In this document: piece after piece, positions 1 to 64,000 of the stretch | Numbering within the stretch: position 1 is the first letter of the stretch | Layout: every line of letters starts with the position of its first letter | Source: Elusimicrobiota bacterium | GTDB taxonomy: Bacteria; Elusimicrobiota; Elusimicrobia; Elusimicrobiales; Elusimicrobiaceae | DNA length: 64,000 nucleotides | Assembly: GCA_009778915.1 (NCBI GenBank) | Contig: WRFH01000007.1 | Span: forward strand, 1-64,000 | Direction of reading: 5' to 3' | Position numbers and translations under genes: made by a program | The notes under the pieces: model-generated | Databases searched by the model: none | The model's input: only the letters and a program-made list of their open reading frames with translations | Told to the model about the DNA's origin: nothing

Positions 1-3000
1 AAATGTCCCCAAATATCCCGAACTGTCCCCGTTGATGAGTAATTCGCCCGCGCCAGGTTTGTCTATCACCGCCGACACTGTGCCAGCTATGCCGTCTCCT
101 ATAATAATGTTATTCGCTCCATCTATATTTATTGTGCCATCATCATTATATATATCATTCGAACCATTGCTGTCACTATTGTTCGAAAAACTTATGTCCC
201 CTGTAGTACTATCCAACGTTACCGTGCCACTGTTGTAGATTGCTCCGCCTAAACCTGTCGTAGCCTGGTTGTTCATAAAGGTCGTGCCGCCGTTGATGAC
301 TGTGGCAGCGGGGCCCGCGCCGGCATAGTAGTCATTATAGATGGCGCCGCCGCTGCCGCTCGCCGTGTTGCCGTCGAAAGAAGAATTGCTGCCGACGGAG
401 ACATAGCCGTCAAAGTTGATGATGGCGCCGCCGCTGGTGCCTGAGTTGCCGATGAACTGAGCATTATCGCCGACGGTCACCGTGCCGCCGGTTGAATCGT
501 TCCAGTTATAGATGGCGCCGCCGCTTTTGGTTGCAGAGTTCCCTTTAAATAAGCTGCCATTGCCGATTGTTATATCCTCGCCCTCCGCGTAAATAGCGCC
601 GCCGCTCCCGCTGGCGCCGTTAGCCTGGTTGCCTTGAAACACCACGTTGTCGCCAATGTCCACTGCGCCGCCGTTAGTGTAGATGCCGCCGCCGGCCACC
701 GCGGCCGTATTATCGATAAACTGAACCCCGTCGCCAATCTGGAGAGGCCCGTGATTATTATAGATTGCTCCTCCGCTCGCGCCCGCCGTGTTAGTATCAA
801 ACGTTGTGTTTGTGATTGTCAGCGATCCCGCGCCGTTGGTCTTGCTTATCGCGCCGCCGCTCCCCGTAGCCGAATTGTTTTGGATAATCAGATTGTCCAA
901 GACGGCCGTCGCGCCGGCATTGCTCATCTGCAACACGGAACCTGCCCCTGAGGTCTGCGCGTCTTCCACCGTCATGTTTGTCAGCGAAAAGTTCGTCACA
1001 TTGACCAGGTTGAAGAAGGAGCCGTTCTCACCCGTAGGTATTCCCGTTGTATTCACCAGGGCGCCGGAGAGGATGCTGTGCGTCGGATCGGTGTCGTAGC
1101 CTTGCACGGCGAAGTCGCCAGCTGCCGTCGGGCTCAAGCTTTGGCCGATATTGTAATAGGTGGGATAGCCCTGATAAAATGAAAAGTTAAATCCCCTGCT
1201 GCCCGACTGGGCGTTCATGATATACAGAGAGTTCTCGTCCGACGCCTGCAGCACGGTCAGGTCCAACCCCGTCTGAGCCGCGTCCACCGTCGCCAGATAT
1301 TCATAGGCCGTCGTGGAGATATACGTCGTCTGCCCCGCGTTAAACTGAATGCCGTTCAAAACATTAGCGATGTGGTTCGTACCGAAGAGACCGTCGTCGG
1401 CGTCATCCAGTATCCTGATGGGGCCCAGCGCCAGAAGGCTTCCGCCGCTGCCGTTATTGACTACCAGTTTATCGGACGTAAACGTTTCCGTGCTGCCCAC
1501 TACATCCGCGTTCACGTCGAAAGACAGCGAAGAGTTAGTAGCCGTCAGATTGTCGAACGTCATCGTGCGCAGCGCCGGCACCGGCGTGGTCAAATCTATC
1601 ACGGAGTTGTTGAACGTATATTTCGTCGTCCCGGTGTAGTCCGTCGAGGCGAACGTCACGTCCGAATTGTTGAACGCAACGGTATTCGCGTTACCGTTGT
1701 CTATCGCCGCTACTAAATTATACGCCGCCTGCGTTAACGACGTGTCCGCGCCGAAATTCATTGCCGCGCCGGACGCTCCCGACGCAAAATTTATTGTACT
1801 GCCCGCCGCGCCGATATCCGTCGACGCCGCGGTCGTGTCATAATTATTAAGCACGCCGTTATCGCCCAAAGTGACATTGTAATAAAGACCGTTTGCCGTC
1901 GTTATATTGAGCGCGCTGTCAGATATGTTATTTGCGCCGCCGAACATTTTGCCGTCGACGGTAACGTCGGTTTCGCCCGCCGTCTGATTATAAGTGCCGA
2001 GATAGCCTGATTCGTCGGCCAAAATATTGAGCGTGCCCGTTCCGGATTTATTTATACTCGTCGTTGAGGTACCGGTTATTTGGGAAGCGTCCGCCAGAGT
2101 TATATCTGAGTTAGTGGTAATATCCAAAGCCGCCGTGTCGGAAAGCGCTATGCTGCTGCCGGCCGTGAAGGAAGAACCGCCGGCCAGCGTCATCACGCCT
2201 ACGCCGCTGATATCGTGGGCGCCGCCGAAAGTGGGAGCGGTAAAAATTGAGTTCCCAGCCGACTGCTCGTACGTGCCGTCAAAAGCCGAGTTGTCGCCGG
2301 TGACGTATAAAGTGCCCGTACCCGTCTTGTTGATGACGCCGCCCGCGCCGCTTAAATCATTCACAAGCCCCGCGCCGAACGTCAAGTCGCCGCTCGTCGA
2401 CAGCAGCAGCGTGCCGGCCGCGCCGATGTTGAACGTGCTGCCCGGCGTGATGCCGGACCCGTCGGCCAGTTCGATATCGCCGCCGGAAATATTGTTCGTC
2501 CCGCCGAAGAAAGCCGCCTTCGCTATCGTCTGTCCGCCGTCGTTATTAAACACGCCCGTGTAGCCCGAGCTGTTGCCGTTGATTTGAAACACTCCCGCGT
2601 TGCTCTTATTTATCGCGCCGTTGCCAGTGATGCCGTCGCCGATAATAACGTTATTGGCCGTGCCGTCCACGTTGACGACGCCGGAGGTAGTATCCATATA
2701 AATATCGTTGCCCGCGGCGGCGCTGTTGCCGCTGAAAGTAATGTCGTCTGCGGAAGAATCGAGATTAAGCGTGCCGTAGGTGTAAATCGCGCCGCCCAAA
2801 TAGGAGGCCGTGTTATTCGTAAAGCTTGTCCCGCCCAAAATGTTCAGCGTGCCGCCGTTGTTGGACATTGCTCCGGCGATATAACTTGATGAATTGGAAT
2901 CCACGGAAGTATTGGAGAACGTCGCCGTGCTGCCCGACGGATTGAACAGCACGCCGCCGTAACTGGCCGCGCTGTTGTCATTAATGGTTGCTCCGTCAAC

Positions 3001-6000
3001 GCTTAATGTACCGCCGTTGTTGTAAAAAACTCCGCCGTACGCGCCCGCCGTGTTTGACGCGAATGTGCCGCCGCTTATATTTGCCGAACCTGCCTGATTG
3101 GAGAAAAACCCGCCCATGGAGGCAGAGTTGCCGGAGGCGTTTGTGTCCGTCATAGTTAAATTCGCCGCCGCGCCGTAGTTATCAATCGCGCCGCCGTAAG
3201 AGGCCAGATTGTTTGTGAAATCTGAGCCGCTTATATTTAATTCCCCGTAGTTGTTTATGGCCCCGCCGGTGCCGCTTACCGACGTGACGGTGACTGCTCC
3301 TGTTCCAGTGTCGATGGTATAGTTGCCGGCGACGTTGTTATTAAACGTACTGTTGGTTATGGTGGCCGACACGCCGACTTGGTCGAAAGCGCCGCCCTCG
3401 GGAGAAACGTTGGACTCAAAATCTGAAGAATCCACCGTCACAGTGCCCTGGTTATAAATCGCGCCGCCGCGCTGCGCGGCGGTATTGGACGTAAAAGTTG
3501 AACCCGTGACATCGGTAACGCCTGAAGAAGTGCTGTCATATATCGCGCCGCCGAACGCTCCGCTGTCGTTATTGTCAAAAGAAGCGTTGGTCACAGTCGT
3601 CTGTCCGCCGTTGAAAATCGCGCCGCCGCCGTAACCCGTCGTGTTGCCGCTGAACGACGTCGTCGTGCCCGCGCTGCCGATGTTTGCCACGCCGGCCGCG
3701 TCATTGAATATGGCCCCTCCGCCGCCGCCGTTGGCGCTCGTCGACACGTTATCCGCAAAAGAAACATCGCCGCTCGTCATATCAAGCGAACCGTTATTAT
3801 AAATGCCGCCGCCGCTGACGGCGGTATTAGCGTCAAACGTGCCGCCGCCGGTCGTTGTCCCGGTATTGTAAACCGCGCCGCCGTTTCCTGTCGCAGCAGT
3901 ATTGCCGGTAAAGGAAACTCCGTCGAGTGACAGCGACGTAATATTGACAATCGCGCCGCCGTAATTTGCCGCCGTGTTTTCGTCGAAAGAAGCGCCGCTT
4001 CCAATCGTCAGGTCGCCGGCGCCGTAATTATAAATAGCTCCGCCGGCGTTTGCGGCCGTATTTTTGGTAAACGTCGTCGCGCCGCTGATAGTTATCGTCC
4101 CGCTGTTTTCTATTGCCCCGCTGGTGGTGGCTGACTTATTGCCTGTAAACGAACTGCCGTCTATCGTCATCGTTCCGGCCGTCTGCAAAATCGCGCCCGC
4201 GTAACCCCCGGAGTTGTCAATAAACTGGCTGCCGCTGATATTTACAATCCCGCCGCCCCCGCTGGAAATCGCGCCGCCGGCGGCTGAGGCTTGCAAACCG
4301 GTAAATATATTGTCCGTAACGGTCAGGTTTGCGGATGGGCCGGAATTGTCGACGGCCCCGCCTACCTGTGCATTTATTATGTTCAATGTATTTTCAAACA
4401 CATTGCCGGAATTTAGAGTCAGCGTTCCCAAATTCTCTATCGCTCCGCCGGCTCCGCTGCTGCCTACTTTATTTGAGTCAAAGTCGGTATCGGATATTGC
4501 CGCCGTACCGGCGGCGTTGTTGTAAATCGCGCCGCCGCTGATTGCAGTTGAATTCTCGCTGAAAGTCGCTTTGCCTATTGTCAAACTGTTGGCGTTGAAA
4601 ATAGCGCCGGCATACGTGGCGGACGTATTGCCGGAAAATGTCGTGCCTGTGTCCGCCGCGCCGGTGTCTATGTTCAATATCCCGGTATTTTCGATTGCTC
4701 CGCTCGTGCTGGCGGCGGCTGTATTATTGTCAAACTCGCTGTTTGATATATTCATCGTGCCGGAAACGTTGTTTATGGCGCCTGCGTAACCCGCGGAGTT
4801 ATCAAGAAATTTGGTGCTGTCAATATTGTTCGTCCCGCCGCCGGAATAAATCGCCCCGCCGTTACTGCCGGCAGTATTGGAATCAAAAGTAGAGCCGGAC
4901 ATTGACAAGCCGCCGGTGTTATAAATCGCACCGCCGTATGTAGAAGCTTTCATCTCTGTGAAGGTGTTGTCAGTAATAGTCAATTGCGCCGAAGTTCCGG
5001 TCGCAATCGCGCCGCCATTCACGGCGTTTATGACTTCGTCCGTATTTTGAAATACATTGCCGGCATTCAGAATCAATACGCCGCTGTCCGCAAAAATCGC
5101 TCCGCCGTTGCCGTAGTTGCCGCCGCTGCCGCTGGCTTGATTGGAATCAAAAGTAGAGCCGGAAACGATGACAGTACCTGACATATAATTGTTAATCGCC
5201 CCGCCGTTATTGACAACCGTATTGTCATAAAATGTTGAATCGGAGACGGTAACCGTACCGGATTGATTGAAAATCGCTCCGCCGCCGTTGCTGGTATTCA
5301 ACCCTTCAAAGTCATTGTTTGTGATGACGACGGAAGCAGAAGCTCCCACATTGGCAATGGCCCCGCCAAGGTTGGCATTTACCGCGCCGGCCGTGTTTAA
5401 GAACGTATTGCCAGAATTCAGTACTAAAGTGCCGGTATTGTAAATGGAGCCGCCCCAGCTACCGGCGACGTTGGAATCGAACGTTGCGCCGGAAATGGTG
5501 TTTAAACTGACATTGCTGCTGTCAACGAGGGTGCTGGCGTTATAAATCGCTCCGCCGTATGTAGAAGCTTTCATCCCGGTGAAGGTATTGTTGCCGCCCG
5601 TGATTGTCAATTGCGCCGAAGTTCCCGTCGCAATAGCGCCGCCGTTGTCGGCGTTTACGGCTCCGTCGGTATTTTTAAATGTATTACCGGCATTCAGAGT
5701 CAATACGCCGCTGTCCGTATAAATCGTCCCGCCGTTACGTCCGGCTGTGTTGGAATCAAAAGTAGAGCCGGAAATGATGACCGTGCCTGAAATGTAATTA
5801 TTAATCGCTCCGCCGTTATTAATGACCGTATTGGCATAGAACATCGAATCGGAGATTGTGGCCGTGCCGGATTGATTAAAAATCGCTCCGCCGCCGTTAT
5901 TGGTATTCAACCCTTCAAAATCATTGTTTGTGATGACGACGGAAGCGGAAGCTCCCACATTGGCAATAGCCCCGCCAAGTCCGGTACTTACGACGCCTGC

Positions 6001-7461
6001 CGTATTTGTGAACTTATTGCCGGAATTCAGAATTAAAGTGCCGCTATTATAAATTGCGCCGCCAGTGTCGGTTGTGGCACCGTTACCGGCCGTATTAGAA
6101 TCAAACGTCGTGCCGGCTATCGTCGCGGTGCCGGCGTTGTAAATGGCGCCGCCCTGCAACGCCGTGTTGTTGCTGAACGAGCTGCCCGCAGAGACGTTCA
6201 GCGTCCCCGCTTGGTTGTAAATCGCGCCGCCGTTGTTAGCGGCCGTGTTGTTCGTGAACGCCGCCGCGCTGAGGATATCTATCGAACCCGCGTAATTCTC
6301 TATCGCGCCTCCGTTACCGCTTCCGCCGGTGCCGACTACAACATTATTCTGGTCAAACGTCGCCGTGCCGCCGGCCTCGCCCAAAGTAATCGCGGAGCCG
6401 TTATTGTAGATTACCCCGCCCTCGCCCGCGGTATTGCCCGTCGCGGAGATATTATTAAAAATAATATCCGTGGGCTGGGACGTAACAAGACCTATCACGC
6501 CGCCGGCGCCGCCGGCCGTGTTTCCGTTCATAGTCAAGGTCCCGCCGCTCATGGAGAGCCCTGAGGAGGAAATATAGAACGCGCCGCCGTTGGCTTCAGC
6601 CGTATTGTTAAGAAAAGACACGTCTCCCGCGCCTGTTATCGTCAGGGAACCGCCGTCTTCATACATGACGCCGCCGTGGGCGGTCACGTTGTTGCCGGAA
6701 AATGTCAAAAGCCCGCCATTCTCTATCGTCATCACGGAGTCGTTGTAAATGACGCCGCCGTATCCCGCGGAGTTGCCGCTGAATGTAATGCTGTTTGTTC
6801 CGGCAATATCGATACTGCCGCCGACCATATTGGCGATGGCGCCGCCGAACCACGTCGAGCTGTTGTTGCTGAATGTGATGTCGGCTCCGCTCACGTTGGT
6901 AAGACCGTAATTGAAAATTGTGCTGCCGTATACATATCCCCCGGATACCGCGTTATTGTCAAACGTAACAGAAGCGCCGTCACCGCCGATATTAGCCTGT
7001 CCGTAGTAGTTGGACAGAACGCTGCCGCTGCCGATGAGATTTGTGTTTTTAAACGTGACGGAACCCGCGATGTTCAGCATATAGCCGGAGTCGTAGACGG
7101 CAGTGGGATTATAGATGAAAAACATGTGGTCGGTCTGTCCGGCGGCCGCGTCAAACGTCAGGGGATTGCCGCTTTGCGTCTGCAGAGTAATATTTGAGGG
7201 GGAGCTGATTGTAGCGGCCGTGTCCGTCGGCTGCATGGCAAGATAATCGTCCAAAGGTATTGTCGCGGTTGTGCCGGCGGCGGAAATTATAGCCGTTCGA
7301 AGGTCCGTAAAATTAGCCGCCTGCGCGAAGAGGGGAGAGGGCGAAAGCAAAACGGCTGCCAAGAATAATATATAGATGGTTAAAGCCCGGACGAAAAGGC
7401 GGGTGATTCTCCGGTTTTTCCACACGGCCGCAAACGGCAAATGTTGCCGGCAGTAATTCAT
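1..7461 (-). CDS. Giant Pmp-like / autotransporter-type surface protein (5' part, truncated by window edge)
   Basis: One frame is open from ATG 7461 to base 1 (2487 codons, no stop), so the C-terminus lies outside the window. An AGGA ribosome site precedes the ATG. Residues 1-46 look like a long signal peptide (basic start, hydrophobic core, cleavage near LFAQA). Residues about 130-1610 are a long run of units with GGAI(Y/F)N and FxxN, the paired motifs of chlamydial Pmp repeats. Residues about 1625-1890 resemble autotransporter-associated beta strands (SGTGTLxI ... GTYxQ). Residues about 2180-2410 are a second Pmp-like block, and a second strand motif starts at the edge. Such repeats form extracellular beta-helix passengers used in adhesion. 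A C-terminal barrel is expected but not visible. Some short open frames on the plus strand are mirror images of the repeats. Confidence 0.88.
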   Translation of the reverse strand, partial: MNYCRQHLPFAAVWKNRRITRLFVRALTIYILFLAAVLLSPSPLFAQAANFTDLRTAIISAAGTTATIPLDDYLAMQPTDTAATISSPSNITLQTQSGNPLTFDAAAGQTDHMFFIYNPTAVYDSGYMLNIAGSVTFKNTNLIGSGSVLSNYYGQANIGGDGASVTFDNNAVSGGYVYGSTIFNYGLTNVSGADITFSNNSSTWFGGAIANMVGGSIDIAGTNSITFSGNSAGYGGVIYNDSVMTIENGGLLTFSGNNVTAHGGVMYEDGGSLTITGAGDVSFLNNTAEANGGAFYISSSGLSMSGGTLTMNGNTAGGAGGVIGLVTSQPTDIIFNNISATGNTAGEGGVIYNNGSAITLGEAGGTATFDQNNVVVGTGGSGNGGAIENYAGSIDILSAAAFTNNTAANNGGAIYNQAGTLNVSAGSSFSNNTALQGGAIYNAGTATIAGTTFDSNTAGNGATTDTGGAIYNSGTLILNSGNKFTNTAGVVSTGLGGAIANVGASASVVITNNDFEGLNTNNGGGAIFNQSGTATISDSMFYANTVINNGGAINNYISGTVIISGSTFDSNTAGRNGGTIYTDSGVLTLNAGNTFKNTDGAVNADNGGAIATGTSAQLTITGGNNTFTGMKASTYGGAIYNASTLVDSSNVSLNTISGATFDSNVAGSWGGSIYNTGTLVLNSGNTFLNTAGAVNANLGGAIANVGASASVVITNNDFEGLNTSNGGGAIFNQSGTVTVSDSTFYDNTVVNNGGAINNYMSGTVIVSGSTFDSNQASGSGGNYGNGGAIFADSGVLILNAGNVFQNTDEVINAVNGGAIATGTSAQLTITDNTFTEMKASTYGGAIYNTGGLSMSGSTFDSNTAGSNGGAIYSGGGTNNIDSTKFLDNSAGYAGAINNVSGTMNISNSEFDNNTAAASTSGAIENTGILNIDTGAADTGTTFSGNTSATYAGAIFNANSLTIGKATFSENSTAISGGAIYNNAAGTAAISDTDFDSNKVGSSGAGGAIENLGTLTLNSGNVFENTLNIINAQVGGAVDNSGPSANLTVTDNIFTGLQASAAGGAISSGGGGIVNISGSQFIDNSGGYAGAILQTAGTMTIDGSSFTGNKSATTSGAIENSGTITISGATTFTKNTAANAGGAIYNYGAGDLTIGSGASFDENTAANYGGAIVNITSLSLDGVSFTGNTAATGNGGAVYNTGTTTGGGTFDANTAVSGGGIYNNGSLDMTSGDVSFADNVSTSANGGGGGAIFNDAAGVANIGSAGTTTSFSGNTTGYGGGAIFNGGQTTVTNASFDNNDSGAFGGAIYDSTSSGVTDVTGSTFTSNTAAQRGGAIYNQGTVTVDSSDFESNVSPEGGAFDQVGVSATITNSTFNNNVAGNYTIDTGTGAVTVTSVSGTGGAINNYGELNISGSDFTNNLASYGGAIDNYGAAANLTMTDTNASGNSASMGGFFSNQAGSANISGGTFASNTAGAYGGVFYNNGGTLSVDGATINDNSAASYGGVLFNPSGSTATFSNTSVDSNSSSYIAGAMSNNGGTLNILGGTSFTNNTASYLGGAIYTYGTLNLDSSADDITFSGNSAAAGNDIYMDTTSGVVNVDGTANNVIIGDGITGNGAINKSNAGVFQINGNSSGYTGVFNNDGGQTIAKAAFFGGTNNISGGDIELADGSGITPGSTFNIGAAGTLLLSTSGDLTFGAGLVNDLSGAGGVINKTGTGTLYVTGDNSAFDGTYEQSAGNSIFTAPTFGGAHDISGVGVMTLAGGSSFTAGSSIALSDTAALDITTNSDITLADASQITGTSTTSINKSGTGTLNILADESGYLGTYNQTAGETDVTVDGKMFGGANNISDSALNITTANGLYYNVTLGDNGVLNNYDTTAASTDIGAAGSTINFASGASGAAMNFGADTSLTQAAYNLVAAIDNGNANTVAFNNSDVTFASTDYTGTTKYTFNNSVIDLTTPVPALRTMTFDNLTATNSSLSFDVNADVVGSTETFTSDKLVVNNGSGGSLLALGPIRILDDADDGLFGTNHIANVLNGIQFNAGQTTYISTTAYEYLATVDAAQTGLDLTVLQASDENSLYIMNAQSGSRGFNFSFYQGYPTYYNIGQSLSPTAAGDFAVQGYDTDPTHSILSGALVNTTGIPTGENGSFFNLVNVTNFSLTNMTVEDAQTSGAGSVLQMSNAGATAVLDNLIIQNNSATGSGGAISKTNGAGSLTITNTTFDTNTAGASGGAIYNNHGPLQIGDGVQFIDNTAAVAGGGIYTNGGAVDIGDNVVFQGNQANGASGSGGAIYAEGEDITIGNGSLFKGNSATKSGGAIYNWNDSTGGTVTVGDNAQFIGNSGTSGGAIINFDGYVSVGSNSSFDGNTASGSGGAIYNDYYAGAGPAATVINGGTTFMNNQATTGLGGAIYNSGTVTLDSTTGDISFSNNSDSNGSNDIYNDDGTINIDGANNIIIGDGIAGTVSAVIDKPGAGELLINGDSSGYLGTF
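4931..6050 (-). repeat. Internal tandem duplication of about 610-620 bp in the Pmp-like gene
   Basis: Two consecutive blocks of about 205 codons carry the same order of sub-repeats. A 23-nt stretch at 4931 recurs identically at 5552 (offset 621), and the stretch beginning TGGTATTCAACCC at 5292 recurs at 5901 (offset 609). The two copies encode nearly the same peptides, for example GASASVVITNNDFEGLNT and KASTYGGAIYN. The offset difference comes from small in-frame indels. The other Pmp units in the gene are much more diverged, so this duplication looks recent. Confidence 0.85.
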
Positions 7462-7670
7462 CTTTAAATCCTAAATATATTATTTATTTATAATAATAAT
7501 GCTTTATTAATATAATTAAATAAATAAATTATTTCCACTATTATGTATTTCGCTTTCTATTGTATAACTTCCGTTTAAATGCAGGTAATAATATATTCTA
7601 TTAAAAGTAGATAGCTATTATTAATTAGTTAAAAAATATACTAAAGTCTGTATGCCGCGAAAAAACTTTT

Positions 7671-7676
7671 TATAAT
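7671..7676 (+). promoter_or_regulatory. Candidate -10 box upstream of APC permease
   Basis: TATAAT lies in a 256-bp AT-rich spacer between the divergent Pmp-like gene and the permease. No convincing -35 is visible 16-18 nt upstream. Apart from this and the AGGA site for the minus-strand gene, the spacer holds only A/T-rich sequence with no recognisable gene. Confidence 0.4.
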
Positions 7677-7717
7677 TTCGTCATATTATGTTACAATGTA
7701 CTAATAGGTTAATACAT

Positions 7718-9166
7718 ATGATAAAAAAACTGTTCAGAAGAAAACCGGTTGACCTTATTATAACCGAATCGCTGGAAACGGAAGGCGGGCTTAAACGTTC
7801 TCTTTCTCTGTGGCATTTGACGGCATTGGGCATAGGCGCTATTATCGGCACCGGTATTTTTGTGCTGACCGGCACCGCGGCGGCAAATTACGCCGGGCCG
7901 GCGCTTACCATTTCCTTCATAATCTCCGCCTTCGGCTGCGCTATGGCGGGGCTTTGTTACGCGGAATTCGCGTCGATGCTCCCGGTGGCCGGCAGCGCTT
8001 ACGCTTACAGTTATTCCACGTTGGGCGAATTTATCGCGTGGTTTATCGGATGGAATCTGGTTCTGGAATATTTATTTGCCGCGGGCACGGTCTCCGTCGG
8101 CTGGTCCGGTTACGTGGCCAGTCTTTTTGACGGAATAGGCATGCATATTCCGACGGCGCTTACCGTCGCGCCTTTTATGCACGTGGGCGGGCACTGGGCG
8201 CTCAGCGGCAGCATTGTAAACCTGCCGGCGGTTTTCATCGTCGCCGTTGTCGCCGCCATGCTTATGCGCGGGACAAGGCAGTCCGCCGGCGTAAACAATG
8301 TCATAGTTTTTATAAAAATAATGGTAATCGTTTTGTTTATAGCTTTCGGAATTTCTTATATTAACACGCAAAACTGGGTTCCTTATATACCGCAGAATAC
8401 AGGCTCTTTCGGGCATTTCGGCTGGTCCGGGATTTTGCGCGGAGCGGGCGTCATCTTCTTTGCGTATATCGGTTTTGACGCTGTTTCCACCGTCGCGCAG
8501 GAAGCTAAAAACCCGCAGCGGGACATGCCGCGCGCTATTATGATGTCTCTGGTTATCTGCACCGTTTTATACGTTTTGGTAACCGCCGTCGCGACGGGGA
8601 TTGTCCATTATTCCAAACTTGACGTGTCCGCGCCGATAGCGCTTGCAATAGACACCGCGGGCATTAAATGGCTGAGCCCTCTTATCAAACTGGGCGCCAT
8701 AGCCGGGCTTACCACCGTCGTGCTGGTTATGTCCATGGGGCAGGCGAGGATTTTCTTTGCCATGTCAAAGGACGGCCTGCTGCCGAAGTTTTTTTCTAAG
8801 GTTAACGAGCATAAGGCCCCGGCTAATTCCACTCTTATTACCGGCGTCGCCGCGGCGCTTATCGCCGGTCTGCTGCCCATTAACGTGCTGGGCGAACTTG
8901 TCTCAATAGGCACGCTGGCGGCGTTTGTGATTGTCTGCATTTCAGTCTTAGTCTTACGCAAAACGCACCCCGGCATAAATCGTCCGTTTAAAACGCCGAT
9001 GGTCCCGCTTGTTCCCGTGCTTGGCGCGATTGTCTGCGCCGCGCAGATGCTTGCGCTGCCTGTGGACACGTGGATAAGGCTAGTCGTCTGGACGATTATA
9101 GGTTTTATAATCTATTTTGCTTACAGCAGAAAACACAGCAAGCTGCATGTTGCCGAAAGCAAGTAA
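7718..9166 (+). CDS. APC-superfamily amino-acid permease (CAT/YfnA type)
   Basis: Inner-membrane transporter of about 482 residues with roughly 12 hydrophobic segments. The first helix carries the family motif GIGAIIGTGIF. The C-terminal stretch PGINRPFKTPMVPLVPVLG is typical of the bacterial cationic amino acid transporter branch, so a proton-coupled uptake role for basic or neutral amino acids is likely; the substrate cannot be read from sequence. I chose ATG 7718 (MIKKLFRRK) because it has an AGG about 9 nt upstream; an in-frame ATG at 7688 would add ten residues that do not look like family sequence. It is a single-gene unit followed by a strong terminator. Confidence 0.9.
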   Translation: MIKKLFRRKPVDLIITESLETEGGLKRSLSLWHLTALGIGAIIGTGIFVLTGTAAANYAGPALTISFIISAFGCAMAGLCYAEFASMLPVAGSAYAYSYSTLGEFIAWFIGWNLVLEYLFAAGTVSVGWSGYVASLFDGIGMHIPTALTVAPFMHVGGHWALSGSIVNLPAVFIVAVVAAMLMRGTRQSAGVNNVIVFIKIMVIVLFIAFGISYINTQNWVPYIPQNTGSFGHFGWSGILRGAGVIFFAYIGFDAVSTVAQEAKNPQRDMPRAIMMSLVICTVLYVLVTAVATGIVHYSKLDVSAPIALAIDTAGIKWLSPLIKLGAIAGLTTVVLVMSMGQARIFFAMSKDGLLPKFFSKVNEHKAPANSTLITGVAAALIAGLLPINVLGELVSIGTLAAFVIVCISVLVLRKTHPGINRPFKTPMVPLVPVLGAIVCAAQMLALPVDTWIRLVVWTIIGFIIYFAYSRKHSKLHVAESK

Positions 9167-9180
9167 TATTTCAAAAGTAA

Positions 9181-9211
9181 AAATCCCCGGCGAAAAACCG
9201 GGGATTTTTTT
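9181..9211 (+). terminator. Rho-independent terminator of the APC permease
   Basis: A perfect 10-bp stem (AAATCCCCGG with CCGGGGATTT) has a 7-nt A-rich loop and is followed by a T run. It lies 15 nt after the permease stop. Confidence 0.9.
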
Positions 9212-9212
9212 G

Positions 9213-9218
9213 TACCAT
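9213..9218 (+). promoter_or_regulatory. Candidate -10 of a leaderless ABC-F gene
   Basis: TACCAT ends 6 nt before ATG 9225, directly after the preceding terminator. No Shine-Dalgarno sequence is present. Transcription would start at or next to the A of the ATG. It shares this geometry with five other genes in the window. Confidence 0.4.
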
Positions 9219-9224
9219 TAAACT

Positions 9225-10646
9225 ATGCATAAACCTTTGGCGTTAAAAAATTTGTCTCTTGTGCTGCCGCATAAAATTTGTTTTGAAAATTTTAACGCGT
9301 CGGTTCCTTACGGCGCGAAAATCGCGGTTATCGGCGTTAACGGCGGCGGCAAAACAACGCTGCTGCGCGCGATAAAAGAGGACAAAACTTTAATTGACGG
9401 AGAAATTGCCGTTCCGCCCGGCGCCGTGGTTTCATATGTTCCTCAGACGGTTACGGAGCATGACGATTTGAGCGGCGGCCAGCGGTTTAATAAAGCGTTG
9501 TCATCCGCGCTTGCCGCCGCGCCGGACATTCTTCTGCTGGACGAGCCGACAAACCATCTTGACCGCGCCAACCGTAAATCTTTAATGAATATGCTGGAAT
9601 ATTTCAAAGGAACTCTGATTGTCGTCAGCCATGACCCGGAACTCCTGCGGAACGTCGGCACAATCTGGAACATAGAAAACGGCGCGGTAAATATTTTCAC
9701 CGGAAATTATGACGATTATATGCGTGAGAGCGAAATAAAACGAGCGGGTTTAAATGCGAAACTTGAAAGTCTTGAAAAAGAAAAAAAGCAAAACCACCGC
9801 AGTCTTATGGCCGAGCAGGAACGCGCCGCGAAAAGTCGCCGTCACGGCGAACTTGCCAGGGACAAAGGCAAATGGGCGCCGATAATCGCCGGCGGGATGG
9901 AGCGCCGCGCGGAGAAAACCGCCGGAAGCAAAAAGAGCGCCATTTTTGATAAGAAAGACGAAATTAACGAGCAAATCCGCGCGTTAGGCGTGAGGGAAAT
10001 TATCAAGCCGTCTTTTAATATTCCAGCGGGAGCACAAAACGGGACCGCGCTTTTTATAATGGACGGCGCGGCGGGTTACGGCGGAAAAGTTGTTATAAGC
10101 GGCGTAAATCTTACCGTGGCGGCGGGGGAAAAAGTCGCAGTTACCGGGGACAACGCCTCCGGCAAATCAACTTTGTTTAAGGCGATAATGAACCCGGCGC
10201 GGCGGCTGGGCGGAACATGGGACGCTCCCAAGACGGAAGAAGTCGGGTTTCTTGACCAGCATTATAATAATATCGCCGGGACGCGAAATGCTCTTGACGT
10301 AATTTCCGCGGCCGCGCCGCAGTGGACGCACGCCGAAATAAGAAAACATTTAAATGATTTTTTGTTCCGCAAAAATGAAGAAGTTAACCTGGACATATCT
10401 CTTCTTTCCGGCGGAGAGCGCGCGCGTTTGTCTCTTGCCGCCATAGCCGCGCGCGTGCCGCGCCTGCTTTTGCTGGACGAGATTACGAATAATATTGATT
10501 TGGCCACGCGGCGGCATATTGAGGAAATTTTATCGGCTTATCCCGGCGCGATGATTGTTATTTCCCACGAAGACGATTTTATAAATTCCGTCGGTGTACA
10601 GACCGTCTATTCTTTCCAAAACGGGACGCTTAAAAAGGGCGTATAA
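9225..10646 (+). CDS. Short ABC-F ATPase (Vga/Msr-like arrangement)
   Basis: Cytosolic protein of 473 residues with two ATPase domains and no membrane segment. ABC-F proteins act on ribosomes. Domain 1 has Walker A GVNGGGKTT, LSGGQ and LLLDEPTNHLD. Only about 35 residues separate its Walker A from LSGGQ, so the helical subdomain and arm are missing, as in Vga-type antibiotic-protection proteins. A charged linker of about 80 residues (roughly 165-250) follows. Domain 2 has GDNASGKST, LLSGGERARLSL and LLLDEITNNID, where DEPTNHLD is the norm. The gene is convergent with the kinase-like gene, with a 4-nt gap. A resistance function is possible but is inference. Confidence 0.85.
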   Translation: MHKPLALKNLSLVLPHKICFENFNASVPYGAKIAVIGVNGGGKTTLLRAIKEDKTLIDGEIAVPPGAVVSYVPQTVTEHDDLSGGQRFNKALSSALAAAPDILLLDEPTNHLDRANRKSLMNMLEYFKGTLIVVSHDPELLRNVGTIWNIENGAVNIFTGNYDDYMRESEIKRAGLNAKLESLEKEKKQNHRSLMAEQERAAKSRRHGELARDKGKWAPIIAGGMERRAEKTAGSKKSAIFDKKDEINEQIRALGVREIIKPSFNIPAGAQNGTALFIMDGAAGYGGKVVISGVNLTVAAGEKVAVTGDNASGKSTLFKAIMNPARRLGGTWDAPKTEEVGFLDQHYNNIAGTRNALDVISAAAPQWTHAEIRKHLNDFLFRKNEEVNLDISLLSGGERARLSLAAIAARVPRLLLLDEITNNIDLATRRHIEEILSAYPGAMIVISHEDDFINSVGVQTVYSFQNGTLKKGV

Positions 10647-10650
10647 ACTT

Positions 10651-11151
10651 TTATTTTATTTCTAAAATCATATCGCAGTATTTTTGCGGAGCGTAACGGA
10701 GGAAATATTTTTCTTCTTCGGGAATCCAGATTTTTTGAAACGCTTTCAAGCTTTCTTTTCCGCCGCGCGCCAGTATGCGTTTTTTCTGGGCGGAGGGGGA
10801 AATATTCATAAAAATTTTTTGGTCGTAATGCGCCGCCAGTTTTGGGTGCAAGCTGTAACAGCCTTCCACGATAATCAGGCCGCGCGGATTTATTTTTATT
10901 TCTTTTTTATATTTGCCGCGCGCGCAGTCATACGGTTTGTAAACGGCGGGTTTTCCGGCGGACAAATTTTTCAAAACTTTTTTCAGTCCGCCTAAATCCA
11001 TATGCCCGGAGATTTTTTCCACACGGTTTTGCGGCGGAAGAAAAAAGTCGTCCGTGTGTATTATTTGCGCGGCAAAATTTTTGGCAAGCAATTTTGCAAA
11101 AGTCGTTTTCCCCGCCGCCGCGCGGCCGTCTATGGCCAGAATTAAAGTCAT
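10651..11151 (-). CDS. Uridine-kinase-like P-loop kinase
   Basis: Cytosolic 166-residue protein with Walker A GRAAAGKTT near residue 9, a HTDDFF acidic motif and the IIVEGCYSLHPKL stretch seen in uridine kinase and related nucleoside or pantothenate kinases. It is shorter than classical Udk (about 210 residues), so the phosphate acceptor is uncertain. Its ATG abuts the TAA of the DUF362 gene (TAAATG), so the two are probably translationally coupled. Confidence 0.75.
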   Translation of the reverse strand: MTLILAIDGRAAAGKTTFAKLLAKNFAAQIIHTDDFFLPPQNRVEKISGHMDLGGLKKVLKNLSAGKPAVYKPYDCARGKYKKEIKINPRGLIIVEGCYSLHPKLAAHYDQKIFMNISPSAQKKRILARGGKESLKAFQKIWIPEEEKYFLRYAPQKYCDMILEIK

Positions 11152-12264
11152 TTATTTTATAGTAATAAGCTCGTACTGCTGCGAACCCAGACCAAGTTTC
11201 TCGGCGTGTTTCGCGCAGTTGCGCCAGTCGGTGATGTCGGACAAATCTTTAAAATAGTCGTCGTGCGTATGTCCTTTTTGCGCCAGCAGGCTGCCGGGAT
11301 TTATCGGTTGTTTGTTGACAGCGTCCGCGCACGCGCAGTCAATGGCCACAGGGTCAAATGACGCAAACATGCCGACGTTGGGCACTATCGGAACGTCGTT
11401 CTCGGAAAGACAGTCGCAGTGCGGAGAAATATCTACGGCAAGCGATATGTGGAAACTCGGCCTGCCTTCTAAAACCGCTATCGCGTATTCCGCTATTTTT
11501 TTGTTCATGTTATCAAGGCTTTCGTCAAAAGACGCGGTAATCGCGTCCGTCGGGCAGGCGCCGATGCACATACCGCAGCCGGTGCATTTTTTATGATTTA
11601 TTTTTGATTTGCCGTTTTTAATTTCCGGCGCGGCGACTTGACAAACTCTGTAACACGCGCCGCAGCCTATGCAGCGTTCCGTCTGAACCGTGGGTTTCCC
11701 CGCGCTGTGCATTTCCATTTTCCCGGCGCGGCTGCCGCAGCCCATGCCGACGTTTTTTAAAGCTCCGCCCATGCCCGCGAATTCATGGCCTTTGAAATGG
11801 TTGAGAGAAATTACAATGTCCGCGTCCATAACGGCACGGCCTATTTTTGCGTGCTTTACATATTCGCCGTTTTTTACGGGGACATAAGCCTCGTCGGTCC
11901 CTTTCAGCCCGTCGGCGATAATAACCTGACAGCCGGTCGTTATCGGCGTGAAACCGTTGTAAGCGGCGGACTCAAGGTGTTCCAGCGCGTTCTTTCTTCC
12001 GCCGGCGTAAAGAGTGTTTGAGTCGGTCAAAAAAGGTTTGCCGCCTAATTTTTTTACCAAATCCGCGACGGCGGTAGCGTAGTTAGGGCGCAGGAAAGCT
12101 AGGTTGCCCGGCTCGCCAAAATGCAGTTTTATGGCGACAAATTTATTTTTAAAATCTATCTGCTCTATTCCCGCGGCTTTTATAAAACGGGTTAATTTTT
12201 TCGGCAGTCCTTCGCCAAGTTTGGTATGCATGTCGGTAAAATATACTTTAGATTTAAGTGGCAT
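11152..12264 (-). CDS. DUF362 protein with two [4Fe-4S] cluster motifs
   Basis: A 370-residue protein. The N-terminal two thirds match DUF362, including KLHFGEPGN and the SLNHFKGHEFAGMGGALKN stretch. An inserted ferredoxin-like segment near residues 195-240 holds CIGCGACYRVC and CTGCGMCIGACP, enough for two [4Fe-4S] clusters. No signal peptide is visible, so it is probably a cytosolic electron-transfer protein of unknown partner. A good SD (AGGAG) lies before the ATG. It is the first gene of a two-gene unit, divergent from the arginine operon. Confidence 0.88.
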   Translation of the reverse strand: MPLKSKVYFTDMHTKLGEGLPKKLTRFIKAAGIEQIDFKNKFVAIKLHFGEPGNLAFLRPNYATAVADLVKKLGGKPFLTDSNTLYAGGRKNALEHLESAAYNGFTPITTGCQVIIADGLKGTDEAYVPVKNGEYVKHAKIGRAVMDADIVISLNHFKGHEFAGMGGALKNVGMGCGSRAGKMEMHSAGKPTVQTERCIGCGACYRVCQVAAPEIKNGKSKINHKKCTGCGMCIGACPTDAITASFDESLDNMNKKIAEYAIAVLEGRPSFHISLAVDISPHCDCLSENDVPIVPNVGMFASFDPVAIDCACADAVNKQPINPGSLLAQKGHTHDDYFKDLSDITDWRNCAKHAEKLGLGSQQYELITIK

Positions 12265-12311
12265 AATATTCTCCTGTGTACTTACCTTATTATATGTTTT
12301 TAAAAAAAACT

Positions 12312-12342
12312 TTTACAATTTATTTTAAAAAAGTTGTATAAT
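12312..12342 (+). promoter_or_regulatory. Candidate promoter of the arginine operon
   Basis: TTTACA at 12312 and TATAAT at 12337 are separated by 19 nt, or 18 nt if TTACAA is taken as the -35. Transcription would start near 12349, leaving a leader of about 90 nt before argC. Confidence 0.5.
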
Positions 12343-12353
12343 TTTTTATACAA
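12334..12353. promoter_or_regulatory. Palindromic operator candidate over the arg -10
   Basis: TTGTATAATTTTTTATACAA is a perfect 8-4-8 inverted repeat that overlaps the -10 and the expected start site. Its length and A/T core resemble an ARG box (18 bp with two half-sites), but the half-sites do not match the ArgR consensus well. Confidence 0.45.
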
Positions 12354-12357
12354 GAAA

Positions 12358-12385
12358 GCGGGCCCGTAGCCCGCCATTATTTTTT
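12358..12385 (+). terminator. Terminator-like hairpin in the arg leader (possible attenuator)
   Basis: The stem GCGGGC/GCCCGC has a 5-nt loop and is followed within 6 nt by six T residues. It lies between the promoter and argC, so it would end transcripts before the operon unless relieved. No leader peptide is obvious. Confidence 0.5.
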
Positions 12386-12437
12386 GGTTGCAAAAATTAA
12401 AGGGAAAATAAAACACCCGAGGCAGGAGCCCAAAAAA

Positions 12438-13469
12438 TTGAAGATAAGCATAATTGGCGCGAGCGGTTATACCGGCGCCGAGTTGTTGAGGGTACTACAC
12501 CACCATAAAAAGGCAGAAATAAAATATCTGACTTCCGAAACGAATGCAGGCGCGTCCGTTTCGTCCATATATCCCCATCTGGCGGAAATATATAAACAAA
12601 ACTTTGTCGATATGAAGACCGTCGTGAAAAACGCTGACGAGTCCGACGTTATTTTTGTCGCCCTTCCGCACGGCCACGCGATGTCCGTCGGGAAGGAACT
12701 GGCGAAAAATAAAGTAAAAATTATCGACCTTGGCGCGGATTACCGTTTTGCGGACTCTGCCGTTTATGAGGCGTGGTATAAAATACCGCATACGCATAAA
12801 GACGCCGGCGCAATCTACGGCCTGCCGGAACTTTACGCCGATAAAATTAAAAATGCGAAAATTTTAGCTAATCCCGGCTGCTACACGACAGCGTCCATAC
12901 TGGCGCTTACTCCGTTGCTGAAAGCCGGCTTGGTTCAGACGGAAAATATTATCGTTGACGCCGCGTCCGGCGTAAGCGGCGCGGGCCGCGCGCTGAAACT
13001 CAGCAGCCATTTTTCCGAAGTGTATGAAAATTTTTCCGCCTACGGCGTTACGAACCACCGCCACACTCCGGAAATTGAAGAACATCTTTCCGCTGCCGCC
13101 GGAACAGAAATAAAAATTTCTTTCACTCCTCATCTCGCGCCGATAGTGCGCGGAATACTTGCCACCTGTTACGCAAATTTAAAACCGAATGTTAAGCCGG
13201 AAGACATCGCGGCGGCATATGATATATATAAAGGTAAGCCGTTTGTACGCGTGCTTGGCCTCGGCGCGTCGCCCGCGACAAAAAATGTGCGCGGCTCAAA
13301 CTATATAGATATAGGCTGGCATATTGATAAGAGGCTAAACCGCGTCGTCGTGCTGAGCGCTCTGGATAATTTAGTCAAAGGCGCGAGCGGGCAGGCCGTG
13401 CAGAATATGAATTTAATGTTTGGGCTGGATGAAAAAACCGGCCTTGATGATGTTCCGTTATACCCATAG
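12438..13469 (+). CDS. argC: N-acetyl-gamma-glutamyl-phosphate reductase
   Basis: NADPH-dependent third step of ornithine synthesis, cytosolic. The protein is 343 residues, the family's usual length, when started at TTG 12438 (MKISIIGASGYTGAELLR); an AGGAG lies 9 nt upstream. An in-frame TTG at 12384 would add 18 residues unlike the family. The Rossmann motif GASGYTGAE is N-terminal. The catalytic cysteine lies in ANPGCYTT, and the His motif in NHRHTPEIEE. First gene of the arginine operon; argJ follows after 11 nt. Confidence 0.95.
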   Translation: MKISIIGASGYTGAELLRVLHHHKKAEIKYLTSETNAGASVSSIYPHLAEIYKQNFVDMKTVVKNADESDVIFVALPHGHAMSVGKELAKNKVKIIDLGADYRFADSAVYEAWYKIPHTHKDAGAIYGLPELYADKIKNAKILANPGCYTTASILALTPLLKAGLVQTENIIVDAASGVSGAGRALKLSSHFSEVYENFSAYGVTNHRHTPEIEEHLSAAAGTEIKISFTPHLAPIVRGILATCYANLKPNVKPEDIAAAYDIYKGKPFVRVLGLGASPATKNVRGSNYIDIGWHIDKRLNRVVVLSALDNLVKGASGQAVQNMNLMFGLDEKTGLDDVPLYP

Positions 13470-13480
13470 GAGATAAGACA

Positions 13481-14686
13481 ATGAAAGTTAATAAGCCGTC
13501 CATTACAGCGCCGAAAGGTTTTAAAGCCGCAGGCGTTTGGGCAGGTTTCAAAAAAGCCGGGAAAAAAGATTTAGCGGTTATAGTAAGCGAGGTTCCCGCC
13601 GTCGCGGGCGCGGTATTTACCCAAAACAAAATGTGCGCCGCGCCGGTGATTGTCTGCCGAGAAAATCTGCTTAACAAAACCGCGCGCGCGATTATTGTCA
13701 ACGCCGGCTGCGCGAACGCCTGCACCGGCGAGCAGGGGCTTAAAGACGCGCGTCAGATGGCGGAAATTACGGCGGAGCAAATTGGTTGCAGCCCGAAAGA
13801 AGTTTTTGTTTCTTCCACCGGCGTAATCGGCTCTTATCTTAATATGGATAAAATGGAAGCCGGCATAAAAAAAGTAGCCAAAGAAGTTTCCGTTAAAGGC
13901 GGCAAAGACGCTGCGACGGCCATTATGACGACCGATTCTTACGCCAAAGAATACGCGGTAAAAATTGAAATTGAGGGAACGCCCGTAATAGTCGCCGGTA
14001 TCGCGAAAGGCAGCGGTATGATAGCGCCGAATATGGCCACCATGCTTTCTTATATTACGACGGATATTTGCATTTCCCGCACGCTTTTGCAGAAGTGCGT
14101 CAAAGATGTCGCGGACAGGTCTTTTAATCTTGCCATCGTCGACGGGGACACAAGTACAAATGACACTCTTATCGTCCTAGCCAACGGCTGCGCCGGCAAT
14201 AAAATGGTTATACGCGAGCAGGACAAAGATTATAAAGTTTTCTACGGCGCGTTAAAAGAAGTGGCGACAGAACTTGCCAAAATGATGGTGCGCGACGGTG
14301 AAGGCGCGACGAAATTTATAGAAATTTCCGTCCAGGGCGCGCAGACGCGGGAAGAAGCCAAGACCGCGGCGTGCACCGTGGCCAGAAGCCCGCTGGTGAA
14401 AACAGCTTTTTTCGGTGAGGACGCCAACTGGGGACGCATAGTATGCGCGCTTGGTTACAGCGGAATAAATTTAAAGCCTGAGCGTCTTAACGTCTGGCTG
14501 GAAAAAATTCATATTTTCAAAAACGGCACCGGCCTTAACGCCGACGAAAAACTGCTGTCCGAAAAAATGAAAGAAAAAGAAATCCACGTGACCATAGACC
14601 TCGGCCGCGGCGACGCGCAGGCCACCGTCTGGACCTGTGATTTTTCATATGACTACATCAAAATCAACGGCAGCTACCGGAGTTAA
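13481..14686 (+). CDS. argJ: Glutamate N-acetyltransferase / ornithine acetyltransferase
   Basis: A 401-residue enzyme that recycles the acetyl group from N-acetylornithine to glutamate. The autocleavage and nucleophile Thr lies in KGSGMIAPNMATML, and NAGCANACTGEQG is also typical. Its presence means a cyclic acetyl pathway; argA and argE are not seen here. Whether it is mono- or bifunctional cannot be judged from sequence. It has an SD (GGAG) in the 11-nt gap after argC and ends 1 nt before argB. Confidence 0.95.
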   Translation: MKVNKPSITAPKGFKAAGVWAGFKKAGKKDLAVIVSEVPAVAGAVFTQNKMCAAPVIVCRENLLNKTARAIIVNAGCANACTGEQGLKDARQMAEITAEQIGCSPKEVFVSSTGVIGSYLNMDKMEAGIKKVAKEVSVKGGKDAATAIMTTDSYAKEYAVKIEIEGTPVIVAGIAKGSGMIAPNMATMLSYITTDICISRTLLQKCVKDVADRSFNLAIVDGDTSTNDTLIVLANGCAGNKMVIREQDKDYKVFYGALKEVATELAKMMVRDGEGATKFIEISVQGAQTREEAKTAACTVARSPLVKTAFFGEDANWGRIVCALGYSGINLKPERLNVWLEKIHIFKNGTGLNADEKLLSEKMKEKEIHVTIDLGRGDAQATVWTCDFSYDYIKINGSYRS

Positions 14687-14687
14687 A

Positions 14688-15572
14688 ATGTTCGAATCAG
14701 CCGATAAAATTGAAACTTTGATAGAGGCTATGCCGTATATCAGAAAATACCAGAATAAAACCGTCGTCATAAAATACGGCGGACATGCTATGGTTAATGA
14801 GGAGCTTAAAAAGAAAGTCGCGCAGGATATCGCGTTTTTGCAGTTCTCCGGTCTGCGCCCTGTCGTCGTGCACGGCGGCGGGCCGGAAATTACCGACATG
14901 CTTAAAAAGGTCGGCAAGAAGTCTGAATTTGTCAACGGCCTTCGTGTGACAGACGGGGAAACGGTTGATATCGCCCAAATGGTTTTGGTGGGCAGAATAA
15001 ACACGGAAGTCACGGCGACAATCAATATGTTCGGCGGAAAGGCCATCGGGCTCAACGGCAAAGACGCAAGTCTTCTCCGAGCCGAAAAAGTCCTCAGCGA
15101 AGTTAAAGAAAACGGCGTGACAAAAGAAGTCGACATCGGTTTCGTCGGCGCGGTTACCGCCGTCAACGCGCACTTGTTAAACTCTCTTCTGGACAACGAT
15201 TATATTCCCATAATAGCGCCCATAGGCGTAGGCGAAAACGGCGAAACTTTTAATATTAACGCGGACACGGTGGCCGGTGAAATCGCGGCCGCGCTGCACG
15301 CCGAGAAATTGATTATGCTGACCGACGTTAAAGGTATTTTTGAGGATTATAAAAATCCGGACACTTTTATCTCAACGCTGACGTTTGACAAAGCCTATGA
15401 AATGATGATGAAAGGCACTATCGACGGCGGTATGATACCTAAAGTGCAGGCCTGCATACACGCGCTTAACCATATGACAAGCAAAGCGCATATTATCGAC
15501 GGCAGAACGCCGCACTCTATTTTGATGGAAATTTTTACGGACAGAGGCTCAGGGACAATGGTGGCAAAATGA
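14688..15572 (+). CDS. argB: Acetylglutamate kinase
   Basis: Phosphorylates N-acetylglutamate, cytosolic, amino-acid-kinase fold. The protein is 294 residues from ATG 14688 (MFESADKIETLIEAMPYI), with CGGAG 5 nt upstream. A GTG at 14637 lies inside argJ and would add 17 unlikely residues. Motifs are VIKYGGHAM for phosphate binding, VVVHGGGPEI for substrate binding, and LTDVKGI near the C-terminus. It contains the N-terminal helix often seen in arginine-inhibited enzymes. It overlaps argD by 4 nt (ATGA). Confidence 0.95.
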   Translation: MFESADKIETLIEAMPYIRKYQNKTVVIKYGGHAMVNEELKKKVAQDIAFLQFSGLRPVVVHGGGPEITDMLKKVGKKSEFVNGLRVTDGETVDIAQMVLVGRINTEVTATINMFGGKAIGLNGKDASLLRAEKVLSEVKENGVTKEVDIGFVGAVTAVNAHLLNSLLDNDYIPIIAPIGVGENGETFNINADTVAGEIAAALHAEKLIMLTDVKGIFEDYKNPDTFISTLTFDKAYEMMMKGTIDGGMIPKVQACIHALNHMTSKAHIIDGRTPHSILMEIFTDRGSGTMVAK

Positions 15573-16729
15573 AAAAAGAAAAAATTTTAGAAATTGAAGC
15601 GAAGCATTATCTGCCCGTTTTCGGGCGGTTTCCTATAGTGTTGGAAAAAGGAAACGGCGCGGTTTTGTATGATACCGACGGCAAAAAATATTTAGACTTT
15701 TTCGCCGGCATAGCCGTCAGCATTTTGGGGCACAATCATCCGGCGCTTGTCAAAGCGATTTCGGAGCAGGCGTCAAAATTAATACATTGCACAAATTATT
15801 ATCACACGGAAATTCAGGCGCGCTTAGTCGAAAAACTGGCAAAATTAAGCGGTTTGGAAAGAGTTTTTCTGGCAAACTCCGGCACCGAAGCCGTAGAGGG
15901 CGCAATCAAAATCGCCCGCAAATGGGGCTCCGCGAACGGCGGGAAATTTAAAATAATTTCTTTAAATGATTCTTTCCACGGCCGCACGCTCGCCGCGCTT
16001 ACCGCGACGGGGCAGCCGAAATTCCATAAAGGTTTTGAGCCGCTGCCCGCCGGCTTTGATTACGCCAAATTTAACGATATAGAAGATTTAAAAAGTAAAT
16101 TTGACGACAAAACCGTTGCCGTAATTTTGGAGCTTATCCAGGGCGAAGGCGGCATAAACGTCGCCAATCAGGAATATGCTTCCGCCGTTTCAAAACTTTG
16201 CAAAGAGCGCGGCGCGCTGCTTATTTTAGACGAAGTTCAGACGGGTATTTGCAGAACCGGCAAAATGTTTTGTTTTGAACATTATGGCGTAAAACCCGAT
16301 ATTATGACGCTGGCAAAGGGACTCGGCGGCGGTTTGCCAATCGGCGCGGTGCTTTGCACCGAGGCTGTTTCGTCCGCGATACATAAAGGGGACCACGGTT
16401 CCACTTTCGGCGGTAATCCGCTGGCCTGCGCTGCGGCTGTAGCCGTTCTTGAGACGGCGGAAAAAGAAAATCTGGCCGCCAACGCGGAAAAATGCGGCGC
16501 GTATTTAATGGAAAAACTTAAAAAATTACCGTCTAAAGAAGTTCGCGGGAAAGGTTTGCTCGTCGGTATGGAATTAGAACACGAAGGCGGGGAAATTGTC
16601 AAAAAATGTCTTGAACGCGGGCTTATGATAAACTGCACGGCGGATAATGTGCTGCGTTTTGTTCCGCCGCTGATTATAAATAAGAAAGACGTTGATGAGG
16701 CGGTAAAAATTTTGGAAGGTGTTTTATGA
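15569..16729 (+). CDS. argD: Acetylornithine aminotransferase
   Basis: PLP-dependent class III aminotransferase of 386 residues that makes N-acetylornithine from the semialdehyde. The PLP lysine is K250 in LAKGLGGGLPIGAV, and the Asp that contacts the cofactor nitrogen lies in LILDEVQTGICRTG. NSGTEAVEGAIK binds phosphate. It overlaps argB by ATGA at its start and argF by 4 nt at its end, so it is translationally coupled on both sides. Confidence 0.95.
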   Translation: MKKEKILEIEAKHYLPVFGRFPIVLEKGNGAVLYDTDGKKYLDFFAGIAVSILGHNHPALVKAISEQASKLIHCTNYYHTEIQARLVEKLAKLSGLERVFLANSGTEAVEGAIKIARKWGSANGGKFKIISLNDSFHGRTLAALTATGQPKFHKGFEPLPAGFDYAKFNDIEDLKSKFDDKTVAVILELIQGEGGINVANQEYASAVSKLCKERGALLILDEVQTGICRTGKMFCFEHYGVKPDIMTLAKGLGGGLPIGAVLCTEAVSSAIHKGDHGSTFGGNPLACAAAVAVLETAEKENLAANAEKCGAYLMEKLKKLPSKEVRGKGLLVGMELEHEGGEIVKKCLERGLMINCTADNVLRFVPPLIINKKDVDEAVKILEGVL

Positions 16730-17664
16730 TGAAAGGCAAAGATTTAATCACGATACACGACTTGAGTTTCGGTAAAGTCGCGCTCATTTTAGAGACGGCG
16801 AAAAAATTAAAACAAATGCAGAAAACCGGCAAGCCGCACCGTCTGCTTGAAGGCAAAACGCTTGCCATGATTTTCCATAAAGCAAGCACGCGGACGAGGG
16901 TTTCTTTTGAGGTAGGCATAGCGCAGCTAGGCGGGCAGGCTTTGTTTTTGGACAATGTCAGCACGCAGATGGGCCGCGGCGAGCCGCTTAAAGACACCGC
17001 CCGCGTCCTTTCCCGCTACGTAGATGGGATTATGATAAGAACTTTCAATCAGAGCGACGTCCAGGAACTGGCGGACTATGCCAGCGTGCCCGTCATTAAC
17101 GGGCTTACGGACGCGGCGCATCCGTGCCAGGCGCTGGCGGACATTTTTACCGCGCAGGAAAATTTCGGCAATTTAAAAGGCCGCAAACTTGTTTACGTCG
17201 GAGACGGGAACAATGTGGCGCATTCGCTTATGTTTGTCTGCGCCAAAGTCGGCATGGATATTACGCTGTCCTGTCCTAAAGGTTATGAGGTTAATCAGGC
17301 AATGCTTAAACTTGCCGAGGCGGATATTAAAGAAAGCGGCAGTAAAATTATTTTAGAGTCTGATCCTCTTAAAGCCGCGCAAAACGCCGACGTGCTTTAT
17401 ACCGACGTTTGGGCCAGCATGGGCCAGGAAGCTGAGACGGCAAAACGCAAAAAAGATTTAGCCGCGTACCAGATTAATGAGCGTCTGCTTAAAGCCGCGT
17501 CAAAGGACGCCGTCGTCATGCACTGTCTGCCGGCGCACCGCGGCGAGGAAATTACCGAGGATATTATGGAAGGCCCGCAGAGCGTAATTTTCGACGAGGC
17601 GGAAAACAGGCTGCATGTGCAAAAGGCCGTCATGGCCCTTTTGATGAGCGACAAGAATTTTTAA
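16726..17664 (+). CDS. argF: Ornithine carbamoyltransferase
   Basis: Cytosolic 312-residue enzyme forming citrulline from ornithine and carbamoyl phosphate. STRTRVSFE binds carbamoyl phosphate, HPCQALAD is conserved, and DVWASMGQE (the SMG loop) together with MHCLPAHRGEEI point to ornithine rather than aspartate or an acylated substrate. The start ATGATG at 16726 overlaps the argD stop; the second ATG at 16729 is equally possible. Confidence 0.95.
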   Translation: MMKGKDLITIHDLSFGKVALILETAKKLKQMQKTGKPHRLLEGKTLAMIFHKASTRTRVSFEVGIAQLGGQALFLDNVSTQMGRGEPLKDTARVLSRYVDGIMIRTFNQSDVQELADYASVPVINGLTDAAHPCQALADIFTAQENFGNLKGRKLVYVGDGNNVAHSLMFVCAKVGMDITLSCPKGYEVNQAMLKLAEADIKESGSKIILESDPLKAAQNADVLYTDVWASMGQEAETAKRKKDLAAYQINERLLKAASKDAVVMHCLPAHRGEEITEDIMEGPQSVIFDEAENRLHVQKAVMALLMSDKNF

Positions 17665-17676
17665 AATGAAAGACAA

Positions 17677-18498
17677 ATGAAAAATATTTTATTAATATCA
17701 TTAATCTATATATTATCCGGCGTTTGTGTTTATGCTGCCGATAACAATACTCCGGAATATTACATTAACCAATTTAATAGATATTTTTCTGAGAGCCGTA
17801 AAGAAAAAGTTACAGTCACAACCGAAAAAGACGGCGGTTCTCCGGTACCAGTAGGAACATACACTATACTACCTGCCGCGGCAGATGATAATTCTGATAG
17901 TTTGGCAATCGCGGACCCGAATACAAAAGAAATTGCCGGATATATGGTGTTTAAAGAAAATTTTAACACGGAATTATTTAAACAGGCTTTGGATTATATT
18001 GACAAAGGAATAAAAAATTTTCCTGACCGCTTGGATATGCGTTTTGGGAAGGCCAGCGCGTGCAGCGAAATAAAAGATACAAAATGCGTAAATGAGATAT
18101 TTTTGGAAACTCTTAAACGCTCGGTAAAAAATAAGAACCGCTGGCTTTGGACGGATAATAAACCGTTAGACGACGGAAAAAAACAAATGCTTACGTCTAT
18201 GCAAGATTATGTGCTGGCGTTTTACCATACGGAACTTGACGAAGCATTTAAAGAACTGTCGGAAAATATTTTAAAATATTATCCTGATAGCGTTGAAAGT
18301 CTTTCAAATTTAGGTATTTATTATTCTCTTCAGAAAGATTATGATAAAGGGCTTATATTTTTCCTTAAAGCGGAGAAATTAAATCCTAAGGATGAAATAG
18401 TTTTATCAAATATAGCAGAGGCTTATGATAAAAAAGGAGATGCACTAAAAGCAGATGAGTATCGTGCCAAACTTTTATCTCTGCAAAAAAAGGATTAA
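17677..18498 (+). CDS. Secreted TPR-repeat protein of unknown role inside the arg operon
   Basis: A 273-residue protein with a clear signal peptide (MKNILLISLIYILSGVCVYA). A poorly conserved middle contains two internal Cys. Tetratricopeptide-like helices occupy about residues 205-270, for example SNLGIYYSLQKDYDKGLIFF and SNIAEAYDKKGDALKADEY. The gene is noticeably more A/T-rich than the arg genes on both sides. It sits 12 nt after argF with a weak ribosome site. No arginine-related motif is visible, so it is probably a passenger inserted in the operon and located in the periplasm. Confidence 0.8.
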   Translation: MKNILLISLIYILSGVCVYAADNNTPEYYINQFNRYFSESRKEKVTVTTEKDGGSPVPVGTYTILPAAADDNSDSLAIADPNTKEIAGYMVFKENFNTELFKQALDYIDKGIKNFPDRLDMRFGKASACSEIKDTKCVNEIFLETLKRSVKNKNRWLWTDNKPLDDGKKQMLTSMQDYVLAFYHTELDEAFKELSENILKYYPDSVESLSNLGIYYSLQKDYDKGLIFFLKAEKLNPKDEIVLSNIAEAYDKKGDALKADEYRAKLLSLQKKD

Positions 18499-18520
18499 AT
18501 AACAGGAGATAGTAAATAAA

Positions 18521-19738
18521 ATGAGCGATATTAAGAAAATAGTTTTGGCGTATTCCGGCGGGCTGGACACTTCCGTCATGGTGTCGTGGCTTAAAGAAAC
18601 TTTTAACGCGGAAATTATATGCGTCTGCGGCGACGTCGGGCAAGGAGCGGAGACCATTGGCCTGGAAGAGCGTGCAAAAAAAACCGGCGCGAGCAAACTT
18701 TATCTGCCGGATTTGACAAAAGAATTTTTGGAAGATTACGTCTGGCCGACGATGAAAGCCGGCGCGGTTTATGAAAAAAAATATTTGCTGGGCACGTCTT
18801 TCGCGCGGCCGGTTATAGCCAAAGCGCTGGTTGATATTGCTTTAAAAGAAGGCGCGGACGCCGTTGCCCACGGCGCGACTGGCAAAGGCAATGACCAGGT
18901 GCGTTTTGAACTTACCGTTAAAGCGCTTGCACCGCACATCAAAATTATCGCTCCGTGGAGGGACCCGCGCTGGCCCATTAAATCCCGCGAAGATGCGATA
19001 AATTACGCTGAGAAACGCGGTATTCCTATACCAGTCAAGAAAAGTAATTCTTACAGCGCGGACCGCAATATCTGGCACATTTCGCACGAAGGGCTGGACC
19101 TTGAGGACCCGTGGAACGAACCTAAGGATGATTTGTTTGTTCTTTTAACGCCGCCGTCTAAAGCGCCGGATAAACCGGAGTACGTCGAGATAGAATTTGA
19201 AAAGGGTAATCCCGTCGGCCTCAACGGCAAAAAAATGGACGCGGTTTCTCTGATGAAAAAATTAAACGAAATCGGCGGCAGGAACGGCGTGGGAATAATG
19301 GACATGGTGGAAAACAGGCTCGTCGGTATGAAGTCCCGCGGCGTGTATGAAACCCCCGGCGGGGAAATACTTTATTACGCGCATACAGAACTTGAAACGC
19401 TTTGTCTGGACAGAATTACGCTCAATTTTAAACAGACCGTCGCGCTGAGATACAGCGAGCTTGTTTACGACGGTTTATGGTTCACGCCGCTGCGTGAAGC
19501 GCTGGATGCTTTTGTTAACAAAACGCAGGAAACGGTTACCGGCGTCGTGCGCGTTAAACTTTATAAAGGCAAAGTTTCTTCCGCCGGAGTTAAGAGCCCG
19601 TATTCTTTATATTCCGAGGAGTTTGCCACTTTCGGCCAAGACGCGGTTTACAATCAGGCAGACGCGACTGGATTTATAAACCTGTTCGGCCTGCCTCTGA
19701 AAGTGCGCGCGCTGTTGAAAGAAAAGCGCAAGAAATAG
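18521..19738 (+). CDS. argG: Argininosuccinate synthase
   Basis: A 405-residue ATP-dependent ligase joining citrulline and aspartate. The N-terminal PP-loop is [16 protein letters not shown], and [13 protein letters not shown] and APWRDPRW are family signatures. A good SD (AGGAGA) lies in the 22-nt spacer after the TPR gene, so it can be translated independently. argH follows after 16 nt. Confidence 0.96.
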
Positions 19739-19754
19739 TTTGGCGGAGTCAATT

Positions 19755-21143
19755 ATGTCTAAAAAAATGTGGGGCGGAAGGTTCGCTAAAGAAACGGATA
19801 AAATTATGGAGCAGTTTAACGCTTCCATAAATTTTGATAAGCGGCTTTACAAGCAGGATATCGCCGGCTCCATAGCGCACGCCAAAATGCTGGCCAAGTG
19901 CAAGATAATTTCCGAGGGGGACTCTAAAAAAATTATCGACGGACTGGTCGCGATACTCAAAGATATCGAGGCCGGCAAATTCCAGTTTTCCGCCGCGCTT
20001 GAGGATATTCATATGAATATTGAAAGCGAACTCGCGCGGCGTATTGGTCCCGCCGGAAGCCGCCTTCACACCGCCCGCAGCCGCAACGACCAGGTGGCGG
20101 TTGACACGCATTTGTATGTTAAGGAAACTTGCGCGGAAATCGCGGATTTACTGCGCGCGCTTATGACCGTCACGCTGAATTTCACGCAGAGAAATAAAGA
20201 CGTAATTATCCCCGGCATGACGCATTTACAGCACGCCCAGCCCATATTGCTGGCGCACCATTTTATGGCGTATTTTTGTATGTTTGAGAGGGATTTTGCC
20301 CGTCTGAAAGCGGCGTATAACACGGCGGACAACTGCCCGCTCGGCGCGGGAGCAATAGCCGGCACCACGCTGCCTATCGACCGTTTTTTTACCGCGAAAG
20401 AACTGGGCTTTAAAAATCTCTATTCCAATTCGTGCGACGCCGTTTCCGACAGGGATTATATTTTGGATTTCTTGAATTTCGCGGCCGCGCTAGCAATGCA
20501 CCTCAGCAGATTTTCGGAAGAACTTATAATCTGGTCCAGCAGTGAATTCGGTTTTGTGGAAATTGACGACGCTTACGCGACAGGTTCCTCAATGATGCCG
20601 CAGAAGAAAAACCCTGACGCCGCTGAACTTACGAGAGGGAAAACCGGACGCATTTACGGCCATTTGCTCGGCCTGCTTACCACGCTCAAATCTCTGCCGC
20701 TTACATATAACAAAGATATGCAGGAAGACAAAGAAGGTCTGTTTGACGCGGCGGACAATATCAAATTAATTTTGCAGGTTTTTGCCGGCATGCTCGCGAC
20801 GCTTAAAGTAAAACCTGCCGGCATAGCGCGCAGTTTTAAGACGGATTATTCCAACGCGACTGACATGGCGGACTGGCTGGTGCGGCGCGGCGTGCCCTTC
20901 CGCGACGCGCATGAAATCAGCGGCCGCGCGGTGGCCTTTGCGATTTCCGAAAACAAAAATCTGCAAAATTTAACTCTGCCGCAGCTGCAAAAAATAAGCG
21001 CTCATTTTAAAGCGGACATTTTTAAAGCGTTAGATTTAGAAACCTGCGTAAACGCGAGAAACTCCTACGGCGGCACCAGCAAAAAACAGGTAGATATGCA
21101 GCTAAAGCGCGCAACGACAGTTTTGAAAAAACTGAAATTATAA
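19755..21143 (+). CDS. argH: Argininosuccinate lyase
   Basis: A 462-residue member of the fumarase/aspartase superfamily that releases arginine and fumarate. The signature GSSMMPQKKNPD holds the catalytic serine loop, and HTARSRNDQVAVD is near residue 110. I chose ATG 19755 (MSKKMWGGRF), with GGAG 6 nt upstream, over a TTG at 19740. Last gene of the arg operon, followed by a strong terminator. Confidence 0.96.
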   Translation: MSKKMWGGRFAKETDKIMEQFNASINFDKRLYKQDIAGSIAHAKMLAKCKIISEGDSKKIIDGLVAILKDIEAGKFQFSAALEDIHMNIESELARRIGPAGSRLHTARSRNDQVAVDTHLYVKETCAEIADLLRALMTVTLNFTQRNKDVIIPGMTHLQHAQPILLAHHFMAYFCMFERDFARLKAAYNTADNCPLGAGAIAGTTLPIDRFFTAKELGFKNLYSNSCDAVSDRDYILDFLNFAAALAMHLSRFSEELIIWSSSEFGFVEIDDAYATGSSMMPQKKNPDAAELTRGKTGRIYGHLLGLLTTLKSLPLTYNKDMQEDKEGLFDAADNIKLILQVFAGMLATLKVKPAGIARSFKTDYSNATDMADWLVRRGVPFRDAHEISGRAVAFAISENKNLQNLTLPQLQKISAHFKADIFKALDLETCVNARNSYGGTSKKQVDMQLKRATTVLKKLKL

Positions 21144-21158
21144 AGATTAGATATTTTA

Positions 21159-21193
21159 CGGCGCCCTCTCGACACTAGAGGGCGCCGTTTTTT
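21159..21193. terminator. Terminator after argH, probably bidirectional
   Basis: A perfect 11-bp stem (CGGCGCCCTCT with its complement) has a 7-nt loop and is followed by six T on the plus strand. It lies between convergent genes and has A/T-rich flanks on both sides. Confidence 0.9.
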
Positions 21194-22107
21194 ATTTGAT
21201 GTTTGCCTTTACTGTTTTAGAAGAAGATGATCCGCTCTTTTTCTGATATTTTACATCGAATTCGAGTTCCGGCACGCCATAACATTTTTTATAATTATCA
21301 TGGATATTGGGATTATCGCTGTGGCGGCTGCAAGCCAACTGTATTTTATAAGTGCCCGGTAAAAGAACCCAGGCCTTTGCCCTGCGGGGTATCATAAAGT
21401 ACGGCGCCAAGCGGCGGGTCATTCCTAAAAACAAGCCCGTCTCTGTCTGCCATCGGCTCGCCGGCATTCGTAAAAATAATCCTGTTGTCACTGTCGCTCT
21501 TAGGGAAAATATATTGCAGTTCTTTTGCACTGTTTGAATTTCCACCGCAAGGGGTTTGGATAACTAAATAAAGGCTATTTATATTGCTAGGAGTGTAAAA
21601 GTTACAACCCTGTTTTTCAATAGCGGTGCCGTCAGAATCAACTTTAGGATAGCGGGCGTAAAAGGAAAGTGGCGTCTGATTTTCAAAAATACCGTCATCA
21701 GGATCTATTGTAACAACATAGGGGGGCTTCGTTGTCCAGTAAAATGCGGCATCAGGGTCTGAGACAGGCTGAGATGGTGCCGGTGTTTCCGCGGTAGAAC
21801 TGGAGGTTGTTGCCCCATGGGAATCAGGTGTTGTCTGGTGAGGAACGGTATATGCGGCTACTGCGACTTTTTTTGAGCTACTGCTTGAGGGAACACCGCT
21901 GGTGTTGTTCAACGTATTAGGAATGGACGTTAGAGAGGTAACGGCAGTAAGATTGCCGGAGCTTATTAGGCCGCCGGCCGGTTGTGTTACAGCAATTACT
22001 TGGGCTGCCTCTTGCTTGTTTGTTCCATTTTTTATGGGTACGGCAAAAAGGGTGCTGTAAATAAATGCCAACGCCAAAGTTAAAGTTAACGCTTTCACAT
22101 TTTTCAT
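21192..22107 (-). pseudogene. Secreted protein of unknown function, apparently frameshifted
   Basis: The frame from ATG 22107 (SD GAGGG) gives a signal peptide (MKNVKALTLTLALAFIYSTL), a Ser/Thr/Pro-rich linker and a folded part, then stops at 21346 after DTPQGKGLGSF. A second frame offset by one base continues from the same place with AWVLLPGTYKIQLACS and runs to 21192. Skipping one G at about 21372-21376 (in AAAGGCC) joins them as DTPQGKAWVLLPGTYKIQL, giving roughly 305 residues. It may be a real inactivation, an assembly error or a programmed shift. The C-terminal part has paired Cys. No family recognised. Confidence 0.65.
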
Positions 22108-22227
22108 AATTTCCCTCGCTTTTCATTAAACATCAACTTATAATATATATGCGAAGGAGGGGTTTGTCAACGGAAGAGCCGAATATTAAAAATGTTCCTA
22201 TAACTTAACCTTTTTTAATTATGATAA

Positions 22228-24144
22228 TTAATTAAAATATTTTTTGAAGTCGTTTATAAAGCGGTCGCCTCTGGCGGATATGTAGTCCTTCAAGGATTTT
22301 TTATAGTAGGCCGCGTTTTTGTCGGCGCCGTTTTTCAGCAGGATTTGGGCTGGCTCGGTAAAAATGTTACGTTGGACGGTGTAGATTACGGCGGGGACGC
22401 CGTCTATCAGAGTGTTTACGTCAAAACCGGTTTTTATCAGATTTTCTACTTTGTTGCCGTTGCCGGTTGTCAGGATTGAGCGGATAACATGCGCAGGGTC
22501 AGGTGTCTCGTCGGTAATTCCGTATTTTTTAAATAGTTCCGCTATTTGGTCCCGGTGACATTGCACGACGAACGGATAGGGCAGGCGGTCCAAAGAATTA
22601 GGAATGTCGGCGCGCGCGCCGTTTTTCAGCAGAATTTCTATAACTTCCAAATCGGTAAAATCTTGCACCGCTAACATGAGCGGCGTGTCATAACGCGCGT
22701 AATCCGGCGCGTCGATGTCCGCGCCTTTTTCCAGTAAAAATTCCAGCGCCGCCGGGCTTTTGTTTATGACGGCAAAGTGCAGCGCGGTTTTGCCTTCTTT
22801 GGCGGAGCGTTCGTTTATATCCGCGCCGGCATTTAAACATAATTCAAGAACCTCGGGCTCTATTTTAGACGGGCCGGAAATATTTTCTTTCATCGCCGCG
22901 CGGAGGAAAGCAGACTGGCCTTTCGCGTCCCGCTCGTCGTAAGAAGAGCCGTTTTCCAAAAGATGTTTTATGATTTCAAGATTGCCGTATTTCGCGGCTT
23001 CAAGCAGCGTGGTAACGCCGTTCTCGTCGGTCTGTTTAACGTTTGCGCCGTATTTTATGAAGGCTTTGACCGTTTCCAAATCATCGTTACGCATTATGAC
23101 GTTGAAAAGCGGCGTCTGGTAATCGATATAATTCGGGTTCGCGCCGTTTTCAAGCTCGGCCAAAATTTGCTGCGCGGTGCCTCTGTAACAAAGGTCTCTG
23201 AATTCTTCGTCGCTGACGCGGCTGGTTTTAGCGCCTTTTGATTTAAGCAGGTCTATTATCTGCTGCTGTTCCGACTTGTTTTGATAGCCGCGGCCGTTGG
23301 CTGCTTTTGTAAGCGCGTCTTCGTTATAATAATCTTTTAAAGTCGTGTCCGCGCCTTTGTCAAGGAGAAGTTCTATAATCTGTTTCGGGCGGCCGCCGTC
23401 GAGCGCGGCGTGCAGCGCGGTTCTTGAATACGCGCCGGTTTCGTTAATGCCGGCGCCGGCGTTAAGGAAAACTTCGAGCAAATCCGGGAAATCGGTTCTG
23501 TTTGTCCAGTAGACAAAAGGTGTGTCGCCGGTTTTATTTTTCCTTTTAATGTCCGCGTCGGCGGCGATTAAGTCTCGCGCCGCGTCAATACTTTGGGCTT
23601 CATGGCCGCGTATGTGGAAAAGCGCGTTTTGGTTTTGTTTGTCCCGAGCGTTTACGTCGACGCCGTGTTTTAACAGCCATCGCGCGGCGGCCAAATTTCC
23701 CGATGACACGGCGTGCATCAAAGGCGTGCGGCCGTCGTCGTCTTTTTCCGACAGAAAAGAGCCGGCGCCCAAAATATCCAAAATTTCACCGGTTATGTTT
23801 TGGACGGCTTGCATATACGTAGTGACGCCGGATTTGCCTTTTGACGACGGCGCCGCGCCGGCGGCAAGCAGCGCTTTAATAATTTCAGGGTGTTTGGAGG
23901 AGAGGGAATAATACAGCGCGTCATAACCTTCATTGTCTTTTATTTTGACGTCCGCGTTTTTTTGAAGTAGCAAATTAAGCGAAAATATTTTGCCGTTTTG
24001 CGCGGCAAGCATAAGGGCGGTGCGGCCGCGGTTGTCCTGCGCGTTAATATTTTCCCCGGCGGAAAGCAGAAGTTCTACGGTTTCGCGGTTTTCTTCAAGA
24101 ACCGCCTGCATCAGCGGCGTGGTCCCAAAGTAGTCCGCGCTCAT
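22228..24144 (-). CDS. Long ankyrin-repeat protein
   Basis: A 638-residue protein with no signal peptide, built from roughly 16 ankyrin repeats of about 33 residues (G-TPLMxAVxxxNxExVxxLLxxGAxIN pattern). Ankyrin arrays are protein-binding solenoids. Near residues 310-330 the array is interrupted by a charged segment, and the last repeats are degenerate. The ATG overlaps the stop of the upstream ankyrin gene (ATGA), making it the last gene of a four-gene coupled operon. The target is unknown. Confidence 0.88.
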   Translation of the reverse strand: MSADYFGTTPLMQAVLEENRETVELLLSAGENINAQDNRGRTALMLAAQNGKIFSLNLLLQKNADVKIKDNEGYDALYYSLSSKHPEIIKALLAAGAAPSSKGKSGVTTYMQAVQNITGEILDILGAGSFLSEKDDDGRTPLMHAVSSGNLAAARWLLKHGVDVNARDKQNQNALFHIRGHEAQSIDAARDLIAADADIKRKNKTGDTPFVYWTNRTDFPDLLEVFLNAGAGINETGAYSRTALHAALDGGRPKQIIELLLDKGADTTLKDYYNEDALTKAANGRGYQNKSEQQQIIDLLKSKGAKTSRVSDEEFRDLCYRGTAQQILAELENGANPNYIDYQTPLFNVIMRNDDLETVKAFIKYGANVKQTDENGVTTLLEAAKYGNLEIIKHLLENGSSYDERDAKGQSAFLRAAMKENISGPSKIEPEVLELCLNAGADINERSAKEGKTALHFAVINKSPAALEFLLEKGADIDAPDYARYDTPLMLAVQDFTDLEVIEILLKNGARADIPNSLDRLPYPFVVQCHRDQIAELFKKYGITDETPDPAHVIRSILTTGNGNKVENLIKTGFDVNTLIDGVPAVIYTVQRNIFTEPAQILLKNGADKNAAYYKKSLKDYISARGDRFINDFKKYFN

Positions 24145-24938
24145 TTTTTACTTCCGAGAGCTGCTAGTATTTTGATTACGTTCGCATCCGCCTTATGGTA
24201 AATGGCGTACATAAGCGCGTTGCGGCCGTTGTTGTCTTTGACGGACAGAGACGCTCCCGCGGCTATTAAAATTTTTATTATGTCTATGTTTGACGCGCTG
24301 TGCGCGAGGGCCAGCATAAGCGCGGTTTCCCCGTCGTTATTTCGCAGGTTAAGGTCAGTGCCGGCGTTGATAATCGCTTCCACCGCTTTTAAATTTTTCG
24401 CGCGTACGACGTACATTAACGGGGACCAGCCCTGATTGTCCAGGTGGCTTGAGTCCGCTTTGGCATTCAGCAGCGTTTGTATTACTTCAAGCCCGCTGTT
24501 AGAGGAACAGGCGTACATAAGCGGGCTGACTCCGTCATTATTAATAATGTTGGGATTAGCGCCGGCGGCTAAAAGTTTTGGCAGCAGGCGCGGCGTTTCC
24601 ATGCCGCTTACGGCGTACATCAGCGCGGTGTTGCCGCGGTTGTCTTTAATATTAAGGTTCGCGTTGCCAGAAATAAGAGCGTCCAAAATAGCGTCCGACG
24701 CGCCGTTTTGCACGGCTAACATAAAGGCGGTCTGCCCTGCGTCGTTCTGCGCGTTTATTTCGCTTCCGGCCGTGGCAAGAGCCTGCACTGTTTCCGTATT
24801 TTCTTCTTTGACGGCTATCATCAGCGGCGTCATGCCCTGTTTGTCGCGTGAAGTAACGGACTCGTCCGCGTTGTTTATGATATTGTCCATCTGCTTTAAA
24901 AGGTCAGCGTTTATTTTGGGTTTATTTTCTTCAGTCAT
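24141..24938 (-). CDS. Ankyrin-repeat protein
   Basis: A 265-residue protein: about 35 charged N-terminal residues, then seven ankyrin repeats reaching the C-terminus (for example GNTALMYAVSGMETPRLLPK). No signal peptide, so cytosolic. I chose ATG 24938 (MTEENKPKIN), which overlaps the upstream stop as ATGA and has GGAG 9 nt ahead; ATG 24950 would add four residues. It is probably a paralogue of the next, longer ankyrin gene, since their first repeats are alike. Confidence 0.88.
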   Translation of the reverse strand: MTEENKPKINADLLKQMDNIINNADESVTSRDKQGMTPLMIAVKEENTETVQALATAGSEINAQNDAGQTAFMLAVQNGASDAILDALISGNANLNIKDNRGNTALMYAVSGMETPRLLPKLLAAGANPNIINNDGVSPLMYACSSNSGLEVIQTLLNAKADSSHLDNQGWSPLMYVVRAKNLKAVEAIINAGTDLNLRNNDGETALMLALAHSASNIDIIKILIAAGASLSVKDNNGRNALMYAIYHKADANVIKILAALGSKK

Positions 24939-25273
24939 TTTACGCTCCATAGGCCGGACATATTTTGTTTTGGGACTTCGTTAATTATAAGCGCCGCATC
25001 CCGCAGTTTAACCTGCGCGCCGGCGGCTAAATTTTTGAGGATAAACATCGAAAGCTGTTGCTTTTCCGTAGCGCCGTACTGCTGCGGCAGCGTGACACTT
25101 ATTATCAGCAGCGCGTCCGGCCCGCCCTCGGTAATGCCGCTCGTTATAATCACGTCTTCTTTTTTTATTCCCAGCGCATCGGCACAGGCGTTTATCAGTC
25201 CGTCGTAAACGGCGGTCCGGTTGCTTGCCATATAAGGATTTTGCGCGCTTGTTTTTATTTCAATCCAAATCAT
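24935..25273 (-). CDS. Small tautomerase-like protein of unknown function
   Basis: A 112-residue protein of alternating strand-helix pattern. RTAVYDGLINACADALGI resembles the helix of 4-oxalocrotonate tautomerase-like proteins, and IINEVPKQNMSGLW resembles their C-terminal strand. The catalytic Pro-1 is absent (MIWIEIK), so if it is related it is probably not a classical tautomerase. Its ATG overlaps the DUF1266 stop (TAATG). Confidence 0.5.
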   Translation of the reverse strand: MIWIEIKTSAQNPYMASNRTAVYDGLINACADALGIKKEDVIITSGITEGGPDALLIISVTLPQQYGATEKQQLSMFILKNLAAGAQVKLRDAALIINEVPKQNMSGLWSVK

Positions 25274-26193
25274 TAGAATTTGACGTCCATATCAAAAGGC
25301 AGCGTTACCCACGGGCTGTCTTTCTCGGTCAGTAACTGCTTCATGCCTTCTTTCATTTCTTCAAACTGTTCCAGCCCGCCCCAGACGGCGCGGCCGAATT
25401 GGTAACCGATGGAAACGTCTTTCCACGACGAATAATTCTTTTTTACTTCTTTCGCCGCGGCTCTTATATATTTGAGCGCTTCTTCCCGTTTAAGAATTCC
25501 GGCGTCAAAAGCCAGGCGGGAAATATTGATAAGCCGGCCCAAATCCCATATAAACATATCCGGTGCTTTTTTGCCTTTTATCAATTTCGCCGCGGAAAAA
25601 GCTTCAAGCGCTTCTTTTAAATTTGCTGCTTCTTCTTCGTAATCTTTTACGTTTTTACCTTCGGCGAACTGGTTATAAATTTTGGAATGGCGGCCTTTTA
25701 AAAGGCTTTCGGCCATTTCAATAAAACCGGCTTTGTTCTCTATGCCCCAGTCGTTGGCAAGAACCGAAACGGCGGTTTCTTTGTCAGCGCCTGTCGTTAG
25801 GTCGTTAATAATGTCCGCGCGCAGATGTATAAGGTCCGCGCCGCAGGCGACGGCCCATTGGTCATTTTTATCCAAACTTGACGGTTTAGAAAATTCAAAA
25901 TAGCTGTTCATGTCAATGCCGGCGATATTTGCCTGCATTTGCAAGGCTGACACGGCCCCGGACATCATGTCCTGCATGCCGGGCTGCCGGTACATTTTCG
26001 CCGCGACGGAGTCTGAGTTTGTCGTTTTTAACCCCTGGATATCCTCTTGTAATCTCGCATTCACGGCGGGCGCCATTTTTGCGGCGGTTTCCAAGGCGGC
26101 TTTTTGGGCTTTAATCGTGTCTTCTATCTGCTTGTCCGTCATACCGCTGGCTTTCAGCGTCTGTCTTAACATCTCATAATAGGCATCGTTCAT
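25273..26193 (-). CDS. DUF1266-domain protein
   Basis: A 306-residue cytosolic protein. The C-terminal half fits DUF1266: WGIENKAGFIEMAESLL, then WDLGRLINISRLAFDAGI and a following Trp-containing helix. The N-terminal 100 residues are helical, start with a possible UBA-like stretch (GMTDKQIEDTIKAQ) and are Met/Gln-rich. The biochemical role of the domain is not known. I chose ATG 26193, because the GGAG ribosome site abuts the earlier ATG at 26199. First gene of the coupled operon with the tautomerase-like and two ankyrin genes. Confidence 0.75.
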   Translation of the reverse strand: MNDAYYEMLRQTLKASGMTDKQIEDTIKAQKAALETAAKMAPAVNARLQEDIQGLKTTNSDSVAAKMYRQPGMQDMMSGAVSALQMQANIAGIDMNSYFEFSKPSSLDKNDQWAVACGADLIHLRADIINDLTTGADKETAVSVLANDWGIENKAGFIEMAESLLKGRHSKIYNQFAEGKNVKDYEEEAANLKEALEAFSAAKLIKGKKAPDMFIWDLGRLINISRLAFDAGILKREEALKYIRAAAKEVKKNYSSWKDVSIGYQFGRAVWGGLEQFEEMKEGMKQLLTEKDSPWVTLPFDMDVKF

Positions 26194-26211
26194 AAGCATC
26201 TCCTTTTATAC

Positions 26212-26239
26212 ATTATAAACTATTTTAGTCTTATATCAA
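26212..26239 (-). promoter_or_regulatory. Near-consensus sigma-70 promoter of the DUF1266/ankyrin operon
   Basis: On the minus strand TTGATA and TATAAT are separated by 16 nt, 18 nt before the start codon. The -35 begins 2 nt after the upstream ompA-like gene's terminator, so the operon is insulated from read-through. Confidence 0.75.
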
Positions 26240-26240
26240 T

Positions 26241-26273
26241 AAAAATCCCCCGGCGTAAGGCCGGGGGATTTTT
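26241..26273 (-). terminator. Terminator of the OmpA-like gene
   Basis: A 13-bp stem (AAAAATCCCCCGG with its complement) has a short loop. On the minus strand it ends in a T run. Confidence 0.9.
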
Positions 26274-26283
26274 TATCTAAAAT

Positions 26284-27096
26284 TTATTTTACAAGAATAT
26301 CTACGCGGCGGTTTTTGGCGCGTCCGGCGGCGGTGGAGTTTGTCGCTATGGGGTATTGGGAGCCGTAGCCTTTATAAGTTATTTTTTCACGCGGGATATT
26401 GTTTGCCGCCAAGAAATCCGCCACGGCCTGCGCGCGGTTTTGTGAAAGAGTAAGATTATCCTGCTCGTCGCCGGAAGAATCCGTATTTCCGCCGATGTAT
26501 ATCATTTTGTACTTCTTATTTTTTAAACCCGCGACAAACGCCGTCAATTCTCTTTTCGCTGCGGGCGTCAGTTCCGCGGAGGCATATTTAAATGATGTTC
26601 CTTTCTGCCCGAGCGTAAAATTTTTGTAAGACTGTGTTTGTTTTGCCGTCGTCACGGTCTGCGTTGTACCGCTCTGCGGCGCTATGCGTATCGGCGGTAC
26701 GACGGGACGGGAAACCGTTTCTTGGTCTTGCGCGTCCTGTAATTGATTAGTGCCTTCAACCTGTACGTCAATAGATGGCCCGGAGGAGGAATCCGTCGTC
26801 GGCGCAATATGTATAGGCGACACTGTTGGCCGCGGGCCGCTGGTGTCTCCCACAACTATTTCAGCTTGTGCGGCAGGGGCGGCAGCGGCTGGAGCCGGGG
26901 CGGTAGCTGCGATGGCTGGAGCGGGGGGAGCGGTTATGTCCAAATCTTCCACGTTAACCGGCGCGGTCTGGACCGGCGGCATTTCTGATATTACCGACGG
27001 CGTGCCCAATACAATTCTATCGTCTTTGTTTTGAGACGCGCACGCGGCCGTTAAAAAGCACGCCGCGCAAACGCTAAATATCTTAAATTCTTTCAT
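26284..27096 (-). CDS. OmpA-family (Pal-like) peptidoglycan-binding lipoprotein
   Basis: A 270-residue protein. The N-terminus is a signal peptide with a lipobox-like LTAACASQ (lipid on Cys 19). An Ala/Pro-rich linker spans about residues 40-150. The C-terminal OmpA domain contains GGNTDSSGDEQDNLTLSQ and the NRAQAV ... AAGRAKNRRVDI signature, which binds diaminopimelate peptides of peptidoglycan. It probably tethers the outer membrane to the wall. No SD is present; TATTAT lies 6 nt before the ATG, so it may have its own leaderless transcript in addition to read-through from pbpC (gap 21 nt). Confidence 0.9.
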   Translation of the reverse strand: MKEFKIFSVCAACFLTAACASQNKDDRIVLGTPSVISEMPPVQTAPVNVEDLDITAPPAPAIAATAPAPAAAAPAAQAEIVVGDTSGPRPTVSPIHIAPTTDSSSGPSIDVQVEGTNQLQDAQDQETVSRPVVPPIRIAPQSGTTQTVTTAKQTQSYKNFTLGQKGTSFKYASAELTPAAKRELTAFVAGLKNKKYKMIYIGGNTDSSGDEQDNLTLSQNRAQAVADFLAANNIPREKITYKGYGSQYPIATNSTAAGRAKNRRVDILVK

Positions 27097-27102
27097 ATAC
27101 CA

Positions 27103-27108
27103 ATAATA
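27103..27108 (-). promoter_or_regulatory. Candidate -10 of leaderless OmpA-like gene
   Basis: TATTAT on the minus strand ends exactly 6 nt before the ATG at 27096, within the short pbpC-ompA gap. No SD is seen. Confidence 0.4.
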
Positions 27109-27117
27109 TACAATTTT

Positions 27118-29472
27118 TTACCGCGGTTTTTCCGCTTCTAATTGCATAACTATTTTAGCCGTGGCCGAACGGCCCAGGTCATCGACGGCCTTGACGGTGA
27201 ATACGCCGCTCTGCGGCTTCATAAAGAGCGTCTGCCCGCGGCCGGACTTGCCTAAAAATTTATCGTCCAGAAACCAGAAAACGGTATTAGCGTCGCTGTC
27301 CGTATCCGCGCGGAGGGCTATGGTTTCTTTGTCCATATCGGCTTCCGTAAAAGAGTAAATGACGTTTACCGTCGGGGAAAGTATGACGGGCGGGTTGCCG
27401 GCGTTCGTTATGTCTTCAATCTGGCAGCCGGGGTTATAAAGCGGCACCGGGCGGCGCGGCAAACCCGCCTGGCGGAAGAGTGTCTCAATTTCAGACGGCC
27501 AAAACTCATAAACTTCGGCGCGGACTGTACCTGGCTCATATTTGCACGCGCGCAAACCGGTGCGTTTGTCAATATAAACCAACCGGTATACGTCCGAGAC
27601 TTTTATGGGGGAAACGCCGGGGATAAAATAAACTTTCTCCGTCGCCGGGCAGTATTTGCCCGGCAGGTCGCCGGTACCTTTGCAGACGTCGACTTTAATC
27701 ACGTTAAGTCCGTCCGGCTTAAAAGGTTCCGCCGGGAAATTATTTTTAATATCCGCAGTCGCGCGCGCCAGTTCGAACAGCAGCGGCGCGGCGGCCGTGC
27801 GGCCCCAGAAATAATTGTTGCCCTCGCCGTTAAAATTGCCAATCCACGTCACTAGCACGTAATCGCCGAACACCGCGGCGGACCACGCGTCTTTAAAAGA
27901 GGAGGACGTACCCGTCTTAAAATAAACGGGGAAATTTTTTTTGACCGCGCTTTTTATCATGGTTTCCGGCGGCGGGTTATAACGCAGCATATCAAGCGTT
28001 ATAAACGCGGCCTCAGGCGAAATTAAGCGCGCGTTTTCGCCGTTCGGCGCGTTTTTTATAAATTTTAATTCTTTATAAACGCCGCGGTTGGCAAGCGCGG
28101 CGTAAAGCGCGGCCGTCTCAATCATTGTAACTTCATAACTGCCTATGGCCAGGCCTATGCCGTAGTAATCGCCGTTCTTTAATCCTCTGACGCCGCCGCG
28201 TTTTAACATATTTATAAAACTATCAAAGCCGATTTTTGTCATCAGTTCAATGGCCGGGATATTGCGGCTGGCGACGAGAGCGTCTCTGGCAAGCATGGGG
28301 CCTGAAAATCCTCTGTCGGAATTTTCCGGCGAGTAAATGCCGAATCTTTTCGGCGTGTCTTTGAGCAGAGTGCCGGGATGTATCAGGCCCTGCTCAATCG
28401 CCATAGCGTAAACTAAAGGTTTAAGCGTGGAGCCTATCAGACGTTTTGAATTAAAACCGTTGACCTGGCCTTCGATTTTGTCGTCCAAGAAATCTGCGGA
28501 GCCGACGGCGGCTTCAACTTCCATCGTTTTGTAATTGACGAGCAGCGCGGCCGCGTTGTTTATCCCCTTAATTTTCCCGCGCGCGATATAATTTTTTATT
28601 TCTTCCTCAAAGGCGTGCTGGAGGGGGAGGTTTATCGTCGTAAAAATTTCGCTTTCTCCGTTGCGCTGCGCGAGGTAGTTTATCAAGTGCGGCGCTTCGA
28701 ACGGCAGGTTGGACGGATCCTTAACATCCATAGGCATATCAAAAAAATGCGCTAAGTTTTTATCCTGCGGATATTTTTTAAGCCACGCGGCCAGCAGCGT
28801 CTTGCGCGCGCGGGACATATTTTCAAAAGTTGTTTTGTTGGACGGGCGGCGCGCGTTAGGGTTCTGCGGCACGACGGCCAGCGTCAGCGCGGACAGCGGG
28901 TCCAAATCCTGCGCTCTTAAGTCAAAATATATCAGCGACGCCGCGCCTATGCCCTCAATATTATAAGCATAAGGCGCGGTATTAAGATAAATTTCCAAAA
29001 TTTGTTTTTTTGTATAACGCAGCTCCAGCCACAGCGCGCACAAAATTTGTTCCATTTTGCCGGGCAGCGTTTTTGTGTCAATTTTATAGACGGCGCGCGC
29101 CGCCTGCATGGTTATGGTGGAGCCGCCCATGCGGCGGTTTTTTTTGACAAACGTCGTCCAAAATCCGCGCGCCAGCGCGGCGGGATTGACGCCGGGGTGG
29201 TAATAAAAATAACGGTCTTCATAAAGAAGCACGGCGTCCTGTAGCGCGGGAGAAATTTGGGACAGCGGGACGTAAAGACGGTACTTTTCATCATCTGAGA
29301 TTGTCAGTTTTAGAAGTTTCCCGTCTCTGTCATAAAAAGCCTGCGAGAAAGAAATTTTATCAAGCGGCGTGGAGTGTGAGAATAGATTAAAAATCCTCGC
29401 GCTGAAACAAAACAGGCTTATTGCCGCAACCGCGGCAATAAGCCATATTTTGTTTTTGTTCAAAAACTTCAT
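27118..29472 (-). CDS. pbpC: Penicillin-binding protein 1C
   Basis: Bifunctional class A peptidoglycan synthase of 784 residues with an N-terminal membrane anchor. Glycosyltransferase motifs are EDRYFYYHPG (near residue 83) and GGSTITMQ (near 115). Transpeptidase motifs are STLK (Ser about 348), SRN and KTGT (near 518). A C-terminal PBP1C domain follows with three Cys and a final Ig-like segment. The ATG overlaps the stop of the alpha-2-macroglobulin gene, the same pairing as in E. coli yfhM-pbpC, where the two are thought to trap proteases and repair damaged wall. Confidence 0.95.
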   Translation of the reverse strand: MKFLNKNKIWLIAAVAAISLFCFSARIFNLFSHSTPLDKISFSQAFYDRDGKLLKLTISDDEKYRLYVPLSQISPALQDAVLLYEDRYFYYHPGVNPAALARGFWTTFVKKNRRMGGSTITMQAARAVYKIDTKTLPGKMEQILCALWLELRYTKKQILEIYLNTAPYAYNIEGIGAASLIYFDLRAQDLDPLSALTLAVVPQNPNARRPSNKTTFENMSRARKTLLAAWLKKYPQDKNLAHFFDMPMDVKDPSNLPFEAPHLINYLAQRNGESEIFTTINLPLQHAFEEEIKNYIARGKIKGINNAAALLVNYKTMEVEAAVGSADFLDDKIEGQVNGFNSKRLIGSTLKPLVYAMAIEQGLIHPGTLLKDTPKRFGIYSPENSDRGFSGPMLARDALVASRNIPAIELMTKIGFDSFINMLKRGGVRGLKNGDYYGIGLAIGSYEVTMIETAALYAALANRGVYKELKFIKNAPNGENARLISPEAAFITLDMLRYNPPPETMIKSAVKKNFPVYFKTGTSSSFKDAWSAAVFGDYVLVTWIGNFNGEGNNYFWGRTAAAPLLFELARATADIKNNFPAEPFKPDGLNVIKVDVCKGTGDLPGKYCPATEKVYFIPGVSPIKVSDVYRLVYIDKRTGLRACKYEPGTVRAEVYEFWPSEIETLFRQAGLPRRPVPLYNPGCQIEDITNAGNPPVILSPTVNVIYSFTEADMDKETIALRADTDSDANTVFWFLDDKFLGKSGRGQTLFMKPQSGVFTVKAVDDLGRSATAKIVMQLEAEKPR

Positions 29473-32400
29473 TTGTCGGACGTGACGGTAAACCTGCCGG
29501 CTTTTACCAAACCCGACGTGTCGGTATCATACAGCGAATACGCGTAGAGCATGGGCGCGGTAAAGTCGCCTGCTGCGGTAGCTTTAACTTTGTATGAAAT
29601 CTCTTTAATATTTTTTGTCGCCGTCAGATAAATCAGCGCGCGGTCTTCCCTCAAATCATAGAAGTCTACCATGTAGCCGGTTACGCTCCCTGACACGGCC
29701 TCGAACGCGCCGGGCAGCAGGTCGATTATCGCGACGTTGGAGACGCCGTTTTTAGCCGTCGCGCGGAATTTGATTTTTACGGTCAGTTCGTCGCCGAGCT
29801 TGGCCGACGTTACCGCTTTGCCGTCTTTGTCAAGATATTCGCGAGTGACTTCCAGCCCTTTGGCTTGTGAAACGTCCGGCGGATTTTTGTCAAAACCCTG
29901 CGTGGATATTATATAGAACAGGCCGAGCGGGCCGGTCTCCTGCGCGTCGGCTTTAAACGCCGTCGTATCCGCGCCGAATTTGTAAGACGGGAAACCGGTT
30001 CTGTCCAAAGCGACTGGAGCGTAGGCGCCGCCTTTGGATTCGGACAGGTTAATCAAAATATCTTTATCCGACATCGCGCTCGCGTATGCCGTCAGAGCCA
30101 GGATAGTCTGAGAGCCTGACAGCGTATTGTAATTATTGTTAACAATCGCGTCTACAAGCCCGCGCACGATGCTTCCGTACTGCGCGACTTTTGACGGGAA
30201 ATGTTTGCCCAGCAGATACATAAACCGCGCGTTTCTTATTGAAGTGCTGTCATAGTCGGAATAGAAAATAAATTTATTACCTTCCGGCTTGAACTGCGAG
30301 ATTAAGACGTCCGCTTTAGCCTCGTCTTTAAGCAGCATATACGCGCTTGCGATATACGCGCCCGTCAGCGTGTTTTGCCAGTTTTTGACGTTCTTATCCA
30401 AATATTCAGTCGTTCTGGCTAGATAATTCGTAACCACTTTTCCGCTGCGCGCGAGTAGGTAAGCGGCGTAAGCCGCGTTGGCCGCTTCGTAGTCGGTAGA
30501 CGGATATTTCGCCGCGAAATCGTCCATGAGGTTAAGCGCGTTTGACAGCATATCGGCGGGCACGGAATAGCCTTCTTCTTTGGCGTCAAGCAGGAAGTTG
30601 GTTACATACATGTCGACGTCCGGATTGTCATACGAGCCGCCGTCCCACATTGCAAAACGGCCGTTTGACATCTGGCGCCGTCTCAGTTTTTCGACGACGT
30701 TTTTGAAAGTTGTTTCCACCTGTGTTCTGTCCAAAACGCCTTTGCCGTCAACAGGCGCAAGGGCCAGGAACGGGAAAACCTGCGACGTCAGCTGCTCGCT
30801 GCACCCGTGCGGGAAAGCTTCAAAAAACTTTGCAAGGCCTTTTGCAACGACGAGCGGGCTGTTTGAAATATTTATTTCCCTGCTAGTCATGTAAGGGTAC
30901 ATGTCGCGCTGGAAATTTTTTATTTCAGTGCCGGCGGGGATTACCGCCGTCGTCAAAACCGTTGAGAATACCGTTGCCGGTCTGACGCTCAGCGTGTTTT
31001 GCGCCGTCATAATTTCGGACGGATTGGCGTTTTTGGCCGTGTAGGTTATCGTCGCGCCGCCAAGTTTGTCGAGCGCTTTGACTTTAAACTGCGCCGTCTT
31101 TTCGCTTCCGTAAGGAATATCCAGAGACGCCGTTTTCGGGCCGACGATTTCCAACTGTTCGCTGACGCTCATATCGACGGTAATTTTACCGTCTGAGCCG
31201 GGCAGGTTGTTTGACACGCGCGCGCTTGCGTCAAAAACGTCGCCTGGCGCGACCGCGAAAGGATTGCCGGACATAATTATTATCGGCGCGCGTACTTTTG
31301 TTTTCACGCTCGCGGAGCCGGCGGCGTCTTTATTTGCCGCGACGGCCATTACGCGTATCTCACCGTTAAAATATGACGGGACCGTGTATTTATAAGTTTT
31401 CTCAGAGGTTGACGCGTCGATGACGCCGGACCAGAAGACTACCGGCTTGTCGCGCTTTCTCGCGAAGGGATTAAGGTTCGCGGCTAGCATGTTGGCCGCC
31501 TCCTCTTCCATATCGCCGCCGGTACCGGCAAATTCGCGCACCACTTTAAAGTCCGGCAGTATCATATCAAGAATCTGGTATGTTTTAACTTCCAGCGCCA
31601 TTTTACGCAGGAATGTGTCCAGCGGTTTGGGCAGAGAATATTTGGCAACCTGCAAAATACCCTCGCTTACGCCGTAGATTACTATTTTGCTGTCTTGCGA
31701 AGTTTTGTATTTTACTTCCAGCGTGTCGCCGGGTTTAACTGTCTCCGGCGTGTTTAAATCTATGTTGATGGTTCTCTTGTCGCGCTTGACGTAAAAAGGC
31801 AGCACCGCGTAACTGTGCGGAGACGTAAAAATTTCCCTGCTGTCCGCGCCGCGCACAAAGGAAACGTTGACGTAACCGTTGCCTTCAAAATCCGCCGGAA
31901 CGGTGATTGTCTGCTGCGTGCTGGTGCTGGACGCGCGGAACCACTTTTGCGCGTAAACTTTATCGCGCTCAATGGTGATAAGGCCCGCGCCCGTGTAAGG
32001 CGCTATTATGTTTAACGTAAGGTCTTCGCCGGGCGCGACTTCTTTATTTTCCAAAGTCAGCGAAAGTTCGGCGTCTTTTTCCAGCGAATAATTTAAGTTC
32101 GCGCTGCCGGTTACAAAATATTCCGCGCGGGCGAGTTTCTTATTAAACTCGTCATAGACTTCCAGCGCGTAACGGCCCGGCGCGCTTGTGTCAAGCGGCA
32201 TAGTCACGCCGGTTTTGCCGACGGAGAACGGCGCGGAGCTTTTTTCTTCTTCCTTCAGAACGGACTGGTATTTGTAAGTTCCGTCATACTGTTTTACCAG
32301 CGTGGAAACATACTGCATGGCTATGACTTTTATCGTCAGTTTATCAAGCGCGATTTGCTCAAGGTCTGGATTTACCGCGATAAAGTCAACGGCCGCGTCT

Positions 32401-35207
32401 GAGCCTCTCTTAATATAATTAAGGTTGTTTTTGCTCTTGAACCCGACGAGGTAGCGGTTAGGCGAAACCCACGTCGTGTCCGCCCCGTAAACGCTCGCGC
32501 CGCTTTCCTGTTCAAAACCCTCCGCGGTCAGACTTAAGCTGTAAGAGCCGTCCGCGAAAGCGCTTAAATCAATATCTTTTTGGACTGTGCCCTGCGCGTC
32601 CGTAACGTCGTCAATTAACGTCTGCGCGGACTGCTGGTAATTGGCTTTTTTAGGGTTCAGGTAAGGGTCCTGAAACGTAAAATCTTTGAATTTCGGGAAC
32701 CTGAAAGTCAGCGGCGCGAGAGTGATGTCCGCGCGCACCCTGTTACCCTGCGCCGGCGTGCCGAACATATTTTCCAAAGTCACTTTCGCGGACAAACCTT
32801 CGAGCGGCTGCCAGCCTTTTTTGTTCGCGCCCAGAATATTGGCTTTAATTTTTAATTTATCCTCCTGGAATTCTTCCAGCCGCAGGCTTACGGAGCCGAG
32901 CTGCGACGGACGTTTTTCGTCGGAAATATCATATATATAAGCGTTATAAGTGCCGGTGGGGAAAACGGGTTCGGTACTTATGGTAAAGTCATTAAACCCG
33001 GCGGCGTCAAGGCTGAATTTTTTCTCAAAAATAGTTTTATTATTCGGGTTTTTCAAAACGAATCTTACCGGCACGCCCGCAACGAGACTCCATGTCTGCG
33101 TTTTGGTTATGGCCGCGATATTAATATCGTCGCCCGGCCTGTAAAGCCCGCGGTCCGTGAACAGAAAGGACGACAGCGCTTTGCTTTGCGTAGCGGCGGA
33201 ATATGCGCCTTCTGTGTCAAACCTAGAATAATCCAGCTGCCTGTCATAAGAAGAAACGGGCATAAAAGACACGTCGGTCCCGTTCGTCGCGACGAAAGCC
33301 GTCGGATATTTTTCATTGTTAAAATCTTTAAGCGGCGGGAAAGAGGCGAGGCCCTGTCCGTCGGTAAATTTAGTAAACAGCGGTATGCCGTTGCGGCCCA
33401 GCACTTCCACTTTCACGCCCGAGACCGGCGCGCCGGAACTTACGGACATTACGTAAACCTTGTAATTGCCGCCGGCGTCTTTTTTGGCCAGCATGCCCAT
33501 GTCGGTCACCAAAATAAAACGCGTATTCGTGCCGGTCTGAGAGTATTTATTTTTTATGTCCCAGCCGTAAACTTTTAGAAGGAAAAGACCTGTTTTCCCC
33601 GGCGTAAGATAGGTGCCCAGGTCAAGCGAACTGTAAGACGCTTTCTGGTTATTTTTTATAACGGGAATTATCTCCGAAAAGTTTTCTGAAATATCATTTT
33701 CGTTAAAATAATAGCTGTCTTTAAAATACGGTTCCTGAAAGTTTCCGCTGGTCTGAGAGACCAGGTTATTTATCCTGCCAGGCAGAATTCTTGAAATTTC
33801 CGTCTTAATCCCGTCCACGCCGCGGCTTACGAAGGACAATTTTTTGCTGCCGGCGAGCGACAGCAGGGCGCCGGTTCCTACTATTTTTACTTCTTTCGGG
33901 TACGACGGCACGGAAACGACAAAACCCTGGTCTTTTTTAATTTCAAAACCGCCGGACGACGTTAAACCGCCGTCAACCGCGGCGTAAATATATTCGTTTT
34001 TCGTCCTGTCAGCGTCAAATTGATATGTGTAAACTTTATTATATGTCTCGGCGCCCGGCAGCGGAGTGAGCGGAAGCGGCGTCAGTTTTGCCAAGACATC
34101 GGGCGTTATGTCCGCCGGTATCCATTGCACGGTGGAGTAATTATCCGAATTATCACAGTCTGAGTCGGGGCATTCGCAGTCTTCGTCGTCATCGGAGCAG
34201 TCGCACGGGGCGGGCTCGCAGGCCGGAGCGGCCTGTTTGGAGCGGTTTTTAAGACTAGGATTTTTCAAAGGCAGCAGGTACGCGTGTACTTTATTTTGCA
34301 GTTCTGTTTCGGCGACGCCGTCGGTAAATTCAACGGCTAAAATTTGCTGCGGCTCGTCCTGGTCATTACGCACGATTTGCGCTTTGACGTTCGATATACT
34401 GAAAAATTTTGACGCCGGCGGAATGTCCAGCGTTTTGCCTACTTTAGAACCGTTAAATTTGGAGATGTCAAGATTAACAAGGCGCGGATTATCCAAAATT
34501 TTTATCGGCTCTGATTTTATTGACGCGTTTCTCTTAAACTCGTCGTAACTTACGGCGTAGGGCAGCGCTTTTCCGTCAAGATTTAACGAAATATTTTTTT
34601 CAAATTCTGACGGTGTAACGGCGTGCGAAAAAGTTATTTGCGCCAGCGCGTGGTAATTGCGCGGGTTCTGCGGGTCCTGATAAATTTTGAAGGAATTTAC
34701 GTCCATTGAAAACGGCGCGGTTTTAACTGTAATAGTATAAGCAGCCAACTCAATAGTTTTCTGGTCCGTATTCGCGCCGACTATGTCTTTTGGCAAAGTA
34801 ATTTGATATGCTTTGTCCGCGTCCCAATCTTTTTCCGGCGTGAAAGCCAATGTGCTGGAACCTTCCCACGCCCATTTGCCTTTTAAGTCCGGCGATATAG
34901 TTATGTTTTTTAATTTTTCGTTTTCCTGCGCGGTGCCGAAAGAAACGTCAGAGTCAAATTCAAGTCTTAATTTTTGTATGGAACCGAGACGGGAAATTCC
35001 GTCCGAGTCTGTATAAAGTTCCTGCGGGCCTGGAGCATTTGCGGAAAAAGCTACTTTATTATTTTCAATCGGTTTGCGCAGATTGCCGTATTTTTGCGAG
35101 CCTATTTTTGCGGCGGCGTATACTATCAGCGCTACAACCAATATAATAACGGCGGCGGCGTAAACCCATTTTGGAATTTTTGAAAGGAATGTTTTGATTT
35201 TTGACAT
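29469..35207 (-). CDS. Bacterial alpha-2-macroglobulin with intact thioester (YfhM type)
   Basis: A 1912-residue protein. Residues about 13-35 are a single hydrophobic anchor with no lipobox, so it should face the periplasm from the inner membrane. A series of macroglobulin beta domains follows, with RGLYRPGDDIN typical of the MG core. The thioester CxEQ is present as HGCSEQLTSQ near residue 1468, followed by the alpha-helical thioester domain and the receptor-like C-terminal domain. The family traps proteases covalently. Residues about 326-356 hold an odd acidic Cys-rich insertion. SD GGAGAA precedes the ATG. Coupled by ATGA to pbpC. Confidence 0.93.
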   Translation of the reverse strand: MSKIKTFLSKIPKWVYAAAVIILVVALIVYAAAKIGSQKYGNLRKPIENNKVAFSANAPGPQELYTDSDGISRLGSIQKLRLEFDSDVSFGTAQENEKLKNITISPDLKGKWAWEGSSTLAFTPEKDWDADKAYQITLPKDIVGANTDQKTIELAAYTITVKTAPFSMDVNSFKIYQDPQNPRNYHALAQITFSHAVTPSEFEKNISLNLDGKALPYAVSYDEFKRNASIKSEPIKILDNPRLVNLDISKFNGSKVGKTLDIPPASKFFSISNVKAQIVRNDQDEPQQILAVEFTDGVAETELQNKVHAYLLPLKNPSLKNRSKQAAPACEPAPCDCSDDDEDCECPDSDCDNSDNYSTVQWIPADITPDVLAKLTPLPLTPLPGAETYNKVYTYQFDADRTKNEYIYAAVDGGLTSSGGFEIKKDQGFVVSVPSYPKEVKIVGTGALLSLAGSKKLSFVSRGVDGIKTEISRILPGRINNLVSQTSGNFQEPYFKDSYYFNENDISENFSEIIPVIKNNQKASYSSLDLGTYLTPGKTGLFLLKVYGWDIKNKYSQTGTNTRFILVTDMGMLAKKDAGGNYKVYVMSVSSGAPVSGVKVEVLGRNGIPLFTKFTDGQGLASFPPLKDFNNEKYPTAFVATNGTDVSFMPVSSYDRQLDYSRFDTEGAYSAATQSKALSSFLFTDRGLYRPGDDINIAAITKTQTWSLVAGVPVRFVLKNPNNKTIFEKKFSLDAAGFNDFTISTEPVFPTGTYNAYIYDISDEKRPSQLGSVSLRLEEFQEDKLKIKANILGANKKGWQPLEGLSAKVTLENMFGTPAQGNRVRADITLAPLTFRFPKFKDFTFQDPYLNPKKANYQQSAQTLIDDVTDAQGTVQKDIDLSAFADGSYSLSLTAEGFEQESGASVYGADTTWVSPNRYLVGFKSKNNLNYIKRGSDAAVDFIAVNPDLEQIALDKLTIKVIAMQYVSTLVKQYDGTYKYQSVLKEEEKSSAPFSVGKTGVTMPLDTSAPGRYALEVYDEFNKKLARAEYFVTGSANLNYSLEKDAELSLTLENKEVAPGEDLTLNIIAPYTGAGLITIERDKVYAQKWFRASSTSTQQTITVPADFEGNGYVNVSFVRGADSREIFTSPHSYAVLPFYVKRDKRTINIDLNTPETVKPGDTLEVKYKTSQDSKIVIYGVSEGILQVAKYSLPKPLDTFLRKMALEVKTYQILDMILPDFKVVREFAGTGGDMEEEAANMLAANLNPFARKRDKPVVFWSGVIDASTSEKTYKYTVPSYFNGEIRVMAVAANKDAAGSASVKTKVRAPIIIMSGNPFAVAPGDVFDASARVSNNLPGSDGKITVDMSVSEQLEIVGPKTASLDIPYGSEKTAQFKVKALDKLGGATITYTAKNANPSEIMTAQNTLSVRPATVFSTVLTTAVIPAGTEIKNFQRDMYPYMTSREINISNSPLVVAKGLAKFFEAFPHGCSEQLTSQVFPFLALAPVDGKGVLDRTQVETTFKNVVEKLRRRQMSNGRFAMWDGGSYDNPDVDMYVTNFLLDAKEEGYSVPADMLSNALNLMDDFAAKYPSTDYEAANAAYAAYLLARSGKVVTNYLARTTEYLDKNVKNWQNTLTGAYIASAYMLLKDEAKADVLISQFKPEGNKFIFYSDYDSTSIRNARFMYLLGKHFPSKVAQYGSIVRGLVDAIVNNNYNTLSGSQTILALTAYASAMSDKDILINLSESKGGAYAPVALDRTGFPSYKFGADTTAFKADAQETGPLGLFYIISTQGFDKNPPDVSQAKGLEVTREYLDKDGKAVTSAKLGDELTVKIKFRATAKNGVSNVAIIDLLPGAFEAVSGSVTGYMVDFYDLREDRALIYLTATKNIKEISYKVKATAAGDFTAPMLYAYSLYDTDTSGLVKAGRFTVTSDK

Positions 35208-35248
35208 AGAATTCTCCGGTCAGTTAAATTACCTTTAAATTCTAGCAA

Positions 35249-35278
35249 AAAAGGCCCCGCGTTTGCGCGGGGCCTTTT
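35249..35278 (-). terminator. Terminator of the PTS EIICB gene
   Basis: A perfect 13-bp stem (AAAAGGCCCCGCG with complement) has a 4-nt loop and T residues on the minus-strand side. It separates the PTS gene from the alpha-2-macroglobulin gene. Confidence 0.9.
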
Positions 35279-35291
35279 ATAACTTTTTTGT

Positions 35292-36935
35292 CTATTTACT
35301 TTTTAAATAAGTCTCAAGGTTAGGCTTGATGGTGCTTACCTGCGGGCCGTATATAACCTGTATGCCGTGGCCTTTCAGGATTACGCCGACGGCGCCGGAT
35401 TTTTTTAGCACGGCCTCTTTTACAAGTTCCGGCTTTTTGACGTTGAGGCGCAGGCGCGTGGCGCAGCAGTCCAGATTTTCCATATTTTCTTTGCCGCCCA
35501 AACCTTCTATAATAAGTTCCAGCTGTTCGTCTCTGGCGGCGGCTTTATCAACGGGGCCGGAAGCGTGGGACGCTTTGGCGGCGTTATAATCAGCCTTGGT
35601 GTAAAGTTTTGATTCCTGGTCGTCCGGTTCGCGGCCGGGCGTCTGTATATTCCACTTCAAAATAGCCCATTTGAAGAAGAAGTAGTAGCCGACGAAGTAA
35701 ATCAGGAACAGCGGCAGCAGCATTACCCAGTTTGTCTTGGCGTTGCCCTGTAAAATGCCGTACAAAGTTAAATCAATAAGCCCGCAGGAGAACGTCGTGC
35801 CGACCGCTATCTTTAATATATGCGCCAGCATGAAAGAGAGTCCGGCAAAGCCGCAGTGTATTATAAACATAAACGGCGCGACAAAGAGGAAAGTAAACTC
35901 AATAGGCTCCGTAATGCCAGTTATGATTGAAGTAAGCGCCGCTGAAAGCAAAAGGCCGCCGACGAGTTTTCTTTTTGCCGGTTTAGCCGTATGGTACATG
36001 GCCAAAGCCGCGCCCGGCAGACCGCCTATCATGAAAGCGTATTTGCCGGTCATGAACCGCGCCGCGTCAACTGAAAATTTAACCGTATCGGGCGAGGCCA
36101 GCTGCGCGAAGAAAATATTCTGCGCGCCGTAAACCGTTTTGCCGCCTATCACCATGCTGCCGCCCAGGCCGGACTGCCAGAACGGCATATAAAACACGTG
36201 GTGCAGGCCGAACGGTATCAAAATGCGTTCCATGAACCCGAAAATAAATGAGCCGAAATAACCCGCTTTCAGCACCAAATGCCCGCTTGCCAAAATTATC
36301 TGCTGTATAAAAGGCCATATAACGTAAGACAACGCGCCGACGAGGATAAACGCGAAAGTTGAAATAATCGGCACAAATCTTACTCCGCCGAAAAACGCAA
36401 ACACCACCGGCAGCTGTATCTTATAATATCTGTTATGCAGCCACGCCACGCCGAGGCCGGTTATAATGCCGCCGAACACGCCCATTTGCAGCGTTTGTAT
36501 GCCGAGTACGGAACCTATGGTTCCCTCAATAACTTTGGGCGCCAGGCTGCCGTCCGGCAAAATAAAACCGTTAAAAGTAAGCAGGCTGTTTATCGTTGTG
36601 TGCATTATGATAAAAGCGATTGCCGACGACAAAACCGCGACCGCCTTTTCCTCGTTCGCCATGCCCAGCGCGACCGCCATCGCGAACAGCAGCGGCAGGT
36701 TGGCGAAAACGGCTGTGCCCACCGCGCTCATTAAAAGGAAAATGTGGTTGAGCGCCGTTCCAGCCCCCATTATGTGCTGCAGGCCGTACAGCGCGACGGT
36801 GTTTTGGTTAGAAAAAGAGGCCCCTATTCCTAATAAAAGGCCCGCGACCGGCAGTACTGAAATTGGTAAGAAAAAGGAACGTCCTATTTTTTGCAGAATG
36901 GCAAAAGCCGCGTTACCGTGTTCTTTAACAGACAT
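35292..36935 (-). CDS. PTS glucose/maltose-family EIICB sugar transporter
   Basis: A 547-residue inner-membrane permease. The EIIC part covers about residues 1-415 with around ten hydrophobic segments and the GITEPIEFTFLF signature. The EIIB domain covers about 465-545, with its phosphorylated cysteine in LDCCATRLRLNV. The C-B order matches PtsG or MalX, so the sugar may be glucose, maltose or a relative. EIIA, HPr and EI are not in the window. A good SD (GGAGG) is present. Confidence 0.9.
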   Translation of the reverse strand: MSVKEHGNAAFAILQKIGRSFFLPISVLPVAGLLLGIGASFSNQNTVALYGLQHIMGAGTALNHIFLLMSAVGTAVFANLPLLFAMAVALGMANEEKAVAVLSSAIAFIIMHTTINSLLTFNGFILPDGSLAPKVIEGTIGSVLGIQTLQMGVFGGIITGLGVAWLHNRYYKIQLPVVFAFFGGVRFVPIISTFAFILVGALSYVIWPFIQQIILASGHLVLKAGYFGSFIFGFMERILIPFGLHHVFYMPFWQSGLGGSMVIGGKTVYGAQNIFFAQLASPDTVKFSVDAARFMTGKYAFMIGGLPGAALAMYHTAKPAKRKLVGGLLLSAALTSIITGITEPIEFTFLFVAPFMFIIHCGFAGLSFMLAHILKIAVGTTFSCGLIDLTLYGILQGNAKTNWVMLLPLFLIYFVGYYFFFKWAILKWNIQTPGREPDDQESKLYTKADYNAAKASHASGPVDKAAARDEQLELIIEGLGGKENMENLDCCATRLRLNVKKPELVKEAVLKKSGAVGVILKGHGIQVIYGPQVSTIKPNLETYLKSK

Positions 36936-37027
36936 TTGTATCCTCCGTTTATAATAAAAAACCTACCCTATACTTTTACTAAATAAGAATATCATAGTCA
37001 ATTATGTTCATATTATTCCTTAGGACT

Positions 37028-37058
37028 AAAGGCCTATGTATATATAGGCCTTTCGGCC
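37028..37058. promoter_or_regulatory. Overlapping alternative hairpins between the PTS and protease genes
   Basis: A 10-bp stem AAAGGCCTAT/ATAGGCCTTT with a 6-nt loop shares its right arm with a second stem GGCC-TTTC-GGCC. The two cannot form together. It lies in a 184-bp divergent spacer, upstream of the protease gene's probable -10 (TATAAT, 37087-37092). The remaining spacer is A/T-rich with no gene. Confidence 0.4.
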
Positions 37059-37119
37059 CTTGTACGTTTTTTATTTTTTCCTATATTATAATCATTAGAG
37101 TATTAGGGAGATAGAAAGT

Positions 37120-38115
37120 ATGAAAAAATTATTAATGCTGTTATGCGCGGTGTTATTTGCAAATGCCGCTTTTGCCGATATGGAGTTTTTAAAAGAGACA
37201 TCGGTTAAAATAGATACTCTTAAAACTTCCGGCGTTCCGAATAACTTTATAAAATCTGTTCAATCCGGCGTAAACGATAGCCAGGCCGAAGCGCTTCCGC
37301 TTAAGAAAAACATATATCATATATTTGCTTTACTCGACAATACTGAAGGCAGCGGTTCCGGAAGCTTAGGCGCGGGCTGTTATGCGTTTAGAGTACACAA
37401 AGAGTGGCTTTTAACGGCGGCCCATTGCGTAAGCCATTTAAGAACACCAAGCGGGAGAGTGGCGGTTTGGTTTAGAAAAGTTGATGATTTTGCCCAAAAA
37501 GGTTTTCCCGAACAGGAAATTATATTAGGCCCGGCGTCTGATAAAATGTCGGATGTTTTAGAAGGAATGGTTTTTATTCCAAATAATTATGTGGATTCAA
37601 TAGAACAAAAACATTGGGCCAATGATTACGCATTAATATATATAAAGGATAAGGGATATACGGACGCGCGGATAAAAGAGATGGGAAAAGATTCCACATT
37701 AAAAGACTTCGCGGCGCTTGTAAAAGACAGATATACTTTTACGAACAGAAAAGTTGAACCTTTTAAATTATTTTTAAACCTAAACGATTCTGACAAGCAA
37801 TTAAAAGGCCGCAGTTTTTTAGTTTTTCCGGCCAAAGATGTTCCTGCCGGAACAATCAATCTGTTAGATTTTGACGGGCTTTATCAAAACGTTATCTTTT
37901 TACGCGGAGCTGTGGATACAGGGTATTCCGGCTCTCCTATTATTTTTAGAAATAAGATAATATCCGTTTGGTCAGGCGCCGTTAAGGGTAGTGTATTAGC
38001 GCCTTCTTTTACGGATGAGTTTTTTGAATTTTTAAATAAATCCGCGGGAGGCGCTATGGACAAAAAAGCCTGCGATGCATTTTTGGAAGATATTATAACG
38101 GATGAACTTGATTAA
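37120..38115 (+). CDS. Secreted trypsin-like serine protease
   Basis: A 331-residue protein with a signal peptide (MKKLLMLLCAVLFANAAFA). The chymotrypsin-fold catalytic triad is readable: His 102 in LLTAAHCVS, Asp 169 in NDYALIYI and Ser 270 in GYSGSPIIF (GDSGGP in trypsin). The Cys of AHC probably pairs with Cys near residue 87. About 40 residues precede the fold and could be a propeptide. SD GGGAGA. The gene is more A/T-rich than its neighbours. No immunity or inhibitor gene is obvious next door, but two macroglobulins lie nearby. Confidence 0.85.
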   Translation: MKKLLMLLCAVLFANAAFADMEFLKETSVKIDTLKTSGVPNNFIKSVQSGVNDSQAEALPLKKNIYHIFALLDNTEGSGSGSLGAGCYAFRVHKEWLLTAAHCVSHLRTPSGRVAVWFRKVDDFAQKGFPEQEIILGPASDKMSDVLEGMVFIPNNYVDSIEQKHWANDYALIYIKDKGYTDARIKEMGKDSTLKDFAALVKDRYTFTNRKVEPFKLFLNLNDSDKQLKGRSFLVFPAKDVPAGTINLLDFDGLYQNVIFLRGAVDTGYSGSPIIFRNKIISVWSGAVKGSVLAPSFTDEFFEFLNKSAGGAMDKKACDAFLEDIITDELD

Positions 38116-38142
38116 AAAAATATCAAAAACCATACAAAAAAA

Positions 38143-38186
38143 CTGTACCCCGAAAGCTGATTTTATTTTCAACTTTCGGGGTACAG
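38143..38186 (+). terminator. Long hairpin after the protease gene
   Basis: Perfect 14-bp arms (CTGTACCCCGAAAG with complement) enclose 16 nt, in which a further 3 bp can pair. Five T follow after 4 nt. It is probably the protease terminator, though the stem is unusually long. Confidence 0.6.
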
Positions 38187-38301
38187 GTCATTTTTGGATA
38201 GATAAAAGTCCATTTTGTCATTATAAATAAAGTCTGTAATGTATGTTTATACAGATTTTGATAAAATAAATTTATTGGAAGTAATATAAAACAGGAATAA
38301 A

Positions 38302-39648
38302 ATGGAAAATTCTTCGACTATCAAAAAGTTAGGTGTGCTGGGGCTTACGGCCGTCGTGGTGAGTTCTATGGTCGGCTCCGGCGTGTACTCTCTGCCGCAG
38401 AATATGGCGGCGGCGGCCGGCGTGGACGCTATGATTATAGCGTGGATAATCACGGGCCTCGGCATGTTTTTTATCGCGGATACTTTCCGGCTGCTGTCGT
38501 CGCTGAAGCCCAACGCGCGGGCCGGTTTTTTTTCTTACGCGCGGGAAGGGTTCGGCAAGCGGATAGGTTTCGGCGTTTTTTGGGGTTACTGGCTTTGCCA
38601 GGTTTTTGCCAACATCGGATTTTCCGTTATTATAATGGAGACGTTAAATTATTTTTTCCCGCATTATTTTGAGGGGGGGAATAATTTGCACGCTTTTATT
38701 TTGTCTTCAATGCTGATTTGGTTTTTCACGGCGCTCGTCTGGCGCGGCATTCAGACGGCGGCTCTTGTCAATCTTATAGGAACGATAGTTAAAATTATCC
38801 CGGTTTTTATATTCTTGGCCATAGCGCTTTTTGTATTTCACTGGCATAAATTTGATTTGCGTATATTCGGCAAAATTCCCATCGGACAGTGGAACTGGGG
38901 GGACATGCTTTCCCAGGTTAAAAATACCATGCTTGTAACGCTGTGGTCTTTTATAGGAATTGAGACGGCCGTAGCCATTACGCACCGCGCCAAAAGCCAT
39001 AAGGATATAGCGCGCGCGACGTTGTTCAGTTTTGTGCTGTGCCTTGTTATTTATTCGATGATTTCACTGCTGCCCTTCGGCATTTTGCCGCGGGAAGAGA
39101 TTGTGACTTTCCCAAATCCTTCCACCGCCGGAATTTTGGCGGCGATTATAGGCAGGCCGGGCGCGTGGCTGATGAATATCGGGCTGATAATTTCTACCCT
39201 GTTCGCGTTTTTATCGTGGACGATAATTTGTGTGGAAATTCCGTTTATAGCGGCGCGGGAAGGCTCGTTTCCGGCGCAATTTGCCGCGGAAAATAAACAC
39301 GGCGCGCCGAAAGTTTCAATTATTACGACGGGCGTTGTCATGCAGGCCGCGTTGCTGCTGGCCTTCTTTTCCGCACACGCGTGGAACACTATGATAAGTA
39401 TCACGGGCGTCATGTTGCTGCCGGTATATTTTATTACCGCGCTGTATATGTTCAAAATCAGAAATCAAAAGCAGGAACTTGTAAGCAAAACCCGCTTGAC
39501 GATAACCGCCGTGCTCGCGCTGGTCTATTCCGTCTGGCTGATATACGCGGCCAATATTACATACTTACTGATGGCCTCATTCTTTTTCGCGCTGGGCATA
39601 CCCGTTTTCCTCTGGGCCCGCCGCCAGAAAAAAATCCAAAATGTTTAA
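38302..39648 (+). CDS. APC-superfamily amino-acid antiporter (basic amino acid/polyamine type)
   Basis: Inner-membrane protein of 448 residues with about 12 hydrophobic segments. The first helix has SSMVGSGVYSLPQNMA, and WSFIGIETAVAIT lies near residue 220, which places it near ArcD/CadB-type exchangers. The substrate is not readable; an arginine/ornithine role would fit the nearby arginine operon but is conjecture. An AGGAA ribosome site lies 6 nt upstream. Single-gene unit ending in a strong shared terminator. Confidence 0.88.
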   Translation: MENSSTIKKLGVLGLTAVVVSSMVGSGVYSLPQNMAAAAGVDAMIIAWIITGLGMFFIADTFRLLSSLKPNARAGFFSYAREGFGKRIGFGVFWGYWLCQVFANIGFSVIIMETLNYFFPHYFEGGNNLHAFILSSMLIWFFTALVWRGIQTAALVNLIGTIVKIIPVFIFLAIALFVFHWHKFDLRIFGKIPIGQWNWGDMLSQVKNTMLVTLWSFIGIETAVAITHRAKSHKDIARATLFSFVLCLVIYSMISLLPFGILPREEIVTFPNPSTAGILAAIIGRPGAWLMNIGLIISTLFAFLSWTIICVEIPFIAAREGSFPAQFAAENKHGAPKVSIITTGVVMQAALLLAFFSAHAWNTMISITGVMLLPVYFITALYMFKIRNQKQELVSKTRLTITAVLALVYSVWLIYAANITYLLMASFFFALGIPVFLWARRQKKIQNV

Positions 39649-39650
39649 TA

Positions 39651-39685
39651 AAAAAAGGGCCGGCTGAAAAGCCGGCCCTTTTTTT
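39651..39685. terminator. Bidirectional terminator between the APC antiporter and pyrG
   Basis: A stem of about 15 bp with a GAAA loop, a run of A on one side and T on the other, lies between convergent genes. Confidence 0.92.
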
Positions 39686-39692
39686 GTTTTTC

Positions 39693-41267
39693 TTATTTCT
39701 TATTTTTATATTCTTTCGCCGCTTTTACGAAATCTCTGAACAGCGGGTGCGGTTTCATCGGGCGGGAGCCGAATTCCGGGTGGTACAGCGCGCCGACGTA
39801 GAACGGGTGCCCTTTAAGCTCCGCTATTTCCGCGATATCGCCGCTCCAGCCGCTTACCGTCACGCCGGATTTTTCCAGCTCAGGCAGATATTTTTTGTTG
39901 AAAGTGTAGCGGTGGCTGTGGCGTTCCTCAATTTTGTCCGCGCCGTAAATTTTATGCGCCGCGGTGCCTTTTTTAATTTCCACGGGAAACGCGCCTGAAC
40001 GCGGCCCGCTTTCCTCTGTCGCGAACTCTTCCATAAGGGTGAACACCGGGTGTTTGGCGCTTTTGTTAAACTCGGCCGAATCCGCGTCTTTAAGGCCGGC
40101 GCGCCGCACCGCTTCAATCATCATGCACTGCATTCCGGAGCAGAGACCTAGGAGCGGTTTTCCCGTGTCGCGCGCGTAGGCCGCGGCGTCAATTTTGCCC
40201 TGCATGGTCTTAGGGCCGAAGCCGCCGGACGGAATTAAAATGCCGTCCGCGTCCTTTAATTTTTCAACCGCGTTTTCTTTATCCGCGTTGACGTAAATTA
40301 TACGCACGTTAATCTTGCCGCTCATGCCCGCCAGAAACAAACTTTCGTTGACCGATTTATAAGCGTCTTTAAGTTCCGAAACTTTGCCCACGACGGCAAT
40401 GTTCAGCGTTTCTTTATGCTCAAGGTTTTCGTTAATAAATTTGAACCAGGAAGAGTCAAATTTCTTTTTCGGCTTAAGCCCGAGCAATTTCATAATCTGT
40501 TTATCCGTGCCCTGTTTATAAAAATTCTCGGGGATAAGGTAAACGGATTTTTCGTCCTTAGCTTCAATAACCGCTTCTTTGGGGACGGAGCAGAAAAGTG
40601 AAATTTTTGCCTTAGTATCTTCGTCCAGCGGGTGGTCCGTGCGGCAGATAAGTATGTCCGGGTTAATGCCCAGCTCGCGCAGTTTTATGACGGAGTGCTG
40701 CGTCGGTTTTGTCTTCAGCTCGTCTGAAGCTTTGACGTAAGGAAGCAGGGTTAAATGCACGCTTAACACGTCGCCAGCGCGTTCAAGTTTCATCTGGCGC
40801 ACGGCCTCAAAAAACGGCAGGCTCTCTATGTCGCCGACGGTTCCGCCGATTTCCACTATCGTCACGTCAACGTCTTTGTCAAACGCGGTCATGCGTTTTT
40901 TAATTTCGTCCGTGACGTGCGGTATTACCTGCACCGTACCGCCTTTATACTGGCCGCGTATGTCGCGTTCCAAAACGGTCATATAAATGTTTCCGGCGGA
41001 ATTTGTGTTTGAGCGTATGGTTTGGATATCTAAAAAACGCTCGTAGGAACCGAGGTCCAAATCACACTGCGCGCCGTCGCGCGTTATATAAACTTCGCCG
41101 TGCTGGAACGGGCTTATTTTGCCCGGGTAGACGTTAAGATACGGGTCGCACTTTATCATGTTGACCGTAAAACCGTTGAGCAGCAAGAGTCTGCCTATGC
41201 TTGCTCCGGCGGTTCCTTTACCGAGCGAGCTGACTACGCCGCCCGTTACGAATATGAATTTTGACAT
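39693..41267 (-). CDS. pyrG: CTP synthase
   Basis: Makes CTP from UTP with glutamine ammonia. It is 524 residues, a little short for the family. The synthetase domain has FVTGGVVSSLGKG and QHGEVYITRDGAQCDLDLG. The amidotransferase domain has its Cys in GLCSGMQ (near residue 374) and the HPEF histidine/glutamate. Several usually fixed positions differ: DPYLNVYPG for DPYINVDPG, DGAQC for DGAET, and GGFGPKTMQG for GGFG-RG-EG. SD AAGGAGA. It follows kdsB, whose product uses CTP, after 77 nt that include a weak hairpin. Confidence 0.93.
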   Translation of the reverse strand: MSKFIFVTGGVVSSLGKGTAGASIGRLLLLNGFTVNMIKCDPYLNVYPGKISPFQHGEVYITRDGAQCDLDLGSYERFLDIQTIRSNTNSAGNIYMTVLERDIRGQYKGGTVQVIPHVTDEIKKRMTAFDKDVDVTIVEIGGTVGDIESLPFFEAVRQMKLERAGDVLSVHLTLLPYVKASDELKTKPTQHSVIKLRELGINPDILICRTDHPLDEDTKAKISLFCSVPKEAVIEAKDEKSVYLIPENFYKQGTDKQIMKLLGLKPKKKFDSSWFKFINENLEHKETLNIAVVGKVSELKDAYKSVNESLFLAGMSGKINVRIIYVNADKENAVEKLKDADGILIPSGGFGPKTMQGKIDAAAYARDTGKPLLGLCSGMQCMMIEAVRRAGLKDADSAEFNKSAKHPVFTLMEEFATEESGPRSGAFPVEIKKGTAAHKIYGADKIEERHSHRYTFNKKYLPELEKSGVTVSGWSGDIAEIAELKGHPFYVGALYHPEFGSRPMKPHPLFRDFVKAAKEYKNKK

Positions 41268-41344
41268 ACTGACTTCTCCTTTTATTTAATAAAAAAATCT
41301 CCGGCGGGGTTTTCACGCCCCGTCTGTTTTACACAAAACCGTTT

Positions 41345-42082
41345 TTAAATATTTTTTATATATTCTCTTGCGGTTTTTAAATCATCCGCGGTGTCTATGG
41401 CCGGGCCTGCGGTTTCAATTAAAATTGACCTTATCGTCATACCGTCTTCCAAAGCGCGCAGCTGCTCAAGCTTTTCCAGTTTTTCCAGATTACTCTGCGG
41501 CAGTTTTACAAACCTGTCCAGCGCGTGGCGTTTATAGCCGTAAATGCCGCAGTGTATATAATAAGGAATATTTTTATTTTCCGCCGTGATTTCCCTTTTG
41601 TACGGCACTACTGAGCGGGAAAAATATAAAGCCCTGCGGTCCGCCGTAAGCACGGCTTTGACGGCGTTGGGATTATTGATTTTTTCAACGTCCAACGTCG
41701 GGTAGCAGGCGGTGGAAATATCCGTATCGTCGCTTGTTTTTACTAAATTTACGACGCTGCTGATTGTGGCGGGCAGTATAAAAGGTTCGTCGCCCTGAAC
41801 GTTAATAATATAATCTTCAGTCCTGTTTTTTGCGGCTTCGTAAATGCGGTCCGTGCCGCTCTGGCAGGCGTCGCTGGTAAGCACCGCTTTTGCGCCGAAT
41901 TTGGCGCAGTGGTCGACGATGATTTTTGATTCTGTCGCCACCAGCACGGTCCCGGCATCGGCCTTTACGGCCGCGCGCCAGACGTGTTCTATTATGCTTT
42001 TACCGTCAATGGTTTCCAGCATTTTTCCTTTAAGCCTTGTGGAGCCGTAACGGGCGGGGATAACAATCAAAGTATCGTTCAT
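41345..42082 (-). CDS. kdsB: 3-deoxy-manno-octulosonate cytidylyltransferase
   Basis: Activates KDO with CTP for LPS inner core assembly, cytosolic, 245 residues. Signatures are VIPARYGSTRLKGKML (nucleotide binding), SGTDRIYEA, INVQGDEPF and ALYFSRSVVPYKR. It overlaps the heptose kinase gene by ATGA and forms part of the lpxL-gmhB-DUF3108-kinase-kdsB run. Confidence 0.95.
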   Translation of the reverse strand: MNDTLIVIPARYGSTRLKGKMLETIDGKSIIEHVWRAAVKADAGTVLVATESKIIVDHCAKFGAKAVLTSDACQSGTDRIYEAAKNRTEDYIINVQGDEPFILPATISSVVNLVKTSDDTDISTACYPTLDVEKINNPNAVKAVLTADRRALYFSRSVVPYKREITAENKNIPYYIHCGIYGYKRHALDRFVKLPQSNLEKLEKLEQLRALEDGMTIRSILIETAGPAIDTADDLKTAREYIKNI

Positions 42083-43071
42083 ATTACCTCTAAAATTTCT
42101 TTCTGCGTCGCCGTGGCGGTGCCGAGTTTTCCCACCACTATTCCGGCCGCGTAGTTCGCAAGAACGGCGGCTTCTCTTAAAGACGCTTTGGCCGCCAGAG
42201 CGAGCGTAAGGACGGAAATTACCGTGTCGCCCGCGCCGGTGACGTCAAACACTTCTTTGGCCGTCGCGCGCGCGGTAAAAACTTTTACTTTTGCTCCGTC
42301 GCGCTCGAACAGGCTCATGCCTTCCGCGCCGCGCGTTATCAAAATTGATTTGGCGTTTAAAGTTTTTAATATTTTTTTGCCCAGGTTAAAAAGAGTTTCC
42401 ACGTCTGAGACCTGCGGCACGCCCATGCCTTCGTACGCTTCTTTGGTGTTCGGCGTCATACAGGTTATATTTTTATATTTTCTGAAATTTTCCGTTTTCG
42501 GGTCCACGCATACCGGGATATTTTTCTTGTTGCAAATATCGATAATGGCTTTGATATTTGAGTCGGACAGCATGCCCTTTCCGTAATCTGAAAGGACGAC
42601 GCCTTTCGCGCTCTTGGCCAAAAATTTAAAATTCTCAAGGCAGCTTTTGCCTATGGACGGCGGGATTGTTTTTTTACTTTCGCGGTCAAAGCGGACGACC
42701 TGCTGGTTCTCGGCCAAAATCCTGATTTTCTGCGTCGTGGGACGCGAAGAATCCAGCGCGATAAAAGACGTGTCCACGCATGACGCCGTAAGAAAATTGA
42801 TTAAATCCTCTCCGCTTCTGTCCTGGCCTACCACGGACAGCACGACGGGCTTCGCGCCCAGCGCCGCCAGGTTTACGGCCACGTTGCCCGCGCCGCCGGC
42901 CACGTAATATTCTTTGGTAACGTTGACGACCGGGACCGGGGCCTCCGGCGAAATTCTGGTGACGGAACCGCGTATAAAATGGTCCAGCATAATATCGCCT
43001 ACGACGACGACGGGCTGCCCGTTGAACGCTTTTAAAATTTCCGCCAGTCTCTCTTTTTTCACGATGTCCAT
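42079..43071 (-). CDS. rfaE1: D-glycero-beta-D-manno-heptose-7-phosphate kinase (kinase domain only)
   Basis: PfkB/ribokinase-fold enzyme of 330 residues. VVGDIMLDHFIRG and GGAGNVAVNLAALGA are N-terminal; the catalytic Asp lies in DVTGAGDTV near the C-terminus. It matches only the N-terminal half of HldE, so the ADP-heptose adenylyltransferase (RfaE2) must be elsewhere. I chose ATG 43071 (MDIVKKERL), 1 nt after the stop of the DUF3108 gene, over a TTG at 43098 inside that gene. Confidence 0.92.
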   Translation of the reverse strand: MDIVKKERLAEILKAFNGQPVVVVGDIMLDHFIRGSVTRISPEAPVPVVNVTKEYYVAGGAGNVAVNLAALGAKPVVLSVVGQDRSGEDLINFLTASCVDTSFIALDSSRPTTQKIRILAENQQVVRFDRESKKTIPPSIGKSCLENFKFLAKSAKGVVLSDYGKGMLSDSNIKAIIDICNKKNIPVCVDPKTENFRKYKNITCMTPNTKEAYEGMGVPQVSDVETLFNLGKKILKTLNAKSILITRGAEGMSLFERDGAKVKVFTARATAKEVFDVTGAGDTVISVLTLALAAKASLREAAVLANYAAGIVVGKLGTATATQKEILEVI

Positions 43072-43072
43072 T

Positions 43073-44218
43073 TTATCCGCCTTTTTTATATTGTTCAAGC
43101 GACGCGCTTACAGTGCCTATAAAAACTTCCGTTTCCATTTTCACCGGGAGGCGGCGCTCGTCGTCAGTCAGCCATACTTTTAAACTTTTTCCTTTCTGCA
43201 CAAAAATTCCTTCTTTCCTAAACCCAGGCTCAACGACAATGCAGTCAAACTTGCCCGCCGGAACTTTTACGGTTTCTCTTTTAATAAATCTGACAATCAG
43301 CGGATAAGTGGTATCCCCGTCGTTAACGTCAAAAGTCACGCTTTTGCCGGCGGAAAGTTCCGGCGCGTGCAGACGGACGTAATACATGGACGTCAGCATA
43401 TCCTGTACCGGCCCTTCAAGCGTGCCTTTAATCAGTTCCGCGTCCCCTTTTTTCTTCTTGGAGCCTATAAAAATTTTCTCCGGCGCGTTAAAAGAAACCC
43501 ATTCGTCCCGCACGTAATTGCCTTCGCGTATGCTTTGGGAATATCCGTAAGAAGAATAATCTTTGACGGAAATCCATGAATAATTAATATCCCGCACTTT
43601 AAAAACGGAGTCAATAACCGCGGCGGAATTTGCCAGCGTTTCAATTTTGTACGCCGGGCCGAAACTTGTTTCCGTCACGCCGACCGTTTTAATATAAGCG
43701 GTGCCCGCGCGTATAAAGGAATAATGGACGCCGAACTGCATTTCCTCGTCTGACCACGGCGCGGGATAGAGTTTCTGTCCGCCCTCAATCACCGGGTTTT
43801 TAGCCCACGGGTGAAAGTATCGTCCGTCGCGGACATAAGAGGCCGGGACAGCTTCTTTTTTATTCTCAGTCGGCTGGGGTTGCGTTTTAGCGGCTTCGGC
43901 TATCACGGCGGAGGCTTGTACGCTTTTCGGCTGTGTGGTTTTCGGAAGAAATAGCGGTTCTTCCTGCTGCGGGGCCTGCGCGGGAGGTTCTGCCGCAATG
44001 CCTAAAGCGCTTTCTAAGGCGGAAGCAACCGGGGAGCCTTCCTTCGGCTCTTCGGGCTGAGTGTAAGTTTGAGTATTTTGTTGTATTTCTTGTTGTTTGG
44101 CAGGCGCGGCAATTTCAATTTTTGGGGGGGTAATGTCCTGCGGTATGCAGTTACAGCAACAGCAACCGTTTAATATTACGGCAAGCGGCAGTATTAGTGC
44201 CGTCAAACTTTGTTTCAT
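43073..44218 (-). CDS. DUF3108 lipoprotein
   Basis: A 381-residue protein. The signal peptide ends in a lipobox-like LNGC followed by three more Cys (NGCCCCNC). A Pro/Gln-rich linker covers about residues 30-125. The C-terminal 250 residues fit DUF3108: FGVHYSFIRAGTAYIKTVG, then VPAGKFDCIVVEP and VWLTDDERRLPVKMETEVFIG. Probably a periplasmic or outer-membrane beta protein. Embedded in the heptose operon with ATGA overlap to gmhB and a 1-nt gap to the kinase, which suggests a role in envelope or LPS biogenesis, unproven. Confidence 0.85.
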   Translation of the reverse strand: MKQSLTALILPLAVILNGCCCCNCIPQDITPPKIEIAAPAKQQEIQQNTQTYTQPEEPKEGSPVASALESALGIAAEPPAQAPQQEEPLFLPKTTQPKSVQASAVIAEAAKTQPQPTENKKEAVPASYVRDGRYFHPWAKNPVIEGGQKLYPAPWSDEEMQFGVHYSFIRAGTAYIKTVGVTETSFGPAYKIETLANSAAVIDSVFKVRDINYSWISVKDYSSYGYSQSIREGNYVRDEWVSFNAPEKIFIGSKKKKGDAELIKGTLEGPVQDMLTSMYYVRLHAPELSAGKSVTFDVNDGDTTYPLIVRFIKRETVKVPAGKFDCIVVEPGFRKEGIFVQKGKSLKVWLTDDERRLPVKMETEVFIGTVSASLEQYKKGG

Positions 44219-44757
44219 GATAAACCTTTTATATACACCGCCGCACCTGACAGATTTCCGGTTATTTTCGCGGCTTTGATTCTATCTCCGTACTTTTTGA
44301 TTTGCGCGTTTCCGTTGGCTGTGCGGACAATAATACTCTTTACGCCCAGCGCGTTGCCGAAGTCAATGTCGGATTTTTTGTCCCCTATCATAAAAGAACG
44401 GCCTATATCTATATTATATTTTTTTACGAGATTTTGCCCAAGTAATGTTTTCGGCTTCCTGCAAGCGCAGTTTTCAGACGGCGCGTGCGGGCAGTACGCT
44501 ATTTCGTCTGCCCTGCACGGCCCGAGCATTTTTTGCAAGCGGCTATGCACTTTGTCCGTCTCTTCCGCCGTAAAATACCCGCGGCCTATGCCGGACTGGT
44601 TTGAAACTATAAAAATTTTATAGCCCAGTTTTTTTAAAATTTTGAGCGCCGCCGGCGCGGTTTTATAAAGTTTAACCTGGCGCGGATAACGCAGATAACG
44701 CCCGGGTTTTTCATAAATGAGCGTACCGTCGCGGTCTAAAAAAACCGCTTTATTCAT
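44215..44757 (-). CDS. gmhB: D-glycero-beta-D-manno-heptose-1,7-bisphosphate 7-phosphatase
   Basis: HAD-superfamily phosphatase of 180 residues. FLDRDGTLI carries the nucleophile Asp, SNQSG is motif II, GDKKSDIDFG is motif IV, and the zinc-binding CPHAPSENCACRKP loop is typical of GmhB. I chose ATG 44757 (MNKAVFLDRDG), with AGGAGAG just upstream; longer frames reach into lpxL. It overlaps the end of lpxL by 8 nt and the DUF3108 gene by ATGA. Confidence 0.93.
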   Translation of the reverse strand: MNKAVFLDRDGTLIYEKPGRYLRYPRQVKLYKTAPAALKILKKLGYKIFIVSNQSGIGRGYFTAEETDKVHSRLQKMLGPCRADEIAYCPHAPSENCACRKPKTLLGQNLVKKYNIDIGRSFMIGDKKSDIDFGNALGVKSIIVRTANGNAQIKKYGDRIKAAKITGNLSGAAVYIKGLS

Positions 44758-45688
44758 GAGAACTCTCCTGCCTGTACTGCGGCGCGTTTTTTTCCCGTTT
44801 CCAGCGGTTATGGGCCCACAGCCAGTCGGCCGGACGCTCTTTAATCCAGTCTTCATAAAATTTGTTCAAAACGTCAATCATATTTTCCACCGCTTCCTGG
44901 GAATAGTCCTTGGAAGGGAAAACAGGCTCCAAGGCTTCACCTATAAATTTCCCGTTTTCACGGTAAAGTTTAGCCGGGATTACGGGGATTTGCAGTTTTA
45001 TTGAAAGCAACGGGGTAAGCGGGCTGCACGCGCACCAGCGGCCGAAAAATTTGCTGTACACCTCGCTCTTATAAGCGTTTTGGTCGGACAAAATGCAAAG
45101 CGGCTTGCCGCTCTTTAACCATTTAACGCAGGAAAAAAACGGATTGTCGGTGCTGAGGACGCGGCCGTTGTAAAGGCTGCGCATGCGCTCTATTTCTTTA
45201 TCTATAAAAGGATTTTTAAGGCCCTGCGCCACCACGGCTTTTTCCACCCCGCGCGCGCTTATCGCTATGCCGAAAACTTCCCAGTTCGGAAAATGTCCCA
45301 CGTGCAGGATAAACGGTCTGTTGTTTTTTACGCATTCGTCAAAAAAAGCGCTGTTTCTTAACTCCGTTATTTCCAAAAGTTTTTCTTTTGACATGCGCGC
45401 GCATTTAATAAATTCCGCCGCCGTCCTGCCCATGTTGCGCCAGGAGTCCATGCAAATATGGTAAACTTCTTTCTCTGATTTTTCCGGCAGCGCCAGCGCG
45501 ATATTCCGCATATTGTTTTTAAATCTTTTGCTCATCAGTTTTGCCGCCAGACCGGTGCAAAACATGCCGAATTTTAAGGAAGCGTTCCACGGAAGGAGTA
45601 TAAAAACCGCTTTCATGGCCTGCAGGCCCAGAAAGGAAAATATGAACGAAACCGGTTTTATTATTTTCCGTTTAAGAAATTTACTCAT
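44750..45688 (-). CDS. lpxL: LpxL/HtrB-family lipid A acyltransferase
   Basis: A 312-residue inner-membrane-associated acyltransferase. One N-terminal hydrophobic helix is followed by HVGHFPNWE, the HX4(D/E) catalytic motif in the form typical of lauroyl/myristoyl transferases, and DQNAYKSEVYSKFFGRW. The choice between LpxL and LpxM is not certain. It begins the LPS operon. No SD; TGATATAAT, an extended -10, ends 6 nt before the ATG, which implies a leaderless transcript. Confidence 0.9.
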   Translation of the reverse strand: MSKFLKRKIIKPVSFIFSFLGLQAMKAVFILLPWNASLKFGMFCTGLAAKLMSKRFKNNMRNIALALPEKSEKEVYHICMDSWRNMGRTAAEFIKCARMSKEKLLEITELRNSAFFDECVKNNRPFILHVGHFPNWEVFGIAISARGVEKAVVAQGLKNPFIDKEIERMRSLYNGRVLSTDNPFFSCVKWLKSGKPLCILSDQNAYKSEVYSKFFGRWCACSPLTPLLSIKLQIPVIPAKLYRENGKFIGEALEPVFPSKDYSQEAVENMIDVLNKFYEDWIKERPADWLWAHNRWKREKNAPQYRQESSHE

Positions 45689-45694
45689 TTAGAT

Positions 45695-45700
45695 ATTATA
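45695..45700 (-). promoter_or_regulatory. Extended -10 of leaderless lpxL operon
   Basis: On the minus strand TATAAT, preceded by TGA (a TGn extension), ends 6 nt before the ATG. The -35 region falls inside the preceding terminator hairpin and has no consensus. Confidence 0.55.
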
Positions 45701-45703
45701 TCA

Positions 45704-45731
45704 AAACGGCCTCCCGCGCGAGAGGCCGTTT
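45704..45731 (-). terminator. Terminator of the second alpha-2-macroglobulin gene
   Basis: A perfect 10-bp stem (AAACGGCCTC with complement) has an 8-nt loop. It lies between the macroglobulin stop and lpxL. Confidence 0.85.
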
Positions 45732-45739
45732 CGGGTTAT

Positions 45740-48700
45740 TTATTTTACGCTGAGCGTCATATTCGCGCTGTGCGCGGCGAACTCCGGCGCGTACATGCTT
45801 TGCAGTTGCGCGGCGCCTATTTTATAGGTTCCGGCCGTCGTCGGGCGTATTCTATATTTGAGAGTGTACGTCCCCTGCGGCAGCCAGTCTATGAAGAAGT
45901 TTGTCAGACTGTCGCGCGGTTCTTCGTAGCGGGACAATAAATCCCATTTCCAGCCGCTGAGCAGGTTTTCCGCCTCAAAACCTGCCGGGCGCTGGTCTTT
46001 GAGCATTACATATTCAAACTGCGAACTTGTGTTAATGGTCAGCTGTATTTCAATTTCGTCGCCGACATTCACGGTGTCTCCGTCGTTAAGCAGCTTGAGT
46101 TTATAGACGTCGCCGTCTTTGTAGCGGAGGAAATACTGGCGGCTTACGTTCATTAAACCTTTAGAAGATTCGTCCACTTTTCCGTCGGTGGAATACACGG
46201 CGCTCAGAGAGGCGAAATCTGTTGTTTTACCGGATTTAACCACTTGCGCGGAGATATCGTCCAGTGTAATCTTGCTGCCTTCTTTGACGTACTGCAGTGG
46301 TTTTTTAACAAAATCAAAAGGCTTGAAAGTCTGCTCGTCTTTAACGTCGCCCCACGTGATTTTATAGGTCGTATCCGTCGTAAACGCGCCGCGCGCTTTC
46401 ATGACGTCCAGCAGCGCGTAAATAGCGCTGGCGGCCGCTTTTGTGGACGTCCACGTATTTCCTTTGCGGTTAAACAGCATCCATTTAACCATATCGTCAA
46501 TGCGCTTGTCCGTCGGGCGCAGTTTGAGTAACGTACGCAGAGTTATGGCGTGTTTTTCAAGCGTGTCGCTGTACCAGAGCCATGATTTCGCCTCCGGCGT
46601 GAAATACGCGCCGGCGGTATCGTCGACGGTCATCATGTCGAGCACCGCGTCAAGATACCGGTCAGACTCCGTTTTATTGCCCAGGCGGTAGTAAACATTC
46701 GCGGCGTAAATTTTGCCTAACGGCGTCATAAACCGCTCATATTTCGCCGCGTATTCCAGCCAGTCCGCTGACTTTTTAAGCGCGTCCTGTGTTTCTTTCC
46801 ACTCCGGCGGGAAAGAGGTTAAAACATAGGCCGCGTAAAGGCTCATCACAATCTGGTTTTCGCCGGTGTTTTTTGTGTCTTTTATAATGTCGTCAACTTT
46901 GCCGGTGACGTAGCGCATAGCGCGTTTTGTCAAATCCTGCGGTACTTTTACGTCCTGCGACGCGGCCAGCGCGAAATTTTCCAGCAGGTAAAGCGTGACG
47001 TAAGTATCGCTTTTCCCGCCGCAGAACCAGCCGAAACCGCCGTCGGAATTTTGATAACAGGCCAGCCTGTCTTCAGTCTTTTTTGCCAGCTCGGCCACAT
47101 TTTTAGCGTCAAACATATCCACTATTTTTCCGTAATCAACTTTGCGGCCTTCGGCCTCGTAAAGCCACGGCGTTTCGGAAAGCACCGTCTGGCGGACGGG
47201 ATTGTCGGCCTGCCACGGCGGAGTTACGGTATCGCGTTTAGGCAGCTGCGCTACGGCTTTTCTCAACTCCGGATATTTCTGGTAAAAATTATTTACTATC
47301 GCGAGCGGCACATATTTGCTTGTCAGCGAAAATAAATTTTCAAACGGATATTCGACGAGCATGGGCAGGCTGTTAAAGACCGGCAGTATTAAATTAACGT
47401 CAATTTGCAGCTGCATTACGTCGAAAATACGCGTATCGTCCGGCTTTTTAAGGTCCGCGATTTCAATTATGTTGGAACCCTCTTTAAGCGCGGCGACTTT
47501 GCTGTCCACCAGACGCTCGCGGCTTGGCAGTATCGGTATTTCTTTAACTTCCCCGTCGGATAACTGGCCCGCGCGGGCTATGGCGGAAAGCGTTAAAACG
47601 CGCACGCCGCTTTCAACTTTCGCGTCCCATGTGACGGTCGCCTGAGATTTTGCTTTCACTAAAGTCGTCGCCCGCGTGTCGGTAAAATTTAAAATATCAT
47701 AAGCATTTTTACCGTTTTCTTTGACGAGGAGCACGGAGTTTACCGTCATATCGCGGTCCGTTTCATTGCTGATAATTCCTTTAAGCTGCGCTTTGTCGCC
47801 CTCGCGCAGAAAGCGCGGGATTTCAAGGCGTATCATAAGGTCTTTTTTCGTCGCAGTCTGGATGGTTGTCGTGCCGAGCAGCGCGTCTTTGGTGATGGCG
47901 TTTATTATTATGTTCCACGACGTTAAACGCTGCGGCATGGTTAAAGCTATGGAACCTTTGCCGTTAATCACTTTGGACTGCGGAGCAAAGTAGGCCGTTT
48001 CAGACATATCTGTCCTGGCTTCAACGCCGCCCGCGGCGGCTTCCATCTGCGCGCTTTTGTCCGCTGCTGCTTCTTGTTTCATGTCTCCGGCGGCGGACAG
48101 TGTAGCAGCTTTATTCATCATCGGCGCGGCCCCCGCGGCATTTGGCGCGCTTCGAGCTTCCATAACCATGTCGGCCTCGGCGTACATTGCGCTTCTTAAT
48201 CCTCTGCCCATACCAAAATATCTGTAAGAATATTCCGCGTTAAAATGCGGCAGCGGCGTTTCCGAGATATATTCATACTTTTCGGAATTTTTGAAAAACT
48301 GGTTGAAGTTAACGTCGAACAAAGAATTTTCTATGCCTTGGCCATAATAAGCGTACCGGCTTCCGCCGTAAAGCGCGCCGACGGCAAGCGGGTTAACCGG
48401 CTTGCTGTAATAATCAAGCGAGCGGTCATAAATTTTGACGGTGGCCTCGGCGTTGACTGGCCGTTTCTGGTAATCTGACACGCCGAAAGTCCAGTTGACT
48501 TTTTCACCGGGCAGAACGGAAGACGGCGTTTTTATTTCCACTGTAAGTTCTTTGTCATTATGAGGTATGCTGACGGAAGTCCCGCCTGAATACGTTTTAT
48601 AATCACTGACGCCGAACCAGTTTACTGTTACTCCGCCGCGGTGTTCCTGCGTCACGGGAAAAGAGTAAATACTCGCGCCGCTCTGTCGGATTGTGTCGTA

Positions 48701-51700
48701 GCGGAGCACAAAATTATCCTGTTTTACCTGAACGTATTTCGTGTTCTGAACGCCGCCGGCGCCCAGCAAAATCCGCGCGGTCTCACCGGGATAATAAGCG
48801 CTGTGCTCCGGGATAGTGACGGACGGCAGGTCAAGAGTTGAATTTTCCGACGCGAAAATCAGCAGCGCGTTTTGCTCCGCGTTGCCGTCTTTTTGTTTTA
48901 ATTTAATTCTGTAAACACCTTCTTTCTGCGCCGGTATCGTGACGGAGGACGGTTTATCTTTATTAAAATTAACGGTTACGCTGTAAACTTCCGTAATTTC
49001 TTTTGTCTTCTCAAAAGCCTGTTCGAGCGTGGCCGCGTCTTTGTCATAATTATTCTCTAGAGAATAAAGTTCAAACGCCGCGCTGCCAGACTGTGGTTTA
49101 TCGTTAATGTCAACCAGGGACACGTCTAATTTATAATACTTTCCCGCGTCGGCAAAGCCGGTTGGCAAATCAATTTTAAACATGACAGGATCTTTAGACG
49201 CGCGGTAAGTTTTCGTCGCGTTAATAGTGCGCCCGCCGGCGTCAAAAACGTTGACCTCGACGGTGTATGTGGACGGAAGATTATTTTTCTTGGCGTTGTC
49301 GCCGGATTCGGGTTTGAACGTAAAATTAAAATCTCCGTCTGAGTTTGCCGTGGTTTTGCCGTAAGCCACTTCCTCGCGGCCCGCGCCGCGGTACCAGCTC
49401 AGCCACCAGAAAAAATAGGGGATATAATCTTCCCTGTAAACTTTATATTCAACGTTAGCGTTAGCCGCGCCGCCGCCGTAATAATATTTCGCGCCGCCTT
49501 CAACTTTTACGTCGGCGCCATAATACCACGGCGCATCAGCGTCTTTCAAAGTTACTTCAAATTCCGGCCGTTTATATTCTTCAACCTTAAAATTGGCGTA
49601 GCCGCTGCCCGTCCAAACCGCGTCCTGCACCGTCGCGTTGATAGAGTAATTGCCCAGCAGTCCGGTTTGCGGCACGGTAAATTTATACGCGGCGGAACCG
49701 AAGTCGTTTAATTTTATAGTCTCCGCCGCCACCGTCTTATAATTTGCGTTGCGTATTTCAATTTTTACGGGATAAGGACGCGAATAAACTTTAAACCCGC
49801 GCGGCACGCGTTCCAGCGCGGTAACTTTAATTTGCGCGTCCTGACCAGGACGGTAAATGGCGCGGTCAGTTTCTACAAAAACAACTATCGGTTCCGGCGT
49901 TGAATATGAAAAGCTTGGCATATTTTGCAGATAAGCGTAAGAATTTTGATAAGCCGCCAGCGGCGAAATATTAATGTAATTAGAATTATTTCTTGAGACG
50001 GCGACATTATGGTTAAACGCCGCCGTGCCGTCTTTATCCGACGTAAAAGTTCTGTCCGGCTCTTCATAGACGTACGTATCTATTTTTGCGCCTTGGACCG
50101 GCGCGCCTGTTTTGGGGTTAAGTACAAAAAATTTAAAAATATCCGGCGTGAAAACGCGCGACGGATTTTGGAAATCATAAACATATTTATCCGGGTTATC
50201 TTCTATGCCCGTGCTTACGGCCAGCATAATATCCGTGATATTTAACGGCGCGCCATAGACGGGCGCGGCGTTAAAATCAAAGTTCTGGTTACTGCTCAGC
50301 AGCACGATATAAAGCCCGCGTTCGTTGACGGGCGGCACTTTTATTTCGGCTTTATCCAAAAAACCGTATTTTTTTTCATAAGTAAAATTCTGGCTGAAAG
50401 TCTGCACCGGCGTTTCGGCTAAAACTTTTTTCAAATTTTCGGCATTGGCGTTAAAGTAGGTTAAATATGAATACCCGTCGCGGCTGTATCTTTGCATGCT
50501 TTTAAGTTCTTCGACGGAAGTTTTGTAAACGCGGCCATAAAGAGTATTCACGTTCCGCAGCCGCGCGTTAAGCGTGATATTGTTAGGGTTCGGCGCGGCG
50601 GGGAAATTGCCGGAGTCCACAACTTCGCGGCGGATATCTTTTATAGTTCTGCCGCACAGTTTGGAAAAATTTTTGTCCGTCAGCCCTTCGCAATATAAGG
50701 CGGTATTTACCGCGCTTTCATATTCTGCCAGACTGTCGTTCAAAAGATTTGCGGCGTTGAAAGCGGCGAAACTTTTGGCGTACGGCGTAAAATCTTCTTC
50801 TTTAACAGATTCCTTAGCCGGTTCTTTTTTAAAGAGTTTTGAGAAGAAAGATTCTTTTACTTCCTCCTTTTTCTCTTCTTTTTTCACGCCGTAGCCGGCC
50901 CATTGTGAAAGCAGCGCGGCGGCTTGTTTTGCCGCCTCTTTTTTATCCGCCGGCTCAAACTGGTCTTCAAAATTAAACGGCAGCATAACGCGCTCCACGC
51001 GCCAAAAGCCGCGCGCGCTGTCTCTGCCAGTGCCTTTTAAATTGTATGCTTCTTCATAAATTTCGGCCAGTTTTTCCAAATTCCACACGCCGGCATTTTT
51101 GGAAGAATACACAGGCCCGGTAAAATCAAAAGCGCGGAAAAATATATCTTCTTTCTGCTGTTTTGATAAAATAAAATCGCGCAGTTTTACAACGGTAAAA
51201 TCAAACAGAGTCGGAATGCGTTCCGTGTCGGTGTCTTTGGTGTTAATCAGCAAAGTTTCGTCAGCAATCGGCGCGTTGATAAGTTTTTCGCGCAGCGCCC
51301 ACAGCGCGGTAAAATCGTCGTCCTGTTTTTGCTGCCACTGTTTTTTTGTCAGTTCTGCAGCGGCTTTCTCCTGCGTATTCGTTCCTTGCGAGGTAGATAC
51401 ATAAACAGGCACAGCCTCCGGCGTATCCATTTCGTCTGTATCCATAGCAAAGCCGTAGTTGTTGAGCATCTGCCCGGCGGTAAAAGTTCTGTAAAGCAAA
51501 AAGCGGGCGCGCCAGATACCGTCTTCGGGCAGAGCGTAAGAATAAATTTTTTGCGCGGCGGTATCATATTTAAAACCGGCAAGCATGCAGTCAACGGTTT
51601 TCAACTGCGCGGTATAAGCGGTATTTTTATCGTCGGAAGAAGAAAGTTGCTCATATGTTTTCTGCGCTTCGTTAAAGCGTCCGCTTTTAAAAGCCGCGTC

Positions 51701-51775
51701 CGCGTCCGCCAAAGTCTGGGCGGATAACGCGCCCGCGCATATTAAGGTAAAAAATAATATCAAGATTCTTTTCAT
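45740..51775 (-). CDS. Bacterial alpha-2-macroglobulin without thioester (YfaS-like)
   Basis: A 2011-residue secreted protein. It has a signal peptide (MKRILILFFTLICAGALSA), then a TPR-like pair (DADAAFKSGRFNEAQKTYEQ). Many macroglobulin beta domains follow, with TDRAIYRPGQDAQIK in the core. An Ala/Met-rich stretch at about residues 1195-1258 sits where a bait region is expected. MPQRLTSWNIIINAITKD marks the alpha-2-macroglobulin domain. At the thioester position the protein reads YPFENLFSLTSKYVP, with no CxEQ, so covalent trapping is not expected. SD GGGAGAG; a single-gene unit with its own terminator and no pbpC neighbour. Confidence 0.92.
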   Translation of the reverse strand: MKRILILFFTLICAGALSAQTLADADAAFKSGRFNEAQKTYEQLSSSDDKNTAYTAQLKTVDCMLAGFKYDTAAQKIYSYALPEDGIWRARFLLYRTFTAGQMLNNYGFAMDTDEMDTPEAVPVYVSTSQGTNTQEKAAAELTKKQWQQKQDDDFTALWALREKLINAPIADETLLINTKDTDTERIPTLFDFTVVKLRDFILSKQQKEDIFFRAFDFTGPVYSSKNAGVWNLEKLAEIYEEAYNLKGTGRDSARGFWRVERVMLPFNFEDQFEPADKKEAAKQAAALLSQWAGYGVKKEEKKEEVKESFFSKLFKKEPAKESVKEEDFTPYAKSFAAFNAANLLNDSLAEYESAVNTALYCEGLTDKNFSKLCGRTIKDIRREVVDSGNFPAAPNPNNITLNARLRNVNTLYGRVYKTSVEELKSMQRYSRDGYSYLTYFNANAENLKKVLAETPVQTFSQNFTYEKKYGFLDKAEIKVPPVNERGLYIVLLSSNQNFDFNAAPVYGAPLNITDIMLAVSTGIEDNPDKYVYDFQNPSRVFTPDIFKFFVLNPKTGAPVQGAKIDTYVYEEPDRTFTSDKDGTAAFNHNVAVSRNNSNYINISPLAAYQNSYAYLQNMPSFSYSTPEPIVVFVETDRAIYRPGQDAQIKVTALERVPRGFKVYSRPYPVKIEIRNANYKTVAAETIKLNDFGSAAYKFTVPQTGLLGNYSINATVQDAVWTGSGYANFKVEEYKRPEFEVTLKDADAPWYYGADVKVEGGAKYYYGGGAANANVEYKVYREDYIPYFFWWLSWYRGAGREEVAYGKTTANSDGDFNFTFKPESGDNAKKNNLPSTYTVEVNVFDAGGRTINATKTYRASKDPVMFKIDLPTGFADAGKYYKLDVSLVDINDKPQSGSAAFELYSLENNYDKDAATLEQAFEKTKEITEVYSVTVNFNKDKPSSVTIPAQKEGVYRIKLKQKDGNAEQNALLIFASENSTLDLPSVTIPEHSAYYPGETARILLGAGGVQNTKYVQVKQDNFVLRYDTIRQSGASIYSFPVTQEHRGGVTVNWFGVSDYKTYSGGTSVSIPHNDKELTVEIKTPSSVLPGEKVNWTFGVSDYQKRPVNAEATVKIYDRSLDYYSKPVNPLAVGALYGGSRYAYYGQGIENSLFDVNFNQFFKNSEKYEYISETPLPHFNAEYSYRYFGMGRGLRSAMYAEADMVMEARSAPNAAGAAPMMNKAATLSAAGDMKQEAAADKSAQMEAAAGGVEARTDMSETAYFAPQSKVINGKGSIALTMPQRLTSWNIIINAITKDALLGTTTIQTATKKDLMIRLEIPRFLREGDKAQLKGIISNETDRDMTVNSVLLVKENGKNAYDILNFTDTRATTLVKAKSQATVTWDAKVESGVRVLTLSAIARAGQLSDGEVKEIPILPSRERLVDSKVAALKEGSNIIEIADLKKPDDTRIFDVMQLQIDVNLILPVFNSLPMLVEYPFENLFSLTSKYVPLAIVNNFYQKYPELRKAVAQLPKRDTVTPPWQADNPVRQTVLSETPWLYEAEGRKVDYGKIVDMFDAKNVAELAKKTEDRLACYQNSDGGFGWFCGGKSDTYVTLYLLENFALAASQDVKVPQDLTKRAMRYVTGKVDDIIKDTKNTGENQIVMSLYAAYVLTSFPPEWKETQDALKKSADWLEYAAKYERFMTPLGKIYAANVYYRLGNKTESDRYLDAVLDMMTVDDTAGAYFTPEAKSWLWYSDTLEKHAITLRTLLKLRPTDKRIDDMVKWMLFNRKGNTWTSTKAAASAIYALLDVMKARGAFTTDTTYKITWGDVKDEQTFKPFDFVKKPLQYVKEGSKITLDDISAQVVKSGKTTDFASLSAVYSTDGKVDESSKGLMNVSRQYFLRYKDGDVYKLKLLNDGDTVNVGDEIEIQLTINTSSQFEYVMLKDQRPAGFEAENLLSGWKWDLLSRYEEPRDSLTNFFIDWLPQGTYTLKYRIRPTTAGTYKIGAAQLQSMYAPEFAAHSANMTLSVK

Positions 51776-51816
51776 CAGGCTCTCCCAAAGTCTAATATAT
51801 TAAAAGGATAGTAAAT

Positions 51817-51853
51817 TTAAAAGGACAAATCTAAAACGGATTTGTCCTTTTAA
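51817..51853 (-). terminator. Terminator of argS
   Basis: A 15-bp stem (TTAAAAGGACAAATC with complement) has a 7-nt loop and T residues on the minus-strand side. Confidence 0.85.
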
Positions 51854-51875
51854 GAGTATTATAAAACTAATTATT

Positions 51876-53471
51876 TTACATCTCTTCCGGCGCGGAAACG
51901 CCTATCAGTTCAAGGCCTTTTTTAATCCTCTCTTTCGCGCGCTGGCAGATGAGCAGACGCGCGGCCGTCGTCTCCAAATCCGCTTCGTCAAGCACGCGGC
52001 AGTTATCATAAAAAGAGTGGAAAATACCTGCAAGCTCGACGAGGTATGTCGACAGATAATGGGGGGAAAAATCTCTGGCGCAGTTTTGCAGCACGGGCTT
52101 AAGCCAAAGCATTTTGGCAAGCAGCGCGCGTTCCTGCGGCGCGAATTTATAACCTATTAAATTCTGCGCCTGCGTCAGGCTTTTTTCCCGCGCGGTTCTT
52201 TCTATTTTCGCGGCGCGCGCGTGCACGTACTGCACGTAAAAAACCGGGTTTTCGGCAGTTTTCTTTTTTGCCAAATCAAGGTCAAAATTCATATGCGCGT
52301 CCGCGGTGCGGGAGGCGAAGAAAAAGCGCGCGGCGTCTTTTCCCACGTCTTCAATCAGCCCGCGCAGCGTGATAAATTTGCCGGAGCGTTTGGACATTTT
52401 TACTTTTTCGCCGCCTTCGATTAGGTGGACAAGCTGGTGGATGACGGGCACAAAACTGTCTTCTGTTTTGTCCAGCGCTTTTATGGCCGCTTTCATGCGC
52501 GGCACGTAACCGTGGTGGTCCGCGCCCAAAATGTCAACCAGCCGCGAATAGCCGCGGTCAAATTTATTTTTATGGTAAGCGATATCCGCCAGAAAATATG
52601 TAGGCCGCCCGTCGGTACGGACAAGCACGCGGTCTTTGTCGTCTGTATCTTTACTGGAGCCAAACCAGACGGCGCCATCTTTGTCATAAGCCAGATTTCT
52701 TGACTTCAAAAAATCCAGCGTTTTAGACGGCAAATCTTCTTTATAAAGTTCCGACTCTCGGAACCAGCGCGTGAAGTTTACGTTAAACGCCGCCATGTCT
52801 TCCTGATGAGTTTTGATTAAATATTCTATGGCGTAGGAAGAAAATTCTTTATCGGTCCAGCCGGCGCACTTGTCTTTAATTTCCGCCGCCATATCTATAA
52901 GATAATCGCCGTGATAACCGTTTTCCGGCGGTTCTTTGCCTTCGACGCGGGTTTTTAACGACACGCCCAAAAGTTCCGCCTGGTTGCCGGCGTCGTTGAC
53001 GTAATATTCGGCGTCGCAGTTTATGCCGACGGCGTTTAAAATCCTTACCAGACTGTCGCCGAGGCTTGCGCCGCGGCCGCTGGCCACGTGCAGCGGGCCC
53101 GTCGGGTTGGCCGAGACAAATTCTATAAGCGTGCGCTCTTTGCTTACGCCGGCGTTTCTGTCTTTAAGGCGGCGGTCAAGAGAGGCGTTTGAAATAAATC
53201 CGTCGTCCAGAATAATGTTTACAAAACCCGGCGGCGCGGCCTGCGCGTCAGCCACGCTGTTTACGCCCTGTATGATTTTCGCGGCGGTTTTTGCTATTTC
53301 CAGCGGATTTTTCTTTAAAATTTTTGCGGCGGACAGCGGCCATGAAATTGAAATATCCGCGCCGGTATGCGCCGGAGCAGACGAGATTTCCACCGGCGGC
53401 AACAGCGCGCCGGCAAAATTTTCATTGCTTTTTAATTTTAACTCTATGTCCGCTTTTAATTTGTCCAGCAT
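51876..53471 (-). CDS. argS: Arginyl-tRNA synthetase
   Basis: Class I synthetase of 531 residues from ATG 53471 (MLDKLKADIELKLK). An N-terminal Add-1-like domain is followed by the catalytic core with ANPTGPLHVASGRGASLGD, where HVAS stands in place of the usual HxGH, and KMSKRSGKFITL as KMSKS. DALR-type anticodon-binding helices form the C-terminus. An in-frame GTG at 53504 lies inside the adjacent palindrome and adds nothing family-like. A weak GGA lies 7 nt before the ATG. Last gene of the unit running from the WecA-like gene. Confidence 0.93.
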   Translation of the reverse strand: MLDKLKADIELKLKSNENFAGALLPPVEISSAPAHTGADISISWPLSAAKILKKNPLEIAKTAAKIIQGVNSVADAQAAPPGFVNIILDDGFISNASLDRRLKDRNAGVSKERTLIEFVSANPTGPLHVASGRGASLGDSLVRILNAVGINCDAEYYVNDAGNQAELLGVSLKTRVEGKEPPENGYHGDYLIDMAAEIKDKCAGWTDKEFSSYAIEYLIKTHQEDMAAFNVNFTRWFRESELYKEDLPSKTLDFLKSRNLAYDKDGAVWFGSSKDTDDKDRVLVRTDGRPTYFLADIAYHKNKFDRGYSRLVDILGADHHGYVPRMKAAIKALDKTEDSFVPVIHQLVHLIEGGEKVKMSKRSGKFITLRGLIEDVGKDAARFFFASRTADAHMNFDLDLAKKKTAENPVFYVQYVHARAAKIERTAREKSLTQAQNLIGYKFAPQERALLAKMLWLKPVLQNCARDFSPHYLSTYLVELAGIFHSFYDNCRVLDEADLETTAARLLICQRAKERIKKGLELIGVSAPEEM

Positions 53472-53474
53472 ATC

Positions 53475-53670
53475 AGGTTCCGTAATAAGGCTAACCCTTT
53501 GCACGTTTGCCGAAAAACCGGCAAACCCTTCGGGCTTTGTAATTTTTGGAAAATTTTAATTTTTTTGCTCCTTACATAGGCTCCGCCTGTCGGCTATGCT
53601 CGTCGCAAAGAAAATTAAAATTTTCGAAAAATTACTTTGCATACAAAGGGTTAGCCTTATTACGGAACCT
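53475..53670. repeat. 196-bp nested palindromic element between rsfS and argS
   Basis: Perfect 27-bp terminal inverted repeats lie at 53475-53501 and 53644-53670. Inside them a second pair (53539-53568 and 53605-53635, about 30 nt) matches with one mismatch and one bulge. The centre (53575-53598) can pair CATAG with CTATG. A side hairpin GTTTGCCG/CGGCAAAC lies at 53505-53526. The element fills the whole gap from the rsfS stop to 3 nt before the argS ATG. It encodes no protein. It could be a MITE-like mobile repeat or a structured mRNA region. Confidence 0.85.
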
Positions 53671-53671
53671 C

Positions 53672-54094
53672 TTATTTTTTCTTTTTTGCCGCCGGTTTTT
53701 TTGCCGTTTTCCTGACGGCGGTTTTCTTTTTAGGCGCGGCCTTTTTTACGGGCTTCTGCCATGAAATTATTTTGCCGAAACTAAAAATTTTCTCAAGAGC
53801 GTAAAACTCCCGCGCGTCGTTTGTCATTAAATGGAGCATGAAATTGCCGTAATCAGAGACGCGCCAGGAATTTGATTCCCCGCCGTCGCGGCTGGTTTTG
53901 AAAACGCCCAGCTGTTTAAGTTCGCGGCTGACGTTATCTTCCACCGCTTCCAGATGCGGGCGGGATGTTACGGTAGCAATAACGACGAAATCGCACAACG
54001 AAGACAGACCTTTAAGGTCAATGACTTTAACGTCTTCCGCCTTCTGTTCGTCGGCCAGCCGGGCGGCCAGTAAAACGGTTTCTTTCGTATTCAT
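53672..54094 (-). CDS. rsfS: Ribosomal silencing factor RsfS
   Basis: A 140-residue cytosolic protein that binds ribosomal protein uL14 and blocks subunit joining in starvation. The core (about residues 5-112) has KVIDLKGLSSLCDFVVIAT, WRVSDYGNFMLHLM and REFYALEKIF. The last 27 residues are a Lys/Ala-rich tail (KKAAPKKKTAVRKTAKK) not usual for the family. SD GAGGA. The nadD-yqeK-rsfS order resembles that in Bacillus. Confidence 0.93.
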   Translation of the reverse strand: MNTKETVLLAARLADEQKAEDVKVIDLKGLSSLCDFVVIATVTSRPHLEAVEDNVSRELKQLGVFKTSRDGGESNSWRVSDYGNFMLHLMTNDAREFYALEKIFSFGKIISWQKPVKKAAPKKKTAVRKTAKKPAAKKKK

Positions 54095-54123
54095 AAAAAT
54101 CCTCTTTTATAGACTTTAACATT

Positions 54124-55038
54124 TTATTTAGGCATTTTGAAGTTTTTGCCTATTATGATTTGCGCGTCGCAGAAGGCGGACGGATTTTTTTCGCTGAACA
54201 GTTCGCTGTCCCGCAGTCCCAGGGCCAGGCTTAACTGTTTTAACTCTTTGCTGCGGCCGGTATTGTCTATAATTTTAGTATTGTCTTCCATTTTAGGATT
54301 GGTGTCATACTGAAGTACGTCGATATTTAACAATTTCTGCTCATTTAGTTTTCTTAAATACTGCGTAAGCTGCAGCGCGGCGCCTTTGCGGCCGGAGGCG
54401 TTGTAAATTTCAACTATAAGCGGGTGGTTTTCGACGGTTAGCGGAGAATTGCCCGCCTTATCGTCTGTCGGTTTCGCGCGGGAGTTTTTCGGCTGCGGCA
54501 TATCAACCGTGACGGTAAAATCCGTCATTTCCAGATTAAGAGAACCTAAAGTCAGAAGCACAAATTCATACGGCGCTATATTCGTCCTGTGCCGCGCGTA
54601 AGCTTTGGCGTAATCGTAAACGTATTTTACGCCCAGCAGCGGATTGTAGCGCCACGAAGACATAGTGGTTTTGAAATCAGACCAAAAAGCGTCAGACTCC
54701 GTTTCCGGCACGAAATATTTGAAGTGCCTCGGCGCTATGTTTTTTGTTCCCAGCAGTTTTAACGCTTTCTCCTGCGGCGTTAATTCCGGCGGAGGATTTT
54801 TAGTTTTTTTTGGCGGCGGCAGGTAGGCGTTTGTGATATTTATAAATTTTGTCCCGGGCGTATAAGTCATTATTAGAGCAGGTTCGCTCAAAAACACGAT
54901 ATTAAGCGGCTCCGCGGTTTTGCCTATGTATAAATGCGTTATATAATTTCTCTGCTGCACAATAAACGCGCCCGCCAAAACCAGCAGGAAAACAAATAAA
55001 ATCAGCGCGTTGATTATTTTTTTAAAAGATGATTCCAT
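54124..55038 (-). CDS. Membrane-anchored LytR C-terminal-domain protein
   Basis: A 304-residue protein. One N-terminal membrane helix (about residues 8-30) is followed by a mostly unassigned middle with a Pro/Lys-rich linker. The C-terminal 90 residues form a LytR_C domain (VEIYNASGRKGAALQLTQYL ... DAQIIIGKNF). It lacks the catalytic LCP domain, so it is not itself a ligase. I chose ATG 55038 (MESSFKKI) with AGGG 9 nt upstream; it overlaps the nadD fusion gene by 25 nt. Probably periplasmic and cell-wall associated. Confidence 0.8.
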   Translation of the reverse strand: MESSFKKIINALILFVFLLVLAGAFIVQQRNYITHLYIGKTAEPLNIVFLSEPALIMTYTPGTKFINITNAYLPPPKKTKNPPPELTPQEKALKLLGTKNIAPRHFKYFVPETESDAFWSDFKTTMSSWRYNPLLGVKYVYDYAKAYARHRTNIAPYEFVLLTLGSLNLEMTDFTVTVDMPQPKNSRAKPTDDKAGNSPLTVENHPLIVEIYNASGRKGAALQLTQYLRKLNEQKLLNIDVLQYDTNPKMEDNTKIIDNTGRSKELKQLSLALGLRDSELFSEKNPSAFCDAQIIIGKNFKMPK

Positions 55039-56138
55039 GTGATATTTCCCTGCGGGCAAAGCCATTTGCCTTCGTTAATAGTAAAAATAATTTTCATGCC
55101 GGCCGCGATAACGGCGGCGCGGTCCAAATCTTTTAAAGCAAGGTCGCGCAGCGTAAACGCGCCTTTGTATTTGCGGTCTTTGGAGGCTATGTCCGCGACG
55201 TATAAAACTTTGTCGTATTCCGTCATGCCGGCGGAACCGAGGGTGTGGCGTTCCACCGCGTTTAAAATAAGTTCGTCCGTTATGCCGAACTCCGTCCGCG
55301 CTATGTGCGACGACACGTAAGAATGCAGCAAATCCGGCGCATGGCGGCGGATTAAGTCATAAAACGGCGGTTTGATTTTATATTTTTTGGCGTATGCCAG
55401 AAGTCCTTTATCCGTCAGAGATTTGCCGGTGTCGTGTAAAAGCGCGGAAAGCGCGGCGCGTTCCGGGTAAACGTCATTAATAAGCGCCAGCTGCGCGGCC
55501 AGAGCGGAGACGGAACGCGTATGAAGATAACGGTTTTCCTTCAAATTTTCTTTAAGCCAGTCGTGCAGGTTAAGAAAATAGAGCCTGTATTTATTAATAA
55601 TTTCCGCCGACGGGCCGGCGTTTTTGCCCGCTTCGCCGTTGACCAGAATTTCAAGGCGGATTTGTGAAGAAGAAATTTTCGGCAGGCGCGCTTTCAGCGC
55701 GCGGTATTTGAATGCTAGCTTTTCTTTTGCAGCCAGCCCGGCGCGCTTCCCCGCGACGACGGTCGCATTTTTAAAAATAAAATCCGGCCGCTTCCACGAC
55801 GGAATTTCATTAAGAGCGTCCGTGCCGACAAGCATATAGAGTTTGGGCTTGTCATAAATCTTCTGCAAATACTCTATTATTTCAAAAGCGTAAGTTTTTT
55901 TCCGGCGTTTATATTCAAAATTGTCAAAAATAATACGGGCGGGAATATTTTTAAAAGCGTTTTTCGCCATTTCCATGCGCAGCGTAAAAGGCGTGTTGGA
56001 ACGTTCTTTAAAAGGGGAGTGATAGGCGGGAATTACGTGAACCGCGTCAGGCTTGATTTCCCGCGCGGCGGCGGCAAGAAGGGCCGCGTGGCCTTTATGC
56101 GCAGGATCAAAACTTCCGCCGTAAAACAGTATTTTCAC
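55014..56138 (-). CDS. nadD: NadD-YqeK fusion: nicotinate-nucleotide adenylyltransferase plus HD phosphohydrolase
   Basis: A 374-residue protein joining two enzymes usually encoded separately. Residues 1-185 are NadD (GGSFDPAHKGH nucleotide-binding motif, ISSSQIR), which makes deamido-NAD. Residues about 190-370 are a YqeK-type HD domain (HTRSVSALAAQLA, ALLHDTGKSL, RRHAPDLLHSYVSSHIA), a family that hydrolyses Ap4A. The start is GTG 56138 with CGGAG 7 nt upstream. Neighbouring rsfS completes the classical nadD-yqeK-rsfS set. Confidence 0.92.
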   Translation of the reverse strand: MKILFYGGSFDPAHKGHAALLAAAAREIKPDAVHVIPAYHSPFKERSNTPFTLRMEMAKNAFKNIPARIIFDNFEYKRRKKTYAFEIIEYLQKIYDKPKLYMLVGTDALNEIPSWKRPDFIFKNATVVAGKRAGLAAKEKLAFKYRALKARLPKISSSQIRLEILVNGEAGKNAGPSAEIINKYRLYFLNLHDWLKENLKENRYLHTRSVSALAAQLALINDVYPERAALSALLHDTGKSLTDKGLLAYAKKYKIKPPFYDLIRRHAPDLLHSYVSSHIARTEFGITDELILNAVERHTLGSAGMTEYDKVLYVADIASKDRKYKGAFTLRDLALKDLDRAAVIAAGMKIIFTINEGKWLCPQGNITWNHLLKK

Positions 56139-56162
56139 AAAAACTCCGTTGACATATTTATT

Positions 56163-57449
56163 TTACAATTTTTGCGCCAGGCATTTGGCGTCTAAAATGT
56201 TTTTTTCTATAAAAGAATATTCCCACGCGCCGTAACGGCCGGCGCAGTAAATATTTTTTTCTTTAAGCGCGGCAATGATTTGCGGGACCACGGTTTCCCG
56301 CGCCGCGTCGTAAGTGACGTAAGCCGGGTTAATTCCCAGCCAAAGCGCGGCCAGAATTTTATCTTCTTGTTTTAAGATGCGAGCGTCTTTCAGCGCGGTT
56401 ATAATTTCTTTTTGCAGCTTGTTAAAATTTGGTTTTTTGGAATTGGCGGCGGCGGAAATTTCTATATACAGCGCGCCGCAGCCTTCCGGCGCTACGGCGG
56501 GGGAAAAACTGCTCTGCACGCCGGCGCGGTAGAATTTAAATTGAGCTTCGGGAAAATATACCCAGCTTATATTTTCAACCGCGCGGTTTATACCGAGGTT
56601 TAAGACGTAAACTTTATTATTTTTAAGTTTTTGCGCCAGCGCGTAAATATTTTTTTCAAGGCCGGCGCAGGCCGCCACAAAAGTTTTCAGCGGTGAAGTG
56701 TTTATTAAATTTTCATACTCAAAAATCCCGTTGTTTGTAAACGCGGTTTTTTTGACTGTATCAATTTTTTTTACTTCGGTGTCATAAAAAATATTTTCCG
56801 TTTCCGCGGCCAGCGCGCGCGTTAACGCGCCTATGCCGCCCGTCTTAGGATAAATAAAATGCGCGTTGTAGCCGTAACTGGCGCGCGTCTTAAAATACGC
56901 GCCTTTTACTATATCTTCCATATCAGTCTGCGGCACAAAATCAGCGCACCAGGCGCAGCTTAAATCCTCAACTTTGACGCGCCACAGTTTTTCATTATAA
57001 GGGCGCATGAAATATTTATAAATTCCTTCTCCGTACGATGACAAGGCGTAATCAGCGAAATTTTCAAAATTCTTTTTTCCGCGTTTTTTCGCGGCGACGA
57101 GGGCGGTCACGCACTCTTCCACAATCTCAGGTTTTAAGTAAGCAAGATTGGCCTGGAAAGGAAATGGAACAAAAGTATCCTGTAGATAAACCCACGCTTT
57201 TCTTTTGGCGATGGCCGCGTTTTTGCCAAGCAGTTTTTTAAGCAGTTCGCGCGTGTAAGAGTTGCGCGTATGTACGATGTGGCCGCCATAGTCAAAACAA
57301 AAATTTTTATACGCGACGGACGCGCATAATCCGCCCGGTCCCGCCGCGCGTTCCAGCACGGCAAAATCTTTTTTGCCAAGTTTTTGCAGGTGGTAAGCCG
57401 CGCTTAAGCCCGTCACGCCGGCGCCTATGATTAAATTTTTTACTTTCAT
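56163..57449 (-). CDS. FAD-dependent amine-oxidase-fold oxidoreductase (UDP-galactopyranose mutase / protoporphyrinogen oxidase-like)
   Basis: A 428-residue protein. The N-terminal FAD site is IIGAGVTGLSAAYHL, with GPGGLC and YGGHIVHTR typical of the UDP-galactopyranose mutase and protoporphyrinogen oxidase branch; FMRPYNEKLWRV lies mid-protein. No membrane segment. It overlaps the WecA-like gene by ATGA, which favours a role in sugar-nucleotide or glycan chemistry over haem synthesis. The substrate is unproven. Confidence 0.75.
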   Translation of the reverse strand: MKVKNLIIGAGVTGLSAAYHLQKLGKKDFAVLERAAGPGGLCASVAYKNFCFDYGGHIVHTRNSYTRELLKKLLGKNAAIAKRKAWVYLQDTFVPFPFQANLAYLKPEIVEECVTALVAAKKRGKKNFENFADYALSSYGEGIYKYFMRPYNEKLWRVKVEDLSCAWCADFVPQTDMEDIVKGAYFKTRASYGYNAHFIYPKTGGIGALTRALAAETENIFYDTEVKKIDTVKKTAFTNNGIFEYENLINTSPLKTFVAACAGLEKNIYALAQKLKNNKVYVLNLGINRAVENISWVYFPEAQFKFYRAGVQSSFSPAVAPEGCGALYIEISAAANSKKPNFNKLQKEIITALKDARILKQEDKILAALWLGINPAYVTYDAARETVVPQIIAALKEKNIYCAGRYGAWEYSFIEKNILDAKCLAQKL

Positions 57450-58468
57450 ATTTTCAGCCGGTAAATATAAATTCCGCAGGCCAGCGCGTCAAGGAGCGTC
57501 AGAGTAAAAATTACCGACGTCCAAAACGGATTTAAATGTATGACAAAAAGCGCCAGCGCGCCGTAAATTATTGACGCCGCCAACAGCATGAGCACGACGG
57601 TATTTGAGCTGACGCCGTATTTTTGCAGACGTATAACGGCATGGTCAGGCGAACCTTTGAACGGATTTTTACGCTGTAAAATTCTTGCGATAACCACAAA
57701 CGCAGTATCCCACAAAGGAACTGCTAAAATCAAAAGCGGCGCGAGCACGGCCGCCGGGTTTTTAAAAGAGTACTGAGCGCCCATGGACACCGCGGCCAGC
57801 GTGAAACCCAGCAGCATGCTGCCGCTGTCGCCCATAAAACTTTTGCAGCGTTTGCTGATGTTATACGGCGCGAAACCTACGCCCGCGCCGAGCAGCGCCG
57901 CCGCCGTAAAATTGACGTAAATCTGCTCCGACGGCAGCGCTATGATTATGAAAAATAAAGCCGCGCAGCACGCCTGGCTTACGGCCAGCAGGTCCGCAAT
58001 ATCAAGCAGGTTAAAAGAGTTCGTCAATCCTATCACCCACAGCACGGTAACTATGTAAGACAAAATATTATTTCCGATGAAATTTATTTTTATGCCGTAG
58101 AAAATCAGAGCAATGGCAGCGGCCGTCTGCGCGGCAAACTTTGTCAGCGCGCTTATGCCGTCCGGTTTTTTGATATCGTCCGCAAGGCCGGCCGCGAAAA
58201 TTATAAGGCCGCCGGCCAGAACGCCGCGCAGGCTGTGCAGCGTGCCCGTCGGGAAAGATATTGTAAAGCGCACTATCAGCAGGCTTAAAAATATGCCGGC
58301 CATAATCGCCGGCCCGCCCGCCAGCGGCACGGCGCCCGAGTGGGTTTTCAGGCCGGAAGGAACGTCCGCAAACCTGCCGCCCAGCGCGGTTATGACGAGA
58401 GGGACGGAAATTGAAGTAATTAAAAACGCGCTTAAAGCGCAAAAAAGATAGACAAGCAGATTTTGCAT
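57446..58468 (-). CDS. MraY/WecA-family polyprenyl-phosphate sugar-1-phosphate transferase
   Basis: A 340-residue inner-membrane protein with about 10 hydrophobic segments. GLADDIKK gives the catalytic Asp pair and FMGDSGSMLLGF the second metal-binding motif. The usual NxxNxxDGxDGLA motif is altered to NSFNLLDIADLLA, and the final HxHH motif is reduced to PDHAVIRLQ. So the substrate may differ from WecA. I chose ATG 58468 (MQNLLVYLF); longer frames run into the divergent gene. No SD; TATTAT lies 7 nt before the ATG. Confidence 0.82.
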   Translation of the reverse strand: MQNLLVYLFCALSAFLITSISVPLVITALGGRFADVPSGLKTHSGAVPLAGGPAIMAGIFLSLLIVRFTISFPTGTLHSLRGVLAGGLIIFAAGLADDIKKPDGISALTKFAAQTAAAIALIFYGIKINFIGNNILSYIVTVLWVIGLTNSFNLLDIADLLAVSQACCAALFFIIIALPSEQIYVNFTAAALLGAGVGFAPYNISKRCKSFMGDSGSMLLGFTLAAVSMGAQYSFKNPAAVLAPLLILAVPLWDTAFVVIARILQRKNPFKGSPDHAVIRLQKYGVSSNTVVLMLLAASIIYGALALFVIHLNPFWTSVIFTLTLLDALACGIYIYRLKI

Positions 58469-58487
58469 ATATATAATAATAGTATAT
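58469..58487. promoter_or_regulatory. Compact bidirectional promoter with quasi-palindrome
   Basis: The A/T-only spacer between divergent genes carries TATAAT on the plus strand (58472-58477) and TATTAT on the minus strand (58481-58476). Its ends read CATATATA and TATATATG, so start codons on both strands lie in a near-palindrome. Confidence 0.5.
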
Positions 58488-58499
58488 ATGAAAGGTTCT

Positions 58500-59120
58500 A
58501 TGTTTAAGAAAATTCTGGTTTTGGCTTTTGCCGCGCTGGTTATGAGCGCGTGTTCCAGCATGGGCACCAAAAACGGCGGCGCGATAACAAAAGACCGCGC
58601 CGTGCCTTCTTATTTTGCTAACGGCGAGACGGCGGCCGCGTTTAAGGTTGATTCCGTCATACGGGATATGCCGCTGCAAGGCGTGCTGATAGTTAAAAAG
58701 ACGGATAACTCAGTTTACAGTATTAAAATAATGGGTCCGCTGGGCGCGAAACTGGTGGACGGCGTTATGGACGACGACGGCGTTACTTATGATTATGTTT
58801 TGCCGGACATTAATACCGGCCTTATAAAAAACAGGTTTGAAAAATTTATTTTCGCGCTGCTGAGACCAGCCGGCGACATTAAGAAAGCGCATTTTAATAA
58901 AGACGGCACGCTGGCGGTAAAGCGTAAAGTGGGGGATTCTACTTTTACTTATACTTACGACGAGAACGCGGCCTATCCGTCCAAAATGCAGGGCGGCGCG
59001 ATAAGCATGGGTTTTGGGCAGTACCAGCCGTATTTTGACGGCTCCCTGCCGTACGCGCTGACGTATTATGACAGTCTGGCCAATGTAAGTCTGGGGCTGA
59101 CGCTGATTTCTATCAGATAA
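58500..59120 (+). CDS. Outer-membrane-type lipoprotein of unknown function
   Basis: A 206-residue protein. The lipobox VMSAC gives a lipidated Cys 18. The rest is predicted beta-rich: MPLQGVLIVKKTDNSVYSIKIMGPLG followed by a Tyr-rich C-terminus, loosely like LolB/DUF3261 lipoproteins, but I cannot assign it. I chose ATG 58500 (MFKKILVLAF) with AAAGG 4 nt upstream; an ATG at 58488 is also possible. The coiled-coil gene follows after 27 nt. Confidence 0.75.
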   Translation: MFKKILVLAFAALVMSACSSMGTKNGGAITKDRAVPSYFANGETAAAFKVDSVIRDMPLQGVLIVKKTDNSVYSIKIMGPLGAKLVDGVMDDDGVTYDYVLPDINTGLIKNRFEKFIFALLRPAGDIKKAHFNKDGTLAVKRKVGDSTFTYTYDENAAYPSKMQGGAISMGFGQYQPYFDGSLPYALTYYDSLANVSLGLTLISIR

Positions 59121-59147
59121 AAAAATTAGTAGGACGGAGTATTAATC

Positions 59148-59588
59148 ATGAGTCTTAATTTTATTTTAGCGGCTTGCGGGTTTGTGGTTACTTTTGTTTT
59201 GCTTTTTTATTTTACCGCCAAATACCGCGAGGCCGCGGCCGACGAAGGCAGTTTTGAGACGGCGCAGCCTTCCGCCGCGCCCGCGCCGGGCGCGGAAAAA
59301 ACGCCGGCCGGCGTCGCGGCCACCATCAGGCGCGCGAGTCTGGGCGGGCCTTACGGCTCAATGTCTTTAGAGATTGAAGATATAAAAGAAAAGTTGAAAG
59401 AAGCCCATTACCGCAATGAAGAACTGCGGCTGGTAAGCGAAAACCGCACGACGGAGATGTTAAAAGCAATAGCCAAACTTGAAACGCGCCTTAACGCGTT
59501 TGAAGAAGAGTATGTAAAAAAACTGCAGCCTACGCTGATGAGCCTTATAGAAGACCTGGAAAAGATGAAAACGACGGATAATAAATAA
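59148..59588 (+). CDS. Small membrane-anchored coiled-coil protein
   Basis: A 146-residue protein: an N-terminal membrane helix (about residues 4-23), an Ala/Pro-rich linker to about residue 60, then a charged helical coiled coil (IEDIKEKLKEAHYRNEELRL onward) to the C-terminus. SD GGACGGAG. No family recognised; probably co-transcribed with the lipoprotein gene. Confidence 0.78.
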   Translation: MSLNFILAACGFVVTFVLLFYFTAKYREAAADEGSFETAQPSAAPAPGAEKTPAGVAATIRRASLGGPYGSMSLEIEDIKEKLKEAHYRNEELRLVSENRTTEMLKAIAKLETRLNAFEEEYVKKLQPTLMSLIEDLEKMKTTDNK

Positions 59589-59600
59589 TCAATCTAAATT

Positions 59601-59637
59601 AAAACCGCCGCCGCGTAAATCACGCGGCGGCGGTTTT
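59601..59637 (+). terminator. Terminator of the lipoprotein / coiled-coil unit
   Basis: A perfect 16-bp stem (AAAACCGCCGCCGCGT with complement) has a 5-nt loop and a T run. Confidence 0.9.
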
Positions 59638-59651
59638 AATATACCGTTAAA

Positions 59652-59686
59652 AACCCCGCCCCGGCGTTTGGCGCCGGGGCGGGGTT
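59652..59686 (-). terminator. Terminator of the Cys-rich pilin gene
   Basis: A perfect 15-bp G/C stem (AACCCCGCCCCGGCG with complement) has a 5-nt loop and T residues on the minus side. It is 14 nt from the neighbouring terminator that serves the opposite strand. Confidence 0.9.
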
Positions 59687-59700
59687 AAAGTTTTAAGCCT

Positions 59701-61614
59701 TTATTGCAAAGGAAGCGGCTTATAGCTGTCTACATATGAAGCACACGCCTCGCACACAGTTCCCTGCAATGCGGGGTCCTTTGGATCATTAGGAGTTATA
59801 TACTTGCAGCAGCCGGCGTTCGCAAAATCCATCGTTATAAACGGCGGCCCGCCGTACGCGGGTTTTATGCTAGGAGACGAACTGCCTAAACATTTGCACT
59901 GGGCTATTATATCCGACTGGCCGGCAAATGCCGTTTCGCAGGTTGCCGCAGGGCAGACGGTGGCTGTTATACACTGGTCGCCGCAGAGAATTTGGCCTTG
60001 CGCGCAGCAGACCGTACCCTGCTGTACAGGCTTATCCTCAGGGCAGAACTGGCACGCGGGCGGAGTTCCCCAATAATAATTCAAGTCCTGAGAGCAGCAG
60101 TTGCCGTTCACAATATGGTCAGTCCCGCTGCAGCCATTGGCGCATGCGCTGCCGTTAAAGACTGTACCGTCCGGGCACACGCAGGCGCCGGCGTTGGCGT
60201 CCCATGTTCTGCCGTACGAATCAGCACCGTATAAGCAACAATTATATGTTTCAGTATCACTCTTATATTTTTCGCACGTCGCGCCGTTGCCATTCCCGCC
60301 GCCCTGAACGCATGTATTATTCTGTCCGAAATATCCGTCCGGGCAGCATACTCCGTTTGTATAATTCGGACTATCCGTCGGACAGCAGTAACCGTTAGAC
60401 AGGACGGGCTTATCCGGCGGGCAGCCGTTGCCGCCGGGCACGCAAGTACCGTTGACTAAAGTCTGGTCGCACGGGCAAGGCTGGCATGTGCCGTTACATA
60501 GAGTCTCGCCGGGCTGACAGCCGCCGCTGCCGCCGGGTACGCAGTTACCGGTGCTGTCCAAAACCTGTCCGCATGGGCAGGTTTGGCATACGCCGCTGCA
60601 GTAAAACTCGCCGGTCTGGCAGTTGCCTCCGCCGCCACCGCCGCCGGGCACGCAATTTCCATTACTGTCCAAAACCTGGTCGCAAGGACACGGCTGGGGC
60701 GTGCCATTGCATATATACATACATTTACCGTTAACCAAAGTCTGGTCGCACGGGCAAGCTTGGCATGTACCGTTACATGAAAACTGTCCGGCCTGGCAAC
60801 CGCCGCCACCGCCGCCGATATCCACGCATGCGCCGTTGACCATCTGTTGTCCGCACGGACAAGGCTGTAATTTGCCGCCGCATATATACTCGCAGATACC
60901 GTTGCTGTCCAAACCCATTCCGTCCGGGCAGGCGCTGACGCATCCGTTACCGCCGGGCACATAACCCGGTATACAGTCACAAGTGTTAGTGGAAGAGTTC
61001 CACCATCTGCCGCCCGCCGCTCCGCCGTTTACGCAGCATTTATAAGTGTCTCCTTTGAAAGGGTCACAGGTGCTTTTACTTGACGGCGCGCACCAGCCGT
61101 TGGACGTCTCGTAACTGTCCGGGCACGGGCAGCTTTTGACAAGACCGGCTACCAGGCTGCAGTCGTCGCCTATGCAGCAAGTAGCGGAGTCCATATAATT
61201 CCCCGTCAGTTTTATTGTGTAAAAATAGGGGGGAGCTTTACCGCCTTCGCTTTTTCTGACGGCGGCTGCGTAATACAAGTTAGTATCGCTGGACGGCTGA
61301 CCATTCCCGTAAAGAGTATAATCAAAATATTTTGTTGAAATCGTGTTCGTGTTGTTTGTCGGAGCGGGAACTCCGGCGATAACTTCGCCCAGGTCGCTGA
61401 AGCTTGTGGTGTAGTCTCTGTTTTTGCCTATGGCGAGATGTTTCAGTTCTTCCTGCCGGTTTCTTATGTTGGCCAGAATTTCAAAAGTTTCCGTGGCTTT
61501 GCTTTTTTCAACCGACTTTCTGTACGACGGTATGGCGATGGCGGCCAGTATTCCTATAATGAATACCACCACCAGCATTTCCAGAAGGGTGAAGCCTTTA
61601 TTTTTTTTATTCAT
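59701..61614 (-). CDS. Type IV pilin-like protein with very large Cys-rich repeat region
   Basis: A 637-residue protein. The prepilin leader MNKKNKG is cleaved before FTLLEM, with Glu5 and the usual hydrophobic helix. Residues to about 145 look like a normal small pilin. From Cys 146 to the end there are about 69 Cys. Residues about 240-395 hold repeats of the form CxxGxFxCxGxCQxCPCDQxLVNGxC separated by Gly-rich linkers (IGGGGGGC, PGGGGGGGNC), and the tail has further CC and CPD motifs resembling EGF/TIL-like disulfide knots. SD GAGGG. Known pilins are about 150 residues, so this is a major extension. It may be a minor pilin that carries an adhesive tip, by inference. Confidence 0.9.
   Translation of the reverse strand: MNKKNKGFTLLEMLVVVFIIGILAAIAIPSYRKSVEKSKATETFEILANIRNRQEELKHLAIGKNRDYTTSFSDLGEVIAGVPAPTNNTNTISTKYFDYTLYGNGQPSSDTNLYYAAAVRKSEGGKAPPYFYTIKLTGNYMDSATCCIGDDCSLVAGLVKSCPCPDSYETSNGWCAPSSKSTCDPFKGDTYKCCVNGGAAGGRWWNSSTNTCDCIPGYVPGGNGCVSACPDGMGLDSNGICEYICGGKLQPCPCGQQMVNGACVDIGGGGGGCQAGQFSCNGTCQACPCDQTLVNGKCMYICNGTPQPCPCDQVLDSNGNCVPGGGGGGGNCQTGEFYCSGVCQTCPCGQVLDSTGNCVPGGSGGCQPGETLCNGTCQPCPCDQTLVNGTCVPGGNGCPPDKPVLSNGYCCPTDSPNYTNGVCCPDGYFGQNNTCVQGGGNGNGATCEKYKSDTETYNCCLYGADSYGRTWDANAGACVCPDGTVFNGSACANGCSGTDHIVNGNCCSQDLNYYWGTPPACQFCPEDKPVQQGTVCCAQGQILCGDQCITATVCPAATCETAFAGQSDIIAQCKCLGSSSPSIKPAYGGPPFITMDFANAGCCKYITPNDPKDPALQGTVCEACASYVDSYKPLPLQ
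60420..60890 (-). repeat. Cys-rich repeat array within the pilin gene
   Basis: About five imperfect units of roughly 30 codons share CPC(D/G)QxL and NG(N/T/K)C, joined by runs of Gly codons. Identical short DNA stretches recur (for example the sequence encoding PCPCDQTLVNG). Confidence 0.8.
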
Positions 61615-61624
61615 GGAACCCTCT

Positions 61625-61648
61625 TAATTAAAAGTATATACTTAATTA
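61625..61648. promoter_or_regulatory. Inverted repeat at the pilin transcription start
   Basis: The perfect 12-bp palindrome AAGTATATACTT is flanked by TAATT and AATTA arms (2-nt bulge). It spans from the -10 to just before the ribosome site, as an operator might. Confidence 0.35.
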
Positions 61649-61672
61649 TAGAAATTTTTTATAAGAAGTCAA
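61645..61672 (-). promoter_or_regulatory. Promoter of the Cys-rich pilin gene
   Basis: Minus-strand TTGACT and TATAAT are separated by 16 nt, 30 nt upstream of the start codon. Confidence 0.7.
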
Positions 61673-61691
61673 TAAAAAATAATCATATAAA

Positions 61692-61721
61692 AAGCGGAGG
61701 CTCGCATTTGAACCTCCGCTT
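61692..61721 (-). terminator. Terminator after the tRNA-Pro genes
   Basis: A 9-bp stem AAGCGGAGG/CCTCCGCTT has a 12-nt loop. It lies 6 nt after the encoded CCA. Confidence 0.75.
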
Positions 61722-61727
61722 AAAAAA

Positions 61728-61802
61728 TGGTCGGGGAAGCGGGAATTGAACCCGCGGTCTCTCGCACCCCAAGCGAGCGCTCTACCACTGAGCCACTCCC
61801 CG
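61728..61802 (-). tRNA. tRNA-Pro (anticodon GGG)
   Basis: 75 nt fold into a full cloverleaf with 7-bp acceptor stem CGGGGAG/TTCCCCG, anticodon loop TTGGGGT, T loop TTCAATT and encoded CCA. It reads CCC and CCU codons. Confidence 0.96.
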
Positions 61803-61837
61803 AAAAATTATTTTTACTTTTTGGCATCGCCGAAAAA

Positions 61838-61913
61838 TGGTCGGGGCGACTGGATTCGAACCAGCGGCCTCACGGTCCCGAACCGTGCGCGCTACCAACT
61901 GCGCTACGCCCCG
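61838..61913 (-). tRNA. tRNA-Pro (anticodon CGG)
   Basis: 76 nt fold into a full cloverleaf with acceptor stem CGGGGCG/CGCCCCG, anticodon loop TTCGGGA, T loop TTCGAAT and encoded CCA. It reads CCG. It lies 35 nt upstream of the other tRNA-Pro and is probably co-transcribed with it. Confidence 0.96.
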
Positions 61914-61935
61914 TATTTTACATTTATCTATTTTA

Positions 61936-62268
61936 TCATTCTTTTAAGATTTGCGAAAGAGTTTCGTAAATTTCCGTCAGAAGTTTTGCGTCGGCGGCGG
62001 GTTTCGCGCCGGCTTCTTTCGCGCGGCCGAGAAGGATTTTTTTTGCGCCTTCCAGCGTCATTTTCTGACGGTAAATTAAATCTTTTATTTTTAAAATGGT
62101 GTCCACGTCCGCGCGCGTGTAACGCCGGTGGCCGCTTGCTTTGCGGACGGGTTTTATAAGGCCGAACTCGGCCTCCCAGTAGCGCACGGAATACTCCGGC
62201 ACGCCGCAGAGCCGCTTGATGTCGCCGATGGTAAAAAATTCTTTGCCGGCCAAATCTTCCAGTAACAT
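61936..62268 (-). CDS. MerR-family transcriptional regulator
   Basis: A 110-residue protein. The winged helix-turn-helix is FFTIGDIKRLCGVPEYSVRYWE followed by GHRRYTRADVDTILKIKDLI. The C-terminal part is a short helix without metal-binding Cys or an effector domain. It is just upstream of the tRNA-Pro pair and divergent from msbA (25-nt gap). No SD; TAAAAT lies 6 nt before the ATG. Confidence 0.88.
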   Translation of the reverse strand: MLLEDLAGKEFFTIGDIKRLCGVPEYSVRYWEAEFGLIKPVRKASGHRRYTRADVDTILKIKDLIYRQKMTLEGAKKILLGRAKEAGAKPAADAKLLTEIYETLSQILKE

Positions 62269-62274
62269 AAAAAT

Positions 62275-62287
62275 ATTTTACTATAAT
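62275..62287. promoter_or_regulatory. Divergent -10 boxes of merR and msbA (both leaderless)
   Basis: TATAAT (plus, 62282-62287) ends 6 nt before the msbA ATG. TAAAAT (minus, 62280-62275) ends 6 nt before the merR ATG. Neither gene has an SD in the 25-nt spacer. Confidence 0.55.
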
Positions 62288-62293
62288 ATTTAA

Positions 62294-64000
62294 ATGGCTA
62301 AAGAAAAACTTTCCGGCGCGCTTACCAAAAATAATTTTGTTACCGCTTACCGCCGCATATGGCCTTACGCCAAACCTTTCTGGTTCCGCGCGGCGCTGGC
62401 GCTCTTGATTGCCATTCCCGTCGGCGCGCTGGACGCGGTTATCGCGATGTTTCTGAAGCCTTACACGGATAACGTTCTCTTTGACCTCAACTCCACCTAT
62501 ATATATAAAATACCGCTGGCCGTCATAGCGTTTACCGTCGTGCAGGGCGTTTTGATTTACACTTCTTCTTATTTAAACACGTGGCTGGGCTCCAAAATTT
62601 CCACTAATATCGGGCGCGATTTGTATAAAAAACTGCTCACGCTGGAGCCGGGATATTTTGATAAAACCACGTCCGGTCATGTCGTGCAGCGGTTTTGCAC
62701 GGACGCTTTTACGGCGAGCAACACGCTGATTACAAACCTCCGCATGTTTATATCAAAAGTATTTTCTTCGATAGCTTTGGTGGGCGTGCTTTTTTACAAC
62801 TCCTGGCAGCTTGCTTTAATCGCCGTCGCGGCGCTGCTGATAGCTTTTGCGCCGATACGTTACGTCAGAAAGAGAATGAAAGGCGTGGTGGGCAAATCCG
62901 TCGTTGTAAACGCCAGCGCGGTTACCGCGAACAACGAAACTTTCGCCGGCAACAAAATTATAGCCGCCTATAATTTGCAGCATTACGAAAATAAAAAGTA
63001 TGACAAAATTATGGACGACACTTTTAACCTCTCCGTCAAAATGGTGCAGTACACAAATTGGCTTACGCCGCTGATGTACGTCGTGCTGGCGGTTGGCATA
63101 GCGGGCGTCATCACTTACAGCAGTTACCTTATTATGCACGGGTATATAACGAGGGGTAATTTCGTTTCATTTTTAGCCGCCATGTTTATGCTTTACACGC
63201 CCATCAAAACCGTCGGCAATAATATAGTCGACATAGAAAAAGCGTTTCTGGCCATTGACAGAATTTTTGAAATTTTCGGCCTGTCCTCCGGCATTACCGA
63301 CGCTAAAAACGCCAAAACAATTTCCACAATCAAAAGAAATATAAAGTTTGAAGACGTTACTTTTGAATATGTCCCCGGCAAACCCGTGCTTAAAGATATA
63401 AATCTGACGGTTCCCGTCGGACAGACGGTAGCGTTCGTCGGCAATTCCGGCGGCGGCAAGAGCACGCTGGTTAATCTTATCCCGCGTTTTTACGACGTGC
63501 AGCGCGGCGCGGTGCTGGTTGACGGCGTTAACGTTAAAGATATTTCACTCAAATCCCTGCGCTCGCAAATGGCCGTCGTGTTTCAGGACAATTTTTTATT
63601 TTCCGGCACAATCAGGGAAAATATTTTGCTTGGGAAGTTGGACGCAAAGGAGGAGGAAGTCCTCTCCGCCGTACAAAACGCGCACCTGTCTGATTTTATA
63701 GCAGGTCTGCCAGACGGGCTGGACACGTTTATCGGCGAGCGCGGCACAACTTTAAGCGGCGGGCAGAAGCAGCGCGTGGCCATCGCGCGCGCGTTTGTGC
63801 GTAACGCGCCCGTCATAATTTTGGACGAGGCCACCAGCGCGCTGGACAATAAATCCGAAGCCATTGTGCAGAAAGCCATAGACAATCTGATGAAAAACCG
63901 GACGGTTTTTGTAATAGCCCACCGCCTGAGCACCGTCCAAAACGCGGACAAAATAGTAGTAATCAACGAAGGCCGCATAGTAGAATCCGGCACGCATGAA
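62294..64000 (+). CDS. msbA: MsbA-type ABC exporter (3' end beyond window)
   Basis: The frame from ATG 62294 is open to the last base (569 codons), nearly the full length of the family. The N-terminal transmembrane domain (about residues 1-320) has six hydrophobic helices. The nucleotide-binding domain has Walker A GNSGGGKST, signature LSGGQKQRVAIARAF, Walker B VIILDEATSALD and the switch His in IAHRLSTV. A lipid A-core flippase role fits the LPS genes in the window; other drug or lipid exporters of the same type cannot be excluded. Confidence 0.88.
   Translation, partial: MAKEKLSGALTKNNFVTAYRRIWPYAKPFWFRAALALLIAIPVGALDAVIAMFLKPYTDNVLFDLNSTYIYKIPLAVIAFTVVQGVLIYTSSYLNTWLGSKISTNIGRDLYKKLLTLEPGYFDKTTSGHVVQRFCTDAFTASNTLITNLRMFISKVFSSIALVGVLFYNSWQLALIAVAALLIAFAPIRYVRKRMKGVVGKSVVVNASAVTANNETFAGNKIIAAYNLQHYENKKYDKIMDDTFNLSVKMVQYTNWLTPLMYVVLAVGIAGVITYSSYLIMHGYITRGNFVSFLAAMFMLYTPIKTVGNNIVDIEKAFLAIDRIFEIFGLSSGITDAKNAKTISTIKRNIKFEDVTFEYVPGKPVLKDINLTVPVGQTVAFVGNSGGGKSTLVNLIPRFYDVQRGAVLVDGVNVKDISLKSLRSQMAVVFQDNFLFSGTIRENILLGKLDAKEEEVLSAVQNAHLSDFIAGLPDGLDTFIGERGTTLSGGQKQRVAIARAFVRNAPVIILDEATSALDNKSEAIVQKAIDNLMKNRTVFVIAHRLSTVQNADKIVVINEGRIVESGTHE

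Follow-up and report, generated by a model that had tools for sequence, protein, structure and literature searches.

The palindrome between rsfS and argS

The window (the whole stretch of 64,000 nucleotides that was analysed) carries rsfS (53672-54094; identified by TIGR00090/PF02410) and argS (identified by TIGR00456), both on the minus strand and flanking a palindrome of 196 bp. This palindrome starts 1 nt past the rsfS stop and ends 3 nt ahead of the argS ATG. Its outer arms are complementary at 27 of 27 positions, and an inner AT-rich pair (53539-53566 and 53608-53635; 28 nt, 93% complementary) encloses a small central hairpin. A preliminary description of the locus, which had reported perfect 27-bp arms abutting both coding regions, a second near-perfect pair inside them and a small central hairpin, was accurate on each of these points. 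With a mini hairpin and another small hairpin on one side and no counterpart on the other, the element forms a branched junction rather than a simple nest. The parts of this copy, named after the family anatomy given below, are as follows.

53475-53670, minus strand: whole element of 196 bp, very probably mobile, on the argS strand; missing at the orthologous site in two genomes of the same genus (G001 and G002), interior dispersed in the genome
53644-53670, minus strand: outer arm P1 (5' on the argS strand); pairs with the other arm at 27/27 positions
53475-53501, minus strand: outer arm P1 (3' on the argS strand); pairs with the other arm at 27/27 positions, sequence confined to the window copy
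53534-53639, minus strand: HP1, conserved AT-rich core hairpin and family signature; 101.4 bits by covariance model R1
53601-53604, minus strand: internal-loop motif GACG, 5' side; in 31 sequences C is conserved to 90% or more and both G and the A are invariant
53569-53574, minus strand: internal-loop motif TAAGGA, 3' side; in 31 sequences half of the six positions are invariant and the rest conserved to 90% or more
53526-53534, minus strand: mini hairpin CCCGAAGGG; predicted fold, similar hairpin in most copies
53505-53526, minus strand: HP3, small hairpin GTTTGCCG..CGGCAAAC; from predicted folds and sequences
53671-53674, minus strand: junction after rsfS, TAA stop plus G; filled TAAG/AGGTTCC versus empty TAA-TT-ATG in G001
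53469-53474, minus strand: junction before argS, GAT plus ATG start; from comparison of filled and empty sites

The palindrome is predicted to fold strongly, with a minimum free energy of -94.4 kcal/mol as RNA and -64.5 kcal/mol as DNA. Against dinucleotide shuffles the z-score was -12.2 for RNA and DNA alike, and none of 200 shuffles folded as well. A terminator scan of the region found no T run at the element ends, as the preliminary description had stated, and one weak terminator-like site inside the element was at chance level, as was everything returned by promoter and terminator scans around it. A Rho-independent terminator was rejected on these grounds, no stem-loop with a T run being found at either end.

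C-terminal to its domain (residues 10-104), RsfS has a tail rich in Lys and Ala, and in many relatives (L095-L105) the open frame runs on into a longer tail of this kind. Elsewhere in the window, positions 55014-56138 encode one 374-aa protein that combines a NadD-like nucleotidyltransferase with a YqeK-like HD domain. Downstream of argS, positions 45740-51775 encode a secreted-looking protein of 2011 aa with no NCBIfam match at E <= 0.001.

Copies, anatomy and distribution of the family

Searching the genome for the 27-bp arm had been proposed as a check for a mobile repeat. The arm itself has no second occurrence in its own genome (G000, a MAG of Elusimicrobium sp., Elusimicrobiaceae), whereas the interior of the element recurs, and a search by arm alone would thus have given a false negative. 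Matches and their flanks revealed full copies, each with near-perfect outer arms of its own whose sequence differs from copy to copy.

In an alignment of 31 core hairpins (HP1), runs of T and of A are invariant and the internal loop, with GACG facing TAAGGA, is conserved. The stems vary with compensation, double changes being seen at 15 of 26 predicted pairs. With covariance model R1, built on this alignment and giving rough E-values, we found 16 strong copies (>86 bits) in G000, a genome that is 66% complete.

In its full-length form of ~270-280 bp, the element comprises a 5' arm (~31 nt), HP1 (~100 nt), the mini hairpin, HP3 (up to ~100 nt) and a 3' arm. With a short HP3, the window copy and the copies nearest to it are 196-200 bp long, and a third size class lies at ~165 bp. 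In copies of ~275 bp the small HP3 is swapped for a hairpin of up to ~100 bp, which in some long copies bears an HP1-like loop. Across full copies the size is about 157-285 bp, and no transposase gene lies inside. Among the copies of genome G157, which is 100% complete, the HP3 tip occurs in both orientations (L306 versus L308, L317 versus L315), which suggests inversion at the hairpin. One locus of G001 (L294, G001:C60:6019-6195) has type-B arms and an HP3-type hairpin, with HP1 missing.

The sister genome G001 holds at least 24 copies. Model R1 gave 59 matches there (both strands counted) and 39 in G005, and several other Elusimicrobiaceae had up to 27. G002, from the same genus as G000, had none, nor did family f2 or most of genus g6. 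A pattern scan identified Elusimicrobium sp. Ehx436_bin12 and Elusimicrobiaceae bacterium SI047_bin93 as carriers. Across the phylum, 20 of 248 genomes had R1 matches. Eight of these belong to the distant family f12, where strong matches numbered up to 15 in one genome. An f12 copy (L306) and one from the genome of the window (L017) are 83% identical over the 275-bp unit, and since the match is confined to the unit, this comparison suggests that the element has spread horizontally, crossing between families. At the sensitivities used, no copies were found in viral contigs, plasmids or phages. The element accounts for many long intergenic palindromes in the carrier genomes of this little-studied phylum.

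Insertion sites and paired arms

Without the element, the rsfS-argS gap reads TAA-TT-ATG in G001 and TAA-CT-ATG in G002. As both sites are empty, the 196 bp including the arms were gained in the lineage of the window; the arms, missing from the empty sites, do not derive from the target, and we rejected that origin for them. A 2-nt gap was replaced by a palindrome of 200 nt.

We then compared the joined flanks of 23 other copies with G000, G001 and G002. For 11 of the 23, the flanks matched a sister genome in one piece, the empty sites lying in G001 for L003, L007, L008 and L015 and in G000 for L058, L062, L065, L067, L070, L072 and L073; those of L004 matched partially across the join. The cleanest pair, L067, reads GTCATACTTTATG when empty and GTCA-TA-[CGGTTG..CAACCT]-TA-CATTATG when filled, which is a duplication of TA. 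Of 37 copies, 19 had TA close to each end, versus 4.4 +/- 1.9 at control positions (maximum 10 in 200 draws). The flanks of the window copy (TAAGA/GG..CC/TGATATG) show no clean TA duplication, and some other copies are alike in this. From these junctions, duplication of a TA target is likely, and the element would insert between genes, most probably at TA.

Copies are mostly intergenic, their neighbours being unrelated genes and tRNAs. Between co-directional genes, ~72% lie in the direction of the genes (46 vs 18, p = 0.0006), a count that rests on simple ORF calls. L009 in G000 and L211 in G001 occupy the same intergenic region ~15 bp apart and look like separate insertions. Where L005 is inserted, the orthologous site of G001 has extra sequence (G001:C35:461-708) with a short type-E arm match, perhaps a remnant of the element.

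Within a copy, the two arms of the family (terminal inverted repeats of ~31 bp) are 95.4% complementary, versus 43.9% on average when a left arm is set against the right arm of another copy. In the arm subfamilies of the genus, HP1 is 83-89% identical and the arms only 53-67%, and 67-87% of the changed arm pairs within subfamilies are fully compensated. Between the window copy and L002, HP1 is the same at 105 of 106 positions (99%), but the arms are 52% identical: 13 of 27 pairs differ, and 12 of these are compensated. What is kept would seem to be that the arms pair, more than which sequence they have. Their pairing is maintained by selection on the folded form or by correction of one arm from the other. 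A core that is 99% identical within arms that are 52% identical, with nearly all changes compensated, raises the question of how the arms of a palindrome change together.

One answer would be that the element is recognised by its folded shape, as hairpin DNA, so that the arms need only pair and are remade on moving, for example by arm-to-arm copying. The changes between the window copy and L002 speak for this, as does a like trend in other pairs. The differing combinations of HP1 and arm types among copies point the same way (the long-loop HP1 is joined to type A arms in G000 and to type B arms in G001), as does the HP3 tip in both orientations in G157. In the distant family f12, however, the arms are 82% alike between copies, most of them starting TAG[AG]GTGTGT, like ordinary terminal repeats, and in the long copies L062 and L063 of G001 the arms and the core are about equally alike. 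Overall, we consider recognition by shape unlikely. We likewise hold it unlikely that the terminal arms of such an element have hardly any set sequence and, while it moves or soon afterwards, are rewritten so as to pair with each other, with the inner hairpin left unchanged. Homogenisation of the cores by gene conversion among old copies that keep their old arms would yield the same picture of arms and core and remains as an explanation of the variable arms; the comparison of the two rests on one genome per species.

Class of the element and alternative readings

We conclude with high confidence that the palindrome in the window belongs to a family of small mobile elements of Elusimicrobiota that are non-autonomous and resemble MITEs. 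The preliminary description had suggested that a MITE or palindromic repeat had inserted into an operon, and the dispersed copies, the empty sites in sister genomes and the TA-flanked ends support this. In keeping with MITEs, the element is shorter than ~300 bp, lacks a transposase gene, has terminal inverted repeats with TA at its ends and is present or absent between close relatives. Against this assignment stand the flanks of the window copy without a clean TA duplication, the search of G000 and G005 for four protein families, which gave no autonomous partner, and the terminal sequences within the genus, which are not conserved as in ordinary MITE families (copies share 53-67% within the arm subfamilies of the genus, 82% in the distant family).

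A transposase acting in trans would presumably move the element. The four families searched (Y1_Tnp, DDE_3, DDE_Tnp_1 and RVT_1) had no match in G000, which is 66% complete, or in G005. Y1_Tnp was found in none of the carriers G000, G005, G012, G020 and G010, several of them 92-99% complete, and DDE_3 in none of 15 Elusimicrobiaceae genomes; G001 has one Y1 gene, and G012, at 99% completeness, has reverse transcriptase genes only. Mobilisation by Y1, IS630-type DDE_3, DDE_Tnp_1 or reverse transcriptase was rejected for want of a consistent presence in carriers. Among the arm matches in G000 and G001, no long autonomous copy flanked by arms was seen, only the HP1-less derivative.

The preliminary description had also considered a structured RNA controlling argS, that is, a cis-acting leader or attenuator. 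The strong predicted fold, the placement in the rsfS-argS gap on the argS strand and the co-directional excess across the family would all fit such a role, and among the mismatched arm pairs of the genus G.U outnumbers A.C by 27 to 8 on the element strand (p = 0.002). That bias vanishes or reverses in other lineages: the counts are 12:8 for the genus under a stricter count, 4:0 in g4, 3:10 in g2 and 9:10 in the distant family. RNA-level selection, for which wobble counts were good in the genus and failed in other lineages, is therefore not claimed. Moreover, G001 and G002 have no element at rsfS-argS, and other copies adjoin unrelated genes and tRNAs. An Rfam search of 11 copies gave no family at gathering score on the element, with sub-threshold microRNA-type matches there and real tRNAs and RNase P nearby. 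Control of argS by such an RNA is thus very unlikely. The insertion itself probably ended any translational coupling between rsfS and argS, and it may expose the transcript to processing.

The family is apparently undescribed, and a literature search found no paper describing the element. A possible sequence likeness to Correia elements lies in TATAG ends. Among known systems, a review of small mobile bacterial sequences describes Correia/NEMIS, ERIC and RUP as ~100-200 bp long, with inverted repeats and TA at their ends, a duplicated target and transcripts whose folds are long stem-loops; RNase III is reported to act on NEMIS transcripts, and ERIC to affect mRNA stability (PMC2229807). Correia/NEMIS of Neisseria (~100-160 bp) shares with the element its inverted terminal repeats, terminal TA and AT-richness, and its transcripts fold into long stem-loops (PMC2229807), whereas in the element the terminal repeats differ strongly among copies of the genus, and it is by a conserved inner hairpin that the family is recognised. 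ERIC / RU-1 of enterobacteria is likewise a TA-ended palindrome, 127 bp long and co-transcribed with its neighbours (PMC2229807), but has 7 contiguous terminal pairs versus ~31 and lives in another phylum. RUP of Streptococcus pneumoniae is also a short non-autonomous unit with a TA target (PMC2229807), but it is ascribed to IS630-Spn1, and none of the 15 Elusimicrobiaceae genomes searched had a DDE_3 match. The ~150-bp bcr1 repeat of the Bacillus cereus group has mobile-element traits and a shared predicted fold (PMC2267715) but differs in architecture and host. Because it shares most of their defining features, we class the element as a new family of the Correia/ERIC/RUP kind, one whose arms are unusually variable.

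An element of the REP/RAYT type, with a Y1 tyrosine transposase as its mover, would also be palindromic, intergenic and multicopy, and a CGTC tag reported for one REP class (PMC3733652) is complementary to the loop motif GACG. In the element, however, this motif is internal, the size and terminal TA do not fit (REPs measure 20-40 bp; PMC3733652), and Y1_Tnp is missing from most carriers, which makes this origin highly improbable.

Perfect palindromes are a known cause of assembly errors. The palindrome is nonetheless almost certainly not an assembly artefact of inverted reads, nor is it the single copy that the preliminary description had allowed for, given the many copies with distinct arms in independent MAGs, their intact flanks and the matching empty sites. 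Contigs end inside or just beside copies L068, L069, L307, L321 and L323, so the element probably breaks MAG assemblies and contributes to their fragmentation.
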